Positions 1 to 64,000 of a DNA stretch of 64,000 nucleotides are shown here, one piece after another. Made by a program: the position numbers and the translations under genes. The stretch is from Pseudobdellovibrionaceae bacterium (lineage in GTDB: Bacteria > Bdellovibrionota > Bdellovibrionia > Bdellovibrionales > Bdellovibrionaceae): positions 1-64,000 of the forward strand of contig JAKFYD010000003.1 of the NCBI GenBank assembly GCA_021731025.1, written 5' to 3'. Position 1 is the first letter of the stretch; each line of letters opens with the position of its first letter. The notes beneath the pieces are model-generated. The model searched no databases and was not told the DNA's origin. It saw only the letters and a program-made list of their open reading frames with translations.

Positions 1-96
1 AACATGGAATATTTTAAACTCAAAATCATGCAAAAAGTTGGCTACCTCAACAGCAAATTTGCACTGAAATGGATGTATGAAACCAAAACCTTTTAA
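1..96 (+). CDS. C-terminal end of a protein starting before the window
   Basis: Frame 1 is open from the first base to a TAA at 94-96 (31 codons, ending in YETKTF). The residues are mixed basic, aromatic and aliphatic with no recognisable motif. A terminator-like hairpin follows within 25 bases, which fits a gene end. No function can be given from so short a tail. The gene could also be a chance open stretch, but the absence of stops and the hairpin make a real 3' end more likely. Confidence 0.45.
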   Translation, partial: NMEYFKLKIMQKVGYLNSKFALKWMYETKTF

Positions 97-116
97 ACCC
101 CTATCCCCACAAAAAG

Positions 117-147
117 AAGAAAGAGCGTTCAACCTGTTCTCTTTTTT
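117..147 (+). terminator. probable intrinsic terminator
   Basis: Bases 117-125 (AAGAAAGAG) can pair with 139-147 (CTCTTTTTT, one G-T wobble) around a 13-base loop. The T-run forms part of the stem. It is AT-rich and weak, but lies just after the TAA at 94-96 and before the next gene. Confidence 0.35.
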
Positions 148-244
148 GTCACTCGTTGAATATTTTTCAAGCTAATCATAACAGATCGTTTTAGTTCGTA
201 TTCGCAACATAATTATGTGGCTTTGGGTTTGCTTTAAGGCGGGC

Positions 245-1624
245 ATGACTAAACTGAAGTGCCGATCGTGGCTTTTGCAGCCTTTATTATTATTGATTTG
301 TCTTATGCTCACGGATCAAACCAGTCGTGGGCTTTCATCAACGGATCAGCTGTGTTCGAGTGACCCTCAACACAGTCATGAATTGTTCCTCTGTATGAAT
401 ACACCTAAAAAAGTCTCTAAGCAGACGGTGACTCGCGACGATATCTTAAGTGATATTGATCTTCGGGTGTCCACCGAATTCAAAGTCGAAAAACACATTC
501 GCGATCGCGTTGGCTTTTGGTTCGATATTTACACCACCTACGATTCAAACCAAAAAGTCATACATCACTCTGACTTTCCTTGGATCATCTTCAAAGTCTT
601 AGATTTTACAGAGGTCATGAGCCGACCCAAAGCTCGATGGGTCAATCAAACTAAAGTCGACCTTCTTGTCAAAGTTGAAGTCGCAAAAATTCGTGAAACT
701 TTAGCGCAACTTCAAAAGAAAGTGCGTCGCAAAAATTTTAATATTGCAAATCTTTCCGGGGACGAAAAGGCTTTCGCGGTTCAGTTGCAAACCTTACCAG
801 GAAGTTTGAAAGCGAATGTCGATCGCGCCCTTAAAAATGTTCGCATGCAAATTGGGCAAAAAGACCACTATTTTAAAGGCTTGGTTGAATCACAGTACTA
901 TATGAAAACCATGGAAAATGTTTTCCTCGAATATCGACTTCCTATCGAACTCGCTCGTTTGCCCATGGTCGAAAGCAGCTTTAACACGAAGGCCACCAGT
1001 AAAGCGGGGGCTGCCGGCGTATGGCAGTTCATGACCAACACCGGGAAGAAATTCATGTTAGTGAATGAGCAGATCGACGAACGCCGATCTCCATTTAAGT
1101 CCACAACGGCAGCGGCCATTTTACTTAAAGAAAATTATCTCTTATTCCAGAATTGGGCTTTAGCTTTGACGGCCTACAATCATGGACCCGGTGGAGTTCG
1201 CCAAGCCGTTCGAAAAACTGGAACTCGAGATCTTGGACTCATCATTCAAAAGTACGAAACAAAAAACTTCAGTTTCGCGACTAAGAATTATTACAGCGAA
1301 TTTTTAGCCGCGCTCTATGCCGAGAAATATTCAGCGGAAATTTTTGGCGAGCTTAAAATCAATCGTCTCGAGTATGAAAAGGTGGCCTTGTTTGCACCAG
1401 TGCGACCTCGGATGATTCTTGGATGGCTGTCCTTGTCTGATGAAGAGTTTGTGAAGATGAATCCCGATGTGAAAAAAGCTTTGAAGAGCAATATCACTTT
1501 GCCTCGAGGATTTGATTTGTACTTCTCTCCTGATGTGGCTTTCGAATTCCGCATCCAACAAAAAAAGCATATCGAATCTCTCAAAAAGAATGTTAAGATT
1601 CGCAAAATTGCCGATCTTCGCTAA
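245..1624 (+). CDS. exported lytic transglycosylase (SLT domain)
   Basis: A 459-residue protein with a signal peptide (hydrophobic core LLQPLLLLICLML) and a C-terminal goose-lysozyme-like SLT fold. The catalytic-Glu motif is at about residue 243 (MVESSFNTKA), followed by GAAGVWQFM and ALTAYNHGPGGV, the classic ES / GxxGxWQ / AYNxG motifs of family 1 (Slt70/MltD-like) enzymes. Such enzymes cleave the MurNAc-GlcNAc bond of peptidoglycan with 1,6-anhydro product formation in the periplasm. The start at 245 is preferred because it gives a normal signal peptide and has AAGG at 236-239; an ATG at 215 has no ribosome site. The N-terminal 200 residues are helical and unrecognised. In a predatory lineage it could act on self or prey wall; the sequence cannot say which. 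A strong terminator follows. Confidence 0.85.
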   Translation: MTKLKCRSWLLQPLLLLICLMLTDQTSRGLSSTDQLCSSDPQHSHELFLCMNTPKKVSKQTVTRDDILSDIDLRVSTEFKVEKHIRDRVGFWFDIYTTYDSNQKVIHHSDFPWIIFKVLDFTEVMSRPKARWVNQTKVDLLVKVEVAKIRETLAQLQKKVRRKNFNIANLSGDEKAFAVQLQTLPGSLKANVDRALKNVRMQIGQKDHYFKGLVESQYYMKTMENVFLEYRLPIELARLPMVESSFNTKATSKAGAAGVWQFMTNTGKKFMLVNEQIDERRSPFKSTTAAAILLKENYLLFQNWALALTAYNHGPGGVRQAVRKTGTRDLGLIIQKYETKNFSFATKNYYSEFLAALYAEKYSAEIFGELKINRLEYEKVALFAPVRPRMILGWLSLSDEEFVKMNPDVKKALKSNITLPRGFDLYFSPDVAFEFRIQQKKHIESLKKNVKIRKIADLR

Positions 1625-1633
1625 GGTGCTAAA

Positions 1634-1667
1634 TGGCTCCTCTCCAAAGGAGCCAGTGTCATTTTTT
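1634..1667 (+). terminator. intrinsic terminator of the lytic transglycosylase gene
   Basis: A perfect 8-bp stem TGGCTCCT (1634-1641) / AGGAGCCA (1648-1655) with a 6-base loop, followed after seven bases by a T6 run (1662-1667). Confidence 0.75.
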
Positions 1668-1819
1668 CAGGCTTGTCGAAAATTCAGATCAATAATCCAA
1701 ACAGAAGAAGCTTTAAATCCAATAGGGACCCTCGTCGCAGTGACAATTTGTGGCCTGCCCCTTGCTTAATGCAAGCGAGGAACAAGTGAAGAAATAATAT
1801 TTCGAGCTTCGGGGGACCA

Positions 1820-4800
1820 GTGCCTTTAAAAATAATTATTTTTGTGGCGTGCGCATTCATGGCGCTTTCATTAGCAGAAGCCCAAAGTGTATCTATTCCT
1901 TTGAAGACAGTGAAGAAGCCCTCTTCGGACTTGTTACATGCCTCGGGAAAGAAGCTTGATGTCGGAGAAGCTTCGGCTTTAGCCCAACGTGGAGAAGACC
2001 TTAGCCTGCTTGATCCCCAGCCGAACAAATTGTGGCAGAATCAAAAATATCCTGCGGTTGATACCGCGAATTTAAAATATCCCGAAGCCCAAGCTGGAGT
2101 TCAGTATCTTTCTGATGAAGCCTCAATGCTTGGAACCTTCATGGGGCGAGTTCAATCTCGACAAAATCCCGACGCGTTTTTCAGAATGTCGATATCCCGC
2201 TTCAGCCAATCAGCTCTTATGCGGGCGGCTCTTCTTAGGAAACTTGGCTACTATCTTCCGTCACCAAAATCCTATCGAAATCTGCGCGTCTTTTTTAAAG
2301 ATGAAACTGAAAAAGAAAAATTTCTTAACGACGCCCAAATGCCTCCGGTGCTGAATGACTTCGACTCACGAAAATGGGTGTTGGAAAACGATAAAAAAAA
2401 TCACTCGGTTGTTTTAGCTGATGCCGTGCTCGAGCCCTCGACGGCAGAATACTTCGACTTGCAGTGGGGATTTGCGCCGAATCCAGCAAATCCGAAACAA
2501 CTGCCCTTTGTTCAATTGCTATCGACAGGTCGTACCTATCGAGCTCTGATCATTCCTTATGCCTTAGTTGATGTACCTGAAAGTGTTAACCGTTATTCTC
2601 CGAAATTTGCTTCGATCCTCTCAGGACATATCGTTATAACTCATCCTTCGGCGGATTCCTTTGGTGCCGTCACTTACGAAGATCTCCGATGGTTAGTGCG
2701 ACGAATGACCGCTTGGACTAAACAAGATTATATGGAGATCGTTCAGGCTGCGGGTTATCCTTTAGAACTTCAGGGTTTAGTCTATGCGAAGATGATGTAT
2801 CGAGTGCGTGATCTCTTTCAGGTCTTAAAATTGAAAACGGCTCAACCAATTCAATTGCCTCATCTCAATATCACATCGCCATCAGGTCTTATCAAAAATG
2901 GAAAAGTCACCAAAGAGTTCGTTCCTGGATATCCTCAACGTTTTTCCCATGGCGATCGGGAATCACCAATTAAAGATGGCGACTTTCAACGTTACCTCAC
3001 AATCCAAGGAAAAACTTCGATCCTTGCTTCGGTGTTAGCTGAATTCAGCAAACGCTTGCAAATTTTCACCACTGAAAAAGCGGGCGAGAAAAGAATTGAA
3101 CAAATCCGTGATCGAGTCACCAATCACATTAGGACGAAACCTCGAGAGCCTTTGTACCAGCAAGTCGAGGCCTGGGGTGGACCACTGGGTGGTTTTAATA
3201 TCTATGCAACTCGACATGTTTCATCTGGAACTTATAATGAGAGTTCAGCGACAATTCAACTCGTCGATAATCTCAGTGTGGCTGCAAGTCTGGGTTACTT
3301 TTTCGCGATCGATGGTCTTCCTATGGTACGACCCGGGGGTGGAGGCAATGTCAGTGTGATGCGAGATTACACTCACGTTCGTCCACTTCTTTCGATTGCC
3401 GAAGGAACAAAGGTCGAATGGAAGAATCTTCTGATTCCTGTGTTTATGAAAAAACTGGCACAAGTGCTTAAGAGCACCGAACCCGTTGCCGGAGCAAATC
3501 CCGACGAGCCTAAGCGAGAAGCCTTGGATGCTTTCTTGGCAGACTTGCGCGAAGGAGAAGTTTTTACGATTACAGACAGCATCGCCCTCAGCGCTTATGC
3601 ACAGATCAGTGCGTCCTTTGATGTGCTGATGGGGATTACTCCATTAAGTGTTATCAACTCGATTGCTTTGGGTGCCGACGCTTCGCGAGTGATTCTTCGT
3701 CAAACAAGCATCACTCGATCAAAAGAAGGAATTCAGGTTTACGTCCGTGATCAAAACAGCAAAATATTTGGGGCCACCTTCGACGTGAATCTGTTCGTTA
3801 ATATCTTAAAGTATCGAGCCCAGGTGCAATACACAGACTTGCACACAGATGCATTCATCATTGATTACAATCCCGAGTACGCCAGCATGATTGACTCGTC
3901 ACAAACCGAACAGCGTTTCGTTAAAGATTTTGTTCACACACGTGATAACTTAAAGCCTGCACTTTTAGCTTTATTTGCGCAAAACGAAACCGAATTTTTA
4001 TACAGTCGCTTCGACCACAAGCGTTTTGATCTGACTCATAAGTTTAAAACTCAGGAAAATAAATTGAGCCTGCTTTGGTACAAAGCCAGCCAGTTCGTCG
4101 AAGATCATCTGGTTAAAATTCAGTATCCACGTGATCCTACAGCGCCCGAGTTAAAACCCGCTGACGAAGAAGTGGTGTTGTTTTCAAATAAATCCGGTGA
4201 GCTCGAAGGAACTGACATTGTCGGTTTCACATTAGAGTCTCTCGAGAGAGTTCTCAATCACTTCACTCCGAAATTTCAGTTTAATCTGGAAGCTCCTGTA
4301 AGCCCGAATCCAGCGAACGTTCCCTTTGGAAGTGCTTACTGGCGTATCGTTAATTCCGAAGCGGATTTGTCGACCAAGGTTGAAGCCTTCCCCGACGTTT
4401 CTATCATCCAACATGTCTGGGGTGGTTGGGGAATGAAGACTAAAGATTTTTATCAAATCATTGACGTTGTCACTGGAAAATTTATCGGCGCAGATCCTAC
4501 AGACCCTCCATTGATAAACAAAGCTGAGTTCGCAATGATGAAATCCATCGACTTTTACAGAATCACCGCGAATTTATCCATCTTACCGGGCGGTTTGGAA
4601 AAATTAAAAAATTTCATTCTGCAACCGAAAGCGAAAGCAGTACCGAAGCCGTCCACTTGGGGAGGCCTTGGCCGAGTCTTAAGTTTCGATTTCACAGGAA
4701 CTCCAAGACCTGGTGATATTGCGCTCTACAATCAGTACATCAGTCTTCTCGGGGACGGAAATCCCAAAAAAGGGGAAGAGCTCTATAAAAAATATTGTCA

Positions 4801-5221
4801 CTTAGAATACGACCCCTACGAAGAGCGAAATCCTGATCACGTGGCGGGAACTTGGAAGAACGGAAATTACTATCCCTGTCTCAGCGACATCCTCAGCGGG
4901 CTTTTTGATTTTGCAAAAAGTTATCCCAGCAAAGATAAGAAAGACCAGGTTCGTTGGATGACGAAAGTGCTGATGTATCTGGATAAAAACATGTCGCAAA
5001 AAATGCTTTTAAAATTATTGGGCGAAGAGAATTACATTTTCTTAGTTCGCATCAATGGTTTTAGAACCGGTGATGAAGACGGGGACTTAGAGTTTTTCTC
5101 GAACACTCTTGGGGATCCGACTCAGAACATCGACTACGCCAATGGGCTTTTCAATTATTATGCGGGTAAAACACGAATTTCACCCATCGAGCTGGACCGT
5201 TCACAGGGGAGTTTCCGATGA
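1820..5221 (+). CDS. large exported protein of unknown function, 1133 residues
   Basis: Starts with GTG at 1820, preceded by GGGGG at 1811-1815. The N-terminus (MPLKIIIFVACAFMALSLAEA) is a Sec signal peptide cleaved near AEA. The mature protein is rich in aromatic and charged residues with few cysteines. I recognise no family, catalytic motif or repeat. It overlaps the downstream subtilase by ATGA (5218-5221), so the two are translationally coupled and of almost equal length (1133 and 1135 residues). The coupling suggests that the two exported proteins work together, for example as protease and substrate, chaperone or partner, but that is inference. Codon use looks like that of its neighbours. 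Confidence 0.7.
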   Translation: MPLKIIIFVACAFMALSLAEAQSVSIPLKTVKKPSSDLLHASGKKLDVGEASALAQRGEDLSLLDPQPNKLWQNQKYPAVDTANLKYPEAQAGVQYLSDEASMLGTFMGRVQSRQNPDAFFRMSISRFSQSALMRAALLRKLGYYLPSPKSYRNLRVFFKDETEKEKFLNDAQMPPVLNDFDSRKWVLENDKKNHSVVLADAVLEPSTAEYFDLQWGFAPNPANPKQLPFVQLLSTGRTYRALIIPYALVDVPESVNRYSPKFASILSGHIVITHPSADSFGAVTYEDLRWLVRRMTAWTKQDYMEIVQAAGYPLELQGLVYAKMMYRVRDLFQVLKLKTAQPIQLPHLNITSPSGLIKNGKVTKEFVPGYPQRFSHGDRESPIKDGDFQRYLTIQGKTSILASVLAEFSKRLQIFTTEKAGEKRIEQIRDRVTNHIRTKPREPLYQQVEAWGGPLGGFNIYATRHVSSGTYNESSATIQLVDNLSVAASLGYFFAIDGLPMVRPGGGGNVSVMRDYTHVRPLLSIAEGTKVEWKNLLIPVFMKKLAQVLKSTEPVAGANPDEPKREALDAFLADLREGEVFTITDSIALSAYAQISASFDVLMGITPLSVINSIALGADASRVILRQTSITRSKEGIQVYVRDQNSKIFGATFDVNLFVNILKYRAQVQYTDLHTDAFIIDYNPEYASMIDSSQTEQRFVKDFVHTRDNLKPALLALFAQNETEFLYSRFDHKRFDLTHKFKTQENKLSLLWYKASQFVEDHLVKIQYPRDPTAPELKPADEEVVLFSNKSGELEGTDIVGFTLESLERVLNHFTPKFQFNLEAPVSPNPANVPFGSAYWRIVNSEADLSTKVEAFPDVSIIQHVWGGWGMKTKDFYQIIDVVTGKFIGADPTDPPLINKAEFAMMKSIDFYRITANLSILPGGLEKLKNFILQPKAKAVPKPSTWGGLGRVLSFDFTGTPRPGDIALYNQYISLLGDGNPKKGEELYKKYCHLEYDPYEERNPDHVAGTWKNGNYYPCLSDILSGLFDFAKSYPSKDKKDQVRWMTKVLMYLDKNMSQKMLLKLLGEENYIFLVRINGFRTGDEDGDLEFFSNTLGDPTQNIDYANGLFNYYAGKTRISPIELDRSQGSFR

Positions 5222-8200
5222 AGAACTTTTTTGTCTGGGGATTGTTAGGGTTTTTGTTGGGATCAACTTCTTTCGCTTCGACTTTGCGTGAAACCGCTAT
5301 ACTGAGTCTTCAACGAGGCTCGAAGGTGTCGACGAAAGAGCTGATGAAAGTTTTAAAACATTCGTCAGTGATGAATGCCCGAGAAGTTTTTCATAAACAG
5401 GATCGCGAGTACCTTAAAGGAATCAAGGCCGAGCATTTAGCCCAATCTTGGGTTGTCGAAGTGAAAGATCAAAATTCTTTTTTCGAACTCGAACGCTACA
5501 TTCATCGTCATGCTTTACCTTTGAATTTAGAGCTCAATGATTTGGATGTGAAAATACAAAGTTCGACTTTGAATGATCCTTTTTCCAATTTACAGTGGGG
5601 CTTAAACAATTTAGGTGTTTCCCAAAATATCGATTTAGATCCTACAAAAACTTATCGTGTTCCCGGTATTGCCGGTGAAGATGTGCAGTATCCAGAGGTC
5701 TTAAGTTCCCATGGAATTTCAGAAAAAAGAAGTATCATCGTTGCGGTGATGGATACGGGAATTGATAAGAATCATCCCGATTTGAAATCTGTTTTAGTTC
5801 GCAAAGAATCAGAGTGTAAAGCTCTCGAAAAATTCTTAAAGTGTGCCGAAGACGGTGATCGCAAAGAGTGCGAGAAAAAATGGATGGATCTTAAAAATCC
5901 CGAAGTTGATCAAGATAAAAATGGTTACCCCATGGACTGCGAAGGTTGGAGCTTGCTTGGGGGAACTAATTTCGCAAAAATTATGGGACGCCCTGATTTT
6001 ACCGACGAGAGCGGACATGGCACTCACGTTTCAGGCATCATCGCGGCCATAGCAAATAACAAAGTCGGCGTTGCGGGCATCACTCAAAAAGTAAAAATCC
6101 TTCCTATACAAGTTGTGGGTGTACAACCCTCTGAGCCGATTAAGCCTCTCTCGGTGGATTTAAATCCTAGCGAAGAAGTTATCGCCGGAAAGAATCGCAG
6201 CTTAGGGGATCTTGTCGCTCGTGGAGTCATCTATGCTCTTCGTTCTGGTGCTCAAGTGATTAACTTTAGCATGGGATGGCCTCAAGCTCGTGATTCTGAA
6301 TTCATGAGACAGGTGATTGAAGAAGCCCAACGCCAAGGTGTGATCATCGTGGCGGCCGCAGGGAATGATTCGACTCGTGCGCTGTTGCGACCTTGCGCCT
6401 ATCCTGGTGTTATCTGCGTTGGAGCTCATGGTCCCGATGGAGGACTGGCCCACTTTTCAAACTATGGAAGTGGAGTTGATATCGCGGCACCGGGAGTTAA
6501 TATTTTATCAACGAGCACTTTGGAAAAACGCCCGGTTCGTTTTCGTTCGACGGCAGGCTACGATTATCTTTCGGGGACATCACAAGCTTCTCCTTTTGTA
6601 GCGGGGATCGTTGGCGAATTTTTAGCCAAAGGGATTTCCCGTGAAGAAATATTTCCCCGCCTTGTTCTTGGAGCTCGTCCCTTGAAAAAAAGCCAAGCTT
6701 TATTTGAAGGCTTCCCTAATAATGTTGAAAAGGTTTTGCCGGCCGAAGCTCATCCTTACCAAAAATATCTTTTGTCGGGATTAATGGACGTTAAAAATTC
6801 ATTGAAAGTGGCTCCACAAGCTTTAATTCTTCCGAGCTCAAAAGAAACAGTGGAAATTCTTTGGGATCGAAAAAGTGCCGTTTTGAAAACAAAAATTCCT
6901 TTAAAGAATTTTTGGAAAGATATTGCCTCCAGCGAAGTTCAAATTAAAGCCAGCTTTGTCAAACCAGACACTGAATCTGTTCGCCCACGAGTCACTGCGG
7001 TCAAATTCAATGGCGGAGCTGTCTGGAAATCAACAGAATCTCGGGACCTTGAAGTTGAAATGGTCATTGATGATAATTCTGATCCTTCACTAAGCCGTTT
7101 GCCCAGCGAACTGGATCTTCATTTAGACATCGCGGTGGCTGGTCAACGTCGGCGAGTGGTGATCAGCACCGAGGTTTTGGTAACTGTAAGTACCAACTTT
7201 ACCGGCGCCGATGTGATGCGTTTACCCCTAACAGGAATGCCGACCGGTCGTACTGAGTTCGTACCGGTTGACGAGAGCTGGGATTCCCATCCCACAAAAC
7301 GAGACTATTTAATCACTTCTCAGCAACAAAAAAAATGGCAGATTTGGTTGGCGACTCAAGATGGAAATTCCATGAATTCTCCGTATCGCTTAAGCGCTCC
7401 GGCGAAAATCACTGTGGAAGGTGAGGATGATAATCTTCGCACTCAGATCTTGGCGCGAATCGCCCGGGGTCCTCAAGGGCAGCTTCAGTATGTCTTGGGT
7501 CTCTTCGAAGACAATTCGGGGGAAGCTGAAGCAAAACCTTCACCGATGACTTTCTATTTTTTCGATCCGCAAATGAAATTGCTCGATAGTTTTGTTTACA
7601 AAAGCGATCGGGCACAAATCCCCTATCAAGTCTATTGGCAGAATATAGACGGAACGAAAATGCCTTGTTGGATAGGTGCCGGTAAAAAGCCAAAGCCCAA
7701 AAGAGGTCTAAAAGATCGATGGGAAAACCCTGAGGATATCGAGAAAGAAGAGCTTCGATTTTATTATCTCGATGGCAAAAAGGTTCTGAATGCTCTACAG
7801 GCCTACGAGGATTACAAGATCGTAGATATTGTCGAGCCGACTCAAGAACAAAAAGCGAATGGTCGCGTCCCCGTGTTGCTCGCTAAGAATGCAGGCACCG
7901 AGGCTAAGCCTTCCTATATTTATGAATTTGCCGTCGCCGAAGTCATTCAAGGTAAGGTTGAAAACTTTAAAAAAATGGACTTCTTTGGATCTCTGAAGAA
8001 ATACCGTAACCTTTTGGACACACGTGTAGACAAAGTTAATTCCTTGGACCCCTCCAACGAGCAGTTCCGGGGATCCTTTTGGTTTTCCGAAGGGCAACGT
8101 CGCCAACAAAGAATTTCACTTTTTGATCAAAAGAACTTTGAGTTTATCGATCAAGAGCTCGCGGCTTTAAACGGCTTATACGATTCAGCTCTCTGGGTGA

Positions 8201-8625
8201 GGGCTGCTTTTTATGGAAAAAATCGTAAAGGTGCCTTTGTATTAACCAACAGTGAAATTCAGTATCATGATCTCGTGAACGAAAAAGCCACAAGCCGAAG
8301 CATGGACCGGTATACTTTTTTCCCCGATAACTTCATGACCAATGCCTATTTCCCCTTAGTTTTAAAAGACAATCGGGTGGGCTCGAGCCACATCCCCGCT
8401 TTATTCACAACTGAGGCTTCGGAGCTTAACCGTGGTGTCAAAATGGTTGTGCCTTTTTTTGCAAGTGATGGACGAGTGATTGAATTGGTGTCACCGGCTC
8501 GGCTCAGGTTCAAGACCAACGCAGGTTGCCGGCCAGTGAGTACCCCCGTTTTTTTAGGTGAGAAAGCTTACGCTTTCGACTATTACTGCGGGAGCGAAAT
8601 TATAAGGATTCCGTTAAGCTATTAA
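5218..8625 (+). CDS. large exported S8 subtilisin-like serine protease
   Basis: A 1135-residue protein with a signal peptide (MKNFFVWGLLGFLLGSTSFA), a prodomain-like stretch up to about residue 170, then a subtilase catalytic domain. Asp179 lies in VAVMDTGIDKNHPDL, His267 in GHGTHVSGIIA, the oxyanion Asn383 in AAAGND and the nucleophile Ser455 in SGTSQASPFVAG. All key residues are present, so activity is likely. An insert with four cysteines lies between Asp and His. About 600 further residues follow that I do not recognise; they may be beta-rich domains for substrate binding or surface anchoring. Its ATG overlaps the stop of the preceding gene (ATGA), and the lipoprotein gene begins 45 bases downstream. 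Confidence 0.9.
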   Translation: MKNFFVWGLLGFLLGSTSFASTLRETAILSLQRGSKVSTKELMKVLKHSSVMNAREVFHKQDREYLKGIKAEHLAQSWVVEVKDQNSFFELERYIHRHALPLNLELNDLDVKIQSSTLNDPFSNLQWGLNNLGVSQNIDLDPTKTYRVPGIAGEDVQYPEVLSSHGISEKRSIIVAVMDTGIDKNHPDLKSVLVRKESECKALEKFLKCAEDGDRKECEKKWMDLKNPEVDQDKNGYPMDCEGWSLLGGTNFAKIMGRPDFTDESGHGTHVSGIIAAIANNKVGVAGITQKVKILPIQVVGVQPSEPIKPLSVDLNPSEEVIAGKNRSLGDLVARGVIYALRSGAQVINFSMGWPQARDSEFMRQVIEEAQRQGVIIVAAAGNDSTRALLRPCAYPGVICVGAHGPDGGLAHFSNYGSGVDIAAPGVNILSTSTLEKRPVRFRSTAGYDYLSGTSQASPFVAGIVGEFLAKGISREEIFPRLVLGARPLKKSQALFEGFPNNVEKVLPAEAHPYQKYLLSGLMDVKNSLKVAPQALILPSSKETVEILWDRKSAVLKTKIPLKNFWKDIASSEVQIKASFVKPDTESVRPRVTAVKFNGGAVWKSTESRDLEVEMVIDDNSDPSLSRLPSELDLHLDIAVAGQRRRVVISTEVLVTVSTNFTGADVMRLPLTGMPTGRTEFVPVDESWDSHPTKRDYLITSQQQKKWQIWLATQDGNSMNSPYRLSAPAKITVEGEDDNLRTQILARIARGPQGQLQYVLGLFEDNSGEAEAKPSPMTFYFFDPQMKLLDSFVYKSDRAQIPYQVYWQNIDGTKMPCWIGAGKKPKPKRGLKDRWENPEDIEKEELRFYYLDGKKVLNALQAYEDYKIVDIVEPTQEQKANGRVPVLLAKNAGTEAKPSYIYEFAVAEVIQGKVENFKKMDFFGSLKKYRNLLDTRVDKVNSLDPSNEQFRGSFWFSEGQRRQQRISLFDQKNFEFIDQELAALNGLYDSALWVRAAFYGKNRKGAFVLTNSEIQYHDLVNEKATSRSMDRYTFFPDNFMTNAYFPLVLKDNRVGSSHIPALFTTEASELNRGVKMVVPFFASDGRVIELVSPARLRFKTNAGCRPVSTPVFLGEKAYAFDYYCGSEIIRIPLSY

Positions 8626-8670
8626 AATTTTTTAAACAGAACACAAAAACCAACCTTGGGAGGAAAAAAA

Positions 8671-9606
8671 ATGAACGCAAGAATGAACATGAAAACAACT
8701 CTGGGCGCAGTAGCGACCGCAACGGTAGCTCTGCTCTTATCAGCCTGTGGCGGCGGCGGTGGCCATGGCCATCACAGCCCCGATACTTTGTACTATCCTT
8801 ACGAAACCGTTTACGGTGATATTTGTAGCACGATGGAGCCAACTCCAGGATGTACGTTTTCACGATCGACAGGAGAACGTATAACTGTAGAACACGATCC
8901 TGATTATGATCGAACTGGCTTTGGTTCGGACGATCTGTGGTTTGTAAATTTTGATGCAAATGGAAATGGGAAAGTATTTAATGAATTCGGACATTTTGTT
9001 GAATTTAGACATGCTTCTGAATTTCCCGGATATGTTGGTAGTGATGTCAGCGGTCGTCAGATGATCGGAGTGGGAACCACCGGTCTTTACTGGGAACAAG
9101 TCAACAACGGAAGATATTGGCTCGGTAGAAATGAAGTTCTTTATTCTGGAGAAATCCACAACGTTAATTACGGTCAAGCCATCAATAACCAAAGTTCAGG
9201 CCAAGCCAGTGATACAAATTTCGCAGCTTTAAATTCTGACACCAACAAATTGTTAGTGAAAAAAGGCGCCGAGAAATTAGTGAAAGAGTACGGCTTCAAG
9301 AAAGACAAAGCAACAGCAGTGGCTTCAGCTCTGAATTCTTGGGCGGTAGCTTCAGCTGAGCGTGGTAAAACTTCGACTCGTGATATGGATAAGACTTTTA
9401 AAGCCACTTTCGGTGTTCAGTTCTCTGATGCTTTAGCGGCAGTGAAAGACTTAGCAGCTGGCGATAAATCTTCTATGCAAGGTTTAACAAATCGTTCAGC
9501 AGCAGCTCTGGGATTAAAACCAGATCAGGCGCAAGATTTCATGAAACGCATGTACAAAAAAGCTCTCAGTGATTTTGGTTACGATACAGATTCTTTTAGC
9601 TGGTAA
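8671..9606 (+). CDS. lipoprotein of unknown function
   Basis: About 311 residues. The ATG at 8671 is set by an excellent ribosome site GGGAGG at 8658-8663; a TTG at 8656 would overlap that site and is rejected. The signal peptide ends in a lipobox (LLLSAC) followed by a glycine run and an HGHGHH-like stretch, so the lipid-anchored N-terminus is flexible and possibly metal-binding. The C-terminal 110 residues are helical, Ala/Lys-rich and contain the NKLLVKKGAEKLVKEYGF segment. No known domain is recognised. It is probably the last gene of the 1820-9606 transcription unit. Confidence 0.75.
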   Translation: MNARMNMKTTLGAVATATVALLLSACGGGGGHGHHSPDTLYYPYETVYGDICSTMEPTPGCTFSRSTGERITVEHDPDYDRTGFGSDDLWFVNFDANGNGKVFNEFGHFVEFRHASEFPGYVGSDVSGRQMIGVGTTGLYWEQVNNGRYWLGRNEVLYSGEIHNVNYGQAINNQSSGQASDTNFAALNSDTNKLLVKKGAEKLVKEYGFKKDKATAVASALNSWAVASAERGKTSTRDMDKTFKATFGVQFSDALAAVKDLAAGDKSSMQGLTNRSAAALGLKPDQAQDFMKRMYKKALSDFGYDTDSFSW

Positions 9607-9633
9607 TTTCTAGTTAAAATTTGAATGCAGATG

Positions 9634-9660
9634 AAAAGGCCTCGAAAGGGGCCTTTTTTA
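9634..9660. terminator. intrinsic terminator between convergent genes
   Basis: Stem AAAAGGCC (9634-9641) / GGCCTTTT (9650-9657), continuing into more T residues. The stem is flanked by A on one side and T on the other, so it can serve the lipoprotein gene (+) and, less strongly, the methyltransferase gene (-). Confidence 0.8.
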
Positions 9661-9692
9661 TTTTCAAAATTTGTCACTCTGTTCATCCTGAC

Positions 9693-10415
9693 TTAAGAGC
9701 GAAAAATTGTAAAACGGGGAAAGTTGCGCGGGGGGTGGACTTCACACAGCCACGCGTGACCTTGGAAAATCAGATGTCGTGATCGACCACCTCGAGCAAT
9801 CACGTGAACACTTCTTGAAAGGGCTACTTCGCGAAGATCATTCAAAGATTTTTGAATGGATTGTGGAGTTCCGAAATCATAAATAAAATAATAATCTGCG
9901 GGAATAGGTTTGAAGTCACTTTCGGAAAGATCTTGTTGAATCACTTCAACCTTAGGGTAGTCAAATTTTTCTAAAATTCTTTTGGCCTCTTTGACCCGCT
10001 CTTCCGCGATTTCATAACCTGTAAAATAAGTGTCAGGGTAGTGCGCGCCGATGACATGTCCCATGCGGGCATAGGCACAACCTAAATCAACAACTCGTTG
10101 GCCTTTTTGCAAAGGAAGCAGTGCCAAGAGAGAGCGAATTTCATAGTAGGGAGTTAACAAAGCTTGAACTTCAAGCCCACTCCATTCTTGTTCGGTCAGA
10201 ACCACGTCGTCTTCCCACGGAGTGATATTGTGATCCCAGGCTGGTTTACGAGGGGACGAACGCAAACGGATCTTCTGTTCCGTACGGTAAGTCTTTAGCT
10301 TCAGCCAATGATCAGCCTGACGGGAATGCGACTTAGCTTCTTCATAGCTGTATCTCATTCCTTCAATCAAAGGAAAGGGATCTTCGGGATTAAAATCAAG
10401 CGACATAGTATCCAT
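9693..10415 (-). CDS. class I SAM-dependent methyltransferase-like protein
   Basis: About 240 residues. The SAM-binding motif I is VVDLGCAYARMGHVIG, followed by the acidic end of strand 2 in YFTGYEIAEERV and a QQDLSESDF motif, typical of the Rossmann-like class I fold. No substrate-specific domain is visible. The start at 10415 is preferred because AAGGG precedes it at good spacing; a TTG at 10454 is possible. It lies 43 bases after the subtilase stop in a same-strand run of three genes (RHS-like, subtilase, methyltransferase). Whether it modifies a protein, a small molecule or nucleic acid cannot be told. Confidence 0.75.
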   Translation of the reverse strand: MDTMSLDFNPEDPFPLIEGMRYSYEEAKSHSRQADHWLKLKTYRTEQKIRLRSSPRKPAWDHNITPWEDDVVLTEQEWSGLEVQALLTPYYEIRSLLALLPLQKGQRVVDLGCAYARMGHVIGAHYPDTYFTGYEIAEERVKEAKRILEKFDYPKVEVIQQDLSESDFKPIPADYYFIYDFGTPQSIQKSLNDLREVALSRSVHVIARGGRSRHLIFQGHAWLCEVHPPRNFPRFTIFRS

Positions 10416-10458
10416 TAGGCCCTTAACCATGAAACATAAAAGTTCTAAGGACAAGTCA

Positions 10459-11553
10459 TTAAATGCCCTGAGGAGAATTTAAATTAAATTTAACGAATTG
10501 AGCATCCAGAAATGTTTTTTCTGGAATAAAATTCGCGTTTTTAACCGAGCGACCCGAGGCCGAAATAAAGCGATCCTGAGAACGCAACGACCTTAAAATA
10601 TTTAATCGGCCAATGCCTTTCACCATCATCAGCTGAGGTAATCCTTGATCTGAAGTCTTTGTCAGCTGCTCGATGAGCTGCCGAGGTTCCGTCAGCCAAG
10701 GTTTGTGTTTCAATATTAAAGCAGCGATCCCTGCGGTCAGTGCCGTTGCCTGCGATGTCCCACTCATGAGTCCGAATTTTTTCTGAGGCAATGTTGATTT
10801 CAGGTTTTCCCCTGTCATCGCCAAACGAATTTGCGGGCCATAATTGCTGTTGCTTAAAAGTTGATGGTGCTGATTTAAAGCAGCCACGGAAAGTATGTGA
10901 GGCTGATTGTAACTGGCCGGGTAGAATGGAAATTTATCGGTAGAGGCTCCTTCATTTCCAGCAGCGGCAACGATCAGAACATTTTGTTTCAAAGCTCGGC
11001 GAATGATTTCTTCTTCAGTTTTTGATTTCTTAGATCCACCTCCTGAAAAATTAATAATTCGGGCGCCTTGATCAAGAGCGTATTTAAAGGCGCGCACGGA
11101 ACTGGACAAAGTATCATTCAATGGAAAACTTTGATCAAAATACTTGAGGATCATTAGCTGAATCGGGGGACAAAGTTCTTTTTGATAGGAACTGGGCCAA
11201 TATTTTGTTATCAGCCCACTGACGTGAGTGCCGTGCCCATGTTGATCTTGAATCTCCGAAGAATTTTTAACAAAATTCCATCCATGGAGGTCATCGGCAA
11301 ATCCGTTGCCATCATCATCAAAACCATTACTCGATTTATCACGCCCTAAAGAATCTAAACCTGATTCGCCGGGGTTGGTCCAAATCCAGTTTTTTAATTC
11401 AGGATGTTCCGAATCAATTCCTGTGTCGATCACGGCAACAAGCAATGTTTTTTCCCCAGAGCAGGATGAAGTTGAAGCAAGCGTTTGCAAGCTACAAAGG
11501 AAAAGACAAAAAAAGACGGTTAAAAGCCAAACAAGTTGTAAGGAAAGTTTCAT
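10459..11553 (-). CDS. exported S8 subtilisin-like protease
   Basis: 364 residues, close to the length of a minimal subtilase without long extensions. Signal peptide with hydrophobic core LVWLLTVFFCLFLC. The catalytic set is complete: Asp43 (VAVIDTGIDSEHPEL), His107 (GHGTHVSGLI), Asn200 (AAAGNEG) and Ser267 (SGTSQATALTAG). The propeptide is very short or missing, since the catalytic Asp comes only about 15 residues after the probable cleavage site. The gene overlaps the preceding RHS-like gene by ATGA (11550-11553), implying coupled translation. The protease may process or accompany the RHS-like protein; this is inferred from gene order only. Confidence 0.9.
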   Translation of the reverse strand: MKLSLQLVWLLTVFFCLFLCSLQTLASTSSCSGEKTLLVAVIDTGIDSEHPELKNWIWTNPGESGLDSLGRDKSSNGFDDDGNGFADDLHGWNFVKNSSEIQDQHGHGTHVSGLITKYWPSSYQKELCPPIQLMILKYFDQSFPLNDTLSSSVRAFKYALDQGARIINFSGGGSKKSKTEEEIIRRALKQNVLIVAAAGNEGASTDKFPFYPASYNQPHILSVAALNQHHQLLSNSNYGPQIRLAMTGENLKSTLPQKKFGLMSGTSQATALTAGIAALILKHKPWLTEPRQLIEQLTKTSDQGLPQLMMVKGIGRLNILRSLRSQDRFISASGRSVKNANFIPEKTFLDAQFVKFNLNSPQGI

Positions 11554-12497
11554 TTTTGACCTCGTTTCATCTGAATTTTCTGGGTTGAAGCTAAGGTGCG
11601 GGGTTGGCTTTCGTAGCGCACCAGTTGAACTTCCGTCGCCGACAGATTTTCGTAGAAAAAATGGACTTCAGCAGAAAGGTTTTCTCGTCCCTTGCAACTC
11701 TGAAAAATGCGGGTCAATAGTTCGAGCGAATTCAACTGATCATACTGATACGAGAAGTAACAGCTGTGTTGAGGATGCCATTCAGTAACTCGATCTTGGT
11801 TTCTGTCGTAAATGATTTTCTCTAAAGTCGAAGAGGGGGACCTGATTTCAATCATATTGCCATCTTCATCATACAAATAAGATTGTAAAATCGCTTTATT
11901 CTGTAAGATCTGCCGCAGCTGATTTTGGTTGTATTTGTATTCCGTCTTGGAAAGATGATTCGAAGAAATTTGAACAATCTTCAGAGTGATTGGATCAACC
12001 TGAACTTGAAATCGATTCAATCCAATATCAAGTCTTAGAGGATTCCCGTTTTCAGCCCGTAAAATTTCAATATCTTTACCAAGACCTATAAGCCAACCCT
12101 CGGCATTGTAAAAACGTTTCCCTTTTGCTTTGTCCTCCAAAGCATAGCCGCTTTTAGTTTTTACGATCTTTCCTGTAGCTGATTGCCACAGGTTTTTCCC
12201 TTTGGTCGTCAATTGCAAACGGGTATCATCATCGCAAAAATCAATTTCTATTTCGTTTTTAACAAAAGTTAATTTTTCATCCATAAAAGAGCACCAGCCC
12301 AAGCCAAAAAATCCTAAGGCTAAAGAGCGGCTTCGATAAGTTCGTTCAATGACAAATTCCTGCTTTTGCCATTGGACACGATAGTCCACAAAATGCCGAA
12401 CGTAACCTCCCGTTTGCAGATTGATTTCCGCCTGGGCGACCGAATTCATAGAGATAAAAGCCTGTAGGGCAATAAAGAAGGTTTTATAAATTTTCAT
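11550..12497 (-). CDS. short exported RHS/YD-repeat-like protein
   Basis: 315 residues with a signal peptide (MKIYKTFFIALQAFISMNSVAQA). The first part resembles the N-terminal module of RHS proteins (GGYVRHFVDYRVQ, ERTYRSRSLALGFFGLGW). The second part has YD-type repeats (YLYDEDGNMIEIRSP, IIYDRNQDRVTEWHP, FSYQYDQLNSLELL). RHS proteins usually exceed 1000 residues and form a beta-cocoon around a toxin or ligand. This one is much shorter and has no C-terminal toxin, so it may be a single cap or shell fragment, or a decayed relative that is still open. It is coupled to a subtilase, and RHS proteins often depend on proteolysis; the functional link is inference. Confidence 0.75.
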   Translation of the reverse strand: MKIYKTFFIALQAFISMNSVAQAEINLQTGGYVRHFVDYRVQWQKQEFVIERTYRSRSLALGFFGLGWCSFMDEKLTFVKNEIEIDFCDDDTRLQLTTKGKNLWQSATGKIVKTKSGYALEDKAKGKRFYNAEGWLIGLGKDIEILRAENGNPLRLDIGLNRFQVQVDPITLKIVQISSNHLSKTEYKYNQNQLRQILQNKAILQSYLYDEDGNMIEIRSPSSTLEKIIYDRNQDRVTEWHPQHSCYFSYQYDQLNSLELLTRIFQSCKGRENLSAEVHFFYENLSATEVQLVRYESQPRTLASTQKIQMKRGQK

Positions 12498-12592
12498 ATG
12501 AAAGATATCTCTGCAAGGCCTGATGCCAAGTCAGAATCAAAAAAAGCAGGCTAGAGCTTTTTTGTCAAAGCAGCTGTACTCATTTTTTTAGC

Positions 12593-12626
12593 TGTCAAAA
12601 AAAACCTAACAGGGGTGTTAGGTTTT
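12593..12626 (-). terminator. intrinsic terminator of the GGDEF gene
   Basis: Perfect 10-bp stem AAAACCTAAC (12601-12610) / GTTAGGTTTT (12617-12626) with a 6-base loop. Read on the minus strand it is followed by a run of eight T. It lies just after the stop of the diguanylate cyclase gene. Confidence 0.85.
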
Positions 12627-12636
12627 CAACAGGGGA

Positions 12637-13734
12637 TTAAGCCACTTGGCTCATGCTTTTAGCTTGGAAGATAGTGACTTTATTACGACCCGTTGTTTTG
12701 GACTGATAAAGAGCCTGATCCGCATGCTTCATCCATTGCTCGACGCCTTCATGATCTTGAAGCTGTGAAATACCAATAGAAACGGTAAAGCGAATTTGAT
12801 TTGAACCATGAACAAAAACTTCCTTGCTGATTTTGTGCAAAATTTCTTCAGCTCTGACTGCAGCTTCATCGCTACGCAATTCAGGCAATAGAACGGCAAA
12901 TTCTTCGCCCCCAAGGCGGGCCACAAAATCTTCGGGTCTTTGGAAGAATTCCTTCAATACCTGAACACACTCTTTAAGAACAAAATCCCCGACGTCATGC
13001 CCATAGGTATCGTTCACTTTTTTGAAATGATCGATATCCAACATTAACAATGACACTGGAGTCTTCGAGATCTGGTAAAGTTGATGATACTTTGAACTTT
13101 GCTCTTCGAAGCTTTTGCGATTAAAGGCCTGAGTCAAATGATCCAGGCGCATGGATTGATTGGCTTCGAGCAATTGTTTCTTAACGCTGGTCAGATTTTT
13201 GCGAATATGAGTCATGCGTTTGGAACGACGCTCATCCTTCGTCGTTTGATGTTCAATGTAAAAATTAATAAACTCACGCGATTTTTTCTTGAGATCATCA
13301 ATGGAATTGGATTCCACCGCTTCGCGCAGTTGCCCCAGATTTTGTTCGATCACTTGATCTTGAGTTTTTTCCGCAGCTAAATCTTCACCCAATTGATCTG
13401 CGAAATCCCAAATAATCTTTTTAAACTCATCGAAGGTTTTTTGAATGTAAGTGTACTCAGCGATACGGTAGCTGGAAAAAAACTGACGCAATTCAAAGAG
13501 CAATTTTTCATCTCGAGTTTTATCAGGAGTCATTAATTGTTTGGAAAATTCATCCATCATTTCGCGAATTCGGCGAATAGGACGTTCTTCAACCTCGAAT
13601 AAATTTTTATTATAAGTATCGATCATATATAAAATCGTCGCCCGATCTTCATTAAGGTCAGGGTGAGCTTGTGATGGGTCTTTGTCAGTTTCAATTTCAA
13701 ATTGCTCGACAAGCTTTTTGATCCAAGATTTCAA
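12637..13734 (-). CDS. cytoplasmic GGDEF diguanylate cyclase
   Basis: 365 residues, no signal peptide or membrane segment. Residues 1-190 are mainly helical and charged, probably a coiled-coil or helical sensor/dimerisation region. The C-terminal GGDEF domain begins near residue 197. It has a GGEEF active-site signature at 275-279, an allosteric product-binding I-site RPED at 266-269 at the canonical five-residue distance, and the LDIDHFKKVNDTYGHDVGD motif. It should make cyclic di-GMP from two GTP with product inhibition. Cyclic di-GMP controls motility and predation behaviour in Bdellovibrio (known for the group). A strong terminator follows; it is divergent from the prepilin gene. Confidence 0.92.
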   Translation of the reverse strand: MKSWIKKLVEQFEIETDKDPSQAHPDLNEDRATILYMIDTYNKNLFEVEERPIRRIREMMDEFSKQLMTPDKTRDEKLLFELRQFFSSYRIAEYTYIQKTFDEFKKIIWDFADQLGEDLAAEKTQDQVIEQNLGQLREAVESNSIDDLKKKSREFINFYIEHQTTKDERRSKRMTHIRKNLTSVKKQLLEANQSMRLDHLTQAFNRKSFEEQSSKYHQLYQISKTPVSLLMLDIDHFKKVNDTYGHDVGDFVLKECVQVLKEFFQRPEDFVARLGGEEFAVLLPELRSDEAAVRAEEILHKISKEVFVHGSNQIRFTVSIGISQLQDHEGVEQWMKHADQALYQSKTTGRNKVTIFQAKSMSQVA

Positions 13735-14001
13735 GATGACCTCCGTTAGCTGAACTGTGGGACACAGCCCCTTCTATTTTCGGTAGAAATCAGACGAACA
13801 TTTGCTTTTAATATCGCTTCTGGTCCTTTGTCTTTGCTACTAACTTTAGTCGTCTTAATTAACGGCGAAAGATAAAATCGGGTTTGCTTCATTGGAAAAG
13901 TGTTTCAATCTGAAACAGAGATTTGTTTTATTTTAGGAAATTTCCAAAAAGCTCATATTATTAAAATTTTTTGACGATATACTTAGGGAATAGGGGTGCG
14001 T
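13735..14001. promoter_or_regulatory. divergent regulatory region, GTTTC-N5-GAAAC inverted repeat
   Basis: The gap between the GGDEF gene (-) and the prepilin gene (+) is AT-rich. It contains the perfect inverted repeat GTTTC AATCT GAAAC at 13902-13916, 86 bases upstream of the prepilin ATG. This has the 5-5-5 layout of the GTCTC-N5-GAGAC repeats seen at 25205, 46165 and 50178. A TTGACG at about 13974 and a TATACT lie too close together to be one promoter. Confidence 0.4.
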
Positions 14002-15105
14002 ATGTTGAAAAATAACTTACGTTTCAATCGGCGTGGTTTCACATTAGTTGAAACCATGGTGAGCGTTGCTGTAATGACAGTTGTCATCTTGGGTGTTCTG
14101 CAAATTTTAGGAACTCAGCTTAGGGTTTCAAACACAGCTCGCATTGATGCAGATATCTCGAACACGGTATTTCTAGTCAGCTCACTTTTAAAGAACAGCA
14201 ATGGTTGTAAAGAAAATATCAATAATTTCGGTGCGAAAAAAGTTTCTCTTCCTGCAACGGCAACTGAAAAACTAGCAGTAACGTCCTTGGATTATCCTAT
14301 GAGTGGAGGAAAATTGCTGAAAGTTGGGACTACGCCCGCGACCCAGTCTGCTGCTGTAGTTAAAGGTATGTATCTTTCAGGATTTAAATTGTTATCGAAC
14401 ACGGGTGGATACAATATAATTTCTTCAGAATTAAATATCGAGTTCGGAAAACCCAACGCCGTTGGTGCTCAAGTGACAAATCGCAAAGTGGCGGTACAGC
14501 TCCGGGCCGACACCTCGGGAAATATTTTAGATTGCAGCGGTGAAGGAACAGAGCTTACGACATTTCAACTTGAATCCATTTGTCTTTCAAATGGAGGATC
14601 TTTTGATTTCCCAACGAAGAAATGCACTTTGCCGACACCTCCACCAGTAATTGTACAGATGCCTGTTCCAGTGCCTGTGCCTGTCATGATGGCTTCTGCT
14701 AGCGGTGGAGCAGGGAATCCTGCATCGGCAGCTGGCAATGGAGGATTTGGGGGCGGCGGAAATACAGCAGTTGCCTCAAATACTTCGAATGCACGTCCGA
14801 TTGCTTCTGTGGCAGCACCGCAACCACAACCACAGCCACAGCCACAGATAGTAGCGCAAGCACCAGTGCCTGCGCCCCAGCCTATTTATGTTCCACCGCC
14901 AGTCGTTGTTGCAGCGCCAGCACCCCGTGGCCCACAACTTTATTTAGTTGCACCAGGTTGCCTTGGAGCTGGCGGAGTTACGACAGCTCCTACCTGCAGG
15001 ACAATTATCGCTGTTCAGGAAACTAACGGAGCAGGATATTTAGCCTGTGATGGCGCCTACTACTTCGATGGAACTTCACAAATATGTTCGAATTCGCCGC
15101 TTTAA
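14002..15105 (+). CDS. type IV prepilin-like protein with Gly- and Pro/Gln-rich tail
   Basis: About 367 residues. The class III signal FNRRG|FTLVETMVSVAVMT has the Gly-1, Phe+1 and Glu+5 needed for PilD cleavage, N-methylation and assembly into type IV pili or type II pseudopili. A pilin-like globular part follows to about residue 200 with several cysteines. Then comes a low-complexity segment with PVPVPVPV, a Gly/Asn-rich stretch and a run of five PQ pairs, and finally a short Cys-containing domain. The ATG at 14002 has AGGGG five bases upstream; GTG at 13996 is the alternative. It ends by a 4-base overlap with the convergent gene. Its likely role is a minor pilin with an extended surface tail. 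Confidence 0.8.
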   Translation: MLKNNLRFNRRGFTLVETMVSVAVMTVVILGVLQILGTQLRVSNTARIDADISNTVFLVSSLLKNSNGCKENINNFGAKKVSLPATATEKLAVTSLDYPMSGGKLLKVGTTPATQSAAVVKGMYLSGFKLLSNTGGYNIISSELNIEFGKPNAVGAQVTNRKVAVQLRADTSGNILDCSGEGTELTTFQLESICLSNGGSFDFPTKKCTLPTPPPVIVQMPVPVPVPVMMASASGGAGNPASAAGNGGFGGGGNTAVASNTSNARPIASVAAPQPQPQPQPQIVAQAPVPAPQPIYVPPPVVVAAPAPRGPQLYLVAPGCLGAGGVTTAPTCRTIIAVQETNGAGYLACDGAYYFDGTSQICSNSPL

Positions 15106-17054
15106 GGCTTCGTCATTACTTCCCGCAATGACTTAATCAACCAGGCTATATTCTTGCCCGTATTTTCAATTTCGTGAACAAGGTCGCTCATCATTTTCTC
15201 GGCTTCAGTTCGAATGAAAGTCATTTTTTGTTGAAGTTCTTTTTGATTGGCTTCGGCAATAGCTTGTTCGAAGGCCCCTTCGCGATTGTCATGAGGAAGA
15301 AAAATACCGTAGCCTCCCGAGTTCACATTAAATCTTTCCGAGCGCTTAATATTTTCAGTGATTGATTTTAACAAAGCTTGAGCTTCACGGCTAAATCGCT
15401 GTTCAAAGTCACCGGGAGTTTCGATAGCTTTCAAGATGATTTCAAAAGCGCCTCGATCTAAGCTCTGCTTCTCGAGGTCTTTAATGTCTTGCTCAACTTG
15501 CAAGGCCAGAGTCAAATTTGCTTTCTTATCGGATTGAGAATCAATAACTCGTGAATACCAAACTTTACGGTCCTTCGCATCCAACTCAATAAATTCATCC
15601 AAGTCATACTTTTTTAATTTAATCTTTTCAGCGACTAAGAGAAGCTTTTCATAAGCCGCACGATATTTTTCACTGTAAGACTCGAAGTGGCTGTATTCGA
15701 TTTTTTTGTAATTGGGATGAATAAGCCCGATAGACATTAAATCTTTCAGCAGCCCCTTCGGAGTGCTGTAGCCTAACTCTTGAACCGAATCATTCAGAAC
15801 AACGGCTTTAATCACATCTTTGGTTTCGGTCGCGCAGTTATTGGTTAAGAATTTAAATTCTCCCATATAGCTGGAATACATCTCTAAAACTTGACCAACA
15901 AAATTAATTTTTTGCTGGCGACTCATATTTAGAGGAATGCTTTCAAGATTCCTCTTTTCAAGACGATTGTATTCGCGCATCACCGAAGTCATCGTCAGCA
16001 AGAAAGGTTGTGAAGGGTAACCACCAAAAATTCCTTTGAGGTAACTTAACTTGAGATCTGTTAAGTTGGCGCGAAAGCTGACGACCACATGGTGAGAAAG
16101 ATTTGCGCCGTCACGACAATTAGGTCCCACAGGTACACCTGGGGCACAGTAAACAAGATTGAACATGGCATGGCCCCAGAAACTCATCAGCTGGGAGCCG
16201 CTATCCGCTAATAAAAAATCTACTGAATATAGACGTGAAGGATCTAGATTGAACTGAGTCGTGCTGCCGGTTGTAGAATCTTTCACGGTGATATCGTAAT
16301 TAGATTTGCAGTTCTTGCCAGGATTTAAAGTCACCATGAACAGCTGTTCATAATAATGATTAATATTGGGACGGCGACAAGCGAACTCGGGATCAAGAAG
16401 AAAGAATTCCAGATTAACGGCGAAGGCTTCAATCAAGCTTGTCAGTTCATAAGGATTCACACTGCGAGTTTGCATTTTATTTTTGCTCGCGGGTTGGCCA
16501 AAAAGCCAAGGAGATTTGAATCCCATCAAACTTTGAAAGGCAGCCGTAGAAGTGACTTTAACATCACGATCAAAGAGATGTCCTGTTTCGTGAATTAGAA
16601 CGCCCAAAGCTGTTTGGTATAAATTGCCATGGCGGCAGTTAAACTTTTGACTGCCTTCCGGTCCCAGAAAAATTTCATTTAAAAAAAGTCGATTGATTTG
16701 AATGCTATTGATTTCTAAATAGGCCTGTCCCAACATTTGGCTCTGCAGCGCAGACGTTTGAGGGATCTGATCGCCTGGGCAACGGGGAATCAGAATAGAA
16801 TTAAGGCCCCGTTGTCGGTCTGATGGAAAATCAACGAAGTCCACGGTGATCTTCTCATCAAGGACCGTCTTCATGATGTAGGGGAGACGAGCTTCCGCAT
16901 CCTTCAAAAAGTTTTGAATGCGTTCTAATTCCCAAGAGCTGTAACGTTTCGAATTTTTAAGAGTGTAATGGGAAAAATTTCCGGCATGGCTAAACGAGCC
17001 GTGCAATAAGAAAATAAAAAACAGTGCTGCGAAAAAAAAATATCGTCCCGACAT
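15102..17054 (-). CDS. exported DUF4105-like protein with an added HExxH segment
   Basis: 650 residues with a signal peptide (MSGRYFFFAALFFIFLLHGS). Around residues 155-159 it has HETGHLFDRD, a zinc-peptidase HExxH motif, with a possible third ligand Glu209. Residues about 275-415 match what I remember of DUF4105: SFWGHAMF (His295), VVSFRANLTDLKLSYLKGI, GGYP, REYNRLEKRNLESIPLNMS and FLTNNCATE (Cys407). DUF4105 has been likened to permuted papain-like folds; that is from memory. The C-terminal 230 residues are helical and charged, possibly coiled coil. Its start codon lies in the loop of a terminator-like hairpin and has no visible ribosome site. The function may be envelope peptide or amide hydrolysis; not proven. 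Confidence 0.75.
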   Translation of the reverse strand: MSGRYFFFAALFFIFLLHGSFSHAGNFSHYTLKNSKRYSSWELERIQNFLKDAEARLPYIMKTVLDEKITVDFVDFPSDRQRGLNSILIPRCPGDQIPQTSALQSQMLGQAYLEINSIQINRLFLNEIFLGPEGSQKFNCRHGNLYQTALGVLIHETGHLFDRDVKVTSTAAFQSLMGFKSPWLFGQPASKNKMQTRSVNPYELTSLIEAFAVNLEFFLLDPEFACRRPNINHYYEQLFMVTLNPGKNCKSNYDITVKDSTTGSTTQFNLDPSRLYSVDFLLADSGSQLMSFWGHAMFNLVYCAPGVPVGPNCRDGANLSHHVVVSFRANLTDLKLSYLKGIFGGYPSQPFLLTMTSVMREYNRLEKRNLESIPLNMSRQQKINFVGQVLEMYSSYMGEFKFLTNNCATETKDVIKAVVLNDSVQELGYSTPKGLLKDLMSIGLIHPNYKKIEYSHFESYSEKYRAAYEKLLLVAEKIKLKKYDLDEFIELDAKDRKVWYSRVIDSQSDKKANLTLALQVEQDIKDLEKQSLDRGAFEIILKAIETPGDFEQRFSREAQALLKSITENIKRSERFNVNSGGYGIFLPHDNREGAFEQAIAEANQKELQQKMTFIRTEAEKMMSDLVHEIENTGKNIAWLIKSLREVMTKP

Positions 17055-17064
17055 GGGGACGATA
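17032..17064 (-). terminator. terminator-like hairpin containing the next gene's start codon
   Basis: On the minus strand TATCGTCCC (17064-17056) pairs perfectly with GGGACGATA (17049-17041), extendable by two A-T pairs, around a 6-base loop, followed by nine T (17040-17032). It is a model intrinsic terminator for the small His-Gly gene (17115-17447). The ATG of the following gene (17054-17052) lies in the loop, and its first codons are the stem and T-run. Confidence 0.75.
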
Positions 17065-17114
17065 TTAATGGTTTTATCAAATTTAAACAGTGTCAGAATT
17101 CTAGCGAGTAATAA

Positions 17115-17447
17115 TTACTTGTTAGCTTCTTCAATAACTCTTAAAGCTAACTCATCGTTAGCGATAGATTTATCGCCATTTTGAACAACGATCATCGCTG
17201 CCACTAAAGCTTGGTTTTCTAAACCTTTTCCAGTTGAAAGGTATTCTCCAGCTAGAGGAGCTGCTTCAACCATCAATGAATGGTAAGCGTGAGAATCAGC
17301 GTGAGACAAAGTCACTAAAAATGCAGCAGTTGTCGTTGCAAGCAAAGCGATATCGCCGTCGTTACCATGACCATGACCATGACCGTGACGAGCTGAAGCT
17401 GAAGTTGCGATAGCACTAACAGCAAGTAAGCTTAAAAGAAATTTCAT
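17115..17447 (-). CDS. small exported His-Gly protein
   Basis: 110 residues. The signal peptide MKFLLSLLAVSAIATSASA is followed directly by RHGHGHGHGNDGD, so the mature N-terminus is a His-Gly repeat that could bind divalent metal such as Ni, Cu or Zn. The rest is short and Ala/Leu-rich with SHADSHAYH. A good ribosome site (GAGGAGAG) precedes the ATG. It is probably monocistronic, ended by the hairpin at 17032-17064. It resembles the small secreted proteins common in this group; no family can be named. Confidence 0.7.
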   Translation of the reverse strand: MKFLLSLLAVSAIATSASARHGHGHGHGNDGDIALLATTTAAFLVTLSHADSHAYHSLMVEAAPLAGEYLSTGKGLENQALVAAMIVVQNGDKSIANDELALRVIEEANK

Positions 17448-17698
17448 GTTCTCTCCTCTTTAGGTTTTATGTTTTCCGTGCAAAGCACAGATTGCTTGGC
17501 GTTTCTACCATGAGTCGTAGAAGTTAGGGAGAAAAAAATCTCATTTTGTAAATGTGAAAGGCTTTGGGCGCCAATTATTGTCACTGGAAAAAACTTCGTT
17601 AGTCATAAAGCCCCAAGGCGCCATTATAAACAATTTAAGCCCTAACCAGCGAGTTATTTGAGACCAAGCTGGGGCCTATTTCCTGCATTTTATTTATA
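17448..17698. other. divergent intergenic region, no clear promoter
   Basis: It separates the His-Gly gene (-) from the M74-like lipoprotein gene (+). GGCGCC occurs twice, near 17569 and 17622. A perfect TATAAT at 17695-17700 overlaps the ATG of the + gene and lacks a properly spaced -35, so I do not call it. Confidence 0.3.
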
Positions 17699-19264
17699 AT
17701 GATGAAATTGGTACGTATCGCCTTGATTGGCCCTACTCTTATATTTGCATTGGCCTGTGGAAAAAATTTCCAGGTGAAGTCGCCCCCAACTAAGGGTCTT
17801 TCCCAAGAAACACCTGTGCCTTTTGAAAAAAGGGAAGATGTCGAAGATATCGGGCAATTCTATCGAGTAAAACGCAACCCAAAAAATCCCAGTCTTCCGC
17901 AGCAAGCTCAAAAAGTAAAAATTGCCGACCGTGAATACAGAATCGAAAGAGAACGTCTGCAATTTGCAAATTTAACTTATGACTTTAACGAGAGCCAAAT
18001 GATTTTGCGAGGTCAGGTCCTTCTAAACTCTCAGCTTGAAAATTTCGAGATGAGCGGGAAGATCGAAAACGACATCGTCGATCTCAAGCTGGTCGATCCT
18101 AACTCGCCATTTCGAGATCGTTTAAAAGCCCGCGCGACTTGCTATTCATTAACTCGAAATGAAAAGGGACAATGCCAACGTTTCTTCATCGATTTCTACT
18201 ATTATGATCAAGGGGTCTTTTACACGGAACAATTAATTCCAAAATTAGAATCTCTAATTAAAGAAGAAGAAAAAGAAAAGACTAAAAAACCAGAAGAAGA
18301 AGTTATCGAGAGTGATGAAGTTGGTAATTCCAATCCAGGATTCTTTTCGGTGCAAAACGATCAAGATATTATTGATCTCTACCCTGAAATTGCGAATTCG
18401 CCCGTTGATCCTGTAACTCCAGTTCCCACTCAACCAGCTCCTGTTCCCGAACAGCCGTCACCAACTCCAACCCAACCCCGTCCTCAACCGGTGCCATTGC
18501 CGACGCCTAGTCCACAGAAACCACCAAAAACGCCTGGCAAAAAACCGCCAGCTAAAAAGTCGCGGCCCACAAACCAAGCCGTTGGAGGAGCCAAGGGTGA
18601 AGAAAGTCATCTTCGAAATGCTTCGAATCTCCTTGAGGTTTGGAAACAGTTAGGAAAAAACGCGGGCTTCCAGGTGCTTAACCAAGAAAATGAAAGATAC
18701 TATGGCACTTGGGATATGATTCAATTCATTAAAAAGATGGGCGAGTGGGTTCGCGTCAGCTTCCCCAATCAAACTCTTGCCGTTCGGGATATTTCCAAAA
18801 AAGACGGCGGCCAGTTAGCTAAACATAAAAGCCATAAGGTCGGCTTGGACGCTGATATTGCGTATTTTACGAAAAATAAAAGCCGAATAATGACAACAAT
18901 GATAGATACACGAACCAATCAAGTCAGCAACGACCTGATGCTTGATGAACAATTGAAATTGTTTAAATACATGATTTCTACCGGCGAAGTTCACGTCATC
19001 TTCGTCGACCACCTCATTAAAAAAGCTCTTTGCGAGAAGGCGACCGAATTGGGTGAGGTTAATGGCAATAAGGATAATCCTTTGACGGTGAGAACTTTAA
19101 ACCGATTAGCACCTGATTTTGGTAAAGACAGGGAGCATTCGACTCATTTCCATTTAAGGCTTTTCTGCGGTCCTTATAATCGCGCCTGTAATTTAGGTAA
19201 TCCCGGAGGCCCTGAAACGGGTGATCTTGGAAATCAAGGTCTTGGGTGCGAGGCCGGAAAATAG
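17699..19264 (+). CDS. MepA-like (M74) murein endopeptidase lipoprotein
   Basis: 521 residues. The lipobox (IFALAC, Cys20) implies anchoring to a membrane. Residues 60-180 form an unrecognised N-terminal domain, 235-295 a Pro-rich spacer (PTPTQPRPQPVPLPTPSP), and 300-490 the catalytic part. The catalytic part has KHKSHKVGLDADI (His376, His379, Asp384) and EHSTHFHLRLFC (His480, His483, His485). These match the zinc-binding HxxHxxGxDVDI and DHFHVR motifs of the penicillin-insensitive endopeptidase MepA, which cuts D-Ala-mDAP cross-links of peptidoglycan. The long spacer would let the enzyme reach across the periplasm from a lipid anchor. The start is uncertain (ATG 17699 or 17702; no clear ribosome site). 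Confidence 0.85.
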   Translation: MMKLVRIALIGPTLIFALACGKNFQVKSPPTKGLSQETPVPFEKREDVEDIGQFYRVKRNPKNPSLPQQAQKVKIADREYRIERERLQFANLTYDFNESQMILRGQVLLNSQLENFEMSGKIENDIVDLKLVDPNSPFRDRLKARATCYSLTRNEKGQCQRFFIDFYYYDQGVFYTEQLIPKLESLIKEEEKEKTKKPEEEVIESDEVGNSNPGFFSVQNDQDIIDLYPEIANSPVDPVTPVPTQPAPVPEQPSPTPTQPRPQPVPLPTPSPQKPPKTPGKKPPAKKSRPTNQAVGGAKGEESHLRNASNLLEVWKQLGKNAGFQVLNQENERYYGTWDMIQFIKKMGEWVRVSFPNQTLAVRDISKKDGGQLAKHKSHKVGLDADIAYFTKNKSRIMTTMIDTRTNQVSNDLMLDEQLKLFKYMISTGEVHVIFVDHLIKKALCEKATELGEVNGNKDNPLTVRTLNRLAPDFGKDREHSTHFHLRLFCGPYNRACNLGNPGGPETGDLGNQGLGCEAGK

Positions 19265-19348
19265 ACCAATTCTAGTTTTTAGCCTTTATCCTTGATTTTG
19301 ATCCATTTTAATCATAAACCAAATCCTCAACTCATTGAAAACGGCCAC

Positions 19349-19378
19349 AAAAGAGCAGGTTTTAACCTGACGCCTTTT
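19349..19378 (+). promoter_or_regulatory. leader hairpin upstream of rpmI
   Basis: The perfect inverted repeat CAGGTTTTAACCTG (19356-19369) lies inside a looser stem AAAAG (19349-19353) / CTTTT (19374-19378), just before the rpmI ribosome site. Ribosomal protein operons with L20 are often autoregulated through leader RNA structures (known for rpmI-rplT in other bacteria). A role here is inferred from position. Confidence 0.4.
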
Positions 19379-19392
19379 CGAGGAAGGAAATT

Positions 19393-19584
19393 ATGAAACA
19401 GCGTACGCATTCAGGTGCTAAAAAGCGCCTTCGTCTTCTGTCTGGTGGAAAAGTTAAAAGAAAACAAACCCGCATGCGCCATTTGAACTCTCACATGAGT
19501 TCAAAAGTGAAACGTCAATTGGGTGAAGTGGTTTATGTCGACGATGCAAATATGTATCAAACTCGTCGTCTGTTGGTTTTTTAA
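19393..19584 (+). CDS. rpmI: 50S ribosomal protein L35
   Basis: 63 residues, basic, with the L35 signature KQRTHSGAKKRLRLLSGGKVKRKQ at the N-terminus and HLNSHMSSKVKRQL in the middle. It is a component of the large ribosomal subunit. A strong ribosome site AGGAAGG precedes the ATG. The usual upstream partner infC is not here; instead a lipoprotein gene ends 128 bases before. It is followed after 22 bases by rplT. Confidence 0.95.
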   Translation: MKQRTHSGAKKRLRLLSGGKVKRKQTRMRHLNSHMSSKVKRQLGEVVYVDDANMYQTRRLLVF

Positions 19585-19606
19585 TTTTTAATAAGGAAGA
19601 TGTAAA

Positions 19607-19954
19607 ATGGCTCGCGTAAAATCCGGAAAAACAAATCGTGCTCGTCACAACAAAGTCTTGAAAATGGCGAAAGGTCGCTACTCAGCGAACTCTCGTGCCT
19701 ACACTCACGCGGTGGAAATGAATGACCGCGCGATGGCTTACATGTTCAAACACAGAAAAATGCGTAAACGTCAGTTTCGTGTTCTGTGGAATCAACGAAT
19801 CAACGCTGCTGCCCGCATGAACGGAACGACTTACTCTCGTTTGATGGGTGGATTGTTGAAAGCGGGAATCACTGTTGACCGTAAAAGTTTAGCTGAATTG
19901 GCTGTTAAAGACATGTCAGCTTTCTCTCAACTTTGCACTCACGCTCTGAAATAG
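19607..19954 (+). CDS. rplT: 50S ribosomal protein L20
   Basis: 115 residues, the normal length for L20, with the basic extended N-terminus (MARVKSGKTNRARHNKVLKM) and globular C-terminus. L20 binds 23S rRNA early in 50S assembly and in other bacteria represses its own operon. It forms a unit with rpmI. The next gene, fni, starts 61 bases later on the same strand with no terminator visible between them, so the isoprenoid genes may be co-transcribed with ribosomal protein genes. Confidence 0.96.
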   Translation: MARVKSGKTNRARHNKVLKMAKGRYSANSRAYTHAVEMNDRAMAYMFKHRKMRKRQFRVLWNQRINAAARMNGTTYSRLMGGLLKAGITVDRKSLAELAVKDMSAFSQLCTHALK

Positions 19955-20015
19955 TTCTTGTTTGAAGGACCAAGGGCTTTGCTCTTGGGAAATTCTGAAC
20001 AGGGGGCGTTTAGTT

Positions 20016-21128
20016 ATGGACGAATTCAACGATCAATTCGAGAATCGAAAAAAGGACCATTTACAATGGTCCTTAAACGCAAAAACTCAAACAGAACAAT
20101 TTCGTGAGTTTGATCAAATTCAACTTATTCCTGAAGCTTTGCCTGACCTCGATCTTGAAGAGGTCTCAACAGGTTGTTCCTTTTTAGGGCAAGAACTTTC
20201 AATGCCCATTTTTATCAGTTCGATGACGGCCGGTCATAAGGACTCTTTACAAATCAATCGTCAATTGGCACTTCTTAGCCAGCGAAAAAAAATCATGATG
20301 GGTGTGGGTTCACAGCGGCGAGAGCTGCAAGATCCCGAGGCTCGCCAAGAATGGAAGTCTATTCGGCAATTGGCTCCTAAAGCCCTATTGATGGGAAATT
20401 TAGGAATTTCACAAGCAATTCGTACACCCGTGGATCAAATTCGTGGTTTAGTAGAAAATCTGGAAGCCCAAGCTTTATTCATTCATCTTAATTCTCTTCA
20501 AGAGTGTTTACAAAAAGAAGGAACACCGCTTTTTCGCGGGGGCTGGAAAGCTCTCGAAAAAATCTGTGATGAGGTGGGAGTTCCCGTCATCGTTAAAGAA
20601 GTTGGCTGCGGGATTTCTTCAGAGACCTCGCGACGTCTGATGGAGATTGGTGTTAGGGCCATTGATGTCAGCGGAGCCGGCGGAACTCATTGGGGACGTG
20701 TCGAAACTTTGCGCTACAGCGAAGACGACATTGGAAAAGAAATAGGTGAGAGCTTTGCGGACTGGGGACTGTCGACCGTCGAAAGTTTATTAAGCGCGAA
20801 GGAAGCTGGTTCAGTTAATGTTTGGGCTTCGGGTGGAGTTCGTAATGGGATCGAGGCTTTGAAGCTTCTCGCCATGGGCGCCGAGTTTGTGGGGATGGCC
20901 CGACCTTGGTTGCTGGCTCTGAATGGCAGCAAGGGAAATTCGGATTTTCAGTTGGCTGATGAAAAAATTGCAGTAGAAAACTTAAATCGTTTAGCATTTC
21001 GTCTCCAAAGAGAATTACAAATTGCTTTATTTTGTACGGGTTGTTCAAAGATTGAAGACGTGAAAAAAAAGAAGGTGTGGAAATGGAAAAATCGCTGGCA
21101 GATGTCTTTAAGGGATTCTCGAAGCTAA
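20016..21128 (+). CDS. fni: type 2 isopentenyl-diphosphate isomerase
   Basis: 370 residues, FMN/NADPH-dependent TIM-barrel enzyme that interconverts IPP and DMAPP. Visible family motifs are NRKKDHL at the N-terminus, FISSMTAGH (FMN binding), IMMGVGSQRRE, MGNLGISQ, FIHLNSLQE, VKEVGCGIS, DVSGAGGTHWGRVE and WASGGVRNGIEALKLLAMGA. The start at 20016 has AGGGGG upstream and gives the normal family length; an earlier ATG at 19962 would add 18 unmatched residues. The 3' end overlaps mvaA by 46 bases. This is the terminal step of the mevalonate operon. Confidence 0.95.
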   Translation: MDEFNDQFENRKKDHLQWSLNAKTQTEQFREFDQIQLIPEALPDLDLEEVSTGCSFLGQELSMPIFISSMTAGHKDSLQINRQLALLSQRKKIMMGVGSQRRELQDPEARQEWKSIRQLAPKALLMGNLGISQAIRTPVDQIRGLVENLEAQALFIHLNSLQECLQKEGTPLFRGGWKALEKICDEVGVPVIVKEVGCGISSETSRRLMEIGVRAIDVSGAGGTHWGRVETLRYSEDDIGKEIGESFADWGLSTVESLLSAKEAGSVNVWASGGVRNGIEALKLLAMGAEFVGMARPWLLALNGSKGNSDFQLADEKIAVENLNRLAFRLQRELQIALFCTGCSKIEDVKKKKVWKWKNRWQMSLRDSRS

Positions 21129-22378
21129 ATCGCGAAGATCGATTGCGAGCTCTTCTGGACACAGGACTTTTACAAGAAGCCGACCTCAATTATTTAGCCA
21201 CGGGTGGGCTAAAAGATTTTTCATTGGGTGAAAAGTTTATCGAAAATGTGATTGGTTACTTTCAATTGCCACTCGGGGTAGCTACAAATTTTCGTATTGA
21301 TGAAAAAGATTATCTGATTCCCATGGCCGTCGAAGAGACCTCCATCGTTGCAGCTGCCAGTAAAACTGCAAAATGGGTTCGTGAAAACGGATTCATTTTT
21401 ACCGAAGTTATTGGCAATGAAATCATCGGGCAAATCCAATTTGCACGAGTTAAGAATTTTGAAAAATTCACGGACATTATTACACGTAATAAAAAAAATC
21501 TTATCGACACTGTGAATGCGGAAGTAGCTTTCGGATTAGTTCGTCGAGGCGGCGGAGTTAAAGATATAAAAATACGTTCAGTGCCACGACCTGAAGGCGA
21601 TCTTATGGGCGTCGTGCATATTTTGATGGATGCTTGCGATGCGATGGGTGCCAATATTATCAATCAAGTCTGCGAATATTTGAAGGGACCTCTCGAAAGT
21701 TTGACCGGTGAAACTGTCACTATGTGTATCCTTTCAAACTTGGTGGATTCAAAAATCACTCGCGCGACGGTGACTTTGAAAAATGTAGATCCTGAACTAG
21801 CCGAAAAAATTCAGGAAGCTTCGCTGTTTGCTCAACAAGATCCTTACCGAGCAGCAACCAATAACAAAGGCGTTTTGAATGGCATTGATCCTATTTTGAT
21901 TGCGACAGGAAATGACTGGCGTGCGGTTGAAGCTGGAATCCATGCCTATGCAGCTAAAGATGGGCAGTATCGTTCGGTGACCCAATGGAAACGGTCCGGC
22001 GCAAATTTAATTGGAACTTTCGAGGCTCCTTTGGTTGTAGGTACCGTGGGTGGAGTAACGACTTTACATCCGACGGCTTCAATGTGTTTGCGTTTACTGA
22101 ATGTGACTTCGGCAAATGAACTTTCACGAGTGATCGCTGCGGTTGGCTTGGTTCAGAATTTAGGTGCACTGAGAGCATTAACAACTGTCGGCATCATTGA
22201 AGGCCATATGAAACTGCATATTAAAAATTTAAGCCTTGGGGCCGGAGCTCGTGAAAACGAAATTCCCGAGCTGCAAAGAAAACTTGAAGAAATCTTGTTT
22301 ACTCGTAAAAGAATTTCTTTAAGTCATGCTGTTGAAGTTTTGAAAGAAATTCGCGAGCAGAAAGTCAGTCCAAACTGA
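21083..22378 (+). CDS. mvaA: HMG-CoA reductase, class II
   Basis: 431 residues, near the usual class II length. It reduces HMG-CoA to mevalonate with NAD(P)H. Motifs seen: IPMAVEETSIVAAASKTA (catalytic Glu region), MDACDAMGANIINQVCE, LVGTVGGVTTLHPTA and GHMKLHIKNL with the catalytic His near the C-terminus. No membrane domain, as expected for class II. The ATG at 21083 has GAAGG seven bases upstream; GTG at 21077 is possible. The overlap with fni upstream and the next start 8 bases after the stop indicate one polycistronic message. HMG-CoA synthase is not in this window. Confidence 0.94.
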   Translation: MEKSLADVFKGFSKLNREDRLRALLDTGLLQEADLNYLATGGLKDFSLGEKFIENVIGYFQLPLGVATNFRIDEKDYLIPMAVEETSIVAAASKTAKWVRENGFIFTEVIGNEIIGQIQFARVKNFEKFTDIITRNKKNLIDTVNAEVAFGLVRRGGGVKDIKIRSVPRPEGDLMGVVHILMDACDAMGANIINQVCEYLKGPLESLTGETVTMCILSNLVDSKITRATVTLKNVDPELAEKIQEASLFAQQDPYRAATNNKGVLNGIDPILIATGNDWRAVEAGIHAYAAKDGQYRSVTQWKRSGANLIGTFEAPLVVGTVGGVTTLHPTASMCLRLLNVTSANELSRVIAAVGLVQNLGALRALTTVGIIEGHMKLHIKNLSLGAGARENEIPELQRKLEEILFTRKRISLSHAVEVLKEIREQKVSPN

Positions 22379-22386
22379 GGTAGCCA

Positions 22387-23334
22387 TTGGCAAGTTGGAG
22401 TCTTCAAGTTCCCAGTAAAACTTTTGTCCTCGGTGAATACGCGGTGCTTGAAGGTGGACCTTGCTTAGGCGCAGCAACTTCCCCTTGTTTTGAAATGGTT
22501 TTCAGGGAGTCGGATCGCATTCAGACTTTGCCAGCAGGGATTCATCCTGACTCACCGGCCGGAAATTTTTTTTCTGATCATAAAAATATTTTTGAAACTT
22601 TTGACGGAAAATTTTTTGATCCCTTAGCGGGCATGGGTGGCTTTGGCGCATCCACTGCACAGTATTTAGGCCTCTGGGGTTTTCGAGAGATGGTTATCAA
22701 AAAGCGATCTTACGAAGACCTTTTAAAATCGGCTTCAATCAAAGAAATGATCCACGAATACCGCAATTTTTCCAGTCGGAAAAATGGGCGAGTTCCCAGT
22801 GGTGCAGATTTAGTCATGCAACTTTTTGGTGGATTCACTTGGATCAATTCTTCGTCTTGGGAAGTGCAAAAGTTGAATTGGCCTTGGTCTGATCAAATTG
22901 GTTTTTTTATATCGACGGGCAATAAGGTTTCGACCCATACTCACTTGCAAGATCTCAGCGATTTTAATCCCAGCGAATTATTTCGAGTCCTGCAGCAGTC
23001 TCGTTCGGATTTAAAAGCGAAGAAAGCTGATCACTGGTTAGAGTCCATTGGGTACTACTCGCAAGCACTTGGTTTGCTGGGATTGGTTGCCCCTGAAACT
23101 TTGGCCTTGGTACAAACTCTGCGAAGTTGGCCAGGGGTTAAAGCAGCAAAGGGCTGCGGAGCAATGGGCGCTGATGTGGTCTTCTGTGTTGTTGATTCGA
23201 TGGGTGAAGAGGAGTTTCAGAGTCATGCTTTAAAAAATCAGCTTCGCATTGTTGCTTCGACAAAAAATTTTTCGCTTGGCCTGACGATGAAAAATGCAGA
23301 AGTTTCTAAAACGGGTGAGCTGAGTCATGATTGA
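22387..23334 (+). CDS. GHMP kinase, probable phosphomevalonate kinase
   Basis: 315 residues. The N-terminal GHMP motif is PSKTFVLGEYAVLEGGP. The ATP-loop is the non-standard GMGGFGASTAQYLG instead of PxxxGLGSSAA. A SGADLVMQLFGG segment and the C-terminal AKGCGAMGADVVFCVV complete the fold. By elimination (mevalonate kinase and diphosphomevalonate decarboxylase are the next two genes) it should phosphorylate mevalonate-5-phosphate. The start is TTG at 22387 with GAGG six bases upstream, overlapping the mvaA stop. Its 3' end overlaps the next gene by 8 bases. The exact kinase step is inferred from operon completeness. Confidence 0.8.
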   Translation: MASWSLQVPSKTFVLGEYAVLEGGPCLGAATSPCFEMVFRESDRIQTLPAGIHPDSPAGNFFSDHKNIFETFDGKFFDPLAGMGGFGASTAQYLGLWGFREMVIKKRSYEDLLKSASIKEMIHEYRNFSSRKNGRVPSGADLVMQLFGGFTWINSSSWEVQKLNWPWSDQIGFFISTGNKVSTHTHLQDLSDFNPSELFRVLQQSRSDLKAKKADHWLESIGYYSQALGLLGLVAPETLALVQTLRSWPGVKAAKGCGAMGADVVFCVVDSMGEEEFQSHALKNQLRIVASTKNFSLGLTMKNAEVSKTGELSHD

Positions 23335-24283
23335 AGTTTCGGCTCCTTCTAATATTGCTTTAATTAAATACATGGGAAAGCAAAATTCCAAATCGAATCT
23401 TCCCACGAATGCTTCTTTGTCTTACACCTTAGAAAAATTGCGCACGACTGTGGTGCTTGAAGAGGTTTCTTCCTCGCAAGATGAATGGATTCCATTGAGC
23501 GGTGAGGATTTTTTTAAGATCGAGCTTTCAGAAAAAGGGAAGGAAAAATTTCTATCTCATTTGCAAAGAATGAAGACGAATCTGCAGCTGTCGGGATTTT
23601 ATCGAGTAGCTTCGGCCAATAATTTTCCTTCGGATGCCGGCCTAGCTAGCAGTGCATCCAGTTTTGCGGCTTTGACCTTGGCTTGCTATGATATGAAACG
23701 CCAAAAGAATCCGTCCATCAATATTTCAATGGAAAAATTGGCCGAGCTCAGTCGCCAGGGATCGGGATCTTCTTGTCGATCTTTTTTCTCGCCGTGGTCT
23801 ATTTGGGATCAGCAAGGAGCTCGTGAGATTTCATTGCCGATTCAAAATTTACATCATTTTGTTTTGGTTTATGAAAGCCGCGCGAAAAAAGTTTCGTCTT
23901 CCGAAGCTCATCTGCGAGTGTTGAGCAGCCCTTTTTTTGCGAAAGATAGCTCTGGCTTACCACGTGTCGAAAGGGCTGAAAAAAGATTAGAGCAGTTGAT
24001 TCATTCCTTTCAAGAAAGGCACTGGGAAAAAAGTTTTGAAATTTGTTGGGACGAATTTTGGGATATGCATGAACTTTTTCACACCAGTGAACCCTCTTTC
24101 AGTTACTTGAATGAAGAAGTCAAAATTGTTTTGAAGAGGATGAAAGAACGCTGGCAGAAAGAAAAGGTTGGACCTTTGATCACTCTGGATGCGGGTCCGA
24201 ATATTCACTGCCTTTTTCGCGAAGAGGACACCGATCTCGCAAAATCTTGGCAGCAGGAATTTCAACCGCGGGGAATGGCGTGA
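23327..24283 (+). CDS. mvaD: diphosphomevalonate decarboxylase
   Basis: 318 residues, typical for the family. It converts mevalonate diphosphate to IPP with ATP and release of CO2. Signature stretches are PSNIALIKYMGKQNSKSNLP, NNFPSDAGLASSASSFAAL (ATP loop) and ELSRQGSGSSCRSFF with the catalytic Ser/Arg region. The ATG overlaps the preceding kinase stop, and its own stop (TGA 24281-24283) shares a base with the mevalonate kinase start, so translation is coupled on both sides. Confidence 0.94.
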   Translation: MIEVSAPSNIALIKYMGKQNSKSNLPTNASLSYTLEKLRTTVVLEEVSSSQDEWIPLSGEDFFKIELSEKGKEKFLSHLQRMKTNLQLSGFYRVASANNFPSDAGLASSASSFAALTLACYDMKRQKNPSINISMEKLAELSRQGSGSSCRSFFSPWSIWDQQGAREISLPIQNLHHFVLVYESRAKKVSSSEAHLRVLSSPFFAKDSSGLPRVERAEKRLEQLIHSFQERHWEKSFEICWDEFWDMHELFHTSEPSFSYLNEEVKIVLKRMKERWQKEKVGPLITLDAGPNIHCLFREEDTDLAKSWQQEFQPRGMA

Positions 24284-25179
24284 TGATGAAGAGCTTTAAG
24301 ACTCGCACCTATGGGAAGTGGATTCTAGCTGGTGAACATGCGGTTCTGCGTGGTTGCCCCGCTTTGGTTTTTCCTTTGAAATCTCGTCATCTAGATTTTC
24401 AATTCACACCCCAAAAATTGGACTCGCTCGAGTTGCGTCTTCATGGCAGTTACGGGAAAGAACTTGAATTGCTTTTTAGAGGTGTCCTTGAAAAAGCGAT
24501 GGATCTTAAAAAAGTATCAAAGAATGAACTGCAAGGAATCGTTGAAATCACAAGCAGCTTACCCATCGGCGCCGGCTTAGGCGCTTCGGCTTCCCTGTGT
24601 GTTGCCTTGACTCGGTGGTTTCAAGCCGAAGGATTAGTGGATAAAAATGAAAGTCATGAATTTGCACGGCAGTTGGAAAATCTTTTTCATGGAGAAAGCA
24701 GTGGAGTTGATATCGCTATCGTCACAGAAGAGCGGGGACTTATTTACTCGAAGGGGGGAAGTTTTGATTTTTTCCAACCCCAATGGTCTCCGCAACTTTA
24801 CATTTCCTTCTGTGGCCAGCGAGGCATGACCTACGAATGTGTTAATCAGGTTAAAAGCCTTATTGAAACTGAGCCCGCGAAAGCGAACGAAATTGATCAA
24901 CGTATGAAAAAATCAGTCGAGATTTGCATCCAAGCTTTTTCTACTTCAGAGGTGGAAGGTTTTGGTAAATTAAAAACGGCAATTCAGTTGGCGGCATCTT
25001 GTTTTGAAGATTGGGGTTTAACTAAGGGCGAGGTCACAGCTCATATGAATCTCCTGAGATCCAAAGGTGCGGTTGCCGTAAAACCCACAGGATCAGGCGG
25101 AGGAGGTTACGTGTTGAGTTTATGGAACCAACCTGTCCCTAGCGACCTCGAAGAAAAATTGATTCCTTGTTTTAAATAG
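24283..25179 (+). CDS. mevalonate kinase
   Basis: 298 residues. GHMP kinase with GKWILAGEHAVLRGCPA at the N-terminus, the ATP loop SSLPIGAGLGASASLCVAL, the GESSGVDIAI substrate segment and VKPTGSGGGGYVLSL at the C-terminus. It phosphorylates mevalonate. The start is ATG at 24283 or 24286, directly at the mvaD stop; an upstream ATG at 24247 would lie deep in mvaD. This is the last gene of the mevalonate run; a 100-base gap with an inverted repeat follows. Order in the pathway: mvaA, mevalonate kinase, phosphomevalonate kinase, mvaD, fni. Confidence 0.9.
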   Translation: MMKSFKTRTYGKWILAGEHAVLRGCPALVFPLKSRHLDFQFTPQKLDSLELRLHGSYGKELELLFRGVLEKAMDLKKVSKNELQGIVEITSSLPIGAGLGASASLCVALTRWFQAEGLVDKNESHEFARQLENLFHGESSGVDIAIVTEERGLIYSKGGSFDFFQPQWSPQLYISFCGQRGMTYECVNQVKSLIETEPAKANEIDQRMKKSVEICIQAFSTSEVEGFGKLKTAIQLAASCFEDWGLTKGEVTAHMNLLRSKGAVAVKPTGSGGGGYVLSLWNQPVPSDLEEKLIPCFK

Positions 25180-25204
25180 GCGTGCTGATAATTCCGGTGA
25201 AATC

Positions 25205-25219
25205 GTCTCAAAATGAGAA
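25205..25219. promoter_or_regulatory. GTCTC-N5-GAGA(A) inverted repeat
   Basis: GTCTC AAAAT GAGAA, 61 bases before the preferred start of the lipoprotein-like gene at 25280. The 15-base core ATCGTCTCAAAATGA at 25202-25216 is repeated exactly at 55966-55980, each time followed by AATGTTT. See the findings for related sites at 46165 and 50178. Confidence 0.45.
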
Positions 25220-25279
25220 ATGTTTAAGATATTTTTTTCATTATCGTCGATCTTAGTTACAATCAAGGTCGGGGGATTG

Positions 25280-25840
25280 ATGAGAGTTTTTGCCTTTTTA
25301 GGAATCGCGTTCTCTTGTCTTTTTCTTTACAGCAATTGTTCTGGCTTTAATAGCCTCAATACTTGGACAACAAGTTTATCATCATCTTCATTTCTTGCTC
25401 CACAGTCATCAACGCCGGGATTATTTAAAATCGAGCGAAATGCTATTAAAATTCTTCCCTATGATATTCGAATTAATAAATTAAAATCGTTAGTCGGTAG
25501 CGAAGATTCAAGTTTATACACTAAATTAGAATCCAAAAGAATCGAACTGGGTGCCTATGACTACGCGAAAGGGGCCGGCCAAGATTTAACCTGGATTGAT
25601 TCTCGTTTAACGGCATGGACCGAAGGGCTGCAGCCGTACTGTTCATCGCCACTGTTGCGGTCTAAATTTCCTTTTCCCCAGTCTGCAATGATGTTCATTG
25701 AAACGGCCATGGGGCGGGATGTGAATAGCCAAGATCAAAGTAATATCGCTGAAATAACTGCCGCTAATATTTCGAATGAAATGCGATTGGAACTGCTTTG
25801 TTATGTGACGCTTTCTTCATTGGAGTTTGTTGCCAAATGA
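25280..25840 (+). CDS. putative exported lipoprotein
   Basis: 186 residues from the ATG at 25280, chosen because GGGGG precedes it and the result is a clean signal peptide (MRVFAFLGIAFSCLFLYSNC). The residue before the Cys is Asn, not the usual Ala/Gly/Ser, so lipidation is probable only if this lineage tolerates YSNC lipoboxes. The mature part has no known motif. The gene overlaps the cytochrome-like gene by ATGA (25837-25840). It probably supplies an accessory subunit to the following two exported proteins. Confidence 0.65.
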   Translation: MRVFAFLGIAFSCLFLYSNCSGFNSLNTWTTSLSSSSFLAPQSSTPGLFKIERNAIKILPYDIRINKLKSLVGSEDSSLYTKLESKRIELGAYDYAKGAGQDLTWIDSRLTAWTEGLQPYCSSPLLRSKFPFPQSAMMFIETAMGRDVNSQDQSNIAEITAANISNEMRLELLCYVTLSSLEFVAK

Positions 25841-26913
25841 AATATTTAATTTTGTTATTTGTTTTCACTAGCCATTCGTCTTTTGGACAACAGTCTTCGA
25901 CCTCCTATACGCATCAACAGCTCGAAAATTATTTGTCTCAGTTAAGCTCCATGTTTGTCGGTCGCGCTTTGCTGCCTGCAGAACGAGAGACTGTAAAACG
26001 GGAGGGGTATCCTGGGCTCGAGAAGCTTCTTCAGTCGTGGGTGGATGGAGCCTTTTTTATCAAATCAAGTCGCATTCAAATTCAAACTCAACTGGGTGTT
26101 AGCGGAAACGACGGAATTATCGATTATGATTTACCAGCAAATCTTTTAGAAAATTTAATTCGCCAAGATCGGCCCTATTCGGAGATTCTAACTGCCGATT
26201 ACTGTGTGAATAACAGCAATCAAAAGGTAAATTGTGATTCTGGAGCTCCGTTCACAGCTGGTATTCTAACGACACGAGCCTATTTAAAACAATATCGTGG
26301 AAGATTTAATTTGTCCCGGGCTAGCAATATGTTGCGACAGTTCGCCTGTGAATCTTATCCAATGAGTACGAAATTAGAGCCCCGTGTTTCCCGGAACACC
26401 TTAATTCCTATGTTCGCTGAGGATCTGGTCGATGGCTCTCAAACTTTTGGAAATGGATCTGCTTGTTACAGTTGTCATTCTCAGTTTGCGGCTCACACTC
26501 AGTTTTTTGTAAAATTCGATGCGGCCGGGGTCTATCGGCCAACAGCGAATGGCCAGCAAGATCCAAACTTGGAAGCAGGAAGGTCCACCAATGACTTGTT
26601 CTCTTCGCATAAAAACACTCCAGCACTTGCCGAGACTGAGACTTCTCAAATGTTCGGTCAGTCGGCAGTTAACCTCAGAGAGGCCGCAGTTATTTTAACG
26701 AACAATACTTTGTTTTCAGAATGCGCCGTACGCAATGCTATTCGGTATTTCATACGAATGAATTCGGGGAATGAAACGATCAATACGGGTGTTGTTAAGG
26801 AAATCGCTGGCGCACTTAAGCAGAAATATCGCGACCCTAGCTTTAAACAAATTGTCTTTGAAAGCTTAAAACATCCTTTGGTTATTGGTTCTGTTCTTTT
26901 GGCGGGAGAATAA
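25837..26913 (+). CDS. exported c-type cytochrome-like protein (DUF1588/DUF1592-like)
   Basis: 358 residues with a signal peptide (MKYLILLFVFTSHSSFG). A single haem-attachment motif CYSCH lies at residues 210-214, followed by QFAAHTQFFVKFDAAGVYR, which resembles the haem region of DUF1588 as I remember it. Upstream TRAYLKQYRGRFNLSRASNMLRQF and downstream FSECAVRNAIRYFIRMNSG and FKQIVFESLKHPLV also fit DUF1592/1588/1585-type modules. These occur, poorly characterised, beside DUF1501 proteins in several phyla. The translationally coupled start after the lipoprotein gene and the zero-gap next gene indicate a three-gene operon. Confidence 0.7.
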   Translation: MKYLILLFVFTSHSSFGQQSSTSYTHQQLENYLSQLSSMFVGRALLPAERETVKREGYPGLEKLLQSWVDGAFFIKSSRIQIQTQLGVSGNDGIIDYDLPANLLENLIRQDRPYSEILTADYCVNNSNQKVNCDSGAPFTAGILTTRAYLKQYRGRFNLSRASNMLRQFACESYPMSTKLEPRVSRNTLIPMFAEDLVDGSQTFGNGSACYSCHSQFAAHTQFFVKFDAAGVYRPTANGQQDPNLEAGRSTNDLFSSHKNTPALAETETSQMFGQSAVNLREAAVILTNNTLFSECAVRNAIRYFIRMNSGNETINTGVVKEIAGALKQKYRDPSFKQIVFESLKHPLVIGSVLLAGE

Positions 26914-28479
26914 ATGAAAAAGCCTTTAGATTTTGAAAGAATGAGTCTGCCTCAACGTCGCCAATTTCTAAAAATATTAGGCTTGGCCTTGGCGTCGCCC
27001 TTTGTTCCTCCGTCATTGCGCCTTGGATGTTTGGATATTTTGGGTGGAGAAGCTTATGCGCAAAATTTTGAAAATTCATTGCCGACAAATTTAATTGAAA
27101 TTAATTTGCGGGATCAATTTGATTTTATAAATGCCATCGTTCCACCGGGTCTTGCCACTTATGCCAACTTACGCCGGGGATTTGATAAGGCCAATGTTCC
27201 TTTAGCACAAAGTCCCAACGAATTAAAAAAACTTGCTAACAATTTTTACATTAGTCGGGATGGAGATCCACTGATTCCCCATTTGGACTCTTTGGCCGTG
27301 ATGGAAGTTTGTGAATTGTCTGTCGGTGGAATTCACGGGCATGAAGCTGCAAATGCTTTGCGTTCTCCAGGGCGCGGTTACACAGGAGGAGGGGCACGCA
27401 CTCCGATGTGGGAAATCGATGGTCAATTTTCGCCGGCGATGCAATCGGGAGATTATGGTGGGAATGAAAAGCATTACAGTTCGACTCCAACGCCTGCCGT
27501 ACTTCATAACTATCAGCAACGACAATTGGATAAAAATTTAAGACGGGGAATCGCGTATAAAGGTTTAGCACGTGCTGATCGCAAGCATGCCGTCTATCAT
27601 CACGTTGCAAACTTGGCGGATGCTCAGATTGATCGATTTAAAGATACAAACACTCTTTTAAATAGCTTTACGAATGTCAATGGAACTCCACCGCTTTTAG
27701 TTCAGCATAAAGATCTTATCACTAAACTCATAAATCGAGTTGATGGTGATTTTCTGAATAAAAATAAATATGCACCGTCAGCGACGGCTGATCATTTTAC
27801 ACAAATACAAAATCTGAATAAAAAATTGGGACAACAAAGTGTTCCTTTGAATTTGCGGCTCAGTGAGCAAGAGAAACAATATTGGAGTTCCGGAGTACCC
27901 ACTGAGGGCTACGAAACTTTTAATAACTCGGTGGCCCCAATATGGGAGCAGACTGCTTACGCCGCGAAATTGATTTCTTCAGGTATTCTGCGCACGGTAG
28001 CTCTGGAATTTTGTCATACTGATGTTCATGGCTCTCGCCCTCAATCGGCAATGCTTGCTCAGTCCAAACAATTTGCTTTGCCATTGGCTCGATTGATTGA
28101 AACTTTAAAAGCGAATGGAGTTTACGATCGAACCATTGTTGCTATTTACACAACTGATGGTGGTCGAGGAGTCGAGTGCGAGTCCTTTGGGGATCACGGC
28201 AAAAATGCTGTGGTGCTAGCGGGTGGTCGAATTAAAGGTGGGTATTACGGAGATATTCGTATCCTCGAAGACCAAGGAACCTACTATCGCTACAGTTACC
28301 ACATGCCTGGCTCAAACGGATTAACTTTACCCAATGGAGTGACTGATAACGGAGGCCGGGTCTCTGGAGCTAGTGTCTGGAAAACCGTCGCCAAAGCCCT
28401 AGGGATTCCGAGTTCGCTTTATAACTCTTATTCAGATGTGCAATCAGCGCCCGAGCTGAATTATTTATTAAAGGTCTAG
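26914..28479 (+). CDS. Tat-exported DUF1501-like protein
   Basis: 521 residues. The N-terminus carries a twin-arginine motif (PQRRQFLKILGLALA, Arg15-Arg16), so it is probably exported folded by Tat. The body has ALEFCHTDVHGSRPQSAML, TIVAIYTTDGGRGVEC and SFGDHGKNAVVLAGGRIKG, which resemble the alkaline-phosphatase-like metal sites of DUF1501 (sulfatase/phosphatase superfamily). Substrate unknown. Its start abuts the cytochrome-like gene and the ribosome site GGAG lies in that gene's last codons. The 3' end overlaps the opposing methyltransferase gene by 4 bases. Pairing of DUF1501 with cytochrome-type DUF158x proteins is a recurrent arrangement (from memory). Confidence 0.72.
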   Translation: MKKPLDFERMSLPQRRQFLKILGLALASPFVPPSLRLGCLDILGGEAYAQNFENSLPTNLIEINLRDQFDFINAIVPPGLATYANLRRGFDKANVPLAQSPNELKKLANNFYISRDGDPLIPHLDSLAVMEVCELSVGGIHGHEAANALRSPGRGYTGGGARTPMWEIDGQFSPAMQSGDYGGNEKHYSSTPTPAVLHNYQQRQLDKNLRRGIAYKGLARADRKHAVYHHVANLADAQIDRFKDTNTLLNSFTNVNGTPPLLVQHKDLITKLINRVDGDFLNKNKYAPSATADHFTQIQNLNKKLGQQSVPLNLRLSEQEKQYWSSGVPTEGYETFNNSVAPIWEQTAYAAKLISSGILRTVALEFCHTDVHGSRPQSAMLAQSKQFALPLARLIETLKANGVYDRTIVAIYTTDGGRGVECESFGDHGKNAVVLAGGRIKGGYYGDIRILEDQGTYYRYSYHMPGSNGLTLPNGVTDNGGRVSGASVWKTVAKALGIPSSLYNSYSDVQSAPELNYLLKV

Positions 28480-29234
28480 CTTTTAGACCACTCGTAGATA
28501 GCCAGACTTGCCGCCACTGTGGCATTCAGTGATTCGACATTTTCTGTTTTTACGCTGACAATTTGTGAGGGGAATTTTTGTGAGACCGCAGATATTCCGG
28601 GGCCTTCTTCGCCGACCCACAAGCGAGCTTGCTTGGGCCAAGAAAACTTTTCTAAGGGCTGGCCGGCTTGATCCAAAAATAAATCCTGAGAGCCTGTGGG
28701 GATTTCAATAAAACTTTTTTCAGTTTGAGCAAAGGGCATCAGTAAACTAGCTCCTGCAGAAGCCTTAAGAGCGCGAGGATGAAAAGGGTGACAACTTTCC
28801 TTCGTGAGAAAGATTTTTTTCACTCCGAAAGCCAAAGCGCTGCGAATGAGGGCTCCCATATTTCCTGGATCCCCCAAAGGGGAGATCACTTCGCGACCCA
28901 GAGGTGCTAAAGTGAAATTGGCTTTTTCAAAGGGAGAAAACTTTAAGAGTAAGAGATTAAATCCTGTTCCGATAAAATCAATTTCCTTGAAAAGTCCTGG
29001 CGGCAATTCGTAATTGTTGGTCTCTTGCGCCGCTAAAATTTCTTGTCCCTCGGGAAGGACTTCAGCTTGGATAGTAAAATTCTTTCTTGCAGGATGATGT
29101 TTGGACCATGACAAAAATTCTTTAACTAATTTTTCACCCATCAGAAAAAAAAGCCCGGATTCACGAATGTGTTTTGCAGATTTTAATTCTTTCCAAACTT
29201 TGAAATTAGCGTTCTGGGCAGAAGTGATTTTCAT
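28476..29234 (-). CDS. TrmH/SpoU-family RNA 2'-O-methyltransferase
   Basis: 252 residues. SPOUT knot motifs are present: PLGDPGNMGALIRSALAFG (motif 1), LWVGEEGPGI (motif 2) and VESLNATVAASLAIYEW (motif 3). The N-terminus (SAQNANFKVWKELKSAKH) resembles the substrate-binding domain of 23S rRNA 2'-O-ribose methyltransferases. It should methylate rRNA or tRNA with SAM; the exact nucleotide is unknown. It overlaps rsmG upstream by 4 bases, forming a two-gene rRNA-modification operon. Confidence 0.88.
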   Translation of the reverse strand: MKITSAQNANFKVWKELKSAKHIRESGLFFLMGEKLVKEFLSWSKHHPARKNFTIQAEVLPEGQEILAAQETNNYELPPGLFKEIDFIGTGFNLLLLKFSPFEKANFTLAPLGREVISPLGDPGNMGALIRSALAFGVKKIFLTKESCHPFHPRALKASAGASLLMPFAQTEKSFIEIPTGSQDLFLDQAGQPLEKFSWPKQARLWVGEEGPGISAVSQKFPSQIVSVKTENVESLNATVAASLAIYEWSKS

Positions 29235-30004
29235 TCTTCGTCCTGAATTTCCCGATGTTTGAACTTTTCAAAAACCACCAGACGACGTTGGTGAGTTGTC
29301 TTGGGTAATTCATAGGCGATGTCGCGATCCAAGGAGTAGTGCTCGCCCCACTGAGCAATGGCTTGATGAATTTCAGGGTCAACATTGGGGCCCTTCATAA
29401 AATAAACTTTCCCGCCAAGCTCAAGGCAATTAACAACGTTAGATAAAGTGTTGCTGATGTCTTCGACGGCGCGAGTGATCACGCCTTGAACGGGATATAG
29501 AAAATCTTGGCCGATGTTTCGTCCAATGATTTCTAACTTTGGTAAATCCAATTCACTGCGCACTTTTTTAAGAAACTCAACCCGCTTTTGAACGCCTTCG
29601 GCCAAAATGATTTTTTCATTGGGGATGGCGATCTTCAGTGGAATTCCGGGAAAGCCCGGGCCGGTGCCGACATCAAGCAATGGGAATTGCAAATTGACAT
29701 GATCGAGAATCAATAAGCTATCAATAAAGTGTTTAATGGCAATATCTCGCAATTTCAAAAGCCGAGTGAAATTTTCTTTGGTTTGACTCTGCATGAGAAG
29801 GCGGTAGAACTGGGCCAGTTTTATTCGCTGTTCGTGGGAAACCATCTTAAAATCATGATTGTGGAAAATATCAGCCAATCGATCATTAGCTTCATTTAAT
29901 TCGTAAATGACCTCGGGAGCTTTGTGTTTTCCCAGCCGAGTGCGGGCACCCTGTTGATGCCTTCGTTTGTAGGGCGAATCGTTGCTTTTATTTTTGTGAG
30001 CCAT
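29231..30004 (-). CDS. rsmG: 16S rRNA (guanine-N7) methyltransferase RsmG
   Basis: 257 residues, longer than the usual 200-240 because of a basic N-terminal extension (HKNKSNDSPYKRRHQQGARTRLG). The family signature is clear: LRDIAIKHFIDSLLIL, PLLDVGTGPGFPGIPLKIA (SAM site) and GVITRAVEDISNTL. It makes m7G527 in 16S rRNA (E. coli numbering). It is divergent from pheS, with 49 bases between the two starts, which must hold both promoters. Confidence 0.92.
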   Translation of the reverse strand: MAHKNKSNDSPYKRRHQQGARTRLGKHKAPEVIYELNEANDRLADIFHNHDFKMVSHEQRIKLAQFYRLLMQSQTKENFTRLLKLRDIAIKHFIDSLLILDHVNLQFPLLDVGTGPGFPGIPLKIAIPNEKIILAEGVQKRVEFLKKVRSELDLPKLEIIGRNIGQDFLYPVQGVITRAVEDISNTLSNVVNCLELGGKVYFMKGPNVDPEIHQAIAQWGEHYSLDRDIAYELPKTTHQRRLVVFEKFKHREIQDEE

Positions 30005-30053
30005 GCTTCATTAATGGTTGAAAATAGCTGAAATCTCAAGGATATTGTGGCCT

Positions 30054-31079
30054 ATGTCCTACCAAAAATTAGAACAAATTGAAGGCGAAGCTTTAAAGCA
30101 TTTTCAACAGGCTCAGAATTCGAAAGAACTTTATGATCAGAAGGTTCGTTTCTTGGGCAAAAGCGGTTCATTGACTGAAGTGATGAAGGAAATGGGTCAC
30201 CTTTCCAAAGAAGAGAAGCCTTTCTTTGGAAAAAAGGTGAACGAGACAAAACAAAAGTTAGAACAAGCTTACGTGGATGCCGAAGAAAAATTAAAGCGAC
30301 GAGAAATTGAAGATCGCATGCACCAGGAAGAATTGGATATGACTTTACCTGCGACACATGCGCCAGCAGGGGGCCCTCATCCTGTGTATTCCGTCATGGA
30401 AGAAATATTTACGATCATGAGTCGGTTGGGTTACAGTCTGCGCACGGGACCTTTGGTTGAAAGAGACTATTATAATTTTGAAGCTTTAAATATTCCGCAA
30501 AATCATCCCGCGCGGGATATGCAAGACACTTTCTTTATTGATGAAAGTCATGTCTTACGAACTCACACCAGCCCTATTCAAATTCATTCTTTGGAAAGTG
30601 AAGCGCCACCGTTGAGAATTATTGGCACGGGTTCCGTCTTCCGCTGCGACAGTGACATTTCCCATTTACCCCACTTTCATCAGATTGAAGGAATGTGCGT
30701 CGATCGAAAAGTTTCAATGGCCGACCTGAAGGGGACGATCACCTTTTTCGTCAGCGAATTTTTTGGTCCCGGTTTAAAAACTCGTTTTCGTCCCAGCTTT
30801 TTCCCATTCACCGAACCCAGTGCGGAAGTGGATTGTCAGTGTCCTCTTTGCAAAGGAAAAGGTTGCAGTTTGTGCAAGCAAAGTGGCTGGATTGAAATTG
30901 GCGGCGCAGGTTTGATCAATCCCAAAGTTTTTGAATTTGCAAAAATTAATTATCCCGATTGGCAAGGTTTTGCTTTCGGTTTTGGACTGGAAAGAATGGC
31001 CATCATTAAATACGGCATCGAAGACATTCGTTTATTACCTGAAAATGACATTCGATTCTTAAGGCAGATGAGTTTATGA
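30054..31079 (+). CDS. pheS: phenylalanyl-tRNA synthetase alpha subunit
   Basis: 341 residues, the usual length. The N-terminal coiled coil is followed by class II motifs: [36 protein letters not shown] (motif 2) and [15 protein letters not shown] (motif 3). It forms the (alpha-beta)2 enzyme that charges tRNA-Phe. The ATG at 30054 has AAGGA ten bases upstream; one at 30018 would add 12 residues and lies very close to rsmG. It overlaps pheT by ATGA. Confidence 0.95.
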
Positions 31080-33517
31080 AGATCAGCTTAAAATGGATCA
31101 ACGAATTTGTTGATATTCAAGAAGAAATAAAAAAGCCTGAAGACCTCGCAGAGAAATTGACTCGCGCCGGTCTCGAAGTTGAAGAGGTTATTAATAAAAC
31201 CAAAGACTACAATCACGTTGTGGTTGGTTTGATTTTGGAAAAGGACAAACATCCTAACGCTGACAAATTGAGTTTGTGCCGAGTCACGACGGGCGAGGGT
31301 GTGGTTCATCAAATCGTCTGCGGAGCTCAAAATCACAAATCAGGTGATCGCATTGTTGTGGCTTTACCCGGTGCTGTACTGCCTGGAAATTTTCAAATTA
31401 AAAATTCAAAAATTCGCGGCATTGATTCCGCGGGGATGTTGTGTTCCGCAAAAGAACTGGGACTTCCTGTTGAGAATGACGGCTTATTGATATTGCCGAC
31501 AGATGCTCCCGTGGGAAAGCCCTTCGCTGAGTATAAAGAACTCAACGATATTTTGTTTGTATTAAAAGTAACTCCCAATCGGGCCGATAGTCTTAGCCAC
31601 TATGGTCTTGCTCGCGAGCTTTCTTGTCTGTTGGGGAAAGAGCTTAAAAAAATAACTCCGGTTATTCCGCAAGATTCCTCTGCGGCTAAGTCTGAAGTTT
31701 CGATCGAGGTGAAAGCTTCGGAAGTTTGCCCTCGCTATTCAGGGCGATACATTGCCAATGTGAAGGTGAGTCCCAGTCCGGATTGGTTACGAAAACGCCT
31801 AGAAAATTTGGGGATGAACTCGATCAATAATATTGTTGATGTGACCAATTACGTGATGATGGAATTGGGTCAGCCTTTGCATGCCTTTGATGCCGATCAG
31901 ATTCAAGGAAAAAAAATCACCGTTGCGAAAGCTGTTGCTGGCGAAAAGTTTATTAAATTGGACGGTGTTGAAATTAACTTAATGGGTGAAGAGCTGACGA
32001 TTCGAGATTCTTCTCGGGCTTTGTGTTTAGCTGGCGTTGTGGGTGGAAAAAACTCAGGTGTCACTGAAGGCACTCAAAATGTTTTTCTTGAGTCCGCTTA
32101 CTTTAATCCCATGAGTGTGCGAAAGACATCGCGAAAACATGGAATCGAGACCGATTCGGCTTATCGTTTCAGCCGGGGTGTTGATCCTGACGGAGCCTTG
32201 CGTGCCAGTGATCGCGCTACTGAATTGATTTTGAAAGTTGCAGGCGGGCAGGTGATTGGGGAAGCTGTCGATTTTTATCCCGAGCCCGTTAAAAAATCTT
32301 GGGTGAATATTTCTTTGCAAACCATCACTGATCGTTTGGGCTTCGGCGCTGAAGAAAAAATATTCACCGATTTTATGAAACGCTTAGGGTGCGAGTTGAA
32401 AATCAGTAGCCCTGGACAGTATTCGGTATTGCCGCCGTCTTATCGCTTCGATCTTGAAGCCGAGATGGACTTGGTGGAAGAGTACGCTCGACTTGTGGGT
32501 TACGAACATATTCCAGAAACATTGCCTGCTTTTAGCAAAGCGCCTTTAGCTCATGATAAAAATTATTTACTGAATTTAAAGACGGCAAAAACTTTAATTA
32601 AAGAATCCTATCATCAAGCTTTTAATTTTGCTTTTGTCTCGGAAAAACAAGAGAGCCAATTTTTAGGTTCTGTTCAGCGTTTGCAAGATGCCGGTTTGAA
32701 AGCTTCTGAAAATCCCATTCGCTTATTGAATCCTTTGAATGAAGATTTGAACGTCCTGCGCTCGACAATTACATTTGGTTTAACCAAAAACTTGCTGACG
32801 AATTTTCACAACGGAAATAAATCGGGACGGTTATTCGAGATCGGACCCTGCTTTTCAAAAGAGAGCGCCGGTGTTTACGAGCAGAATCGATTGGGAATTT
32901 TAGCTTGGGGACAAGAGGAAAATTTGTGGAATAAGGCGTCCTCGACACCATTGGTGTTTGAGATTAAAGCCGCTATGGAAAGCTTGCTGAAACAATTTCG
33001 TATCCAGTCCTACACATGGGTCAGTCCTCAAGATAAAGGTCTGATTCCTACTTTCTTACATATGGGGCAGTTTGCTCACCTTATTGTTGAAGGAAAAAAA
33101 GTCGGTTTCTTAGGTGCACTTCATCCGGTGTGGCTGGATGAAAATAAAATTCGATGTTCTGCAGCGATTGCCGAATTTGACCTTGAGACTTTGTACAAAG
33201 GGCAACCTCGGCCCTTGCGTTTCCAATCCATTTCGAAATTCCCGGCTGTTGAAAGAGACTTTGCTTTTATTATGGGGAAATCCTTAAAGGTGGATGAGAT
33301 CCTTAAAGCAGCTAAAAAGCTGGGTGGACCTTTATTAAGTCACAGCGAAGTTTTCGATGTCTATCAAGGCGATAAAATGGAACCTGGCAAGAAGTCGGTG
33401 GCCATTCGTTTGGTTCTTCAAGATCCAAATGCCACACTGCAGGACGCTCAGATCCAAGAGATTCAAAACAAAATTATTGAGGGCTTAAAAACTCAGTTCG
33501 ATTTAGCACTGCGATAA
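31076..33517 (+). CDS. pheT: phenylalanyl-tRNA synthetase beta subunit
   Basis: 813 residues. Domains in order: N-terminal [13 protein letters not shown], tRNA-binding OB fold (about 40-150, [12 protein letters not shown]), B3/4 editing domain (about 210-390), B5 domain and catalytic-like core, and a C-terminal anticodon-binding ferredoxin-like domain ([14 protein letters not shown]). It is the partner of PheS and also hydrolyses Tyr-tRNA-Phe. Start coupled to pheS (ATGA overlap). Confidence 0.96.
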
Positions 33518-33591
33518 ATTATTTATTGTTTTCAATGGCTTGCTGAGGTTCAATTGGTACTGAACAGTATTTTTTAAGGAGTCAAACCATT

Positions 33592-33945
33592 ATGGCTGGT
33601 CAAAACTTGGGTAAATCCACAATGACAAAAGCGGATATCGTCGAAAAGGTTTACCAAAAAATTGGTTTCTCTAAAAAGGAAGCTTCGGAATTGGTCGAAA
33701 TGGTTTTTGGAACATTAAAAGATGTTTTGCAAAATGGTGAAAAAATAAAAATTTCTGGTTTTGGTAATTTTGTCGTGCGCGGAAAAAACGAGCGCGTTGG
33801 ACGTAACCCACAAACCGGAGAACAAATTAAAATTTCTGCCCGTCGCGTTTTAACCTTTCGGCCATCGCAGGTTTTAAAAGCCATGTTGAATGGAGAAGAG
33901 TATGCTCACTTGAAAGATGAGGATGATGACGATGACAACGATTAA
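33592..33945 (+). CDS. ihfA: integration host factor alpha subunit / HU family
   Basis: 117 residues. The DNA-bending HU/IHF fold is complete: MTKADIVEKVYQKIGFSKKE, the beta-arm region FGNFVVRGKNERVGRNPQTG with the intercalating Pro, and ARRVLTFRPSQVLKAMLN. It follows pheT and precedes merR, the classic pheST-ihfA-merR order, which supports ihfA. Unusual is an acidic tail (DEDDDDDND) whose codons overlap the start of the MerR gene. AAGGAG precedes the ATG. Confidence 0.92.
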   Translation: MAGQNLGKSTMTKADIVEKVYQKIGFSKKEASELVEMVFGTLKDVLQNGEKIKISGFGNFVVRGKNERVGRNPQTGEQIKISARRVLTFRPSQVLKAMLNGEEYAHLKDEDDDDDND

Positions 33946-34468
33946 TCCCGAGACCACAACGAATCCTGAAAACACGCAAGAGATCGAAATTTTTGTTAGT
34001 GAAACTTCGGTCACAGTAAATCCACAAGTTGAAAGCGAAGCCATTTCCACTTCCTCCGGAGATTTATCTTTACCGGCAGCTCTTTGCGACGATTTGCTTT
34101 TGCAAGAAATTAATGCCATTCCCGACAAAATGGGTTTTAAGATTGGTGATGTCGCTGATCTTCTGGGCGTTAAACAATATGTTTTACGTTACTGGGAAAG
34201 CGAATTTGATATTCTTAAACCGAAAAAAGCTTCCAACAATCAGCGTCTGTACACTCGAAAAGATGTTGAAAATTCTTTCTTAATTCGTAAATTACTTCAC
34301 CGAGATCGCTTTTCCATCGAGGGTGCTCGGCACGCTCTGCGCGAGCTTAAAGCTCACGTGAAAAAAGAAAAAGATTTCACACAAGTGGTGAATAAAATCG
34401 AAGCTGTTCATGATCGTCTTGAAGATTTGGCAGTAGATATTCGTCGCATTCGCCAACTGTTTCGTTAA
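33932..34468 (+). CDS. MerR-family transcriptional regulator
   Basis: About 178 residues. Residues 1-60 are low-complexity and acidic. The winged-helix MerR domain then reads FKIGDVADLLGVKQYVLRYW, EFDILKPKKASNNQRLYTRK and LLHRDRFSIEGARHAL. The C-terminus is a coiled coil for dimerisation; there is no obvious effector domain. Several ATGs (33917, 33923, 33926, 33932) lie inside the ihfA acidic tail; 33932 is best spaced from GAGG at 33919-33922. This gene sits beside ihfA in many proteobacteria; its target is not known. It ends 10 bases before the tRNA. Confidence 0.85.
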   Translation: MTTINPETTTNPENTQEIEIFVSETSVTVNPQVESEAISTSSGDLSLPAALCDDLLLQEINAIPDKMGFKIGDVADLLGVKQYVLRYWESEFDILKPKKASNNQRLYTRKDVENSFLIRKLLHRDRFSIEGARHALRELKAHVKKEKDFTQVVNKIEAVHDRLEDLAVDIRRIRQLFR

Positions 34469-34478
34469 TTCCAAAATT

Positions 34479-34555
34479 CAGCGTGTGGCGCAGCTTGGTA
34501 GCGCGCTTGCTTGTGGTGCAAGAGGTCGTAGGTTCAAATCCTATCACGCTGACCA
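34479..34555 (+). tRNA. tRNA-His (anticodon GTG), unusual body
   Basis: A 77-base cloverleaf. Acceptor CAGCGTG/CACGCTG, D-arm GCGC-AGCTTGGTA-GCGC, anticodon arm CTTGC-TTGTGGT-GCAAG, variable AGGTC, T-arm GTAGG-TTCAAAT-CCTAT, discriminator A73 and encoded CCA. The loop gives anticodon GTG (His). Normal bacterial tRNA-His has an extra G-1 opposite C73; here position -1 is T, 73 is A and the first pair is C1-G72, features more typical of tRNA-Pro. It lies 10 bases after merR and its CCA is the start of a long palindrome. Confidence 0.88.
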
Positions 34556-34565
34556 ATTTCATCCC
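34553..34565. repeat. left end of an IS-interrupted palindrome
   Basis: CCAATTTCATCCC begins with the tRNA CCA. It is the exact reverse complement of 35940-35952. Joined to the bases after the IS (CTCAAAAT from 35863), it makes a 21-base perfect inverted repeat with 35932-35952. Confidence 0.7.
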
Positions 34566-35858
34566 GGTCCATACCGGAGACATAGGTAACATATTGTACC
34601 TAAGACATGGGTAACACTTTTGGTCCGAAGGGATTGTGAAGTGGTTCGAACCGGCAGCTCTCCGTATCAAAATATCCTAGATCATAATTCATAAAAGTCA
34701 CAAGCCAAGTTCCATCAGATACCTCCTTAAGTCCCAGCTTTTGCCCCTTAAAAACTATACTTAAATTAATTTTCATTTTTCCCATGCAGATTCTTCCACA
34801 ACTTGTCACCTCGATCTCTCGATCATGCAGTGGGTAGTCGATCACTTGAAGGCCTTTGTAACTTCGATCAGATCTTTTGTAGATCTCACTTGGGTATTTC
34901 ATACCTAAAGCCTCGTGAGGGCGATCGGTATTATATTCCTCTAAAAACTCGTCGAACTTTGCTTGTTGTTGTAAAAAATTTTCTCCAGCTGGCTTTGTGG
35001 CTTCTTTTTTTAAAGTTAAATGCATTCTCTCGTGCCTCCCATTTTGCTGTGGACACCCTGGTTGGATTCTCTCGATCTCTATACCTAGTCTTAACCACCA
35101 TACCGATAACTTACTTAAATTAAATAGTGAGTGAGCTGAAGCAAAAGGTACCCCGTTATCCGTTCTTATCGCTTTTGGTAAGCCATGTTCTTGAAAAGTT
35201 TTTTCAAAAACTGTAAACGCATACTGCTCTTTCGTGGTACTTAGTCCATCGCAAGCTAAAAGATATCTGCTCGCATGATCAGTGATCGTAAGTGGGTAGC
35301 AGTACTGTTTATTGCCTAACATAAATTCCCCTTTATAATCGGCACACCATAAGTCATTGGGGTTTAAGCTTTGTGATAAGTCTGTGCCTTGAGCTTTTCT
35401 TCTCACTCTTCCTCTAGGAACAACTAAACCATTACGATCAAGCACAGCATGTATTGTGCTTTTTGCCGGAGTTCTGATGTCGGGGAATTTTCTAATTAGC
35501 TTTTCTCTGATTTTTCTAGCACCCCAGCTTGGGTATTCTTTTTTAAGATTTAAAATATATTTTTCCACTTGAAGTGGAAGCTGATTAGCTAACCGAATCG
35601 GACGACGACTTCGATCCGTAAAAGCCCCTGTGCCTATATCTTTATATCGCTCTAAAATCTTATACCCAGTTTTTCTGGAAATCCCAAACTCCTGACAAAG
35701 ATCAGTCATCGACTCACCATCAAGAAGTCTGGCAACAAACTTAAGTCTTTCATCCATAACACTACGTTCCTTCCATGGCATATCCCTTTCCCCCTTTTAT
35801 AGGGAAAAGTGTAACCTATGTCTCCGGTACGTTTTGTTACCTATGTCTCGGGTCGCTC
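34566..35858 (-). mobile_element. IS481-family insertion sequence
   Basis: About 1.29 kb. The terminal regions carry matching inverted repeats, GGAGACATAGGTAACA on the left (from 34576) and CGAGACATAGGTAACA on the right (to about 35849). Each is followed inward by a second GAGACATAGG-like copy, the usual double-repeat ends of IS481 elements. One transposase fills the element. Exact tips are uncertain by a few bases; the left flank ends in CATCCC and the right flank begins CCCCTCAAAAT, so the target duplication is at most a few C residues. The element interrupts the left arm of a palindrome next to the tRNA. Confidence 0.85.
34600..35781 (-). CDS. IS481-family transposase
   Basis: 393 residues. 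N-terminal helix-turn-helix (SMTDLCQEFGISRKTGYKIL), then an HTH_29/32-like segment, and an rve integrase core with Asp148 (DLWCADYKGEF), Asp208 (IRTDNGVPF) and Glu251 (NGRHERMHLTLKKE). All three DDE residues are present and the frame is intact, so it may be active. The C-terminal part (YKRSDRSYKGLQVIDYPLHD) is typical for the family. Confidence 0.95.
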   Translation of the reverse strand: MPWKERSVMDERLKFVARLLDGESMTDLCQEFGISRKTGYKILERYKDIGTGAFTDRSRRPIRLANQLPLQVEKYILNLKKEYPSWGARKIREKLIRKFPDIRTPAKSTIHAVLDRNGLVVPRGRVRRKAQGTDLSQSLNPNDLWCADYKGEFMLGNKQYCYPLTITDHASRYLLACDGLSTTKEQYAFTVFEKTFQEHGLPKAIRTDNGVPFASAHSLFNLSKLSVWWLRLGIEIERIQPGCPQQNGRHERMHLTLKKEATKPAGENFLQQQAKFDEFLEEYNTDRPHEALGMKYPSEIYKRSDRSYKGLQVIDYPLHDREIEVTSCGRICMGKMKINLSIVFKGQKLGLKEVSDGTWLVTFMNYDLGYFDTESCRFEPLHNPFGPKVLPMS

Positions 35859-35952
35859 ACCCCTCAAAATCCTTCAGACATGCGGTTTGGCACGTGCTTG
35901 CGGAGCAAGCCCGCGCCAAATCCGAACTCGAATTTTGAGGGGATGAAATTGG
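35859..35952. repeat. remaining palindrome to the right of the IS481 element
   Basis: CCCCTCAAAAT near 35860-35870 pairs with ATTTTGAGGGG at 35932-35942. Inside it are GGTTTGGC/GCCAAATCC and the core hairpin GCTTGC-GGA-GCAAGC (35895-35909). Together with 34553-34565 the pre-insertion sequence would be a palindromic unit of about 105 bases directly abutting the tRNA-His CCA. It could be a terminator, a REP-like element or a MITE. Confidence 0.65.
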
Positions 35953-35961
35953 TTGGGATAA

Positions 35962-37020
35962 TTATCTTCCAGCTGGAGTTTTTTGAGGTTCTGTCTTTTG
36001 AATGATTTTTTTACTCACGCGCACTTTGTCGTTTTCAAAATTTTCCCGAGATTTGCTGACGCCTGAGATTGGAAACACTGTCCTAAAAACTTCAGTTTCT
36101 GGATATTTTTCGCATTGAAACTCAAGTGTTCTTATTGAGTAGATATTTTTATCCAATTGCTTTTCAGAGAATTCGTTCATTGGGCATTCTTGACTTCCGT
36201 CTGTTAAAGGTTGAGTTCTGAATACTCCATTTGCTTCACGACGAATCAGGCAGGGCGCATCTTTAATGGAAGTAAGCTGACCTTCCTTGTAAGAAAATTT
36301 TATGTGTTTGGTGTCACAATCAGTTTTATCCTTACATTTGATTGTGACTTTGACTTCAGAGGGTAAAAATTTTTCTTGCCCGGCCACGATTTGCTTCTCA
36401 CATTTAATTTGCAGAAGTTCTTTTTCAACAAGAGAATCAGCCGGGTTGAAAAGTCCGGATTTGTCTTTTATAAATTTTATAACGCCACCACTTGAAATCC
36501 AATCGAGTGTTGCTAAAAAAGCCATAAAAAGTGCGGTTACGCTAATTAGACCTACAACTAATGGGCCCATGGCATGAGCTTGATTTATCCAAAGAGGATA
36601 AAATGGATTGAAAACTTTCTTGTTTGAATCTTTAAGCAGACCTTCAAACTGCTCATAAAAATTTTCAAAGTTTTTTATTTTTTCGCTCTTCAAACGCTGA
36701 TGGTTAACCCATACGGAATGATCTGCTTTTTTGATTTTTAATTCGTGGCCGGCAATTACAAATCGAGCACTGTCTGCATTTACGGTCAGCTTCATTTCTG
36801 GAGATTTCAAATTATAAAAATTCTTTGTCGTCGCTAACTTCACAAATTCAGTTCTCAGTTCATTTGGGAGCGGGGCACTCTGAATAAAATCTTTAAAAGT
36901 TTTTGAATTTTGATAAGTGTAATTTATCAGTTGAGCAGAATCGCTGAAAGACAAAGCTCCGTGAGTTCCAGCGAATGCAGAATGGAGTATCAGTGTGCAA
37001 CTTAAGAAAACGTTAAGCAT
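35962..37020 (-). CDS. exported or membrane protein of unknown function
   Basis: 352 residues. Signal peptide MLNVFLSCTLILHSAFAG, a helical N-terminal half, and a single membrane segment near residues 152-175 (GPLVVGLISVTALFMAFLATL). A C-terminal domain with several cysteines (IKCEKQIVAG, IKCKDKTDCDTKHIKFSY, EFQCEKYPE) follows that could be disulphide-bonded. Six or more Cys in the last 170 residues suggest an oxidised periplasmic or extracellular domain. No family recognised. It lies alone on the right of the IS481 element. Confidence 0.6.
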   Translation of the reverse strand: MLNVFLSCTLILHSAFAGTHGALSFSDSAQLINYTYQNSKTFKDFIQSAPLPNELRTEFVKLATTKNFYNLKSPEMKLTVNADSARFVIAGHELKIKKADHSVWVNHQRLKSEKIKNFENFYEQFEGLLKDSNKKVFNPFYPLWINQAHAMGPLVVGLISVTALFMAFLATLDWISSGGVIKFIKDKSGLFNPADSLVEKELLQIKCEKQIVAGQEKFLPSEVKVTIKCKDKTDCDTKHIKFSYKEGQLTSIKDAPCLIRREANGVFRTQPLTDGSQECPMNEFSEKQLDKNIYSIRTLEFQCEKYPETEVFRTVFPISGVSKSRENFENDKVRVSKKIIQKTEPQKTPAGR

Positions 37021-37260
37021 ATTTATAAACTCCGTTTTATTTAATTATTTAAGAAGCAAGAAGAGATTTCTAGTGAAAACTCATTTTTCTGCCACAGACT
37101 TTATTAAATCCACCATCAGCAATAGGCTTCATTTGTAGGGACTCTGCCTTATTACTTAAGACTAGAGGGTGGGGCTTATTTGTAGAGTGCGGCCAGGTCT
37201 ATAAAAGGTGTCCACCAGATCGGGGCTAGATCAAAAGGTACGCTAATCAAAAGTTGGTCC
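37021..37260. other. intergenic region, nothing clear
   Basis: Lies between two minus-strand genes. A loose repeat, GGCTTCATTTGTAGGGACT at about 37120 and GGGCTTATTTGTAGAGTGC at about 37176, is the only structure I see. No terminator hairpin is convincing. Confidence 0.3.
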
Positions 37261-37851
37261 TTAACTTTTATGATGCTGGTCTACAATCTTGGCTAATTCA
37301 CCAAGCCCAGAATTTACTTTTTTAATGAAGGATTTCTCGTGGGGCACAAATACAAAACGAGGATGTTGAGACCATAAGCTCTTGAGCTTCTGGTCAATCC
37401 TGAGGGCTTGTTCTATGGATTCAATGCGCATCGGATTTCCACCTTCAATTGAAATTCCGCCAACTGCAGCAGTTTCAAAAAATATGACGGCATCGTATCG
37501 AGAAAGTTCTTTTTTAAGGCTCGTCCCTAAATGCTTAAAAAACTCTTCGGGCTCTCCCGGCCAGTAGACAGCACCATCGACGGTTCCTCGATCACAGAGA
37601 AGAACTCGGCTGCGATAGTGGGCCGACTGTGCATCTTCAAGATTGAGTTGTACATGATAAATTGCACGTTGAGTTGCACGGCGAACTCCATTTTCACCTG
37701 CCCGCGGAAATCCACCCAAATAGAGAAGTGTGGCAGCCTCTGGAACAATAACGACGTCGTCGCCAATTTCCCTGCGATATAAATCCGCCGCAGTGGTTTT
37801 TCCTCCGCCAGGCCCTCCTGTTAAAACGACGCGACAACATTTTTCATTCAC
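37261..37851 (-). CDS. AAA_28-type P-loop ATPase
   Basis: 196 residues. Walker A VVLTGGPGGGKTTAADL at the N-terminus, a VIVPEAATLLYLGGFPR segment, LLCDRGTVDGAVYWP and a DAVIFFETA Walker-B-like strand. This matches the AAA_28 domain of NadR-like nucleotide kinases. It may phosphorylate a nucleoside-like or nicotinamide riboside-like substrate; the substrate is not identified. Its start lies 10 bases after the universal stress protein gene stop, so the two are probably co-transcribed. Confidence 0.8.
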   Translation of the reverse strand: MNEKCCRVVLTGGPGGGKTTAADLYRREIGDDVVIVPEAATLLYLGGFPRAGENGVRRATQRAIYHVQLNLEDAQSAHYRSRVLLCDRGTVDGAVYWPGEPEEFFKHLGTSLKKELSRYDAVIFFETAAVGGISIEGGNPMRIESIEQALRIDQKLKSLWSQHPRFVFVPHEKSFIKKVNSGLGELAKIVDQHHKS

Positions 37852-37861
37852 CGTGATCTCC

Positions 37862-38743
37862 TTACGGCTTCAACACCAAAATGGGAACTTTGCTGCTCCT
37901 TACAATTTGTCGTGTAATGCTACCGCCCATAAGAGCGACCATGGGACCGGCTTTAGCGCTTACAGCTACCAAATCTATTTTTTTCTTTTTCATATTTGTA
38001 AAAATAAGATCAACTGTCGCCTTAAAATCAGAGGCAACGATGACTTCAACCGAAATGCCTGCTCGTTGACACTCTTGCTCGATCCAGCTTTTCATTTGGT
38101 TAACCTTTCTTCTATAGGCTTGGGTTTTTGGATTAGATTCATCTAAAGACCATTTGTAAATCACTTCAGCATGATGAAACACAGTGAGGTTGGATTTTAG
38201 TTTTTTGCAAAAAGCTACAGCCATTTTCAGGTGTTTTTTAGAAGTCGGGCTAAAGTCACTTGCAAAGAGCATATTTTTTATCTTGGGCGCCACTTGTGTC
38301 TGTGGATTAAAAATCAGTAAGCTCGTTTTACTTCTATGAATTGCGGTTTCTGCGAAACTTCCAATTGCAAAACGGAGATAACCTTTCCTAGCATGTGTAA
38401 AAACACCAATCAGATCAGCTCCGCGATCAGAGGCAAGTCTTAAAAGTCGGTCAACAGCCTTGGTGTTAGACATGGTTTCATAATCGACGACATGAATTTT
38501 TTTATCTTCGGATTTTATGCGAGCCTTTTTTAACTCTTGTTTTATTAATTTACGAGGATAAATACTAAATTGCTCTTTTTCTGGAATATCAAAAGCCAGA
38601 TTGAGTGATGATTCTGATCGTGTAGCTATAAATCCCACTTCAACATTTGAAGGGGATCCAGTCAGCTGGCTTAACATTTTGTACATACTTTTTATTCTAG
38701 TTTCATCTTGATGGAAGGGTTCAAAGGCCCACAATGCTTTCAT
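37862..38743 (-). CDS. tandem universal stress protein
   Basis: 293 residues in two UspA-like halves. The second half is canonical, with NMLFASDFSPTSKKHLKMAV, LVAVSAKAGPMVALMGGSIT and GSITRQIVRSSKVPILVLKP (the G-x-G(S/T) ATP-loop end of Usp proteins). The first half keeps GADLIGVFTHARKGYLRFAI and GSFAETAIHRSKTSLLIF but is degenerate at its N-terminus. Usp proteins are cytoplasmic and help survive starvation, hypoxia or oxidative stress. It is divergent from phosphoenolpyruvate synthase and upstream of the AAA_28 gene; a stress/energy theme is plausible. Confidence 0.88.
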   Translation of the reverse strand: MKALWAFEPFHQDETRIKSMYKMLSQLTGSPSNVEVGFIATRSESSLNLAFDIPEKEQFSIYPRKLIKQELKKARIKSEDKKIHVVDYETMSNTKAVDRLLRLASDRGADLIGVFTHARKGYLRFAIGSFAETAIHRSKTSLLIFNPQTQVAPKIKNMLFASDFSPTSKKHLKMAVAFCKKLKSNLTVFHHAEVIYKWSLDESNPKTQAYRRKVNQMKSWIEQECQRAGISVEVIVASDFKATVDLIFTNMKKKKIDLVAVSAKAGPMVALMGGSITRQIVRSSKVPILVLKP

Positions 38744-38984
38744 TTTAATTCTCCTATTAGGTTTAGTTTTCTAGCAATAAATTTTCAAAGCTCAATCAAA
38801 TCAGTCTCGAGCCCTTTCTCCTGACAAAATGTCTCGACGCTTGAGCAATTCTGTCTCATCAAATTGCCCCAATTTCATTAAAAGTGAAATTAAAATCATA
38901 TCTATATCATACTAGCAGGGAGCATACCACTGGCCTTGATCTTGCTCCTCAATTAATGATTGCCTGTTGATCTGGAGTGACGAA
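38744..38984. promoter_or_regulatory. divergent region with three GTCTC half-sites
   Basis: GTCTC occurs at 38804-38808, 38831-38835 and 38853-38857, each spaced 22-27 bases. These match the half-site of the GTCTC-N5-GAGAC repeats but lack the second arm. The region should hold the promoters of the stress protein (-) and of the small ORF/ppsA (+). No convincing -10/-35 pair is called. Confidence 0.3.
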
Positions 38985-39086
38985 ATGAAGAAAAAAAATG
39001 AATATCATCTGGCCATTGATCCCTATGGAAAGGGTCGATTGCTTTTTACATTGAGAGTGAGAATAAAAATATGGGGAAATTTATAA
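38985..39086 (+). CDS. small ORF overlapping the ppsA start
   Basis: 33 codons (MKKKNEYHLAIDPYGKGRLL and so on, ending IKIWGNL). GGAG at 38973-38976 lies eight bases before the ATG, which is better than the ribosome site of ppsA itself. It ends at 39086, 16 bases inside ppsA. It could be a translationally coupling leader peptide or a real small protein; it is basic and not hydrophobic. No homology can be claimed. Confidence 0.45.
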   Translation: MKKKNEYHLAIDPYGKGRLLFTLRVRIKIWGNL

Positions 39087-41521
39087 AGTGGTTTGAAGAG
39101 ATTTCAATCAAAGATGTTCCATCGGTAGGTGGCAAAAACGCTTCGCTTGGAGAGATGTTTCAAATTCTAGTTCCGCAAGGAATTCGTATTCCGCCAGGTT
39201 TTGCCGTGACGGCAGACGCGTTTTCAGCTCTGATTTTACAGAGCCAAATCTCAGACAAAATTTATTCATTGTTATCTCGGTTGGACCCAAAAGATACAGG
39301 CGAATTAGCAAAAGTGGGACACGAAATTAGAACACTCATTCGCAGCACTGGGGTTCCTGAGGAAGTCGCCAACGAAATTCGCGAAGCCTATGCTCAACTA
39401 TGTCTTCGATCCGGAGCGGAAGAATTAGATGTGGCAGTAAGGTCATCCGCAACGGCAGAAGATCTTCCTGACGCTTCTTTTGCTGGCCAGCAGGAAACGT
39501 TCTTAAATATCAGAGGTCCTGAAGACTTAATTGTCGCGTGCACGAATTGTTTTGCTTCTCTTTTTACTGACCGAGCTATCAGTTACAGGTCGACAAAGAG
39601 ATTTGAACATTCAAAGGTTAGACTTTCGATCTGTGTTCAACAAATGGTGCGTTCAGATTTGGCTGCATCTGGAGTCATTTTTACTCTCGACACTGAATCA
39701 GGGGCCAGAAACGTGATTCTGGTCAACAGCTCTTATGGTTTAGGTGAGAATGTTGTCGGTGGTCGAGTAGACCCCGATGAGTTTTTCGTTCTTAAACCTC
39801 TTCTTGGTGGACAATTGAAAGATGCTGCGACGGTTCCAATTCTAAGAAGAAAGGCAGGCCTGAAACAGGTAAAGATGGTTTATTCTGGACACGGCAGTCG
39901 CACGACGAAAAATATTGAAGTCTCTCGCGCTGACCAAGAGAAGCTTTCAATTTCCGATGCTGACGTAATTCAACTCGCAGAATGGGCTTTGGCCATAGAG
40001 CGGTACTATTCCAAGTTGAATGGACATGATACTCCAATGGATATCGAGTGGGGAAAAGATGGAAGAACAGGTGACCTCTTTATATTGCAAGCAAGACCAG
40101 AGACTGTCCACTCTTTAGAATCTGATCTTCAACAAAGTTCGTTTGTTCTTAATGAGCGATCAAAGGTATTGGCAGCTGGGCGCGCAATTGGCGCCAGAAT
40201 TGGCGCCGGTCCTGTTCGAATTATCAAGGATGTTTCCGAACTTGATCAATTTAAAAACGGAGAAATTTTAGTCGCAGATATGACAGATCCTGATTGGGAA
40301 CCTGTGATGAAAAAAGCTTCAGCCATCGTTACTAATCGCGGCGGTAGAACTTGTCATGCGGCGATTGTCAGTCGCGAGCATGGTGTGCCCTGTATTGTTG
40401 GAACAGGCGACGCCACTGAAGTGCTCAAGGAAGCGCAAGTGGTAACTGTATCCTGTGCTGAAGGCGATGAAGGATTTGTGTATGAAGGTCACCTTTCTTT
40501 CAAGGAAGAGAAGGTAAACTGGAGGTCTCTAGGAAAACCTCGTACTAAAATTATGGTTAACTTAGGCAATCCAGCACAGGCGTTAAAAACTTCTCTCTTG
40601 CCAGTCGATGGAGTTGGTCTTGCGCGGATTGAATTTATTATTAGTGAGTATGTTAAAATCCATCCAATGGCACTGGCTCACCTCAAGGATCTCAATGACA
40701 CTGAGGCGAAAGAGCGCATCGAAAAGATCCTGGGACCACAGAAAACTAATCCTGCTCAGTATTTCATCGACAGGCTTTCTGAAGGAGTAGGTCTCATTGC
40801 AGGAGCGTTTTTTCCAAGACCTGTGATTGTTCGATTTTCTGATTTTAAGACCAACGAATATGCAAGTCTCCTCGGAGGAAAACAATTTGAACCGACTGAA
40901 GAAAATCCAATGATCGGGTTTCGAGGCGCTTCACGCTACTATGATCCCCTTTATAGGGACGGGTTTGCTTTGGAATGCAAAGCTATCAAGCATCTTCGAG
41001 AGAACGTGGGTTTGAGAAATATCAAAGTGATGATCCCGTTTTGTCGGTCTCCGGAAGAAGGCGAAAAAGTTCTAGCCGAAATGAAGAGCCATGGGCTCGT
41101 TCGAGGTGAAAATGGCCTTGAGATTTATGTTATGTCTGAACTTCCGTCAAATGTCCTTCGTGCCGAAGATTTTGGGAAAATATTCGACGGGTTTTCAATT
41201 GGATCAAATGACTTAACCCAGATGGTTTTGGGTGTGGATCGGGATTCTTCTGTGATCAGCCATCTTTTTAATGAACGGGATCCAGCAGTATTAAAGATGC
41301 TGGAAATGGCTATCAAGGGCGCGAAGAAATCCAATCGGCCGATTGGGATCTGTGGACAAGCTCCTAGTGATTATCCGGAAATTTCGAAACTCCTGGTTCA
41401 GGCTGACATCAGTTCTATTTCTGTAACTCCAGATGCTGTATTGAAAACGATCCATGTCGTTTTAGATGCAGAAAAAATTTGTAGCGCGGTTTCTGATCAG
41501 CAGCTAAGGAGTAACTTATAA
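39071..41521 (+). CDS. ppsA: phosphoenolpyruvate synthase
   Basis: 816 residues, the expected length. N-terminal ATP-grasp domain (VGGKNASLGEMFQ, VAVRSSATAEDLPDASFAGQ), the swivelling phosphohistidine domain with His429 in NRGGRTCHAAIVSREHG, and the C-terminal TIM-barrel PEP-binding domain (FSIGSNDLTQMVLGVDRD, GICGQAPSDYPE with the catalytic Cys). It makes PEP from pyruvate with ATP going to AMP plus Pi and feeds gluconeogenesis. It is preceded by a small overlapping ORF. The neighbouring gene upstream on the other strand is the Usp gene. Confidence 0.95.
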   Translation: MGKFIKWFEEISIKDVPSVGGKNASLGEMFQILVPQGIRIPPGFAVTADAFSALILQSQISDKIYSLLSRLDPKDTGELAKVGHEIRTLIRSTGVPEEVANEIREAYAQLCLRSGAEELDVAVRSSATAEDLPDASFAGQQETFLNIRGPEDLIVACTNCFASLFTDRAISYRSTKRFEHSKVRLSICVQQMVRSDLAASGVIFTLDTESGARNVILVNSSYGLGENVVGGRVDPDEFFVLKPLLGGQLKDAATVPILRRKAGLKQVKMVYSGHGSRTTKNIEVSRADQEKLSISDADVIQLAEWALAIERYYSKLNGHDTPMDIEWGKDGRTGDLFILQARPETVHSLESDLQQSSFVLNERSKVLAAGRAIGARIGAGPVRIIKDVSELDQFKNGEILVADMTDPDWEPVMKKASAIVTNRGGRTCHAAIVSREHGVPCIVGTGDATEVLKEAQVVTVSCAEGDEGFVYEGHLSFKEEKVNWRSLGKPRTKIMVNLGNPAQALKTSLLPVDGVGLARIEFIISEYVKIHPMALAHLKDLNDTEAKERIEKILGPQKTNPAQYFIDRLSEGVGLIAGAFFPRPVIVRFSDFKTNEYASLLGGKQFEPTEENPMIGFRGASRYYDPLYRDGFALECKAIKHLRENVGLRNIKVMIPFCRSPEEGEKVLAEMKSHGLVRGENGLEIYVMSELPSNVLRAEDFGKIFDGFSIGSNDLTQMVLGVDRDSSVISHLFNERDPAVLKMLEMAIKGAKKSNRPIGICGQAPSDYPEISKLLVQADISSISVTPDAVLKTIHVVLDAEKICSAVSDQQLRSNL

Positions 41522-41693
41522 AAATTATATTCTTTGATAGACATGCGCTGATTGTAGCAACAAAGGGTGATCTCAAAGAGACTCTATGGCAGAATCTTTG
41601 GCCCACTGGAAATTTTTTGTGGTCTTGGACTGTTTCCGTACGGAAATGCTGAGACTCGAAGAGGCGCTCAGGGACTTGACAGTGCCAAAGCCA

Positions 41694-42926
41694 CTAACGA
41701 CCGGGCGGATTCGCTCTGACATCCTCAATAATTTGCATGGATTTTTGGATGTTCGAAATAATCTCTTGGATGAGTTGATCAACAGGTGTTCCCAGCATGT
41801 TTCCACTGGGTAATAGAAATGGTGGGATGATCTCGGATGAAGGCTTTGAAACAGCTTGGGCGAAAACACTCTGAAGGTCTTCGAGCGACCTCAGTTGCCA
41901 AGCGCCGCCGGTTTTAATGGCGTGGTCTGCGAAAGTGTTGAACGCCTTCGGGTCATAATCGGTAATCACCGAAGGATTGTTGAAAAACAAAAGTGGAGTG
42001 CCTGCGGAAAGGGGCTCCATGATATTGATGGGGCCACTCACGACCGACAAATCCGAGACGTTCAAAATATGGGGCATTCTCCCTTTAAGATCGTTTGCCA
42101 CAATAAATTTCCTGGAGGGATGATACTTCTGAGACCATTCGCTCAATTTGATAAATTCGTATCCTTGAAAATTTTCACCGAATGCTTGAGTTGCCGATAC
42201 ACTTTCGCGGCCGCCGAAGGTGGCGAAGATAATATCGGGAGCTCTTTTACCGGCTTTTGAATACTGGTTTATAAGCGCTTTTGCCATTACTCCCATCGAG
42301 GGTGCCTCTTTGTAATTTGCTGTGTTGCCCTCGGGATATTTAAAATAAAAGCTGAGAACGTTGTGATGGGCAGGAATTCCAAAGGGCTCTCTTAAAGACT
42401 TGTGGGGAAGTCCAGCCAGACCAGGATTCGCCGGTTTGATGAGTTGCATTCTGACTGGTGCTTTTTCGAAGTGCATGAGTCTTTCGGAGGTGTCACGAAT
42501 GTCCAAGAAGGCAAAGTTCTTGTTCCAGTATTGATTTCTCCACCTTAGGAGGCCGTCGAAAGCTGAATGCACATTCGGTTGATTCAAATCCGAGTTCAAA
42601 AAGGGTTCGATGATTGCTTTTGGATAAAGAATCCGAGCGATTTTGGCGACAAAGTTCGCGGCGATGTATTCTCCGATGTGAATTGGATCTGTTGCCGCCT
42701 CAAGATGTGAAACGCCAATGACAAAATCTTTTCCGTCGCCGATATTTATACTTTCTTTGTAGTCGTCAAAACCGCTCCCTAGCGGGGCTCGAATCGTCCT
42801 TTCAACCGTAAGCTTTTGAGCTTTCGCTTTCCATTTTTGGACAGCTGCTATGATTGAAGCAGGAGGTATAAAGAAGCTCGAAATTTCATATAGATATACA
42901 ATACAAAATCCGTGCGCTTTTTTGGC
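41694..42926 (-). pseudogene. 5'-truncated GT-B glycosyltransferase-like gene
   Basis: The frame is open for 411 codons from 42926 to the stop at 41694, but the first usable start is a TTG at 42599. The 109 codons before it look like protein (YLYEISSFFIPPASIIAAV, GKDFVIGVSHLEAATDP) and are stopped by TAA at 42927-42929 with no ATG, GTG or TTG. So the natural N-terminus is lost. The C-terminal part (VVSGPINIMEPLSAGTPLLF) resembles the donor site of MurG-like GT-B transferases. A truncated 301-residue product from TTG cannot be excluded. Confidence 0.6.
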
Positions 42927-43119
42927 TTAAAAGACTAATTATTGTTCAACAAATGTTGAATCATGCCCGAGTCGAAATATCCCTCTCGAATAAAGTCTTC
43001 GAAAGTTTTCATTTGCAATGACATACATTTGCAGAGATCCTTCGACCTTTGATCATTTCATCAAACATGCCAGCCATTTATTAAAATGAAATTGGAGCGT
43101 CATTCTTGGGAATTAGGTG

Positions 43120-46101
43120 TTACGGTACATATTTATAAACAAGATTTCCATTCGCATTAGTCACGTAAATATTTCCGCTGGCGTCTCTGGTGATAGTTTC
43201 AGAAGAAAGACTATCGAACATTGCAGGTTTTGCAATCGCTGTGTTATTGCATGCTGCGGGATTTACACCTGATAGATCGTAGCAATAAAGATTGTTGCTT
43301 GTTGTGTAGTAGACCCAGTTTTGTCCAGGGATATAGGAGAAGGCGCCCATTTGTCTTCCAGCATCTAAAAGCGTTCCTAGAGTTGACTGAGTTGTATCAT
43401 AAGGTTTTGAGATGAAACGAATTTTATTCCCTTCGGTGAACAGAAGACGATCATTTGTTGTATCGTATTCTCCCATCAAACAGGAGCCCTGTCCTGCGGC
43501 ACCGTAGGTGCAAGTGAAATTTTTGGTTAGGGCACTGCCTGCGGTTGGATCATCAATGCTTGTCGTATTCAACGTGCCGCCCATGACCTTATAGATTTTA
43601 TTATTGGCGATATCAACTCGCATGAATTTTGGAACGTAAGTGGCGCTGGCTACTGCGGTTTGTGGACCAATATAAAGATTGCCATGGTTATCATAGATCA
43701 GCCCTTGCCAAGCTCCGTAAGCACGAGTGTTAAGGTTGGTTGCTGTTGCTCCATCGGCAGCGGCGTCGTAGGGTCCTGCGCCGTTGAGTACAGATTGGAT
43801 TAATCCCGAGGCATCGACTTTTAAGATGTAACTGGAACTGCTATAGAAAGTCAGCAGGCCTAAAGCATCAAAGCCAATGACACCTCCTGATATTCTTGCG
43901 TAATTGAGGCCGATGCTATTCGTTGAAGAAAAAGAGGAACCAATAGCAGGTCCTTTGGAGACCATATTTCCGCCGCGGACAGAATATATTCCGGTAGTTA
44001 AATTGATATGTCCAATGACATTGGCGCCGCCGTCGGCGACATAGAGTCCTCCGGGAAACAAAGCTTGGTTTAAAGCACCCGTAGATTTAAAAACAAGGCG
44101 CCGTATTTTTGAAAATCGAGCCAATAATTTATCTTTCAAGTCACCACTTGTTGGCATAACACCAGCAAGTGTCCTTATTTTATTTTGTTCGTCAATCATA
44201 CGCACACGTATTGAAAATGTTTGATTGCGTCCTGGGCCGTCCGCGAATCCTAAGCCATCATTCGCCATTATGAAAAGTGAAGATGGCCGCACGCAAGCGT
44301 TGGTCACGAGAGTCCCATCTAAATTACAAGTTCCATTTGTGGAAGTGTCATCATTAACAATATAAGTTGTTACAACATCGTCGGCGGCTTGGTTGCTTGT
44401 AGGTACTATTTTGACCATGGGTCCAATATCAGTGCTGGCATATAAGGCGCCATCGGAAGATTTATAAACAAAAGAATTAATGTAAGTGTTAGAAATTTTA
44501 TAAATTTTTCCGTTTACTATTTTGTAGGTTCCGGTCGTGTTTAATGTTGAAAAGTAGACTGCATTTGTCGATGGTGAATAGAAAAGTCCATGTAGACTTG
44601 GATAAATTGTATTTTCAAGAGGGGATGAGATCGCTGTTGCGCCATTGACGGGAGCACCGCGAGTGCAATCACCACCAATGGTCGTCACATTCCCTGCACT
44701 GCCATCATCATTTTGTACAACCTTACGAATAATGATTCCCGAAGTGCTGCGATTAGAAAGATCGCATGTGGACATAAAATAAATATCATTGTTGTTTGGA
44801 TTAATACTGATCTTTGAATAATCCATAACAATGGCTGATGTTGCTGGGACGCTGTTGGCATTAGACGTTCCTCCGCCGGCATAAATACTAATTTCGTTAG
44901 TGTTGGTATTTATTTTATAAATGCGGGCATTGGCAGGACCGCCAACTGCAGTAGGGCCTACGATATAAAGATTGTCGTCCTTGTCCTTGATCATATTATT
45001 GCCATTGCTATTGAGCGCAGCGAATCGAGGAAGAGGAGCCGTGCCGACCACGCCAGGAATATTCTGTTCTGTGCCAAATGCCATGTAGGTATTAATAATT
45101 CCTGTAGCTGCAGAAACCTTTCGAATGCTACTGGCTGACGCAATATAAATATCGCCATTCTTAGTTTGAATTAAACTTTGTGTGGCTGCATTCAGATCGA
45201 CGGCGCTAATTTCACTTGCTGTCGCTAAATCTCCGTCACCGCTTGTCGCTGTGCCTGCAAAGATAGACCATTTATCAGTATTCATTGATGTGCTGAGAAC
45301 AGAAAAAGTATTTCCAGTGGCATCTGTAACAACGGCACGCAGACGGAAATATCCCGCCGTTGGCGCAGTAAAAGAATTATAAGACGAAGTCCAAGAGGGT
45401 GGGTTACCTGTTGCGGTTCCCGTCGTGGTGCCTGTTGCAATGGTTGTGTAAGTTGAATTGTTAGTTGTGTAATAGAGAGATATTGGATTGGTAGCCAATC
45501 CTTCGGTGTCAGTCACTGTCCAACTGATGTTGACAGTATCTCCAGCCAAAAATTTTGTTGTTCCAAAGTTTACACCGACAGTGCCATTAGTTACAGTCAG
45601 AGAGCTAAAAGCGGGATAATTTCCAACATCATAAAAAATAGAATCTTTATCTTTTTCAGCAGTGCCTTCACGAGTGCTTGTTAACGAAGATATTGTGCTC
45701 AAAGAATTTTTCAACCACGCATAGACAGTATAGACCCCCGGAGCAGAACCTAAAGAGAAGGGGAAATTACTCAAATTCAGTGTCGTTGATGGAGTTAATC
45801 CCACAGAAGGAGTGTCGACAGCAGTCCAGCAACTGTCATTGGTGTCAGGTTCGATAACGCTGTTTAAGCGTAAACAAAAATGAGTGATCTTGGATTTGTT
45901 ACTTGTGCCTTGCAATGAAACTTGGACCGTTTTGCTCGTGACCGAAGGGGTTCCGCTACTGATCAGCGTTTGAGTTAAAGTCGGCGCCGAGGTATCAAGT
46001 GCCTCGGGAGGACGTGTCGTCTTCAGCTGGCCGTCGCCACTGCAACCGGCAAGCATAAATACGAGCAGAGTAAAAATTAGAAATTTACTCAATTGTGCCA
46101 T
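43120..46101 (-). CDS. surface lipoprotein with Ig-like domains and beta-propeller
   Basis: 993 residues. Lipobox MLAGCS, Ser/Thr-rich N-terminal Ig-like modules (VQVSLQGTSNKSKITHFCLR, VNISWTVTDTEG), then NHL-like propeller blades from about residue 280. Examples are GDIYIASASSIRKVSAATGI, DNLYIVGPTAVGG, LYVADGGANVIGHINLTTGI and GNIYVTNANGNLVYKYVP. The propeller suggests protein or sugar binding at the cell surface. Lipoproteins of this layout are frequent in Bdellovibrio-type genomes (from memory). An inverted repeat GTCTC-N5-GAGAC lies 64 bases upstream. It is divergent from the FecR-like gene. Confidence 0.75.
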   Translation of the reverse strand: MAQLSKFLIFTLLVFMLAGCSGDGQLKTTRPPEALDTSAPTLTQTLISSGTPSVTSKTVQVSLQGTSNKSKITHFCLRLNSVIEPDTNDSCWTAVDTPSVGLTPSTTLNLSNFPFSLGSAPGVYTVYAWLKNSLSTISSLTSTREGTAEKDKDSIFYDVGNYPAFSSLTVTNGTVGVNFGTTKFLAGDTVNISWTVTDTEGLATNPISLYYTTNNSTYTTIATGTTTGTATGNPPSWTSSYNSFTAPTAGYFRLRAVVTDATGNTFSVLSTSMNTDKWSIFAGTATSGDGDLATASEISAVDLNAATQSLIQTKNGDIYIASASSIRKVSAATGIINTYMAFGTEQNIPGVVGTAPLPRFAALNSNGNNMIKDKDDNLYIVGPTAVGGPANARIYKINTNTNEISIYAGGGTSNANSVPATSAIVMDYSKISINPNNNDIYFMSTCDLSNRSTSGIIIRKVVQNDDGSAGNVTTIGGDCTRGAPVNGATAISSPLENTIYPSLHGLFYSPSTNAVYFSTLNTTGTYKIVNGKIYKISNTYINSFVYKSSDGALYASTDIGPMVKIVPTSNQAADDVVTTYIVNDDTSTNGTCNLDGTLVTNACVRPSSLFIMANDGLGFADGPGRNQTFSIRVRMIDEQNKIRTLAGVMPTSGDLKDKLLARFSKIRRLVFKSTGALNQALFPGGLYVADGGANVIGHINLTTGIYSVRGGNMVSKGPAIGSSFSSTNSIGLNYARISGGVIGFDALGLLTFYSSSSYILKVDASGLIQSVLNGAGPYDAAADGATATNLNTRAYGAWQGLIYDNHGNLYIGPQTAVASATYVPKFMRVDIANNKIYKVMGGTLNTTSIDDPTAGSALTKNFTCTYGAAGQGSCLMGEYDTTNDRLLFTEGNKIRFISKPYDTTQSTLGTLLDAGRQMGAFSYIPGQNWVYYTTSNNLYCYDLSGVNPAACNNTAIAKPAMFDSLSSETITRDASGNIYVTNANGNLVYKYVP

Positions 46102-46164
46102 GAACGTACTCCTTATTAAGCTTAGATCTTTTCGGTAAGAATCGAGCCTGGCTTGAATAAATGT

Positions 46165-46179
46165 GTCTCAAATAGAGAC
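46165..46179. promoter_or_regulatory. GTCTC-N5-GAGAC inverted repeat
   Basis: GTCTC AAATA GAGAC, perfect arms, 64 bases upstream of the propeller lipoprotein ATG (46101, minus) and 103 bases upstream of the FecR-like gene. Same layout as sites at 25205 and 50178. Confidence 0.5.
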
Positions 46180-46232
46180 TAACTAATTTACTTAAAGTTA
46201 ACCTCCGCACTTTCGTTGTTTCTGCTTCAACT

Positions 46233-46260
46233 TTGACCCCTATTTTCCGAAAAGTATTAG
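46233..46260 (+). promoter_or_regulatory. possible promoter of the FecR-like gene
   Basis: TTGACC at 46233-46238 and TATTAG at 46255-46260 with 16 bases between, ending 21 bases before the ATG at 46282. It fits a sigma-70-like promoter except for the short leader. A ribosome site CAGGGG lies between. Confidence 0.35.
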
Positions 46261-46281
46261 AGATATTACAGGGGTTACGTT

Positions 46282-47874
46282 ATGCGATCTTTTGATCGAC
46301 GCACGAAAATTATACTGATTTTTGCTTTCATCAGTTTGTGCGCGGTCGTCTATGGTCTCATCATTCCCAAAACAAAAAAAAATGATTCGTTAATCTCTTC
46401 AAGCGCGGGTAAAATTGTCAATCGCAGCAATGATGTTCGGCGAAAAAGTGAGCTCGATGTTTCATGGAATCAGATTCCTAACCAAGAAAAAGTTTTCAAT
46501 CAAGACCACATTTTTACGGGCGAACGTTCTTCTGCCGAAATTGAATTAAAGACTGGTGCTAAAGTATCGATGAATTCGAATAGCCTCATCGTTCTCAAAG
46601 ATCAAAAAGATCGCAGTGAAGTTAAACAATCCACCGGTGGATTTATCAGCCGATTACGTCGCGGCGAAAAATTTAATCTCGTTAAAAATAATAAAGTGAT
46701 CCAACTGAGTGCCGGCAAAGAAGATACTACGATTCAGGTTAATCAAACGAATGAAGATTCTGATTTGGGAATCGTCGTTCTTTCGGGTCAGCTGCAAGTC
46801 GAAGATAACGGAAAAGTTCTCGAATTAAAGAAAAATGAAGAGCTTGTTTTTGCTAATGTTCCCACTCTAGCTCCGAGGATTATCAAATATCCTGTTCGAC
46901 TGCTTGAGCCGAAATCTGATGAAACTGTCCACGTGGATCAAGTAGTGCAAGCACAAAGTGTTAATCGGAAACTAAGTAGCGTTTCCGAGAATGAACGAAG
47001 TCCTGAGCCGCCACCGAATAGAAAAATCCTTCCGTCTTCGAGTGAATCAAAAACCGAAACGGCTGCCCCACAAAAAATAACAAATGAAAGCGTGAAAAAT
47101 GATGAACCAACAATCAAGCGCGAAGCTGTTAGTTCGAAGGATCGCAAGATCATCGAACAACTTTTCTATTTTTGGTTGGGTTTCGGGGCGAACTTTATCA
47201 GTTCAGCGCAAACGGACACCGATGGCACTGACTTAAGTTTTCAAAGCACTCCCAGTGCGTCTCATTTTCTTAAGGTGGGTGGTTTTGTCTCGAAAGATAT
47301 TCCAGGTTTGGAATTTTCTTACAAACAATCACCGGGATCTGTAGCGAGCAGTTCTGATGTTTCGGTCATCAATGGCCAATACAGATGGGAAACTTTTGCG
47401 TCAGAGGCTCTGTTCTTAGTCAGAGAGGATGAATTTGATCCTGCAAAACTAGATAAAACTGTGACAGCTCGCTTGGGAATTCAACATCACTTTATTCCCT
47501 ATTTTGCGACCCAACCATCAGGTTCAGTTGATGTCAGGAGAAACTCTGTGACTAATGCCTCTTTAGGATTTGAGTTGGTTTTGGGTGCAAAACATAAAGT
47601 TCGCTATGAATTTTTAGGAAGATATCAGTATCCGATTGTATCTGCAGCGGATGGGGGAAATACCTTTTCTGTAACTCCCAAATTTGCCTTTGACGGATCA
47701 ATTGGGATTGCAAGTAACCTGAACAAAAATATGATTTTAGGTGCTTATTGGTATGGGCAATGGAATCAATACGGTTTTTCTTATTACGATAAAGTTAACA
47801 GCACCTCAAATTCGGGACGCCAATCTTTGTTCTATACAAACATGGAAATACGCCTGGGATATATTTTTGAATAG
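46282..47874 (+). CDS. FecR-like membrane-anchored protein with C-terminal barrel-like domain
   Basis: 530 residues. One N-terminal membrane segment (KIILIFAFISLCAVVYGLII), then a FecR-type periplasmic domain (SAEIELKTGAKVSMNSNSLI, GKVLELKKNEELVFA) that normally senses signals. A Pro/Ser/Lys-rich linker follows (about 230-300), and the last 220 residues have alternating hydrophobic strands ending in LGYIFE that resemble an outer-membrane barrel or its scaffold. A single protein spanning both envelope layers would be unusual; the barrel assignment is uncertain. CAGGGG precedes the ATG. Confidence 0.65.
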   Translation: MRSFDRRTKIILIFAFISLCAVVYGLIIPKTKKNDSLISSSAGKIVNRSNDVRRKSELDVSWNQIPNQEKVFNQDHIFTGERSSAEIELKTGAKVSMNSNSLIVLKDQKDRSEVKQSTGGFISRLRRGEKFNLVKNNKVIQLSAGKEDTTIQVNQTNEDSDLGIVVLSGQLQVEDNGKVLELKKNEELVFANVPTLAPRIIKYPVRLLEPKSDETVHVDQVVQAQSVNRKLSSVSENERSPEPPPNRKILPSSSESKTETAAPQKITNESVKNDEPTIKREAVSSKDRKIIEQLFYFWLGFGANFISSAQTDTDGTDLSFQSTPSASHFLKVGGFVSKDIPGLEFSYKQSPGSVASSSDVSVINGQYRWETFASEALFLVREDEFDPAKLDKTVTARLGIQHHFIPYFATQPSGSVDVRRNSVTNASLGFELVLGAKHKVRYEFLGRYQYPIVSAADGGNTFSVTPKFAFDGSIGIASNLNKNMILGAYWYGQWNQYGFSYYDKVNSTSNSGRQSLFYTNMEIRLGYIFE

Positions 47875-47987
47875 TGACTTCCAAAATCAAAACGGGGAAT
47901 TTTTGCCCTAAAATTCGCTAAAATCTATTCTGTTCCGCTTTCATCCTTGGCAAAGAAAATGCTAATTCAATCGCTGAGGTGTAAATT

Positions 47988-48821
47988 ATGGAAGGCCCGT
48001 CACTGGTGATTCTTAAGGAAGAACTGAAAACTTTTGTTGGGAAAAAAGTTCTTAAAGTTTCAGGAAATACGACTCAACCTAAAGAAGAACTTCAAGGACT
48101 TGTGCTTAAAGCTGTGCACATTTGGGGGAAGGTTTTGTTTTTGGAATTTTCGGGTGGGAAAGGGAAAAAGTCGGTATGGACACGGACTCACTTTATGATG
48201 TTCGGGAGTTATCGGATTAATGATCCAAAACTTGATCGCGATCCACGTCTTGCTTTAGAATTTCGCAGTGGAATTTTCTATACTTATGCTTGTGCCTTTA
48301 GATTTCTTGAACGGGCCGAGTATCAGGAACATGACCGCCAAGTTGATGTGCTTGGACCGCGGTGGGATGAAGAGCATGTTCTTAACTTAATTGCGAAGAA
48401 GAAGGACGCCTATCTTTGCGATCTTCTTTTGGATCAAACTCTTTTTGCAGGCTCGGGCAATATTGTTAAAAACGAAGTTCTTTTTAATTTGCGCTGTCAT
48501 CCTTTGACGACGCTTTCGCAGATTCGTCGCGCCGACTGGCCGCTGGTGATTCACGAGGTCAGGGTCTACTGCGAAAATTTTTATAAATGGAAAAAGAAAT
48601 TCGAGCTTCGTCGTCATTGGCAGGTGTATAAAAAGCATAAATGTCCTCTTTGTGAACAAAAACTCAAAAGGGAAAAGTTGGGGAAGTTAGAACGCGCCAC
48701 TTTCTATTGTCTCACTCATCAACTAGTTCCGAAGCCTTCGAAAAAGCTTGTTGTTCATGAGGTGCTTCCGCCCGCGGTTAAAGGTAAAGTTAAGAAGAAA
48801 GAAAAACGTCTCGATCACTGA
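47988..48821 (+). CDS. Fpg/Nei-family DNA glycosylase-like protein lacking Pro2
   Basis: 277 residues. The family normally begins MPEGPE, where Pro2 is the Schiff-base nucleophile. Here it reads MEGPSLVILKEEL, so Pro is absent while Glu and the GP are kept. The body fits the family (LLDQTLFAGSGNIVKNEVLF, the H2TH helix region) and the C-terminus has a zinc-finger-like KCPLCEQ-KLGKLERATFYCLTHQ with CCC and His in place of the fourth Cys. I recall relatives with the same MEGPS start in Bacteroidota; not checked. It may bind damaged DNA or use another nucleophile. Confidence 0.75.
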   Translation: MEGPSLVILKEELKTFVGKKVLKVSGNTTQPKEELQGLVLKAVHIWGKVLFLEFSGGKGKKSVWTRTHFMMFGSYRINDPKLDRDPRLALEFRSGIFYTYACAFRFLERAEYQEHDRQVDVLGPRWDEEHVLNLIAKKKDAYLCDLLLDQTLFAGSGNIVKNEVLFNLRCHPLTTLSQIRRADWPLVIHEVRVYCENFYKWKKKFELRRHWQVYKKHKCPLCEQKLKREKLGKLERATFYCLTHQLVPKPSKKLVVHEVLPPAVKGKVKKKEKRLDH

Positions 48822-48841
48822 TTGAATTCAAAAAAAATCAT

Positions 48842-50101
48842 TTAACGAACTTTTAAATTTTTTGGAACCTTTGGTTTCGTTGGTTGTACAGGAGGCGTCG
48901 GCATGGGGATTGGAGTAGTACCGTATTCCCAAGCTCCGATGTCGTAAGCTGTGCCCATAGGCCGCAAAGTTCCATTGATGTCTGTGCTAACTTCTCCCAA
49001 AGTTTTTCCTGTATCAATCGCGGGACTGGTGCTTTGTAAGCGAAGATCAAAAGTGCTTTCATTGATAAATTTTGGATCTGTCGATAAATTATTCGAGGAA
49101 AGTTGGATTGAACCTAAGTTTTCAACGGCGACGCCATTTTGCCAGCAGATATTGTTAACAATAGAAGTGCCCGAAGCTGCTGGCCCATTCTGGATGCAGG
49201 ATCCTACATTTTTAAAGATGGTATTGTTGTAAACTTTCGCCCCCGTTTCACCGTAATCGATGGTGACGCCGTACTGATTGCTCCAGATCATATTATTGTA
49301 AATTTGGTTTCCTGAACCACCGTAAACACTGATGCCGGGACCTCGTTTTCCAGCGAAGGCGTTGTTGTGCACACGATTGTTGCGGATGATATTGTTGCTT
49401 CCTTTGGGATACTTGTGAATTCCCCAGCCGCCGTTGTTATAAAATTCATTGCCTTCGAGCAAGTTGTTGTCGGTATTAAAATAAATTCCGTGGTCGAAAT
49501 CTGTAGTGCCATTGTTATAGATTTTGCAGTTGATGAGCTCATTAAAATCAGAAGGAATTCCATTCCCAGGAAAAATTGTAATTCCTTGGCCCGGAGAATT
49601 TTTAAGCTCGCAGTTTTTAATGCGGATGTGATTAGCTCCACCCCATAAACTGATATTAACTTGTCCACTCCCATTGGTCGCAGTCGACTTGGTCAACAAA
49701 CCGCCATCAATGACTAAACCATCAATGATGACATATTTAATATAGCTGTGAGACAGTCCAACAACGTAACTTCCTCCAGAGGGTCTCAGGATCGCCGTCT
49801 CACCAGGATAAGACATAATGGTGACAGCGCTACTCCAGGAAGTCCCGATGGGGATTTGTTGTGTGTTGCTATCAATTCTTTCAGCGTAAGTTCCGCCTCG
49901 CAGATAAAGGATGTCGCCGGCTCTGAGAACAGAGAGACCTTTGTTGATTGTGCGAAAAGGAAGTGAAAGAGTTCCCGAGTTTGAATCGTTGCCTGATAGT
50001 GAAACGTAGTAGTTGGCCGCGTGGAGGAGGGAAGGGAAACTGCAAAGAATTGTTATAAACGCGACGAAGAATATCTGAATACGTGAAATTTTCATTTGCA
50101 C
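48842..50101 (-). CDS. exported right-handed parallel beta-helix protein
   Basis: 419 residues. Signal peptide followed by a DUF1565-like start (YYVSLSGNDSNSGTLSLPF, RTINKGLSVLRAGDILYLRG). Several beta-helix coils with Asn ladders follow (NCKIYNNGTTDFDHGIYFNT, NNVHN-type repeats, NIIRNNRVHNNAFAGKRG, GNQIYNNMIWSNQYGV). The C-terminus has a Pro-rich tail (PTPPVQPTKPKVPK). Parallel beta-helices of this type often bind or cleave polysaccharide; no catalytic residues are assignable. An inverted repeat lies 77 bases upstream. Confidence 0.8.
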   Translation of the reverse strand: MQMKISRIQIFFVAFITILCSFPSLLHAANYYVSLSGNDSNSGTLSLPFRTINKGLSVLRAGDILYLRGGTYAERIDSNTQQIPIGTSWSSAVTIMSYPGETAILRPSGGSYVVGLSHSYIKYVIIDGLVIDGGLLTKSTATNGSGQVNISLWGGANHIRIKNCELKNSPGQGITIFPGNGIPSDFNELINCKIYNNGTTDFDHGIYFNTDNNLLEGNEFYNNGGWGIHKYPKGSNNIIRNNRVHNNAFAGKRGPGISVYGGSGNQIYNNMIWSNQYGVTIDYGETGAKVYNNTIFKNVGSCIQNGPAASGTSIVNNICWQNGVAVENLGSIQLSSNNLSTDPKFINESTFDLRLQSTSPAIDTGKTLGEVSTDINGTLRPMGTAYDIGAWEYGTTPIPMPTPPVQPTKPKVPKNLKVR

Positions 50102-50177
50102 CCTCTCATTAAATTATCGGTGAAATAAGAGCTTTTATCTACAGTTTTTAATAGACGAATAAGTACGAGAAATGGGC

Positions 50178-50192
50178 GTCTCGGAATGAGAC
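50178..50192. promoter_or_regulatory. GTCTC-N5-GAGAC inverted repeat
   Basis: GTCTC GGAAT GAGAC, perfect arms, 77 bases upstream of the beta-helix protein ATG (50101, minus) and just after the stop of the trypsin-like protease (50197). Confidence 0.5.
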
Positions 50193-50196
50193 AGGG

Positions 50197-51111
50197 CTAG
50201 ATTCCAGTTTGCTTTTGCTCTAGAAACTTTTTCCAAGAGCTTTCAATGAACGTTTTGGTTGCTTGGCAATCAACCATATAACTGTGCACTTGAAGATGGC
50301 TTTCCTCGTCAGAGCCTTGATAGTCGTAACTAATTCCCGCAGTCATAATCCCTACGAGTTCTCCATTCTTGTTGATAACAGGCCCGCCACTGCTGCCGGG
50401 GAGGGCATCGATAGTCGTCCCAACCGCAGGCCCGTTAGTTATTTGGTAGGTATTTCCCAAATAGACTCCAGAAGACCATCTTTTTGTCTTTAAAATTTCC
50501 TCGCTCGCAAAACTCTTTCTAAGCTCTTGATTGGGAAAGCCAATTGTTGCAAGGGGCGAACCCACATTGAGATTACAATCTGAAGTGAGTTTTATCGGCT
50601 CAGTATTTTGAGCATGTTGAGCCGGAACTTTAATCACAAGAAAAGCTAAATCATAATCTGGAGAAATTTTTGAAAATAGAGGATCAACTTTAGCAAAAAC
50701 ATCGTAGGAATTTTTTCTCATTGGCAGGCTTTGGGAATTGTATAATTTAATATTTTCATAAATGAGTAATCCATACTCAGTAAGAGGCCTAAAGACATGT
50801 TTGTTTGTAATCAAACCTAAGTACGTCCCGTTTTGTTCAATGAGTTTGTAAACAACACTTGTAGAGCCATTTCTTTGATCGAAGTTGTTTGAATCTAAGC
50901 TCGTAAATTCAAGCATAAATGTGCTTGCCCAAGCAGAGCCTTGAGCGGGCAGAATGCCTTGAGTCGAAAAACCTTCTTTAACTAAAATTTGAAAAGGGAA
51001 ATTTGGTGAAGTCTTAAAATGTGAGTTATATTTTGCCTGCGCTTTAAATCCAGCAAAAGCGAGGACTAAAATCCATAGGACAAAAGCTGACTTCAGTGTA
51101 AAAGTTTTCAA
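50197..51111 (-). CDS. exported trypsin-like serine protease
   Basis: 304 residues from TTG at 51111, which has AAGGA six bases upstream and gives a signal peptide ending in AFAGFKAQA. An ATG at 51189 is open too, but would put a second hydrophobic segment before it. The chymotrypsin-fold triad is His in ITNKHVF, Asp in DYDLAFLVIK and Ser in LPGSSGGPVI. The family's V8/trypsin-like members cut after specific side chains in the periplasm or outside. No PDZ domain, so not a DegP type. The neighbouring genes are also exported. Confidence 0.82.
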   Translation of the reverse strand: MKTFTLKSAFVLWILVLAFAGFKAQAKYNSHFKTSPNFPFQILVKEGFSTQGILPAQGSAWASTFMLEFTSLDSNNFDQRNGSTSVVYKLIEQNGTYLGLITNKHVFRPLTEYGLLIYENIKLYNSQSLPMRKNSYDVFAKVDPLFSKISPDYDLAFLVIKVPAQHAQNTEPIKLTSDCNLNVGSPLATIGFPNQELRKSFASEEILKTKRWSSGVYLGNTYQITNGPAVGTTIDALPGSSGGPVINKNGELVGIMTAGISYDYQGSDEESHLQVHSYMVDCQATKTFIESSWKKFLEQKQTGI

Positions 51112-51201
51112 CACAATTCCTTCGTAGAATGCTGATAAAACTGTTGATGAAATTGACAGTAAGCTCAAAAGTGTGATTACAAATCTCATATATCTTCTCT
51201 G

Positions 51202-51230
51202 TTAAACTAAACAGTGGTTTATTAGTTTAA
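51202..51230. promoter_or_regulatory. inverted repeat between exported protease and DUF188-type genes
   Basis: TTAAACTAA (51202-51210) and TTAGTTTAA (51222-51230) are a perfect 9-base inverted repeat with an 11-base loop. It is AT-only, so it may be an operator or a weak terminator of the upstream gene; I cannot decide. Confidence 0.35.
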
Positions 51231-51302
51231 TTAGCAAAATTCATAACAATTGTTTTAAAGGAATGGCTTAATTTTTTGCCAGGTGGCATTGAACTGTTAT
51301 TC

Positions 51303-51758
51303 TTATTTTGATTTTCGTTTTAAACTTTGGATGATTTGATCCAGCTTACCTAAGAACTGCGATCGATCTTGCTTCTGCATTGGCGCAGGGCCTCCGCGCA
51401 TTTCTCCCATATGTCGAAGATTCTGCATCAGCTCGCGGCTGGCAACGGCGCTGCCGATATTGTCTTCGGTCCACTCGATACCTTTGGGACTGAGCACACG
51501 AATATTTTTTTTCACGCAGCGATCGGCTAACAATATATCAGAAGTAATTAGAATATCTCCCGGCTCGCTCTTTTCAACTATCCAATCATCAGCAGCATCA
51601 AAATGACCTGATACCGAAACCATTTCAATCATCGGACTGAGGGGAATTTTCATTGGACTGTTTGCTACAACAAATACTTTGAGCTGATAGCGTCCGGCAA
51701 CTTTATAGATTTCTTCTTTGACAGGACAGGCATCCGCATCAACGTAGATTTTTAACAT
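51303..51758 (-). CDS. YaiI/YqxD-family protein (UPF0178)
   Basis: 151 residues, matching the family length. Signature residues: [47 protein letters not shown] and [18 protein letters not shown]. The conserved acidic residues suggest a metal-dependent PIN-like nuclease fold, but function is unproven in any organism as far as I know. It is cytoplasmic, without signal peptide. It ends 9 bases after the next gene's stop-side neighbour starts, an ordinary same-strand spacing. Confidence 0.88.
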
Positions 51759-51767
51759 GCTTCATAA

Positions 51768-52382
51768 CTATTTCTTAATTGCGATAACAGTGTGATCCCA
51801 AAAGTGGGCCCACTCATAAGCGCAAGTTCGTCCTTGAGAAGTACAACTGCTGCCATCCCAAGCGTGATTGATTCCAAATTCTTCGAAGCCATTATAGCTG
51901 ATATTGACGTTGGTGTTTTCTGAAGTCAACTTTCCATTAACCCACACCCTGACAATGCCATCTTTCGTTGCAGGCCCTGTGCTTGCTTGAAGAAAGACTT
52001 CCAATTTATGCCAACCACTTCCTGGCATGACATTCGCGGCAGCTGCATTCACATTCGGTGAAAACCATCCCGTTCCATCATGATCAGGGCCAACTGTATT
52101 CCAGCATCGATTGTATTGAGCACCTGGTCCAAAATTAGGAAGATGACAGTTATCAACTTGTCCTTGTTGGTACCATCGAATTTGTTTCGATTTTGTTATT
52201 CCAGGATCTCCGTACCAAACCAAAAAACTATTGTCCCCACTGTTGCCGGCATTTACGAAAAACATTTTGTTAGCGTTGTTTGCAAAACCTTCGAAAGTTG
52301 AATTCGTACTCCACCAAATTCCGACATAAACTTGTCGTGCATAATTCAGTGGATAGTTCCAAACTCCGTTTCCTTGAGCACT
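51768..52382 (-). repeat. 615-bp direct repeat, copy 1
   Basis: The 3' 615 bases of the lectin-like gene are repeated in the same orientation at 54748-55362 with roughly four of five bases identical, including the stop codon. The homology ends at the same base on both sides (GAGCACT, then different sequence). Confidence 0.85.
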
Positions 52383-52787
52383 ATTAGCAGCCATAAATGA
52401 CTTCATTGCTCTTGGTGCGCTAAGTGGAGTTCCTGCCCCTCCGGGTGAAGCGTAGACCGTTGTTTGACCTTGATAAGCGTTGATTAAATTGCATTGGTTA
52501 TCGCTCCAGGGGCAATCGACCAAAGTTGTGAGACCTGCCGGTCTGTTCGCCCAACCTGCGGGAACATTCGTGTTGGGTTGAGGATTTGGAATAGGATTAG
52601 GTTGTTGCTGTTGAGGTTGTGGAGATGGTGACTGGTTGTCGGGAAGATTGTCGTCTGGGTTTATCGTACTCAATTGATCAAGAGAATTGTTTCCGAGGTC
52701 TTCCATGGTTTGGAACCGGCCGCAGTTGTTATAGAAAAATATAACTGTTGCGATTGCGAAAAAAGAAAACCACTTTTGGAAACCCAT
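51768..52787 (-). CDS. lipoprotein-like protein with ConA/heparin-lyase-like domain
   Basis: 339 residues. The signal segment ends IFFYNNC, an Asn-Cys lipobox like that of the 25280 gene. A Pro/Gln-rich linker (PSPQPQQQQPNPIPNPQP) follows, then a jelly-roll-like domain with many aromatic residues (QVYVGIWWSTNSTFEG, FLVWYGDPGI, WHKLEVFLQAS, GFEEFGINHAWDG). This resembles concanavalin-like polysaccharide-binding or lyase folds; no catalytic residues are assigned. Its last 204 codons are duplicated at 54748-55362 (88% identical over about 184 residues by my count). The ribosome site GGGGG can pair with an upstream stretch. Confidence 0.75.
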   Translation of the reverse strand: MGFQKWFSFFAIATVIFFYNNCGRFQTMEDLGNNSLDQLSTINPDDNLPDNQSPSPQPQQQQPNPIPNPQPNTNVPAGWANRPAGLTTLVDCPWSDNQCNLINAYQGQTTVYASPGGAGTPLSAPRAMKSFMAANSAQGNGVWNYPLNYARQVYVGIWWSTNSTFEGFANNANKMFFVNAGNSGDNSFLVWYGDPGITKSKQIRWYQQGQVDNCHLPNFGPGAQYNRCWNTVGPDHDGTGWFSPNVNAAAANVMPGSGWHKLEVFLQASTGPATKDGIVRVWVNGKLTSENTNVNISYNGFEEFGINHAWDGSSCTSQGRTCAYEWAHFWDHTVIAIKK

Positions 52788-52790
52788 TCA

Positions 52791-52819
52791 TACCCCCAAT
52801 GGTATATTGTACTTGGGTA
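52791..52819 (-). promoter_or_regulatory. possible hairpin covering the ribosome site of the lectin-like gene
   Basis: On the minus strand TACCCAA (52819-52813) can pair with TTGGGGGTA (52799-52791, two-base bulge), and the GGGGG is the ribosome site of the gene starting at 52787. This would expose or hide the start depending on conditions. Confidence 0.3.
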
Positions 52820-52915
52820 AACAAGCTATTCCATACTCATATTGGCGTAACTACAGTAAAAGTTCGTATCAAACTGATCTATTCAGAAAAGCCTTAGTCT
52901 AACAGGAGTTTGAAA

Positions 52916-54616
52916 TCAGAGTTGGTCGAAGAAATAGCGTTGTAAAATAATATCCAATAAGCCCATCGCGGGTTGTAAGGATGTTATGTCCGATATTTTT
53001 GTCGCCAATGTTGAGATATCAGTCTGGAATTGTGTCACAAGATTGCCTGTGAAATTGCGATTGAGAATCACATGAGCAATCTCTCCCTGCAGTCGCATAG
53101 ACTGGGGGTGATGATTGTAGCTCATTATCCATGACGCTAGGCCATCGACAGTCATAAATTTGCTGTGAAGTGTGGCTCCCTGTTTCAAATAAACCTCTGC
53201 ACCGAAACGATACAGATCATCCAACGCTCGAAGTATAGGTTTTCCAATAATGGGAACATCAATGGAATTTGGAGAGTTTGTAAAAATGCGGACCTTGACT
53301 CCTCTTTTCAATGCGCGAATCAAAGCTTGGTTCATCGCAGGATTTTTAATAAAGTACGCATTCTCAATATTGATTTCTGTTGTAGTCCCTTCGACTCCCT
53401 TGATAATGCTTGCGAGTATGGGATCTCTGACTTCAGGGTTTGGAACTTGATCTATCGTCATAATCAGGGGACCGTTCTGATTTTCCGTTGAGACGTGTTC
53501 TTTTAAATCAAAAACTAATTTTGTGTAGGGAAGATTATTTTTATCGACTTGGCTGTTCCAGACTTCGATGAAAACTTTCTGAGTGTCAATCGCTGCATTG
53601 TCGTTGGCATAGAAATCGGTGTCACGCCACTTTGGTGTAGCTTCGGGTCCCATATGACTGTAGACATCACCAAAATTCATTCCGCCATCAACGAGATGTC
53701 GGCCATCGACGATCATCGATTTTTTATGAAAGGCATACATAGGGAATTCGAGATCTTTCCATTGAATTATCGGGACGCCTTGCTCTTTCAACCAAGCAGG
53801 AACAGCGCCATAAATTTCTTGTTGAGCTGTTTTATTGTCGACGATAATGCGCACATCGCGTCCCGCTTTATGTTGAGCTGCTAGGAGTTTAGCAAATTTC
53901 CAACCAGTAGTGTCCTTTTCAAAGGCCCACGACATAACGTAAATGCTTTTTTTAGCCTCACTGATAAGTTTTTCTTTTAAGGGAAATGACTGAGGTCCAT
54001 CCACAAGAAGTTTGACTTCCGAAGACCTTCGAAATTTTGATTCAGCGACAAGTTCTAATTCTTTTATAAAATCCGAATTTTCAAAGGCAGAGGAGTGGCC
54101 TGGTCCACGGGGAGGAACCAAGGTCTTTTGCGCAGATTTTGCAATTTTTCGACAGGCTTCAAGCCATGAGATGTATTTGTTTTTCGATTTTTGACTGAGA
54201 TTTTTGGCTATGAACTGGTGCTCAATCATCGTAGTCAATTGGTCTACCGTCTCGGTTAAATTCTCTTGAGTGAAGCGCGCGGGGAGTTTACCCATATCCA
54301 ATAATTTTTGAGCGAGAACGCTCAAAACAGGTTTTAGTTTATTTTCTCCGGAAAGCTTAGCGATAAGTGGCATTAATGAGTCAAGGCTTTTAATGATCTG
54401 GGCCTGTTGCGATTTATCTTGAGCAAGAAGGAGAAGCTGATCTTTAAGAGACATTTGTTGAGGATTTAGCTGAGGAGAAGTAAAAACGGATTCACATTGA
54501 GAATTCGTGGTCGCGAGACAACGTTGCTTCGACGAAGAGCTTTGCGTTTTAAAATGGGTGCAAGAGCTTGCGAATATTAAAAGACCTATTGGGATGATGA
54601 AATTCTTTTGTAACAT
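52916..54616 (-). CDS. phospholipase-D-like lipoprotein
   Basis: 566 residues. Lipobox LLIFASSC gives a lipid-anchored N-terminus. Residues 60-240 are helical. Two HKD motifs make the catalytic phosphatidyltransferase core: HKKSMIVD near residue 300 and HSKFMTVD near residue 500, both complete HxKx4D. PLD-like enzymes hydrolyse or transfer phosphodiester bonds of phospholipids or nucleic acid; substrate unknown. The start at 54616 is chosen because it gives the signal peptide; the longer open frame upstream is out of character. The gene sits between the two copies of the duplicated lectin-like domain. Confidence 0.85.
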   Translation of the reverse strand: MLQKNFIIPIGLLIFASSCTHFKTQSSSSKQRCLATTNSQCESVFTSPQLNPQQMSLKDQLLLLAQDKSQQAQIIKSLDSLMPLIAKLSGENKLKPVLSVLAQKLLDMGKLPARFTQENLTETVDQLTTMIEHQFIAKNLSQKSKNKYISWLEACRKIAKSAQKTLVPPRGPGHSSAFENSDFIKELELVAESKFRRSSEVKLLVDGPQSFPLKEKLISEAKKSIYVMSWAFEKDTTGWKFAKLLAAQHKAGRDVRIIVDNKTAQQEIYGAVPAWLKEQGVPIIQWKDLEFPMYAFHKKSMIVDGRHLVDGGMNFGDVYSHMGPEATPKWRDTDFYANDNAAIDTQKVFIEVWNSQVDKNNLPYTKLVFDLKEHVSTENQNGPLIMTIDQVPNPEVRDPILASIIKGVEGTTTEINIENAYFIKNPAMNQALIRALKRGVKVRIFTNSPNSIDVPIIGKPILRALDDLYRFGAEVYLKQGATLHSKFMTVDGLASWIMSYNHHPQSMRLQGEIAHVILNRNFTGNLVTQFQTDISTLATKISDITSLQPAMGLLDIILQRYFFDQL

Positions 54617-54747
54617 GCTTAAGTATCGGATCGAATAGCCCTTTAACCCCATTGGACAAAGGTTTAGATTCAAGGGAATGAAGAACGCCGAGCAGTTGAT
54701 CAATAAAGGCCCAGCTATTTCCGGGCCTTGTATTTCATTACGAGAAA

Positions 54748-55362
54748 TTATCTTTTTATTGCTATGACCGTATGATCCCAGTAATGAGCCCATTCGTAAG
54801 TGCAAGTTCGTCCCTGCAACAGGCAGCTAGTACCATCCCAAGCGTGGTTAATGCCGAACTCTTCGAAGCCTCCTGGACTGATGTTCACATTCAGGTTACT
54901 GCTTGTAAGTTGACCATCAACCCAGACTTTAACGATACCATCTTTCGTTGCAGGGCCTGTGCTCGCTTGAAGAAAAACTTCCAGCTTATGCCAACCACTT
55001 CCAGGCATGACATTCGCTGCCGCTGCATTGACATTGGGGGAAAACCAACCTGTGCCATCATGGTTAGCTCCAACAGTGTTCCAACATCGATCATAGGCAG
55101 CGCCAGGACCAAAGTTCGAAAGATGACAGTTATCAACTTGTCCTTGTTGGTACCAGCGAATCTGTTTTGAATTAGTGATCCCAGGATTTCCATACCAAAC
55201 AAGAAAACTGTTATCACCGCTGTTTCCAGCATTAATGAAAAACATTTTGTTAGCGTTATTAGCAAATCCTTCGAAAGTTGAATTGGTACTCCACCACATT
55301 CCCACGTAAACTTGTCGTGCATAACTTAATGGGTAGTTCCAAACTCCATTCCCTTGAGCACT
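54748..55362 (-). repeat. 615-bp direct repeat, copy 2
   Basis: Second copy of the lectin-like domain sequence. It is open to its natural stop with 88% protein identity to copy 1 but has no start of its own. Confidence 0.85.
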
Positions 55363-55807
55363 GTAAGATGGTATTCTGTGAGAGTGTTTTAGTGTTCCTT
55401 TTAATTGTCACCAAAGCGCCAGAAGTTGTCCCTCCGCCACATGAAGAATTTAGATCGTACACTCTCCCAGTAATGGCTAATTGTCCTTTGCCTGGAGAAG
55501 TAAATCTAAGCACTGCATCCGCAAGATTACCGGGATGCATATAATCACGGCCAATGAGCAAATAAGCTTCAGAAGCGGCCTTCATGGTACCAACGGAGGA
55601 ATTATAAACCATGGTTTCGTTTTTAGTCGTGGTGTAGGAAAAGCCACGACCCGTATTAAAATCAGTTAAAGCTTGGTAAGTGATTGTTTGGGTCTGTGCC
55701 TGTACTTGCAAAGAGAAGCTCATTGCAAGCAGAAATGGAAGAAGAAAACCAGATTGCCAATTTCTTCTAAAGAACCTCACATAGCTACTATTAAGACGTG
55801 AAATCAT
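54748..55807 (-). pseudogene. out-of-frame fusion: CBM-like N-terminus joined to duplicated lectin domain
   Basis: The ATG at 55807 (GGGGGG upstream) starts a signal-peptide protein (LPFLLAMSFSLQVQA). Its N-terminal domain has HPGNLADAVLRFTSPGKGQ and QLAITGRVYDLNSS, as in carbohydrate-binding modules. At 55362 the sequence becomes the 615-bp repeat, but in another frame. The first frame therefore ends at 55259 in junk while the lectin domain continues open in the other frame to 54748. One frameshift would restore a full-length protein. Either the junction is a recent deletion or the fusion needs a frameshift to be expressed. Confidence 0.7.
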
Positions 55808-56330
55808 ATTCCCCCCGGAAGTTGTCAAGCTTTCGCATCAAAGATAAAAAATAGAAATGCATTCGAGTTTTGCTTTTGATGAATAGTTAGTATAGGAAGG
55901 AAATATACTTTAGTTACTACACAAAATGGCGTGATCCTGTATCAAAATAAGATATTGTTTAGATTATCGTCTCAAAATGAAATGTTTTAGACGCGAAAGT
56001 CAGTTAAAGTTTCTATCAAATTAAATAAAACTAAAGCTCATTTACTTTCGGTTTGAAGAAAGTTTAATAAGATTTTTTAGTCGTTTGATTCTGAGATGCT
56101 AGAATTTAAACCAGAAGAATTGCTGTCGCCCGAGCTTTCGAAGGCGAACCAATTGGTATTATTCGTTACAAGCTTCGCGGAAGAGATCGTCGTCCGTAAG
56201 ATAAATCCAACTTGTTAGATAATAGCATCGTGCCATTTTTTAGGATTGGGTTAAGATTCCGTGTTGTTTCCGTTAACCCCCTTGTGCATTTCATATTTTC
56301 GATAACAAATATGTGCACGGGGGGTGGCTC
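55808..56330. other. 523-base intergenic region with repeat motif and orphan coding scrap
   Basis: Contains ATCGTCTCAAAATGA at 55966-55980, an exact copy of 25202-25216. A 29-codon open stretch at 56110-56199 (IAVARAFEGEPIGIIRYKLR) lacks a start and may be a gene scrap. GGGTTAA (56248-56254) and TTAACCC (56273-56279) form a loose hairpin before the 56331 gene. The rest is AT-rich and shows nothing clear. Confidence 0.4.
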
Positions 56331-56651
56331 ATGAAAATTATTTTATTATTAGCTTTATTTTGTACGGCCTGTTCAGAGGGAATACCAGTCTTTGGAATCA
56401 ATAACGATGGAGAAGTGCAAGAGATTGCTGTAGACCCAGAGATTTATTCTGAAGAAATGGGGAAGGTTGTTCAAGGGCTTCAAAAGAAAACCTTACCGCT
56501 TCTCGAAAAGAAAGCAAAAACAGGTCAACTGACAACCGTCGCGGTGGGCGTGGGAATAGTGGCTCAAGCGGGAATTGGTCCCTACAGAGTCTCGGCAGAG
56601 CCCAGAATAAGATTTCTTATCTCAAATAAAGACATTCCAGTAATTCCTTAA
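56331..56651 (+). CDS. small lipoprotein with one copy of a shared repeat
   Basis: 106 residues. ATG at 56331 with a GGGGGTGG ribosome site; lipobox LALFCTAC. The C-terminus (TTVAVGVGIVAQAGIGPYRV SAEPRIRFLI) is the same kind of repeat as in the next two genes: a hydrophobic/aromatic strand pair ending in a basic RIRFL-type strand. The spacing of 12 bases to the next gene indicates an operon. No family recognised; the repeat may form beta strands. Confidence 0.65.
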   Translation: MKIILLLALFCTACSEGIPVFGINNDGEVQEIAVDPEIYSEEMGKVVQGLQKKTLPLLEKKAKTGQLTTVAVGVGIVAQAGIGPYRVSAEPRIRFLISNKDIPVIP

Positions 56652-56663
56652 GGGAGAACACTC

Positions 56664-57926
56664 ATGAAATATATTTTAATTTTTATTCTTTTTTTCAGTT
56701 TTCAAGTCTTTGCGTCCGAGGTCTCTTACCAGGTGCCCTCTTCATGGTTAACGGCCGAGGAAGAAACTTACCAGATTTTCGGACAATCACCCCAAGCCAC
56801 AGACGAAAAATTCAATCAGGGAACCGACAAAATTTTGCAAACGGTTTTAAATCCGCTGAAACAAAGTGCGAATGAAAAATCCTGGAAGCTCAATGGAGTG
56901 ATGTTTGATTTAACTGTCTCTTCCCAGGGAACCTTAGGTTTATTGGCTATGAAAGGCGCACCTTCGGCCACGATTGCCTGGATTAAAAAGCCAAAAACTA
57001 AACCTGCGGTCGTTAGCCAAGAAGAAGGACCTGATTCCGGCTATGCAATAAATATCAATGAGAATGTCGATCGTTCAACAGATTCATTGGTCAAAACTTT
57101 AATGAGTACAGGACAAGTTAAAAATGAAGCCCATTTGCGTGAAAATTTAACTCGAGTGGTTTCATCGTTTAAAAATTTGACCAACGGAATTGAAACAACA
57201 AGCCAAACTCAATGGAGTTTAAGTCGATTACGACTGGATTTATCTGTTGGGGCCTCTGGCGATCTTTCGCCCTTTACCACTGTGGGGGGAGCCTTGCGGG
57301 TTCGCTTAGAGTGGTTTCCGCAAAAACGAAGTCAGAAAATTCAGCCGAACGAAGCTCAAAAAAATATGAACAACTTTTTTAATACAATGGTTCATAATTT
57401 AAGTAATTGGAATGGGCAGAACCAGCTTCTTGAACAAGGTTTAGAGCTGGCTCGAATTCGCGTTGGCATCGGACTGACAAGTCGATTTAATGTTGGGCTT
57501 GTCAGAAGTTCCGTGGGGACGGCCTTTCATGTTTACTTTGAAAAGAAGAAAATGACTTATCAGATTCAGACAATTCACCAGCCGACGCCGAGCCAAGCTT
57601 TTCATCAATTCGCTGAGGAATCATTGGATGACATCAATCAAAATTGGAATTCAATCCTACAAATTTCCAGTTCTAAGATGCTGACATCTAAGCCTGCTAT
57701 CAAAGATAAACTGTATGTGGTTGAGCCCGAGCAATTCTATAAAGGTTTGTCGAAATCAGCAAAGATTGGAAAATACTTTGTGCAAAGATCGAAAAAGAAT
57801 CTGGCTAATTCAGAATGGACTCTTCAACAAGTTAAAATTGGAACCGAGATATCGCTGACCGGAGCGCTTTCGTTAGCGACCTTAACCGGTGCTACAAGTT
57901 GCGAAATGACTTTTCAACCTCTGTGA
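56664..57926 (+). CDS. exported protein made of four copies of the shared repeat
   Basis: 420 residues with a signal peptide (MKYILIFILFFSFQVFASEV). Four copies lie at about residues 71-107, 181-217, 257-293 and 380-417, each starting W/L-x-L-x-x-(L/V)-x-(L/F) and passing through S-x-G-x-L/F to a closing V/L-x-W or F strand. Between the copies are charged helical stretches. Not a family I know. It probably assembles with the products of the flanking genes, which have one copy each. It shares the operon with 56331 and 57938. Confidence 0.65.
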   Translation: MKYILIFILFFSFQVFASEVSYQVPSSWLTAEEETYQIFGQSPQATDEKFNQGTDKILQTVLNPLKQSANEKSWKLNGVMFDLTVSSQGTLGLLAMKGAPSATIAWIKKPKTKPAVVSQEEGPDSGYAININENVDRSTDSLVKTLMSTGQVKNEAHLRENLTRVVSSFKNLTNGIETTSQTQWSLSRLRLDLSVGASGDLSPFTTVGGALRVRLEWFPQKRSQKIQPNEAQKNMNNFFNTMVHNLSNWNGQNQLLEQGLELARIRVGIGLTSRFNVGLVRSSVGTAFHVYFEKKKMTYQIQTIHQPTPSQAFHQFAEESLDDINQNWNSILQISSSKMLTSKPAIKDKLYVVEPEQFYKGLSKSAKIGKYFVQRSKKNLANSEWTLQQVKIGTEISLTGALSLATLTGATSCEMTFQPL

Positions 57927-57937
57927 AAAAGGAATTT

Positions 57938-58225
57938 ATGAAATCTTTAAACTTAAAGCTTGCTCTATTGCTCATCAGTTTTTCAATACTTGGCTCACTT
58001 AAAGTTGCTGCCGACTCGGGTGGCGCAATACAAGGTGAAGTCGTTGACTACGTGAATAAAAATATCGAAAAGGCCCTTGTCCCCATTTCTGAAAACGAAA
58101 CTTCGTTGATCGATTGGGAACTTAAAAGGATTCGAGTCCGTGTGCAAAGCCAGCTCGGAATTAAAATTCCTTGGGTGACAAGCTTTCAAGTTGTGCCCGA
58201 GGTTGAGTTTATTTTTGAGAGGTAA
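57938..58225 (+). CDS. small exported protein with one copy of the shared repeat
   Basis: 95 residues from the ATG at 57938, which has AAAGGA upstream; a start at 57899 would overlap the preceding gene. Signal peptide core LALLLISFSILGSLKVAA. The C-terminus (WELKRIRVRVQSQLGIKIPW, then VPEVEFIFER) is the repeat again. It overlaps the convergent 58209-60083 gene by 17 bases. Its last 29 bases recur almost exactly at 60274-60302 (27 of 29). Confidence 0.65.
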   Translation: MKSLNLKLALLLISFSILGSLKVAADSGGAIQGEVVDYVNKNIEKALVPISENETSLIDWELKRIRVRVQSQLGIKIPWVTSFQVVPEVEFIFER

Positions 58226-60083
58226 ATACGCCGCCGCAACTTTTATTTTGCAAAGTGTAAAGCGGAAGCGCGGAACGGGGAATAAACTGCCCAAAAATTT
58301 CCAAAATCTTTTCACGGTAGGGGGAGTTATTGACTTCTTGAGCGAACCAAGTTTCCCCTAGAAGGGGTGAGCCTCGGAAAGCAAAAACATTGTCAGAAAC
58401 AAATGTACCATGATTGAGTTTTGGATTTCGAAGGCGCTTAATTATAATGTCTTTAGAATTTTTTGCATGTTGAGTCTGAGTCCACAAAAACAAAAATGTA
58501 TTAAAACGACCATCTGGTTTTTGAAAGGCTTTTTCATACAAATGAGTCAAACGCTCGATGCATTTTTGCCCAGTTGCATTCGTCACCGACAATTCAAGAT
58601 ATTTTCGTAAAAACAAGGGCCTTATATCGTAAATTTCTTTAGCATCACTCAGAATTCTAAAGACGAATTCATCTACAAGTTGTTTTTGTTCAGGGTTGGA
58701 TTGTATTTCAACTTGCATCCGCCATGATTGGCGGAATAAATCGCCCATATTATATCTCTTCTTGTCGGCTAAAAACTCAAAATATTCAACCGGCCTGAGG
58801 TTTTCGTTAAGGTCGGCGGTTTCAATAGCACTATTGTTTAGAAGTACGACTTCATAATTGTATAAAAAGAAATCTGCTCCTACCTTCGCGTTCGGGTTTA
58901 ATTTCTGAATGACTTTGTAATCACCATAGTCTGGATGCCATTCTGAGTCTTTTCCACGTATTGTATAGTAGCCATTTCCCCGTCGCGCTAATTCGCCTGA
59001 TATGTCGCCGGCTTTATTGCGGTTATGTTGACGTGAGATAAAAACATTGGGTCTGCCCAAGGGAGAATAGGTAATAGCGTTGTAAGTCTGCCGGTTTTCC
59101 GTCTGGTGAGTAAGGTAATCAATACCAATATCCTGCGCCCTTGCCCCCAAACCACGACCTAGTGGTTTGCTTGAAAGAACTTCTCTATTGTAGAATTCAG
59201 CTAAACCCGAATCATTAGTAGCTAATCTTCGTGAAGGATCTAAATTTTTTAGAAGCCCGTGAGTGTATTCGAGATTGGCCGCATGCCAATAAATACGTGC
59301 TGCTAACGTTTTACCTATCCCATCTAATGGAAGCTCGGAAATTGCACGTCGAAGAAGGCTTTCGGTTTCATAGCTCAAAATAAGTTCGTGTCGCGAAACA
59401 TTTGCAAGAGTATCAATCAAGTCTTTGACATTAGAAAAACGTGGATTGTAAAGGTGAAGTTGTTGGTGGATGACATCCTGAAGAAATTGATTTCTATCAA
59501 TCTGCGCATTTTGAAAATTAATTTTCGCTAAGGAGTGATTGTCATTACCTTGAATATTTTCGCGATTTTCAAATTTAACAAAGGGTAATCGACTTTGTAT
59601 TTCAGTTAGAAATTGAGCTTTTGATTCTTCCTTACCATTCAATTGAACAGTAAAAGTCAAATTTTCTTGCCATGGAAAGATATTCGAAAAGTGACCATCG
59701 AGTTTAGACTTCATGTAGCGAGAGTCGCCCTTTTTTAAGCGAAGATTTCTGTGTGCATAGTGGACAATTTGTGCTGCGGCCTCACCTACTAGGTCAAGCT
59801 CCAATCCATATTTTTCTGCCACCGACTTAATCATGTTGAGCTGTCGGTTTGAGTTAATGAGCTGAAATGTTTCGTTGATCAGCTCAGACTCTGAAATTTC
59901 AATTTGCGGTGCTGGCTTCAACCAATTAGGGAGTTCAATTTTCGATTGTGATTGCGGAAGACCACCTAAATACCTTTGCACGACGTCTTGCTGAAACCAT
60001 GCTGACCAAGAACGGCCTTCAGCTTGGGCAAGCATTGGCCCAAGAAGAATTAATAAAATAGAAAAGAAAATTGTTGGCTTCAT
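58209..60083 (-). CDS. exported protein of unknown function, 624 residues
   Basis: Signal peptide (MKPTIFFSILLILLGPMLAQ). N-terminal helical region, then SRQHNRNKAGDISGELARRG, GYYTIRGKDSEWHPDYGDYK and FLYNYEVVLLNNSAIETADL, which look like an enzyme or binding core but match no family I can name. The C-terminal region is helical. It is convergent with the repeat-family operon and overlaps it by 17 bases; a relic of the same operon's 3' end lies on the other side of it. It may belong functionally with the operon. Confidence 0.65.
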   Translation of the reverse strand: MKPTIFFSILLILLGPMLAQAEGRSWSAWFQQDVVQRYLGGLPQSQSKIELPNWLKPAPQIEISESELINETFQLINSNRQLNMIKSVAEKYGLELDLVGEAAAQIVHYAHRNLRLKKGDSRYMKSKLDGHFSNIFPWQENLTFTVQLNGKEESKAQFLTEIQSRLPFVKFENRENIQGNDNHSLAKINFQNAQIDRNQFLQDVIHQQLHLYNPRFSNVKDLIDTLANVSRHELILSYETESLLRRAISELPLDGIGKTLAARIYWHAANLEYTHGLLKNLDPSRRLATNDSGLAEFYNREVLSSKPLGRGLGARAQDIGIDYLTHQTENRQTYNAITYSPLGRPNVFISRQHNRNKAGDISGELARRGNGYYTIRGKDSEWHPDYGDYKVIQKLNPNAKVGADFFLYNYEVVLLNNSAIETADLNENLRPVEYFEFLADKKRYNMGDLFRQSWRMQVEIQSNPEQKQLVDEFVFRILSDAKEIYDIRPLFLRKYLELSVTNATGQKCIERLTHLYEKAFQKPDGRFNTFLFLWTQTQHAKNSKDIIIKRLRNPKLNHGTFVSDNVFAFRGSPLLGETWFAQEVNNSPYREKILEIFGQFIPRSALPLYTLQNKSCGGVFTSQK

Positions 60084-60260
60084 TGTTCCTCAGTGTTGTG
60101 GACAATAGAATTGCAGATCCTGGGCCATATTAATCATGAGTTTGTTTGTCGGCTTAAGCTATAATAGCTAATGGCTCATGCTGGACCGAAGACGCCATTT
60201 ATTGCACACGAGTGTCTAAATTTTTTACGGGCTACAAATAGATATTGGTTTAATATATGA

Positions 60261-60302
60261 AGGCAATTTTCGTCCGAGGTTGACTTCATTTTTGAGAGGT
60301 AA
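60261..60302 (+). pseudogene. relic of the 57938-gene 3' end
   Basis: CCGAGGTTGACTTCATTTTT and the following GAGAGGTAA (60274-60302) differ from 58197-58225 at only two bases, and translate to SEVDFIFER and a stop. In frame it is open only back to a TGA near 60258. It lies 197 bases upstream of the 58209-60083 gene start. Confidence 0.6.
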
Positions 60303-60379
60303 CCCTGGGCAAAAGTGATTTCCTTATATCGAAATGACCAGTTCAAAGAATTCTCAAGCGCTAACGAAATAAGTCAGCA

Positions 60380-60955
60380 TTAAACTTCTTTAACGACAGA
60401 CTCTAAAGGTAAACGAAATCGCGGTCCCCAAGTTCCATCCGGAGCTGCTTCGCCACAGCCGACGACCATGACGACACGTTCGCTCCATGACATTTTTAAA
60501 AGACGTTTGACCCGCCATTCGTCAAAACCTTCCATCATGCAAGTTTGGAAACCCTGCGCTGTTAGGGCAAGGACGAAATTTTCAGCAGCAAGAGCTGCGG
60601 ATTTAATAGCGACTTCCTGGAGATCGCGTCGGGTGAATGGGCTTCGAGATATTGGACGAAAAAATCCCGCAATAGTCGCCATCAACCATTTCAAAGGAGC
60701 CAAGCTGTTGAAAATTCCCCAGCGATACATCAGCGGTATTAATTTTTTATAATAAAGCACAACGGGTTTTGGAGCTTTGATCTTTTCGACGTACTCGATC
60801 AAGGGAGCCTGCGATCTTCTCCATAATCCAGGATCCGCTGAAATAACGATGAGCTCTTTGGCCGTGCGAGCTGCCGATTGAGAAAAACAGTGCTCGATCA
60901 AATTTTTTTTATTTTCTGAGGTTCTGACCCAGGACCTCGGAAAATGATCCTGACA
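60380..60955 (-). pseudogene. 5'-truncated nitroreductase-family gene
   Basis: The C-terminal part is recognisable: AARTAKELIVISADPGLWRR, PFTRRDLQEVAIKSAALAAE and TCMMEGFDEWRVKRLLKM fit NfsB-like FMN nitroreductases. The frame is open back to 60955 but has only a TTG start at 60901 (or none), and the N-terminal RRS/APS flavin-binding segment of about 60 residues is missing. FMN binding is therefore unlikely. It is probably a remnant. Confidence 0.6.
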
Positions 60956-61059
60956 TTAAATTTTAAGTCGATCAACTCATTTTGCCACTCTAGGAATTCG
61001 AGAGAGAACTTGACTGGGTCCTGCTTCTAAACATAATTTAATTGTAACTCGGGAGATTC

Positions 61060-61614
61060 ATGAAATCGACATCAGGTGCAATCAGTCCAGTTATCATCGC
61101 ATCCCTCATGGTGTTGTTAGCGATTGCTACGATAACATTGATGATGCAACCAACTGTAAATCGGTATTCGTTTAATATTCACAATTCAATGAAGCTGATC
61201 AAATCGAATTTGGAAATCAACATCGATGATGCGCAGGGGTGGGCTTTTACTGTTGCAGATACAACAAATGCGTCCATGGGCTGTTTACGAGATCACACGG
61301 ATTGTTTTTCCCTTACAGGAATTAAATCGCCAGTAGTCACAGTGCGCGACACTGTTGATAATGTTTATTTGGGTGATCTCACAACTGCGGCCCAAGGAGT
61401 GACCTTAGCCGGTAAAAGTTGCAGCAATTTCAGTGCAACCAATGGAAACTCAAGTTGTCCCGTAAAGGTCGTCGTCACGTGGACTCCCATTTGTGCGAGC
61501 AGTCCTTGTATAGATCCATCTTATTTGGTTGAAGTCAGTTTTGATTATTCGACTTCAAAAAATATGGGACCGAAAATTGATTTATCAAAGTACAACTTTG
61601 TGCTTCAGAAATAA
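61060..61614 (+). CDS. pilin-like exported protein
   Basis: 184 residues. The N-terminal SGAISPVIIASLMVLLAIAT helix resembles a type IV pilin helix but lacks a standard G|FTLIE site and Glu5. The globular part has a Cys-pair layout (GCLRDHTDC, SCSNFSATNGNSSC) with VKVVVTWTPICASSP, which is the same domain as in the 61618-63534 protein (ASCPLHVSLTWQPVCKTTC). It is convergent with that gene, three bases apart. Probably a minor pilin-like subunit. Confidence 0.65.
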   Translation: MKSTSGAISPVIIASLMVLLAIATITLMMQPTVNRYSFNIHNSMKLIKSNLEINIDDAQGWAFTVADTTNASMGCLRDHTDCFSLTGIKSPVVTVRDTVDNVYLGDLTTAAQGVTLAGKSCSNFSATNGNSSCPVKVVVTWTPICASSPCIDPSYLVEVSFDYSTSKNMGPKIDLSKYNFVLQK

Positions 61615-61617
61615 AGT

Positions 61618-63534
61618 TTAAGGCCATGTGATGACTTGGACGGCTGTGCCCGTAAGTCTATTCGTTGTTGTACCATCGCCCAACTGGCCGCGATCATTCT
61701 GTCCCCAACAATATACTCTTTGAGAAGCAATCGCGCAATTGTGGTAACCTTCATCGGAAGCGCCACCTTGAAAACTGGTGATATTCGGTGGAAGACCAGT
61801 CAGCTCAATGGGGTCCCAAATGTTTCCCCAAAACGGAGCAGCCCATGCTCCGTTCGGATCTCCCATGGGATTTCCGACATTATTTCTTCCCCAGGCCCAA
61901 AGACGTCCTCCTTTAAGGCCGAAGAAACCAGTCGAATGGTGACCAAGAGATTCAACTCCATGAATTGTGGTTACCAATTGAGGTTCTTGAGTTGCGGCTG
62001 GAAGAGATCTCGCTAATTTTCCGTAATCATAATGTCCCCAACAGGCCAAATCACCGTTGTTAAATAAAGCACAGAAGGAGCCAAATGAAGATCTGATTTG
62101 TTTTACATTGGAATCAAGGATGGGGTAGTCCGTGGGTTCTGGTTTGGGGTTACACATTCCTGAATCGTAAGGAGACGGGCCACCACCCGGAGGAAGAAAA
62201 AAACCATACATGAACATTGGGTCTGATACTGCTGGAAGAGCTGTCCCCGCGAATACCCAAGGATAGCAAACTTTATGTCCTTTAGCGCCGATGGGATCAT
62301 ATGCTAAGTTTGGAAAGCCAGGCGAAGACATATCTAAACTCCCACCACGGCTTTCGTTAAGACCCCAGCATTGGACTCCGCCATTGACGACAGCACAAGT
62401 AACGCGGTTAGTGGCAACAATGTCAGTTACAGGTCCCAGATCTGGGCCGTTAGCTCCACGACTCAGCCCTAACACGGGGTAGGCCGGTCCATTCGGGCCA
62501 CTCCAGGTGTTATAGTCCACTGGGAAATCAGGAGTAGCCGGAACTGCATAGCCCAAATTGGCGTAAGTATTTCCGCCCCAGCAGTGGGCCGCATTGTTGC
62601 TGGTGATGGCACAACTGTGACCGATACCTACGGAAACTTTGATGACATTCATTAAGGGAGTCCAGCTGATGCCGTTGATAACTTGCGGAGTAGCGCCATG
62701 ATTTTGTCCCCAACAATAAACATTTCCTGCGGCGATAGCACAAACAGTGAACATACCAACTTCAACTTGAGTGACCGGCCTCGGTAAGCCCGTAACTTTC
62801 AATGGAACAGAAGAATCTCCGGTTGCTGCGGGACCCAGAGCTCCAAAATCGTTCGCACCCCAGCAATAAACATCACCTTCTGCTATAGCGCAGGTAAAAT
62901 ATTTACCAACGGCAACTGCAGTGGCTACAGGAGTATCCAGTGGTTTGCGCACCATGCTTGACACAGATGAAGCAACAAATCTTGCGCCGAAACCACCACC
63001 AAAAGATGAGCCACGATTAAAGGCGACTTCGATTTGAATTGTTCGAGGGTTCACGCAAGTGGTTTTACAAACCGGTTGCCAAGTTAAACTGACGTGAAGA
63101 GGGCAACTAGCAAGGCCCAAGTTATAACCAGTACAAACTGTTCCATCCAATTTAACGCCTTTATCGGCATCGGTATCAATAACAATTTCGTTGTTGGCAT
63201 TAAGAACAACGGCGACAGGTTGTGGAGTTTGACTGCATTCGGTTCCATCTTTTATGCAAGCAAATGTTGTCGCATTTCTTGGATCATCCATAGTTTTTTT
63301 CCAAGACTCCTCGTCTTGAAGGTAATAGGCATAGTTTTGTTGAAGAACATCGATGGCTAATTTGGAATCCGTAATGACTTGCTGTTCGCGCTTTTGGTAA
63401 GTCACTGACATCAAGGCTAAGGTCGCAATGGTCATGATGCCGAACATGAGTATTAAATCGACAAAACCCTTTTGATTACTGACAACGTGTACTGGTTTCA
63501 TACCTAATTCATCGGCAGGACTTTGGTCGAACAT
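61618..63534 (-). CDS. pilin-like protein with C-terminal RCC1 propeller
   Basis: 638 residues. The N-terminal segment (NQKG|FVDLILMFGIMTIATLAL) is pilin-like with Gly-1 and Phe+1 but no Glu5. It is followed by the same Cys-pair domain as the convergent gene, then about seven RCC1-type blades with the CAI-GxVYCWGxN motif (TCAIAEGDVYCWGANDFG, VCAIAAGNVYCWGQN, SCAITSNNAAHCWGGN). The propeller would sit at a pilus tip or on the cell surface. The start may be ATG 63534 or 63501; neither has a strong ribosome site. Confidence 0.75.
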   Translation of the reverse strand: MFDQSPADELGMKPVHVVSNQKGFVDLILMFGIMTIATLALMSVTYQKREQQVITDSKLAIDVLQQNYAYYLQDEESWKKTMDDPRNATTFACIKDGTECSQTPQPVAVVLNANNEIVIDTDADKGVKLDGTVCTGYNLGLASCPLHVSLTWQPVCKTTCVNPRTIQIEVAFNRGSSFGGGFGARFVASSVSSMVRKPLDTPVATAVAVGKYFTCAIAEGDVYCWGANDFGALGPAATGDSSVPLKVTGLPRPVTQVEVGMFTVCAIAAGNVYCWGQNHGATPQVINGISWTPLMNVIKVSVGIGHSCAITSNNAAHCWGGNTYANLGYAVPATPDFPVDYNTWSGPNGPAYPVLGLSRGANGPDLGPVTDIVATNRVTCAVVNGGVQCWGLNESRGGSLDMSSPGFPNLAYDPIGAKGHKVCYPWVFAGTALPAVSDPMFMYGFFLPPGGGPSPYDSGMCNPKPEPTDYPILDSNVKQIRSSFGSFCALFNNGDLACWGHYDYGKLARSLPAATQEPQLVTTIHGVESLGHHSTGFFGLKGGRLWAWGRNNVGNPMGDPNGAWAAPFWGNIWDPIELTGLPPNITSFQGGASDEGYHNCAIASQRVYCWGQNDRGQLGDGTTTNRLTGTAVQVITWP

Positions 63535-63573
63535 TAAGACTTTTTGACAGTTGTCTTAAATAAATACAAATTT

Positions 63574-64000
63574 CTACAAATTATTAAATTGAGACAACAC
63601 TTCATTCGCTTTAAGCGATCTCTTCCAAATCTTGACTTGGTCAATGATTCCAGGAAAAAAGGAAAGTGTCCCGCCTTGATTCTCGGCTCCGATAAGCACA
63701 GGTTCATTAGACCAATAGTTAGAGCCGGTGTAGGCCAAGGGGCCAGCGGCAATGGCGCCATTAATATAGAGGTTCATGCTGGATAAATCCCAGGTGCCAA
63801 CGACGTAGTACCAGGTTCCTGGCGCAATGGCCAAAGGCGCACTCACGCAGCGACTTCCCGAATTTTCAGCGACACAAAAAGAAAATCCAGTGGCGTCGGC
63901 TCGCAAATTATAACTGCTGTTCGTGCCCGAATTTCTTTTGCTGATGATGCCGTTGAAAGTTGTTAGAGCAACATCGGCGTTGACCCAAGCTGCAACTGTT
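63574..64000 (-). CDS. LamG/ConA-like jelly-roll domain protein (5' part outside window)
   Basis: The frame is open from 64000 down to the stop at 63574 (142 codons in the window). It reads TVAAWVNADVALTTFNGIIS, followed by TWYYVVGTWDLSSMNLYING and IDQVKIWKRSLKANEVLSQF, the classic LamG strand pattern. Its stop lies 40 bases before the start of the RCC1-type gene, so it is probably the upstream gene of the same operon. The protein continues beyond the right edge. Confidence 0.75.
   Translation of the reverse strand, partial: TVAAWVNADVALTTFNGIISKRNSGTNSSYNLRADATGFSFCVAENSGSRCVSAPLAIAPGTWYYVVGTWDLSSMNLYINGAIAAGPLAYTGSNYWSNEPVLIGAENQGGTLSFFPGIIDQVKIWKRSLKANEVLSQFNNL

Follow-up and report, generated by a model that had tools for sequence, protein, structure and literature searches.

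A Fixed-Order Gene Triplet of Bdellovibrionota Encodes Exported Proteins with Six Pepco-Type Units

The gene triplet and its shared unit

The three adjacent genes described here (g1, g2 and g3 in 5'→3' order, 56331–58225 of the window, by which the whole analysed stretch of 64,000 nucleotides is meant) form a dedicated exported system, in which a homologous unit of the Pepco sequence family (PF24393) occurs once in g1, four times in g2 and once in g3. The sequence-only reading had proposed both the system and the copy numbers, and both were borne out. All three ORFs lie on the + strand, encode 106, 420 and 95 aa, and are separated by intergenic gaps of 12 and 11 bp. The exported product of g1 (56331..56651, +) resembles a lipoprotein and carries a single unit of class 1; its family HMM matches it at 1.5e-33, the window protein itself being among the HMM seeds. 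The product of g2 (56664..57926, +) is an exported protein with four Pepco units, identified by the Pfam search and an AlphaFold model, and that of g3 (57938..58225, +) is likewise exported and has a single, divergent unit (class 3; family HMM, 9.1e-26, again with the window protein among the seeds; g1–g3 hhalign probability, 96.7%). A signal peptide was found in the sequence at the N-terminus of g1, g2 and g3 alike, and g1 of the window has a lipobox-like FCTAC-S motif. By a simple rule, a lipobox is present in 20 of the 45 g1 proteins and 10 of the 50 g2 proteins, with SPI-like signals in nearly all of the others.

In a possible 5' leader stem-loop of g1 (56276..56325, +), a CCCCC run located upstream would base-pair with GGGGGG in the ribosome-binding site; the leader 56255–56345, analysed for the window sequence only, has an MFE of -25.6 kcal/mol (z = -2.5 vs shuffles). 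Upstream of the triplet, a - strand ORF (52916–54805) encodes PLD-like domains (PF13091; E-value, 1.8e-32), and two overlapping - strand ORFs of 189 and 185 aa (54748–55828), the 189-aa one with no Pfam match, could represent a single frameshifted exported protein. Subtilisin-type peptidases are encoded elsewhere in the window, at 5218–8625 (+) and 10459–11553 (-).

The segment of roughly 37 residues described in the sequence-only reading is a real shared stretch, but the true unit is about 60–70 residues long and consists of an amphipathic helix followed by the 37-residue hairpin. Unit 1 of g1 (helix and hairpin; approximate limits 56451..56624, +) was delimited by unit alignment and by hhalign against units a–d and 3, and unit 3 of g3 (approximate limits 58022..58222, +) by unit alignment and tree. 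In g2, the unit HMM places unit a at 56796..56990 (+; residues 45–109; Pepco HMM match, 56805–56957), unit b at 57111..57320 (+; residues 150–219; Pepco HMM match, 57114–57290), unit c at 57348..57551 (+; residues 229–296) and unit d at 57720..57917 (+; residues 353–418; Pepco HMM match, 57684–57914).

Profiles of units a, b, c and d and of the g1 and g3 families were compared by hhalign in all 15 pairs, with reversed-profile controls. The probability was 84–97% for 13 of the 15 pairs, the weak ones being g3 vs unit c (16%) and g3 vs unit d (36%). The reversed controls gave 1–48% for the 13 strong pairs and 0.2–48% overall, with the highest value (48%) for b vs d reversed, so that single mid-range values are not to be trusted, while the overall pattern is clear at the level of sequence profiles. 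Judged by these profiles, the six units across g1, g2 and g3 are mutually homologous beyond chance; the shared fold that had been proposed as a check is thus recovered as a shared homologous unit.

Relation to the Pepco and Trypco families

The sequence-only reading had left the repeat unrecognised, which did not hold: the unit corresponds to Pepco, a domain that is already catalogued in Pfam. The whole g2 protein scores 55.1 bits against PF24393 (E-value, 1.3e-14; curated cut-off, 27 bits), by a match that runs through several stretches; taken one by one, the single g2 units score under the cut-off. Pepco is matched by 29 of the 47 g2 homologues (E ≤ 0.05). The units cover approximately positions 31–110 of the 112-position Pepco profile, the first ~30 positions being unmatched in g2. 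Neither g1 nor g3 had a Pepco match in the Pfam search; they join the family by profile–profile comparison only, because they are too divergent for Pfam. Compared with Pepco as such, the triplet differs in distributing six fixed-order units over three exported proteins, without a consistent peptidase neighbour. No paper describing Pepco as a protein domain was found in the literature searched.

Known Trypco1 proteins are generally taken to be cytoplasmic. The likeness of the triplet to Trypco1 (PF19493) consists of weak matches in 3 of the 47 g2 homologues (best E-value, 1.7e-3) and in a two-unit variant, both proteins of which score 14.3–15.4 bits, under the cut-off of 24.6. At E ≤ 0.001, no Trypco1 match was obtained in 369 Bdellovibrionota genomes, and with an approximate query sequence none was found on plasmids. 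Trypco1 and Trypco2 were introduced by Kaur et al. 2020 as genes beside trypsin-like peptidases in conflict systems, and the name Trypco comes from these neighbouring trypsin genes (PMC7159879); a 2024 paper termed both adapter domains (PMC10907252). Whereas known Trypco1 proteins are found in conflict systems (PMC7159879), the proteins of the triplet are exported. The MoxR-vWA-VMAP ternary conflict systems (Kaur et al. 2020, PMC7159879) use the related Trypco1 as a small accessory protein; the triplet differs from them in its export, and MoxR and vWA are absent from its 25 most frequent neighbour families. In the case of Trypco2, real annotated genes were found on plasmids by sequence search, and eight of the encoded proteins were used for comparison. 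A helix followed by amphipathic strands is seen both in these proteins and in the units of the triplet, as judged by eye, but homology is undetectable: hhalign gave less than 3% for every unit class against the eight plasmid-borne proteins, and Trypco2 homology was rejected.

Fixed architecture and distribution

Across Bdellovibrionota, where conservation of the three-gene order had been suggested as a check, the order g1-g2-g3 on one strand is kept in all 52 loci read, with a median gap of 12 bp. The three genes are separate in 36 of these loci, and most of the others are fusions or are interrupted by contig ends. Fusion of g2 with g3 occurs in seven loci (L021, L074, L081, L083, L086, L089 and L093) and of g1 with g2 in one (L024), all of them end to end in the same gene order. 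Each intact g2 has exactly four units, a-b-c-d, a count taken from loci that were found through homology to this family itself. A tree of 274 units separates positions b, d and 3 without any intruder, position a with one intruder and position c with 46 of its 47 members; the best split for class-1 units joins class 3, and their nearest neighbour is always another class-1 unit. No recent unit duplications were seen in the loci read. Since the positions separate almost cleanly, the unit duplications predate the dispersal of the cassette, and the arrangement of the six units has stayed the same from then on in the loci read; on the sequence evidence, this arrangement is both ancient and invariant.

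The distribution of the cassette is patchy. A search with g2 only found seven carriers among the 148 nearest genomes. When 369 Bdellovibrionota genomes were searched by alignment, 45 (12%) proved to carry the cassette, and these belong to several families and to 31 of the 182 genera; a unit-level profile search of the same 369 genomes gave matches in 45 genomes, a nearly identical set. Among the unit-level matches listed, all lie inside cassettes except for a pair of genes for exported proteins resembling g1 (G187/G188) and one match in G014, which is near a contig end and fits the missing half of the broken cassette of that genome. In genus g7, for which many genomes are complete, the cassette is absent except in one (G060). 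A two-gene variant (L113:729-1489, L097:1081-1857) lacks g2 and g3 and encodes two exported Pepco/Trypco1-like proteins in tandem, each with a single unit. The g2 tree mostly tracks families, and exceptions such as L022, a member of family f1 placed inside family f16, suggest that some transfer may have occurred. A scan of named genomes with the window protein alone gave no match, and with four close homologues it gave four MAGs, carrying the labels Bacteriovoracaceae, Bdellovibrio sp. and Oligoflexia. No relatives were found on plasmids, and PADLOC gave no match.

Predicted structure, proposed complex and competing readings

The AlphaFold prediction of g2 with 8 sequences was too poor for use (pLDDT, 51.7), and with 47 sequences it reached a pLDDT of 77.5 and a pTM of 0.76. 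Units b, c and d are predicted as a helix of ~20–25 residues and two strands of 13–19 residues joined by a tight turn. The prediction for unit a resembles these, with low confidence near the hairpin tip. Column-wise, the composition of the hairpins shows a near-strict alternation of large aliphatic with polar or small residues, the tips are rich in Gly/Ser/Ala/Thr, and in units a and b tryptophan lies at the hairpin bases, with basic residues just outside. This alternation fits a hairpin packed on its helix and neighbours, and a membrane-inserting hairpin fits as well. Foldseek comparison of the g2 model with PDB and BFVD gave no match at E ≤ 0.001; matches to fluorescent proteins and RNA-phage maturation proteins were disregarded, as their TM-scores were near 0.1, and the sole match of a PDB sequence search (JUBO2, 9s82; E-value, 0.076) was taken as chance.

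Our leading reading, tentative and given slightly less than an even chance, is that the three co-expressed proteins contribute six non-equivalent Pepco-type units to one exported envelope complex, which would serve as an adaptor or regulatory platform. The envelope multi-subunit suggested by the sequence-only reading is thus the better of its two proposals, as judged by signal peptides, co-conservation and gene fusions, with the location after export being predicted. In such a complex, g1 (one unit, often a lipoprotein) would be the probable anchor, the scaffold would be g2, whose four units keep a constant order, and g3 with its single unit would act as the cap; the long amphipathic hairpins would pair between units, and 1-a-b-c-d-3 may close into one defined hetero-oligomer at the membrane. 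Co-assembly is inferred because of the fusions, the co-conservation and the correlated divergence of the proteins (r(g1,g2) = 0.74, r(g3,g2) = 0.70), although shared genome descent alone could produce such correlations. By analogy with Trypco1 relatives, the complex may act as a platform for some envelope activity, for which a GCS2-type ligase and a PepSY_TM membrane protein would be the likely partner in one subset of loci.

Other readings were weighed against the same data. Repeat fibres usually vary in length. Exported, beta-rich repeated units with long strands could suit a repeat fibre or surface appendage, the other proposal of the sequence-only reading, but instead of a variable number of near-identical repeats every intact g2 has a-b-c-d, the 1+4+1 number and order are invariant, each position is its own old lineage, and the loci read show no recent duplications. 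A single defined hetero-oligomer is favoured by this, and a fibre is very improbable. The hairpins may alternatively be stored against the helices and insert jointly, the six of them supplying the 12 strands of a beta-barrel pore, or they may make up a channel in the outer membrane. Twelve strands as a fixed set, alternation over nearly the full hairpin length, the composition of tips and bases, and strands of 13–19 residues, which exceed what a helix of 20–25 residues can cover, are consistent with membrane insertion. Soluble proteins, however, also pack amphipathic hairpins against helices, most g2 proteins do not end in the aromatic residue that is typical of outer-membrane proteins, their last columns being mainly polar, and neither a pore-forming or outer-membrane Pfam family nor a fold match was found, so we regard this reading as unlikely. 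A bolder version, an exported heteromeric machine in which the six units together make one closed ring or barrel of pseudo-six-fold symmetry and the hairpins can enter a membrane, is quite unlikely.

The gene neighbourhood bears on two further readings. In total, 93 nearby proteins match 129 Pfam families, with no family in more than two proteins, and a partner gene common to all loci was not found. The relation to Pepco/Trypco1-type domains and the origin of the Trypco name (PMC7159879) would suit a role in the periplasm, where the triplet would partner or inhibit secreted peptidases and could protect or regulate the many exported proteases of these bacteria, and 4 of the first 11 loci have subtilisins no more than ~6 kb away. 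In the 506 kb of flank around the remaining 40 loci, however, three subtilisin genes at two loci compare with ~2 expected (3.9 per Mb), which is background density, and the subtilisin coupling suggested by the first 11 loci was rejected. There is one trypsin-like gene in the 52 loci, and peptidase families are absent from the 25 most frequent of the 129 neighbour families. By contrast, a serine-protease gene directly adjoins trypco2 in 5 of the 8 plasmid regions read. The peptidase coupling from which the name derives was thus not found at the triplet loci, and a role as peptidase partner appears improbable. The remaining reading is that the triplet handles metals or thiol peptides in the envelope, with PepSY_TM, the GCS2 ligase and DtxR-type regulators as its true partners. 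Besides common families, the conserved-neighbour search returned only these genes: GCS2-type ligase and PepSY_TM, always both, at five loci (L022, L064, L071, L075 and L080) from four genera and two families, and, 78–90 bp downstream of the triplet on the same strand, a DtxR-type iron-dependent repressor (Fe_dep_repr_C and FeoA) at two (L058:7462-8280 and L060:7293-7994). That GCS2 and PepSY_TM accompany the triplet in three distinct gene orders speaks for a functional link in the lineages concerned. Such partners are present at 7 of the 52 loci only, with unrelated neighbours at the rest, and as a general role this handling is held to be unlikely. A protein-arginine deiminase (L061:5636-7066; PF03068, 3.5e-25) is encoded beside one copy of the cassette, and at another locus a single open frame joins a ferrochelatase to a major-facilitator transporter (L062:3981-6413).

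While the Pepco domain itself is catalogued, its exported, fixed six-unit heteromeric version is apparently undescribed in the literature searched. Trypco-type domains recur in bacterial immunity-like systems, and their physical role is undescribed in the papers found. If the ring or barrel reading were true, it would reveal what Pepco/Trypco1 domains physically do, in a machine derived from a domain related to small peptidase partners in bacterial immunity. Returning to the proposed envelope complex, the triplet is small enough for co-expression and structure solution, and the five-gene form with GCS2 and PepSY_TM offers the first testable functional lead. With six fixed positions of old, separate lineages, an assembly rule may be readable from the sequence. 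As far as the sequences indicate, a related domain appears to have moved outside the cytoplasm and to have become locked into an assembly of six parts, which is conserved across a phylum with predatory members.
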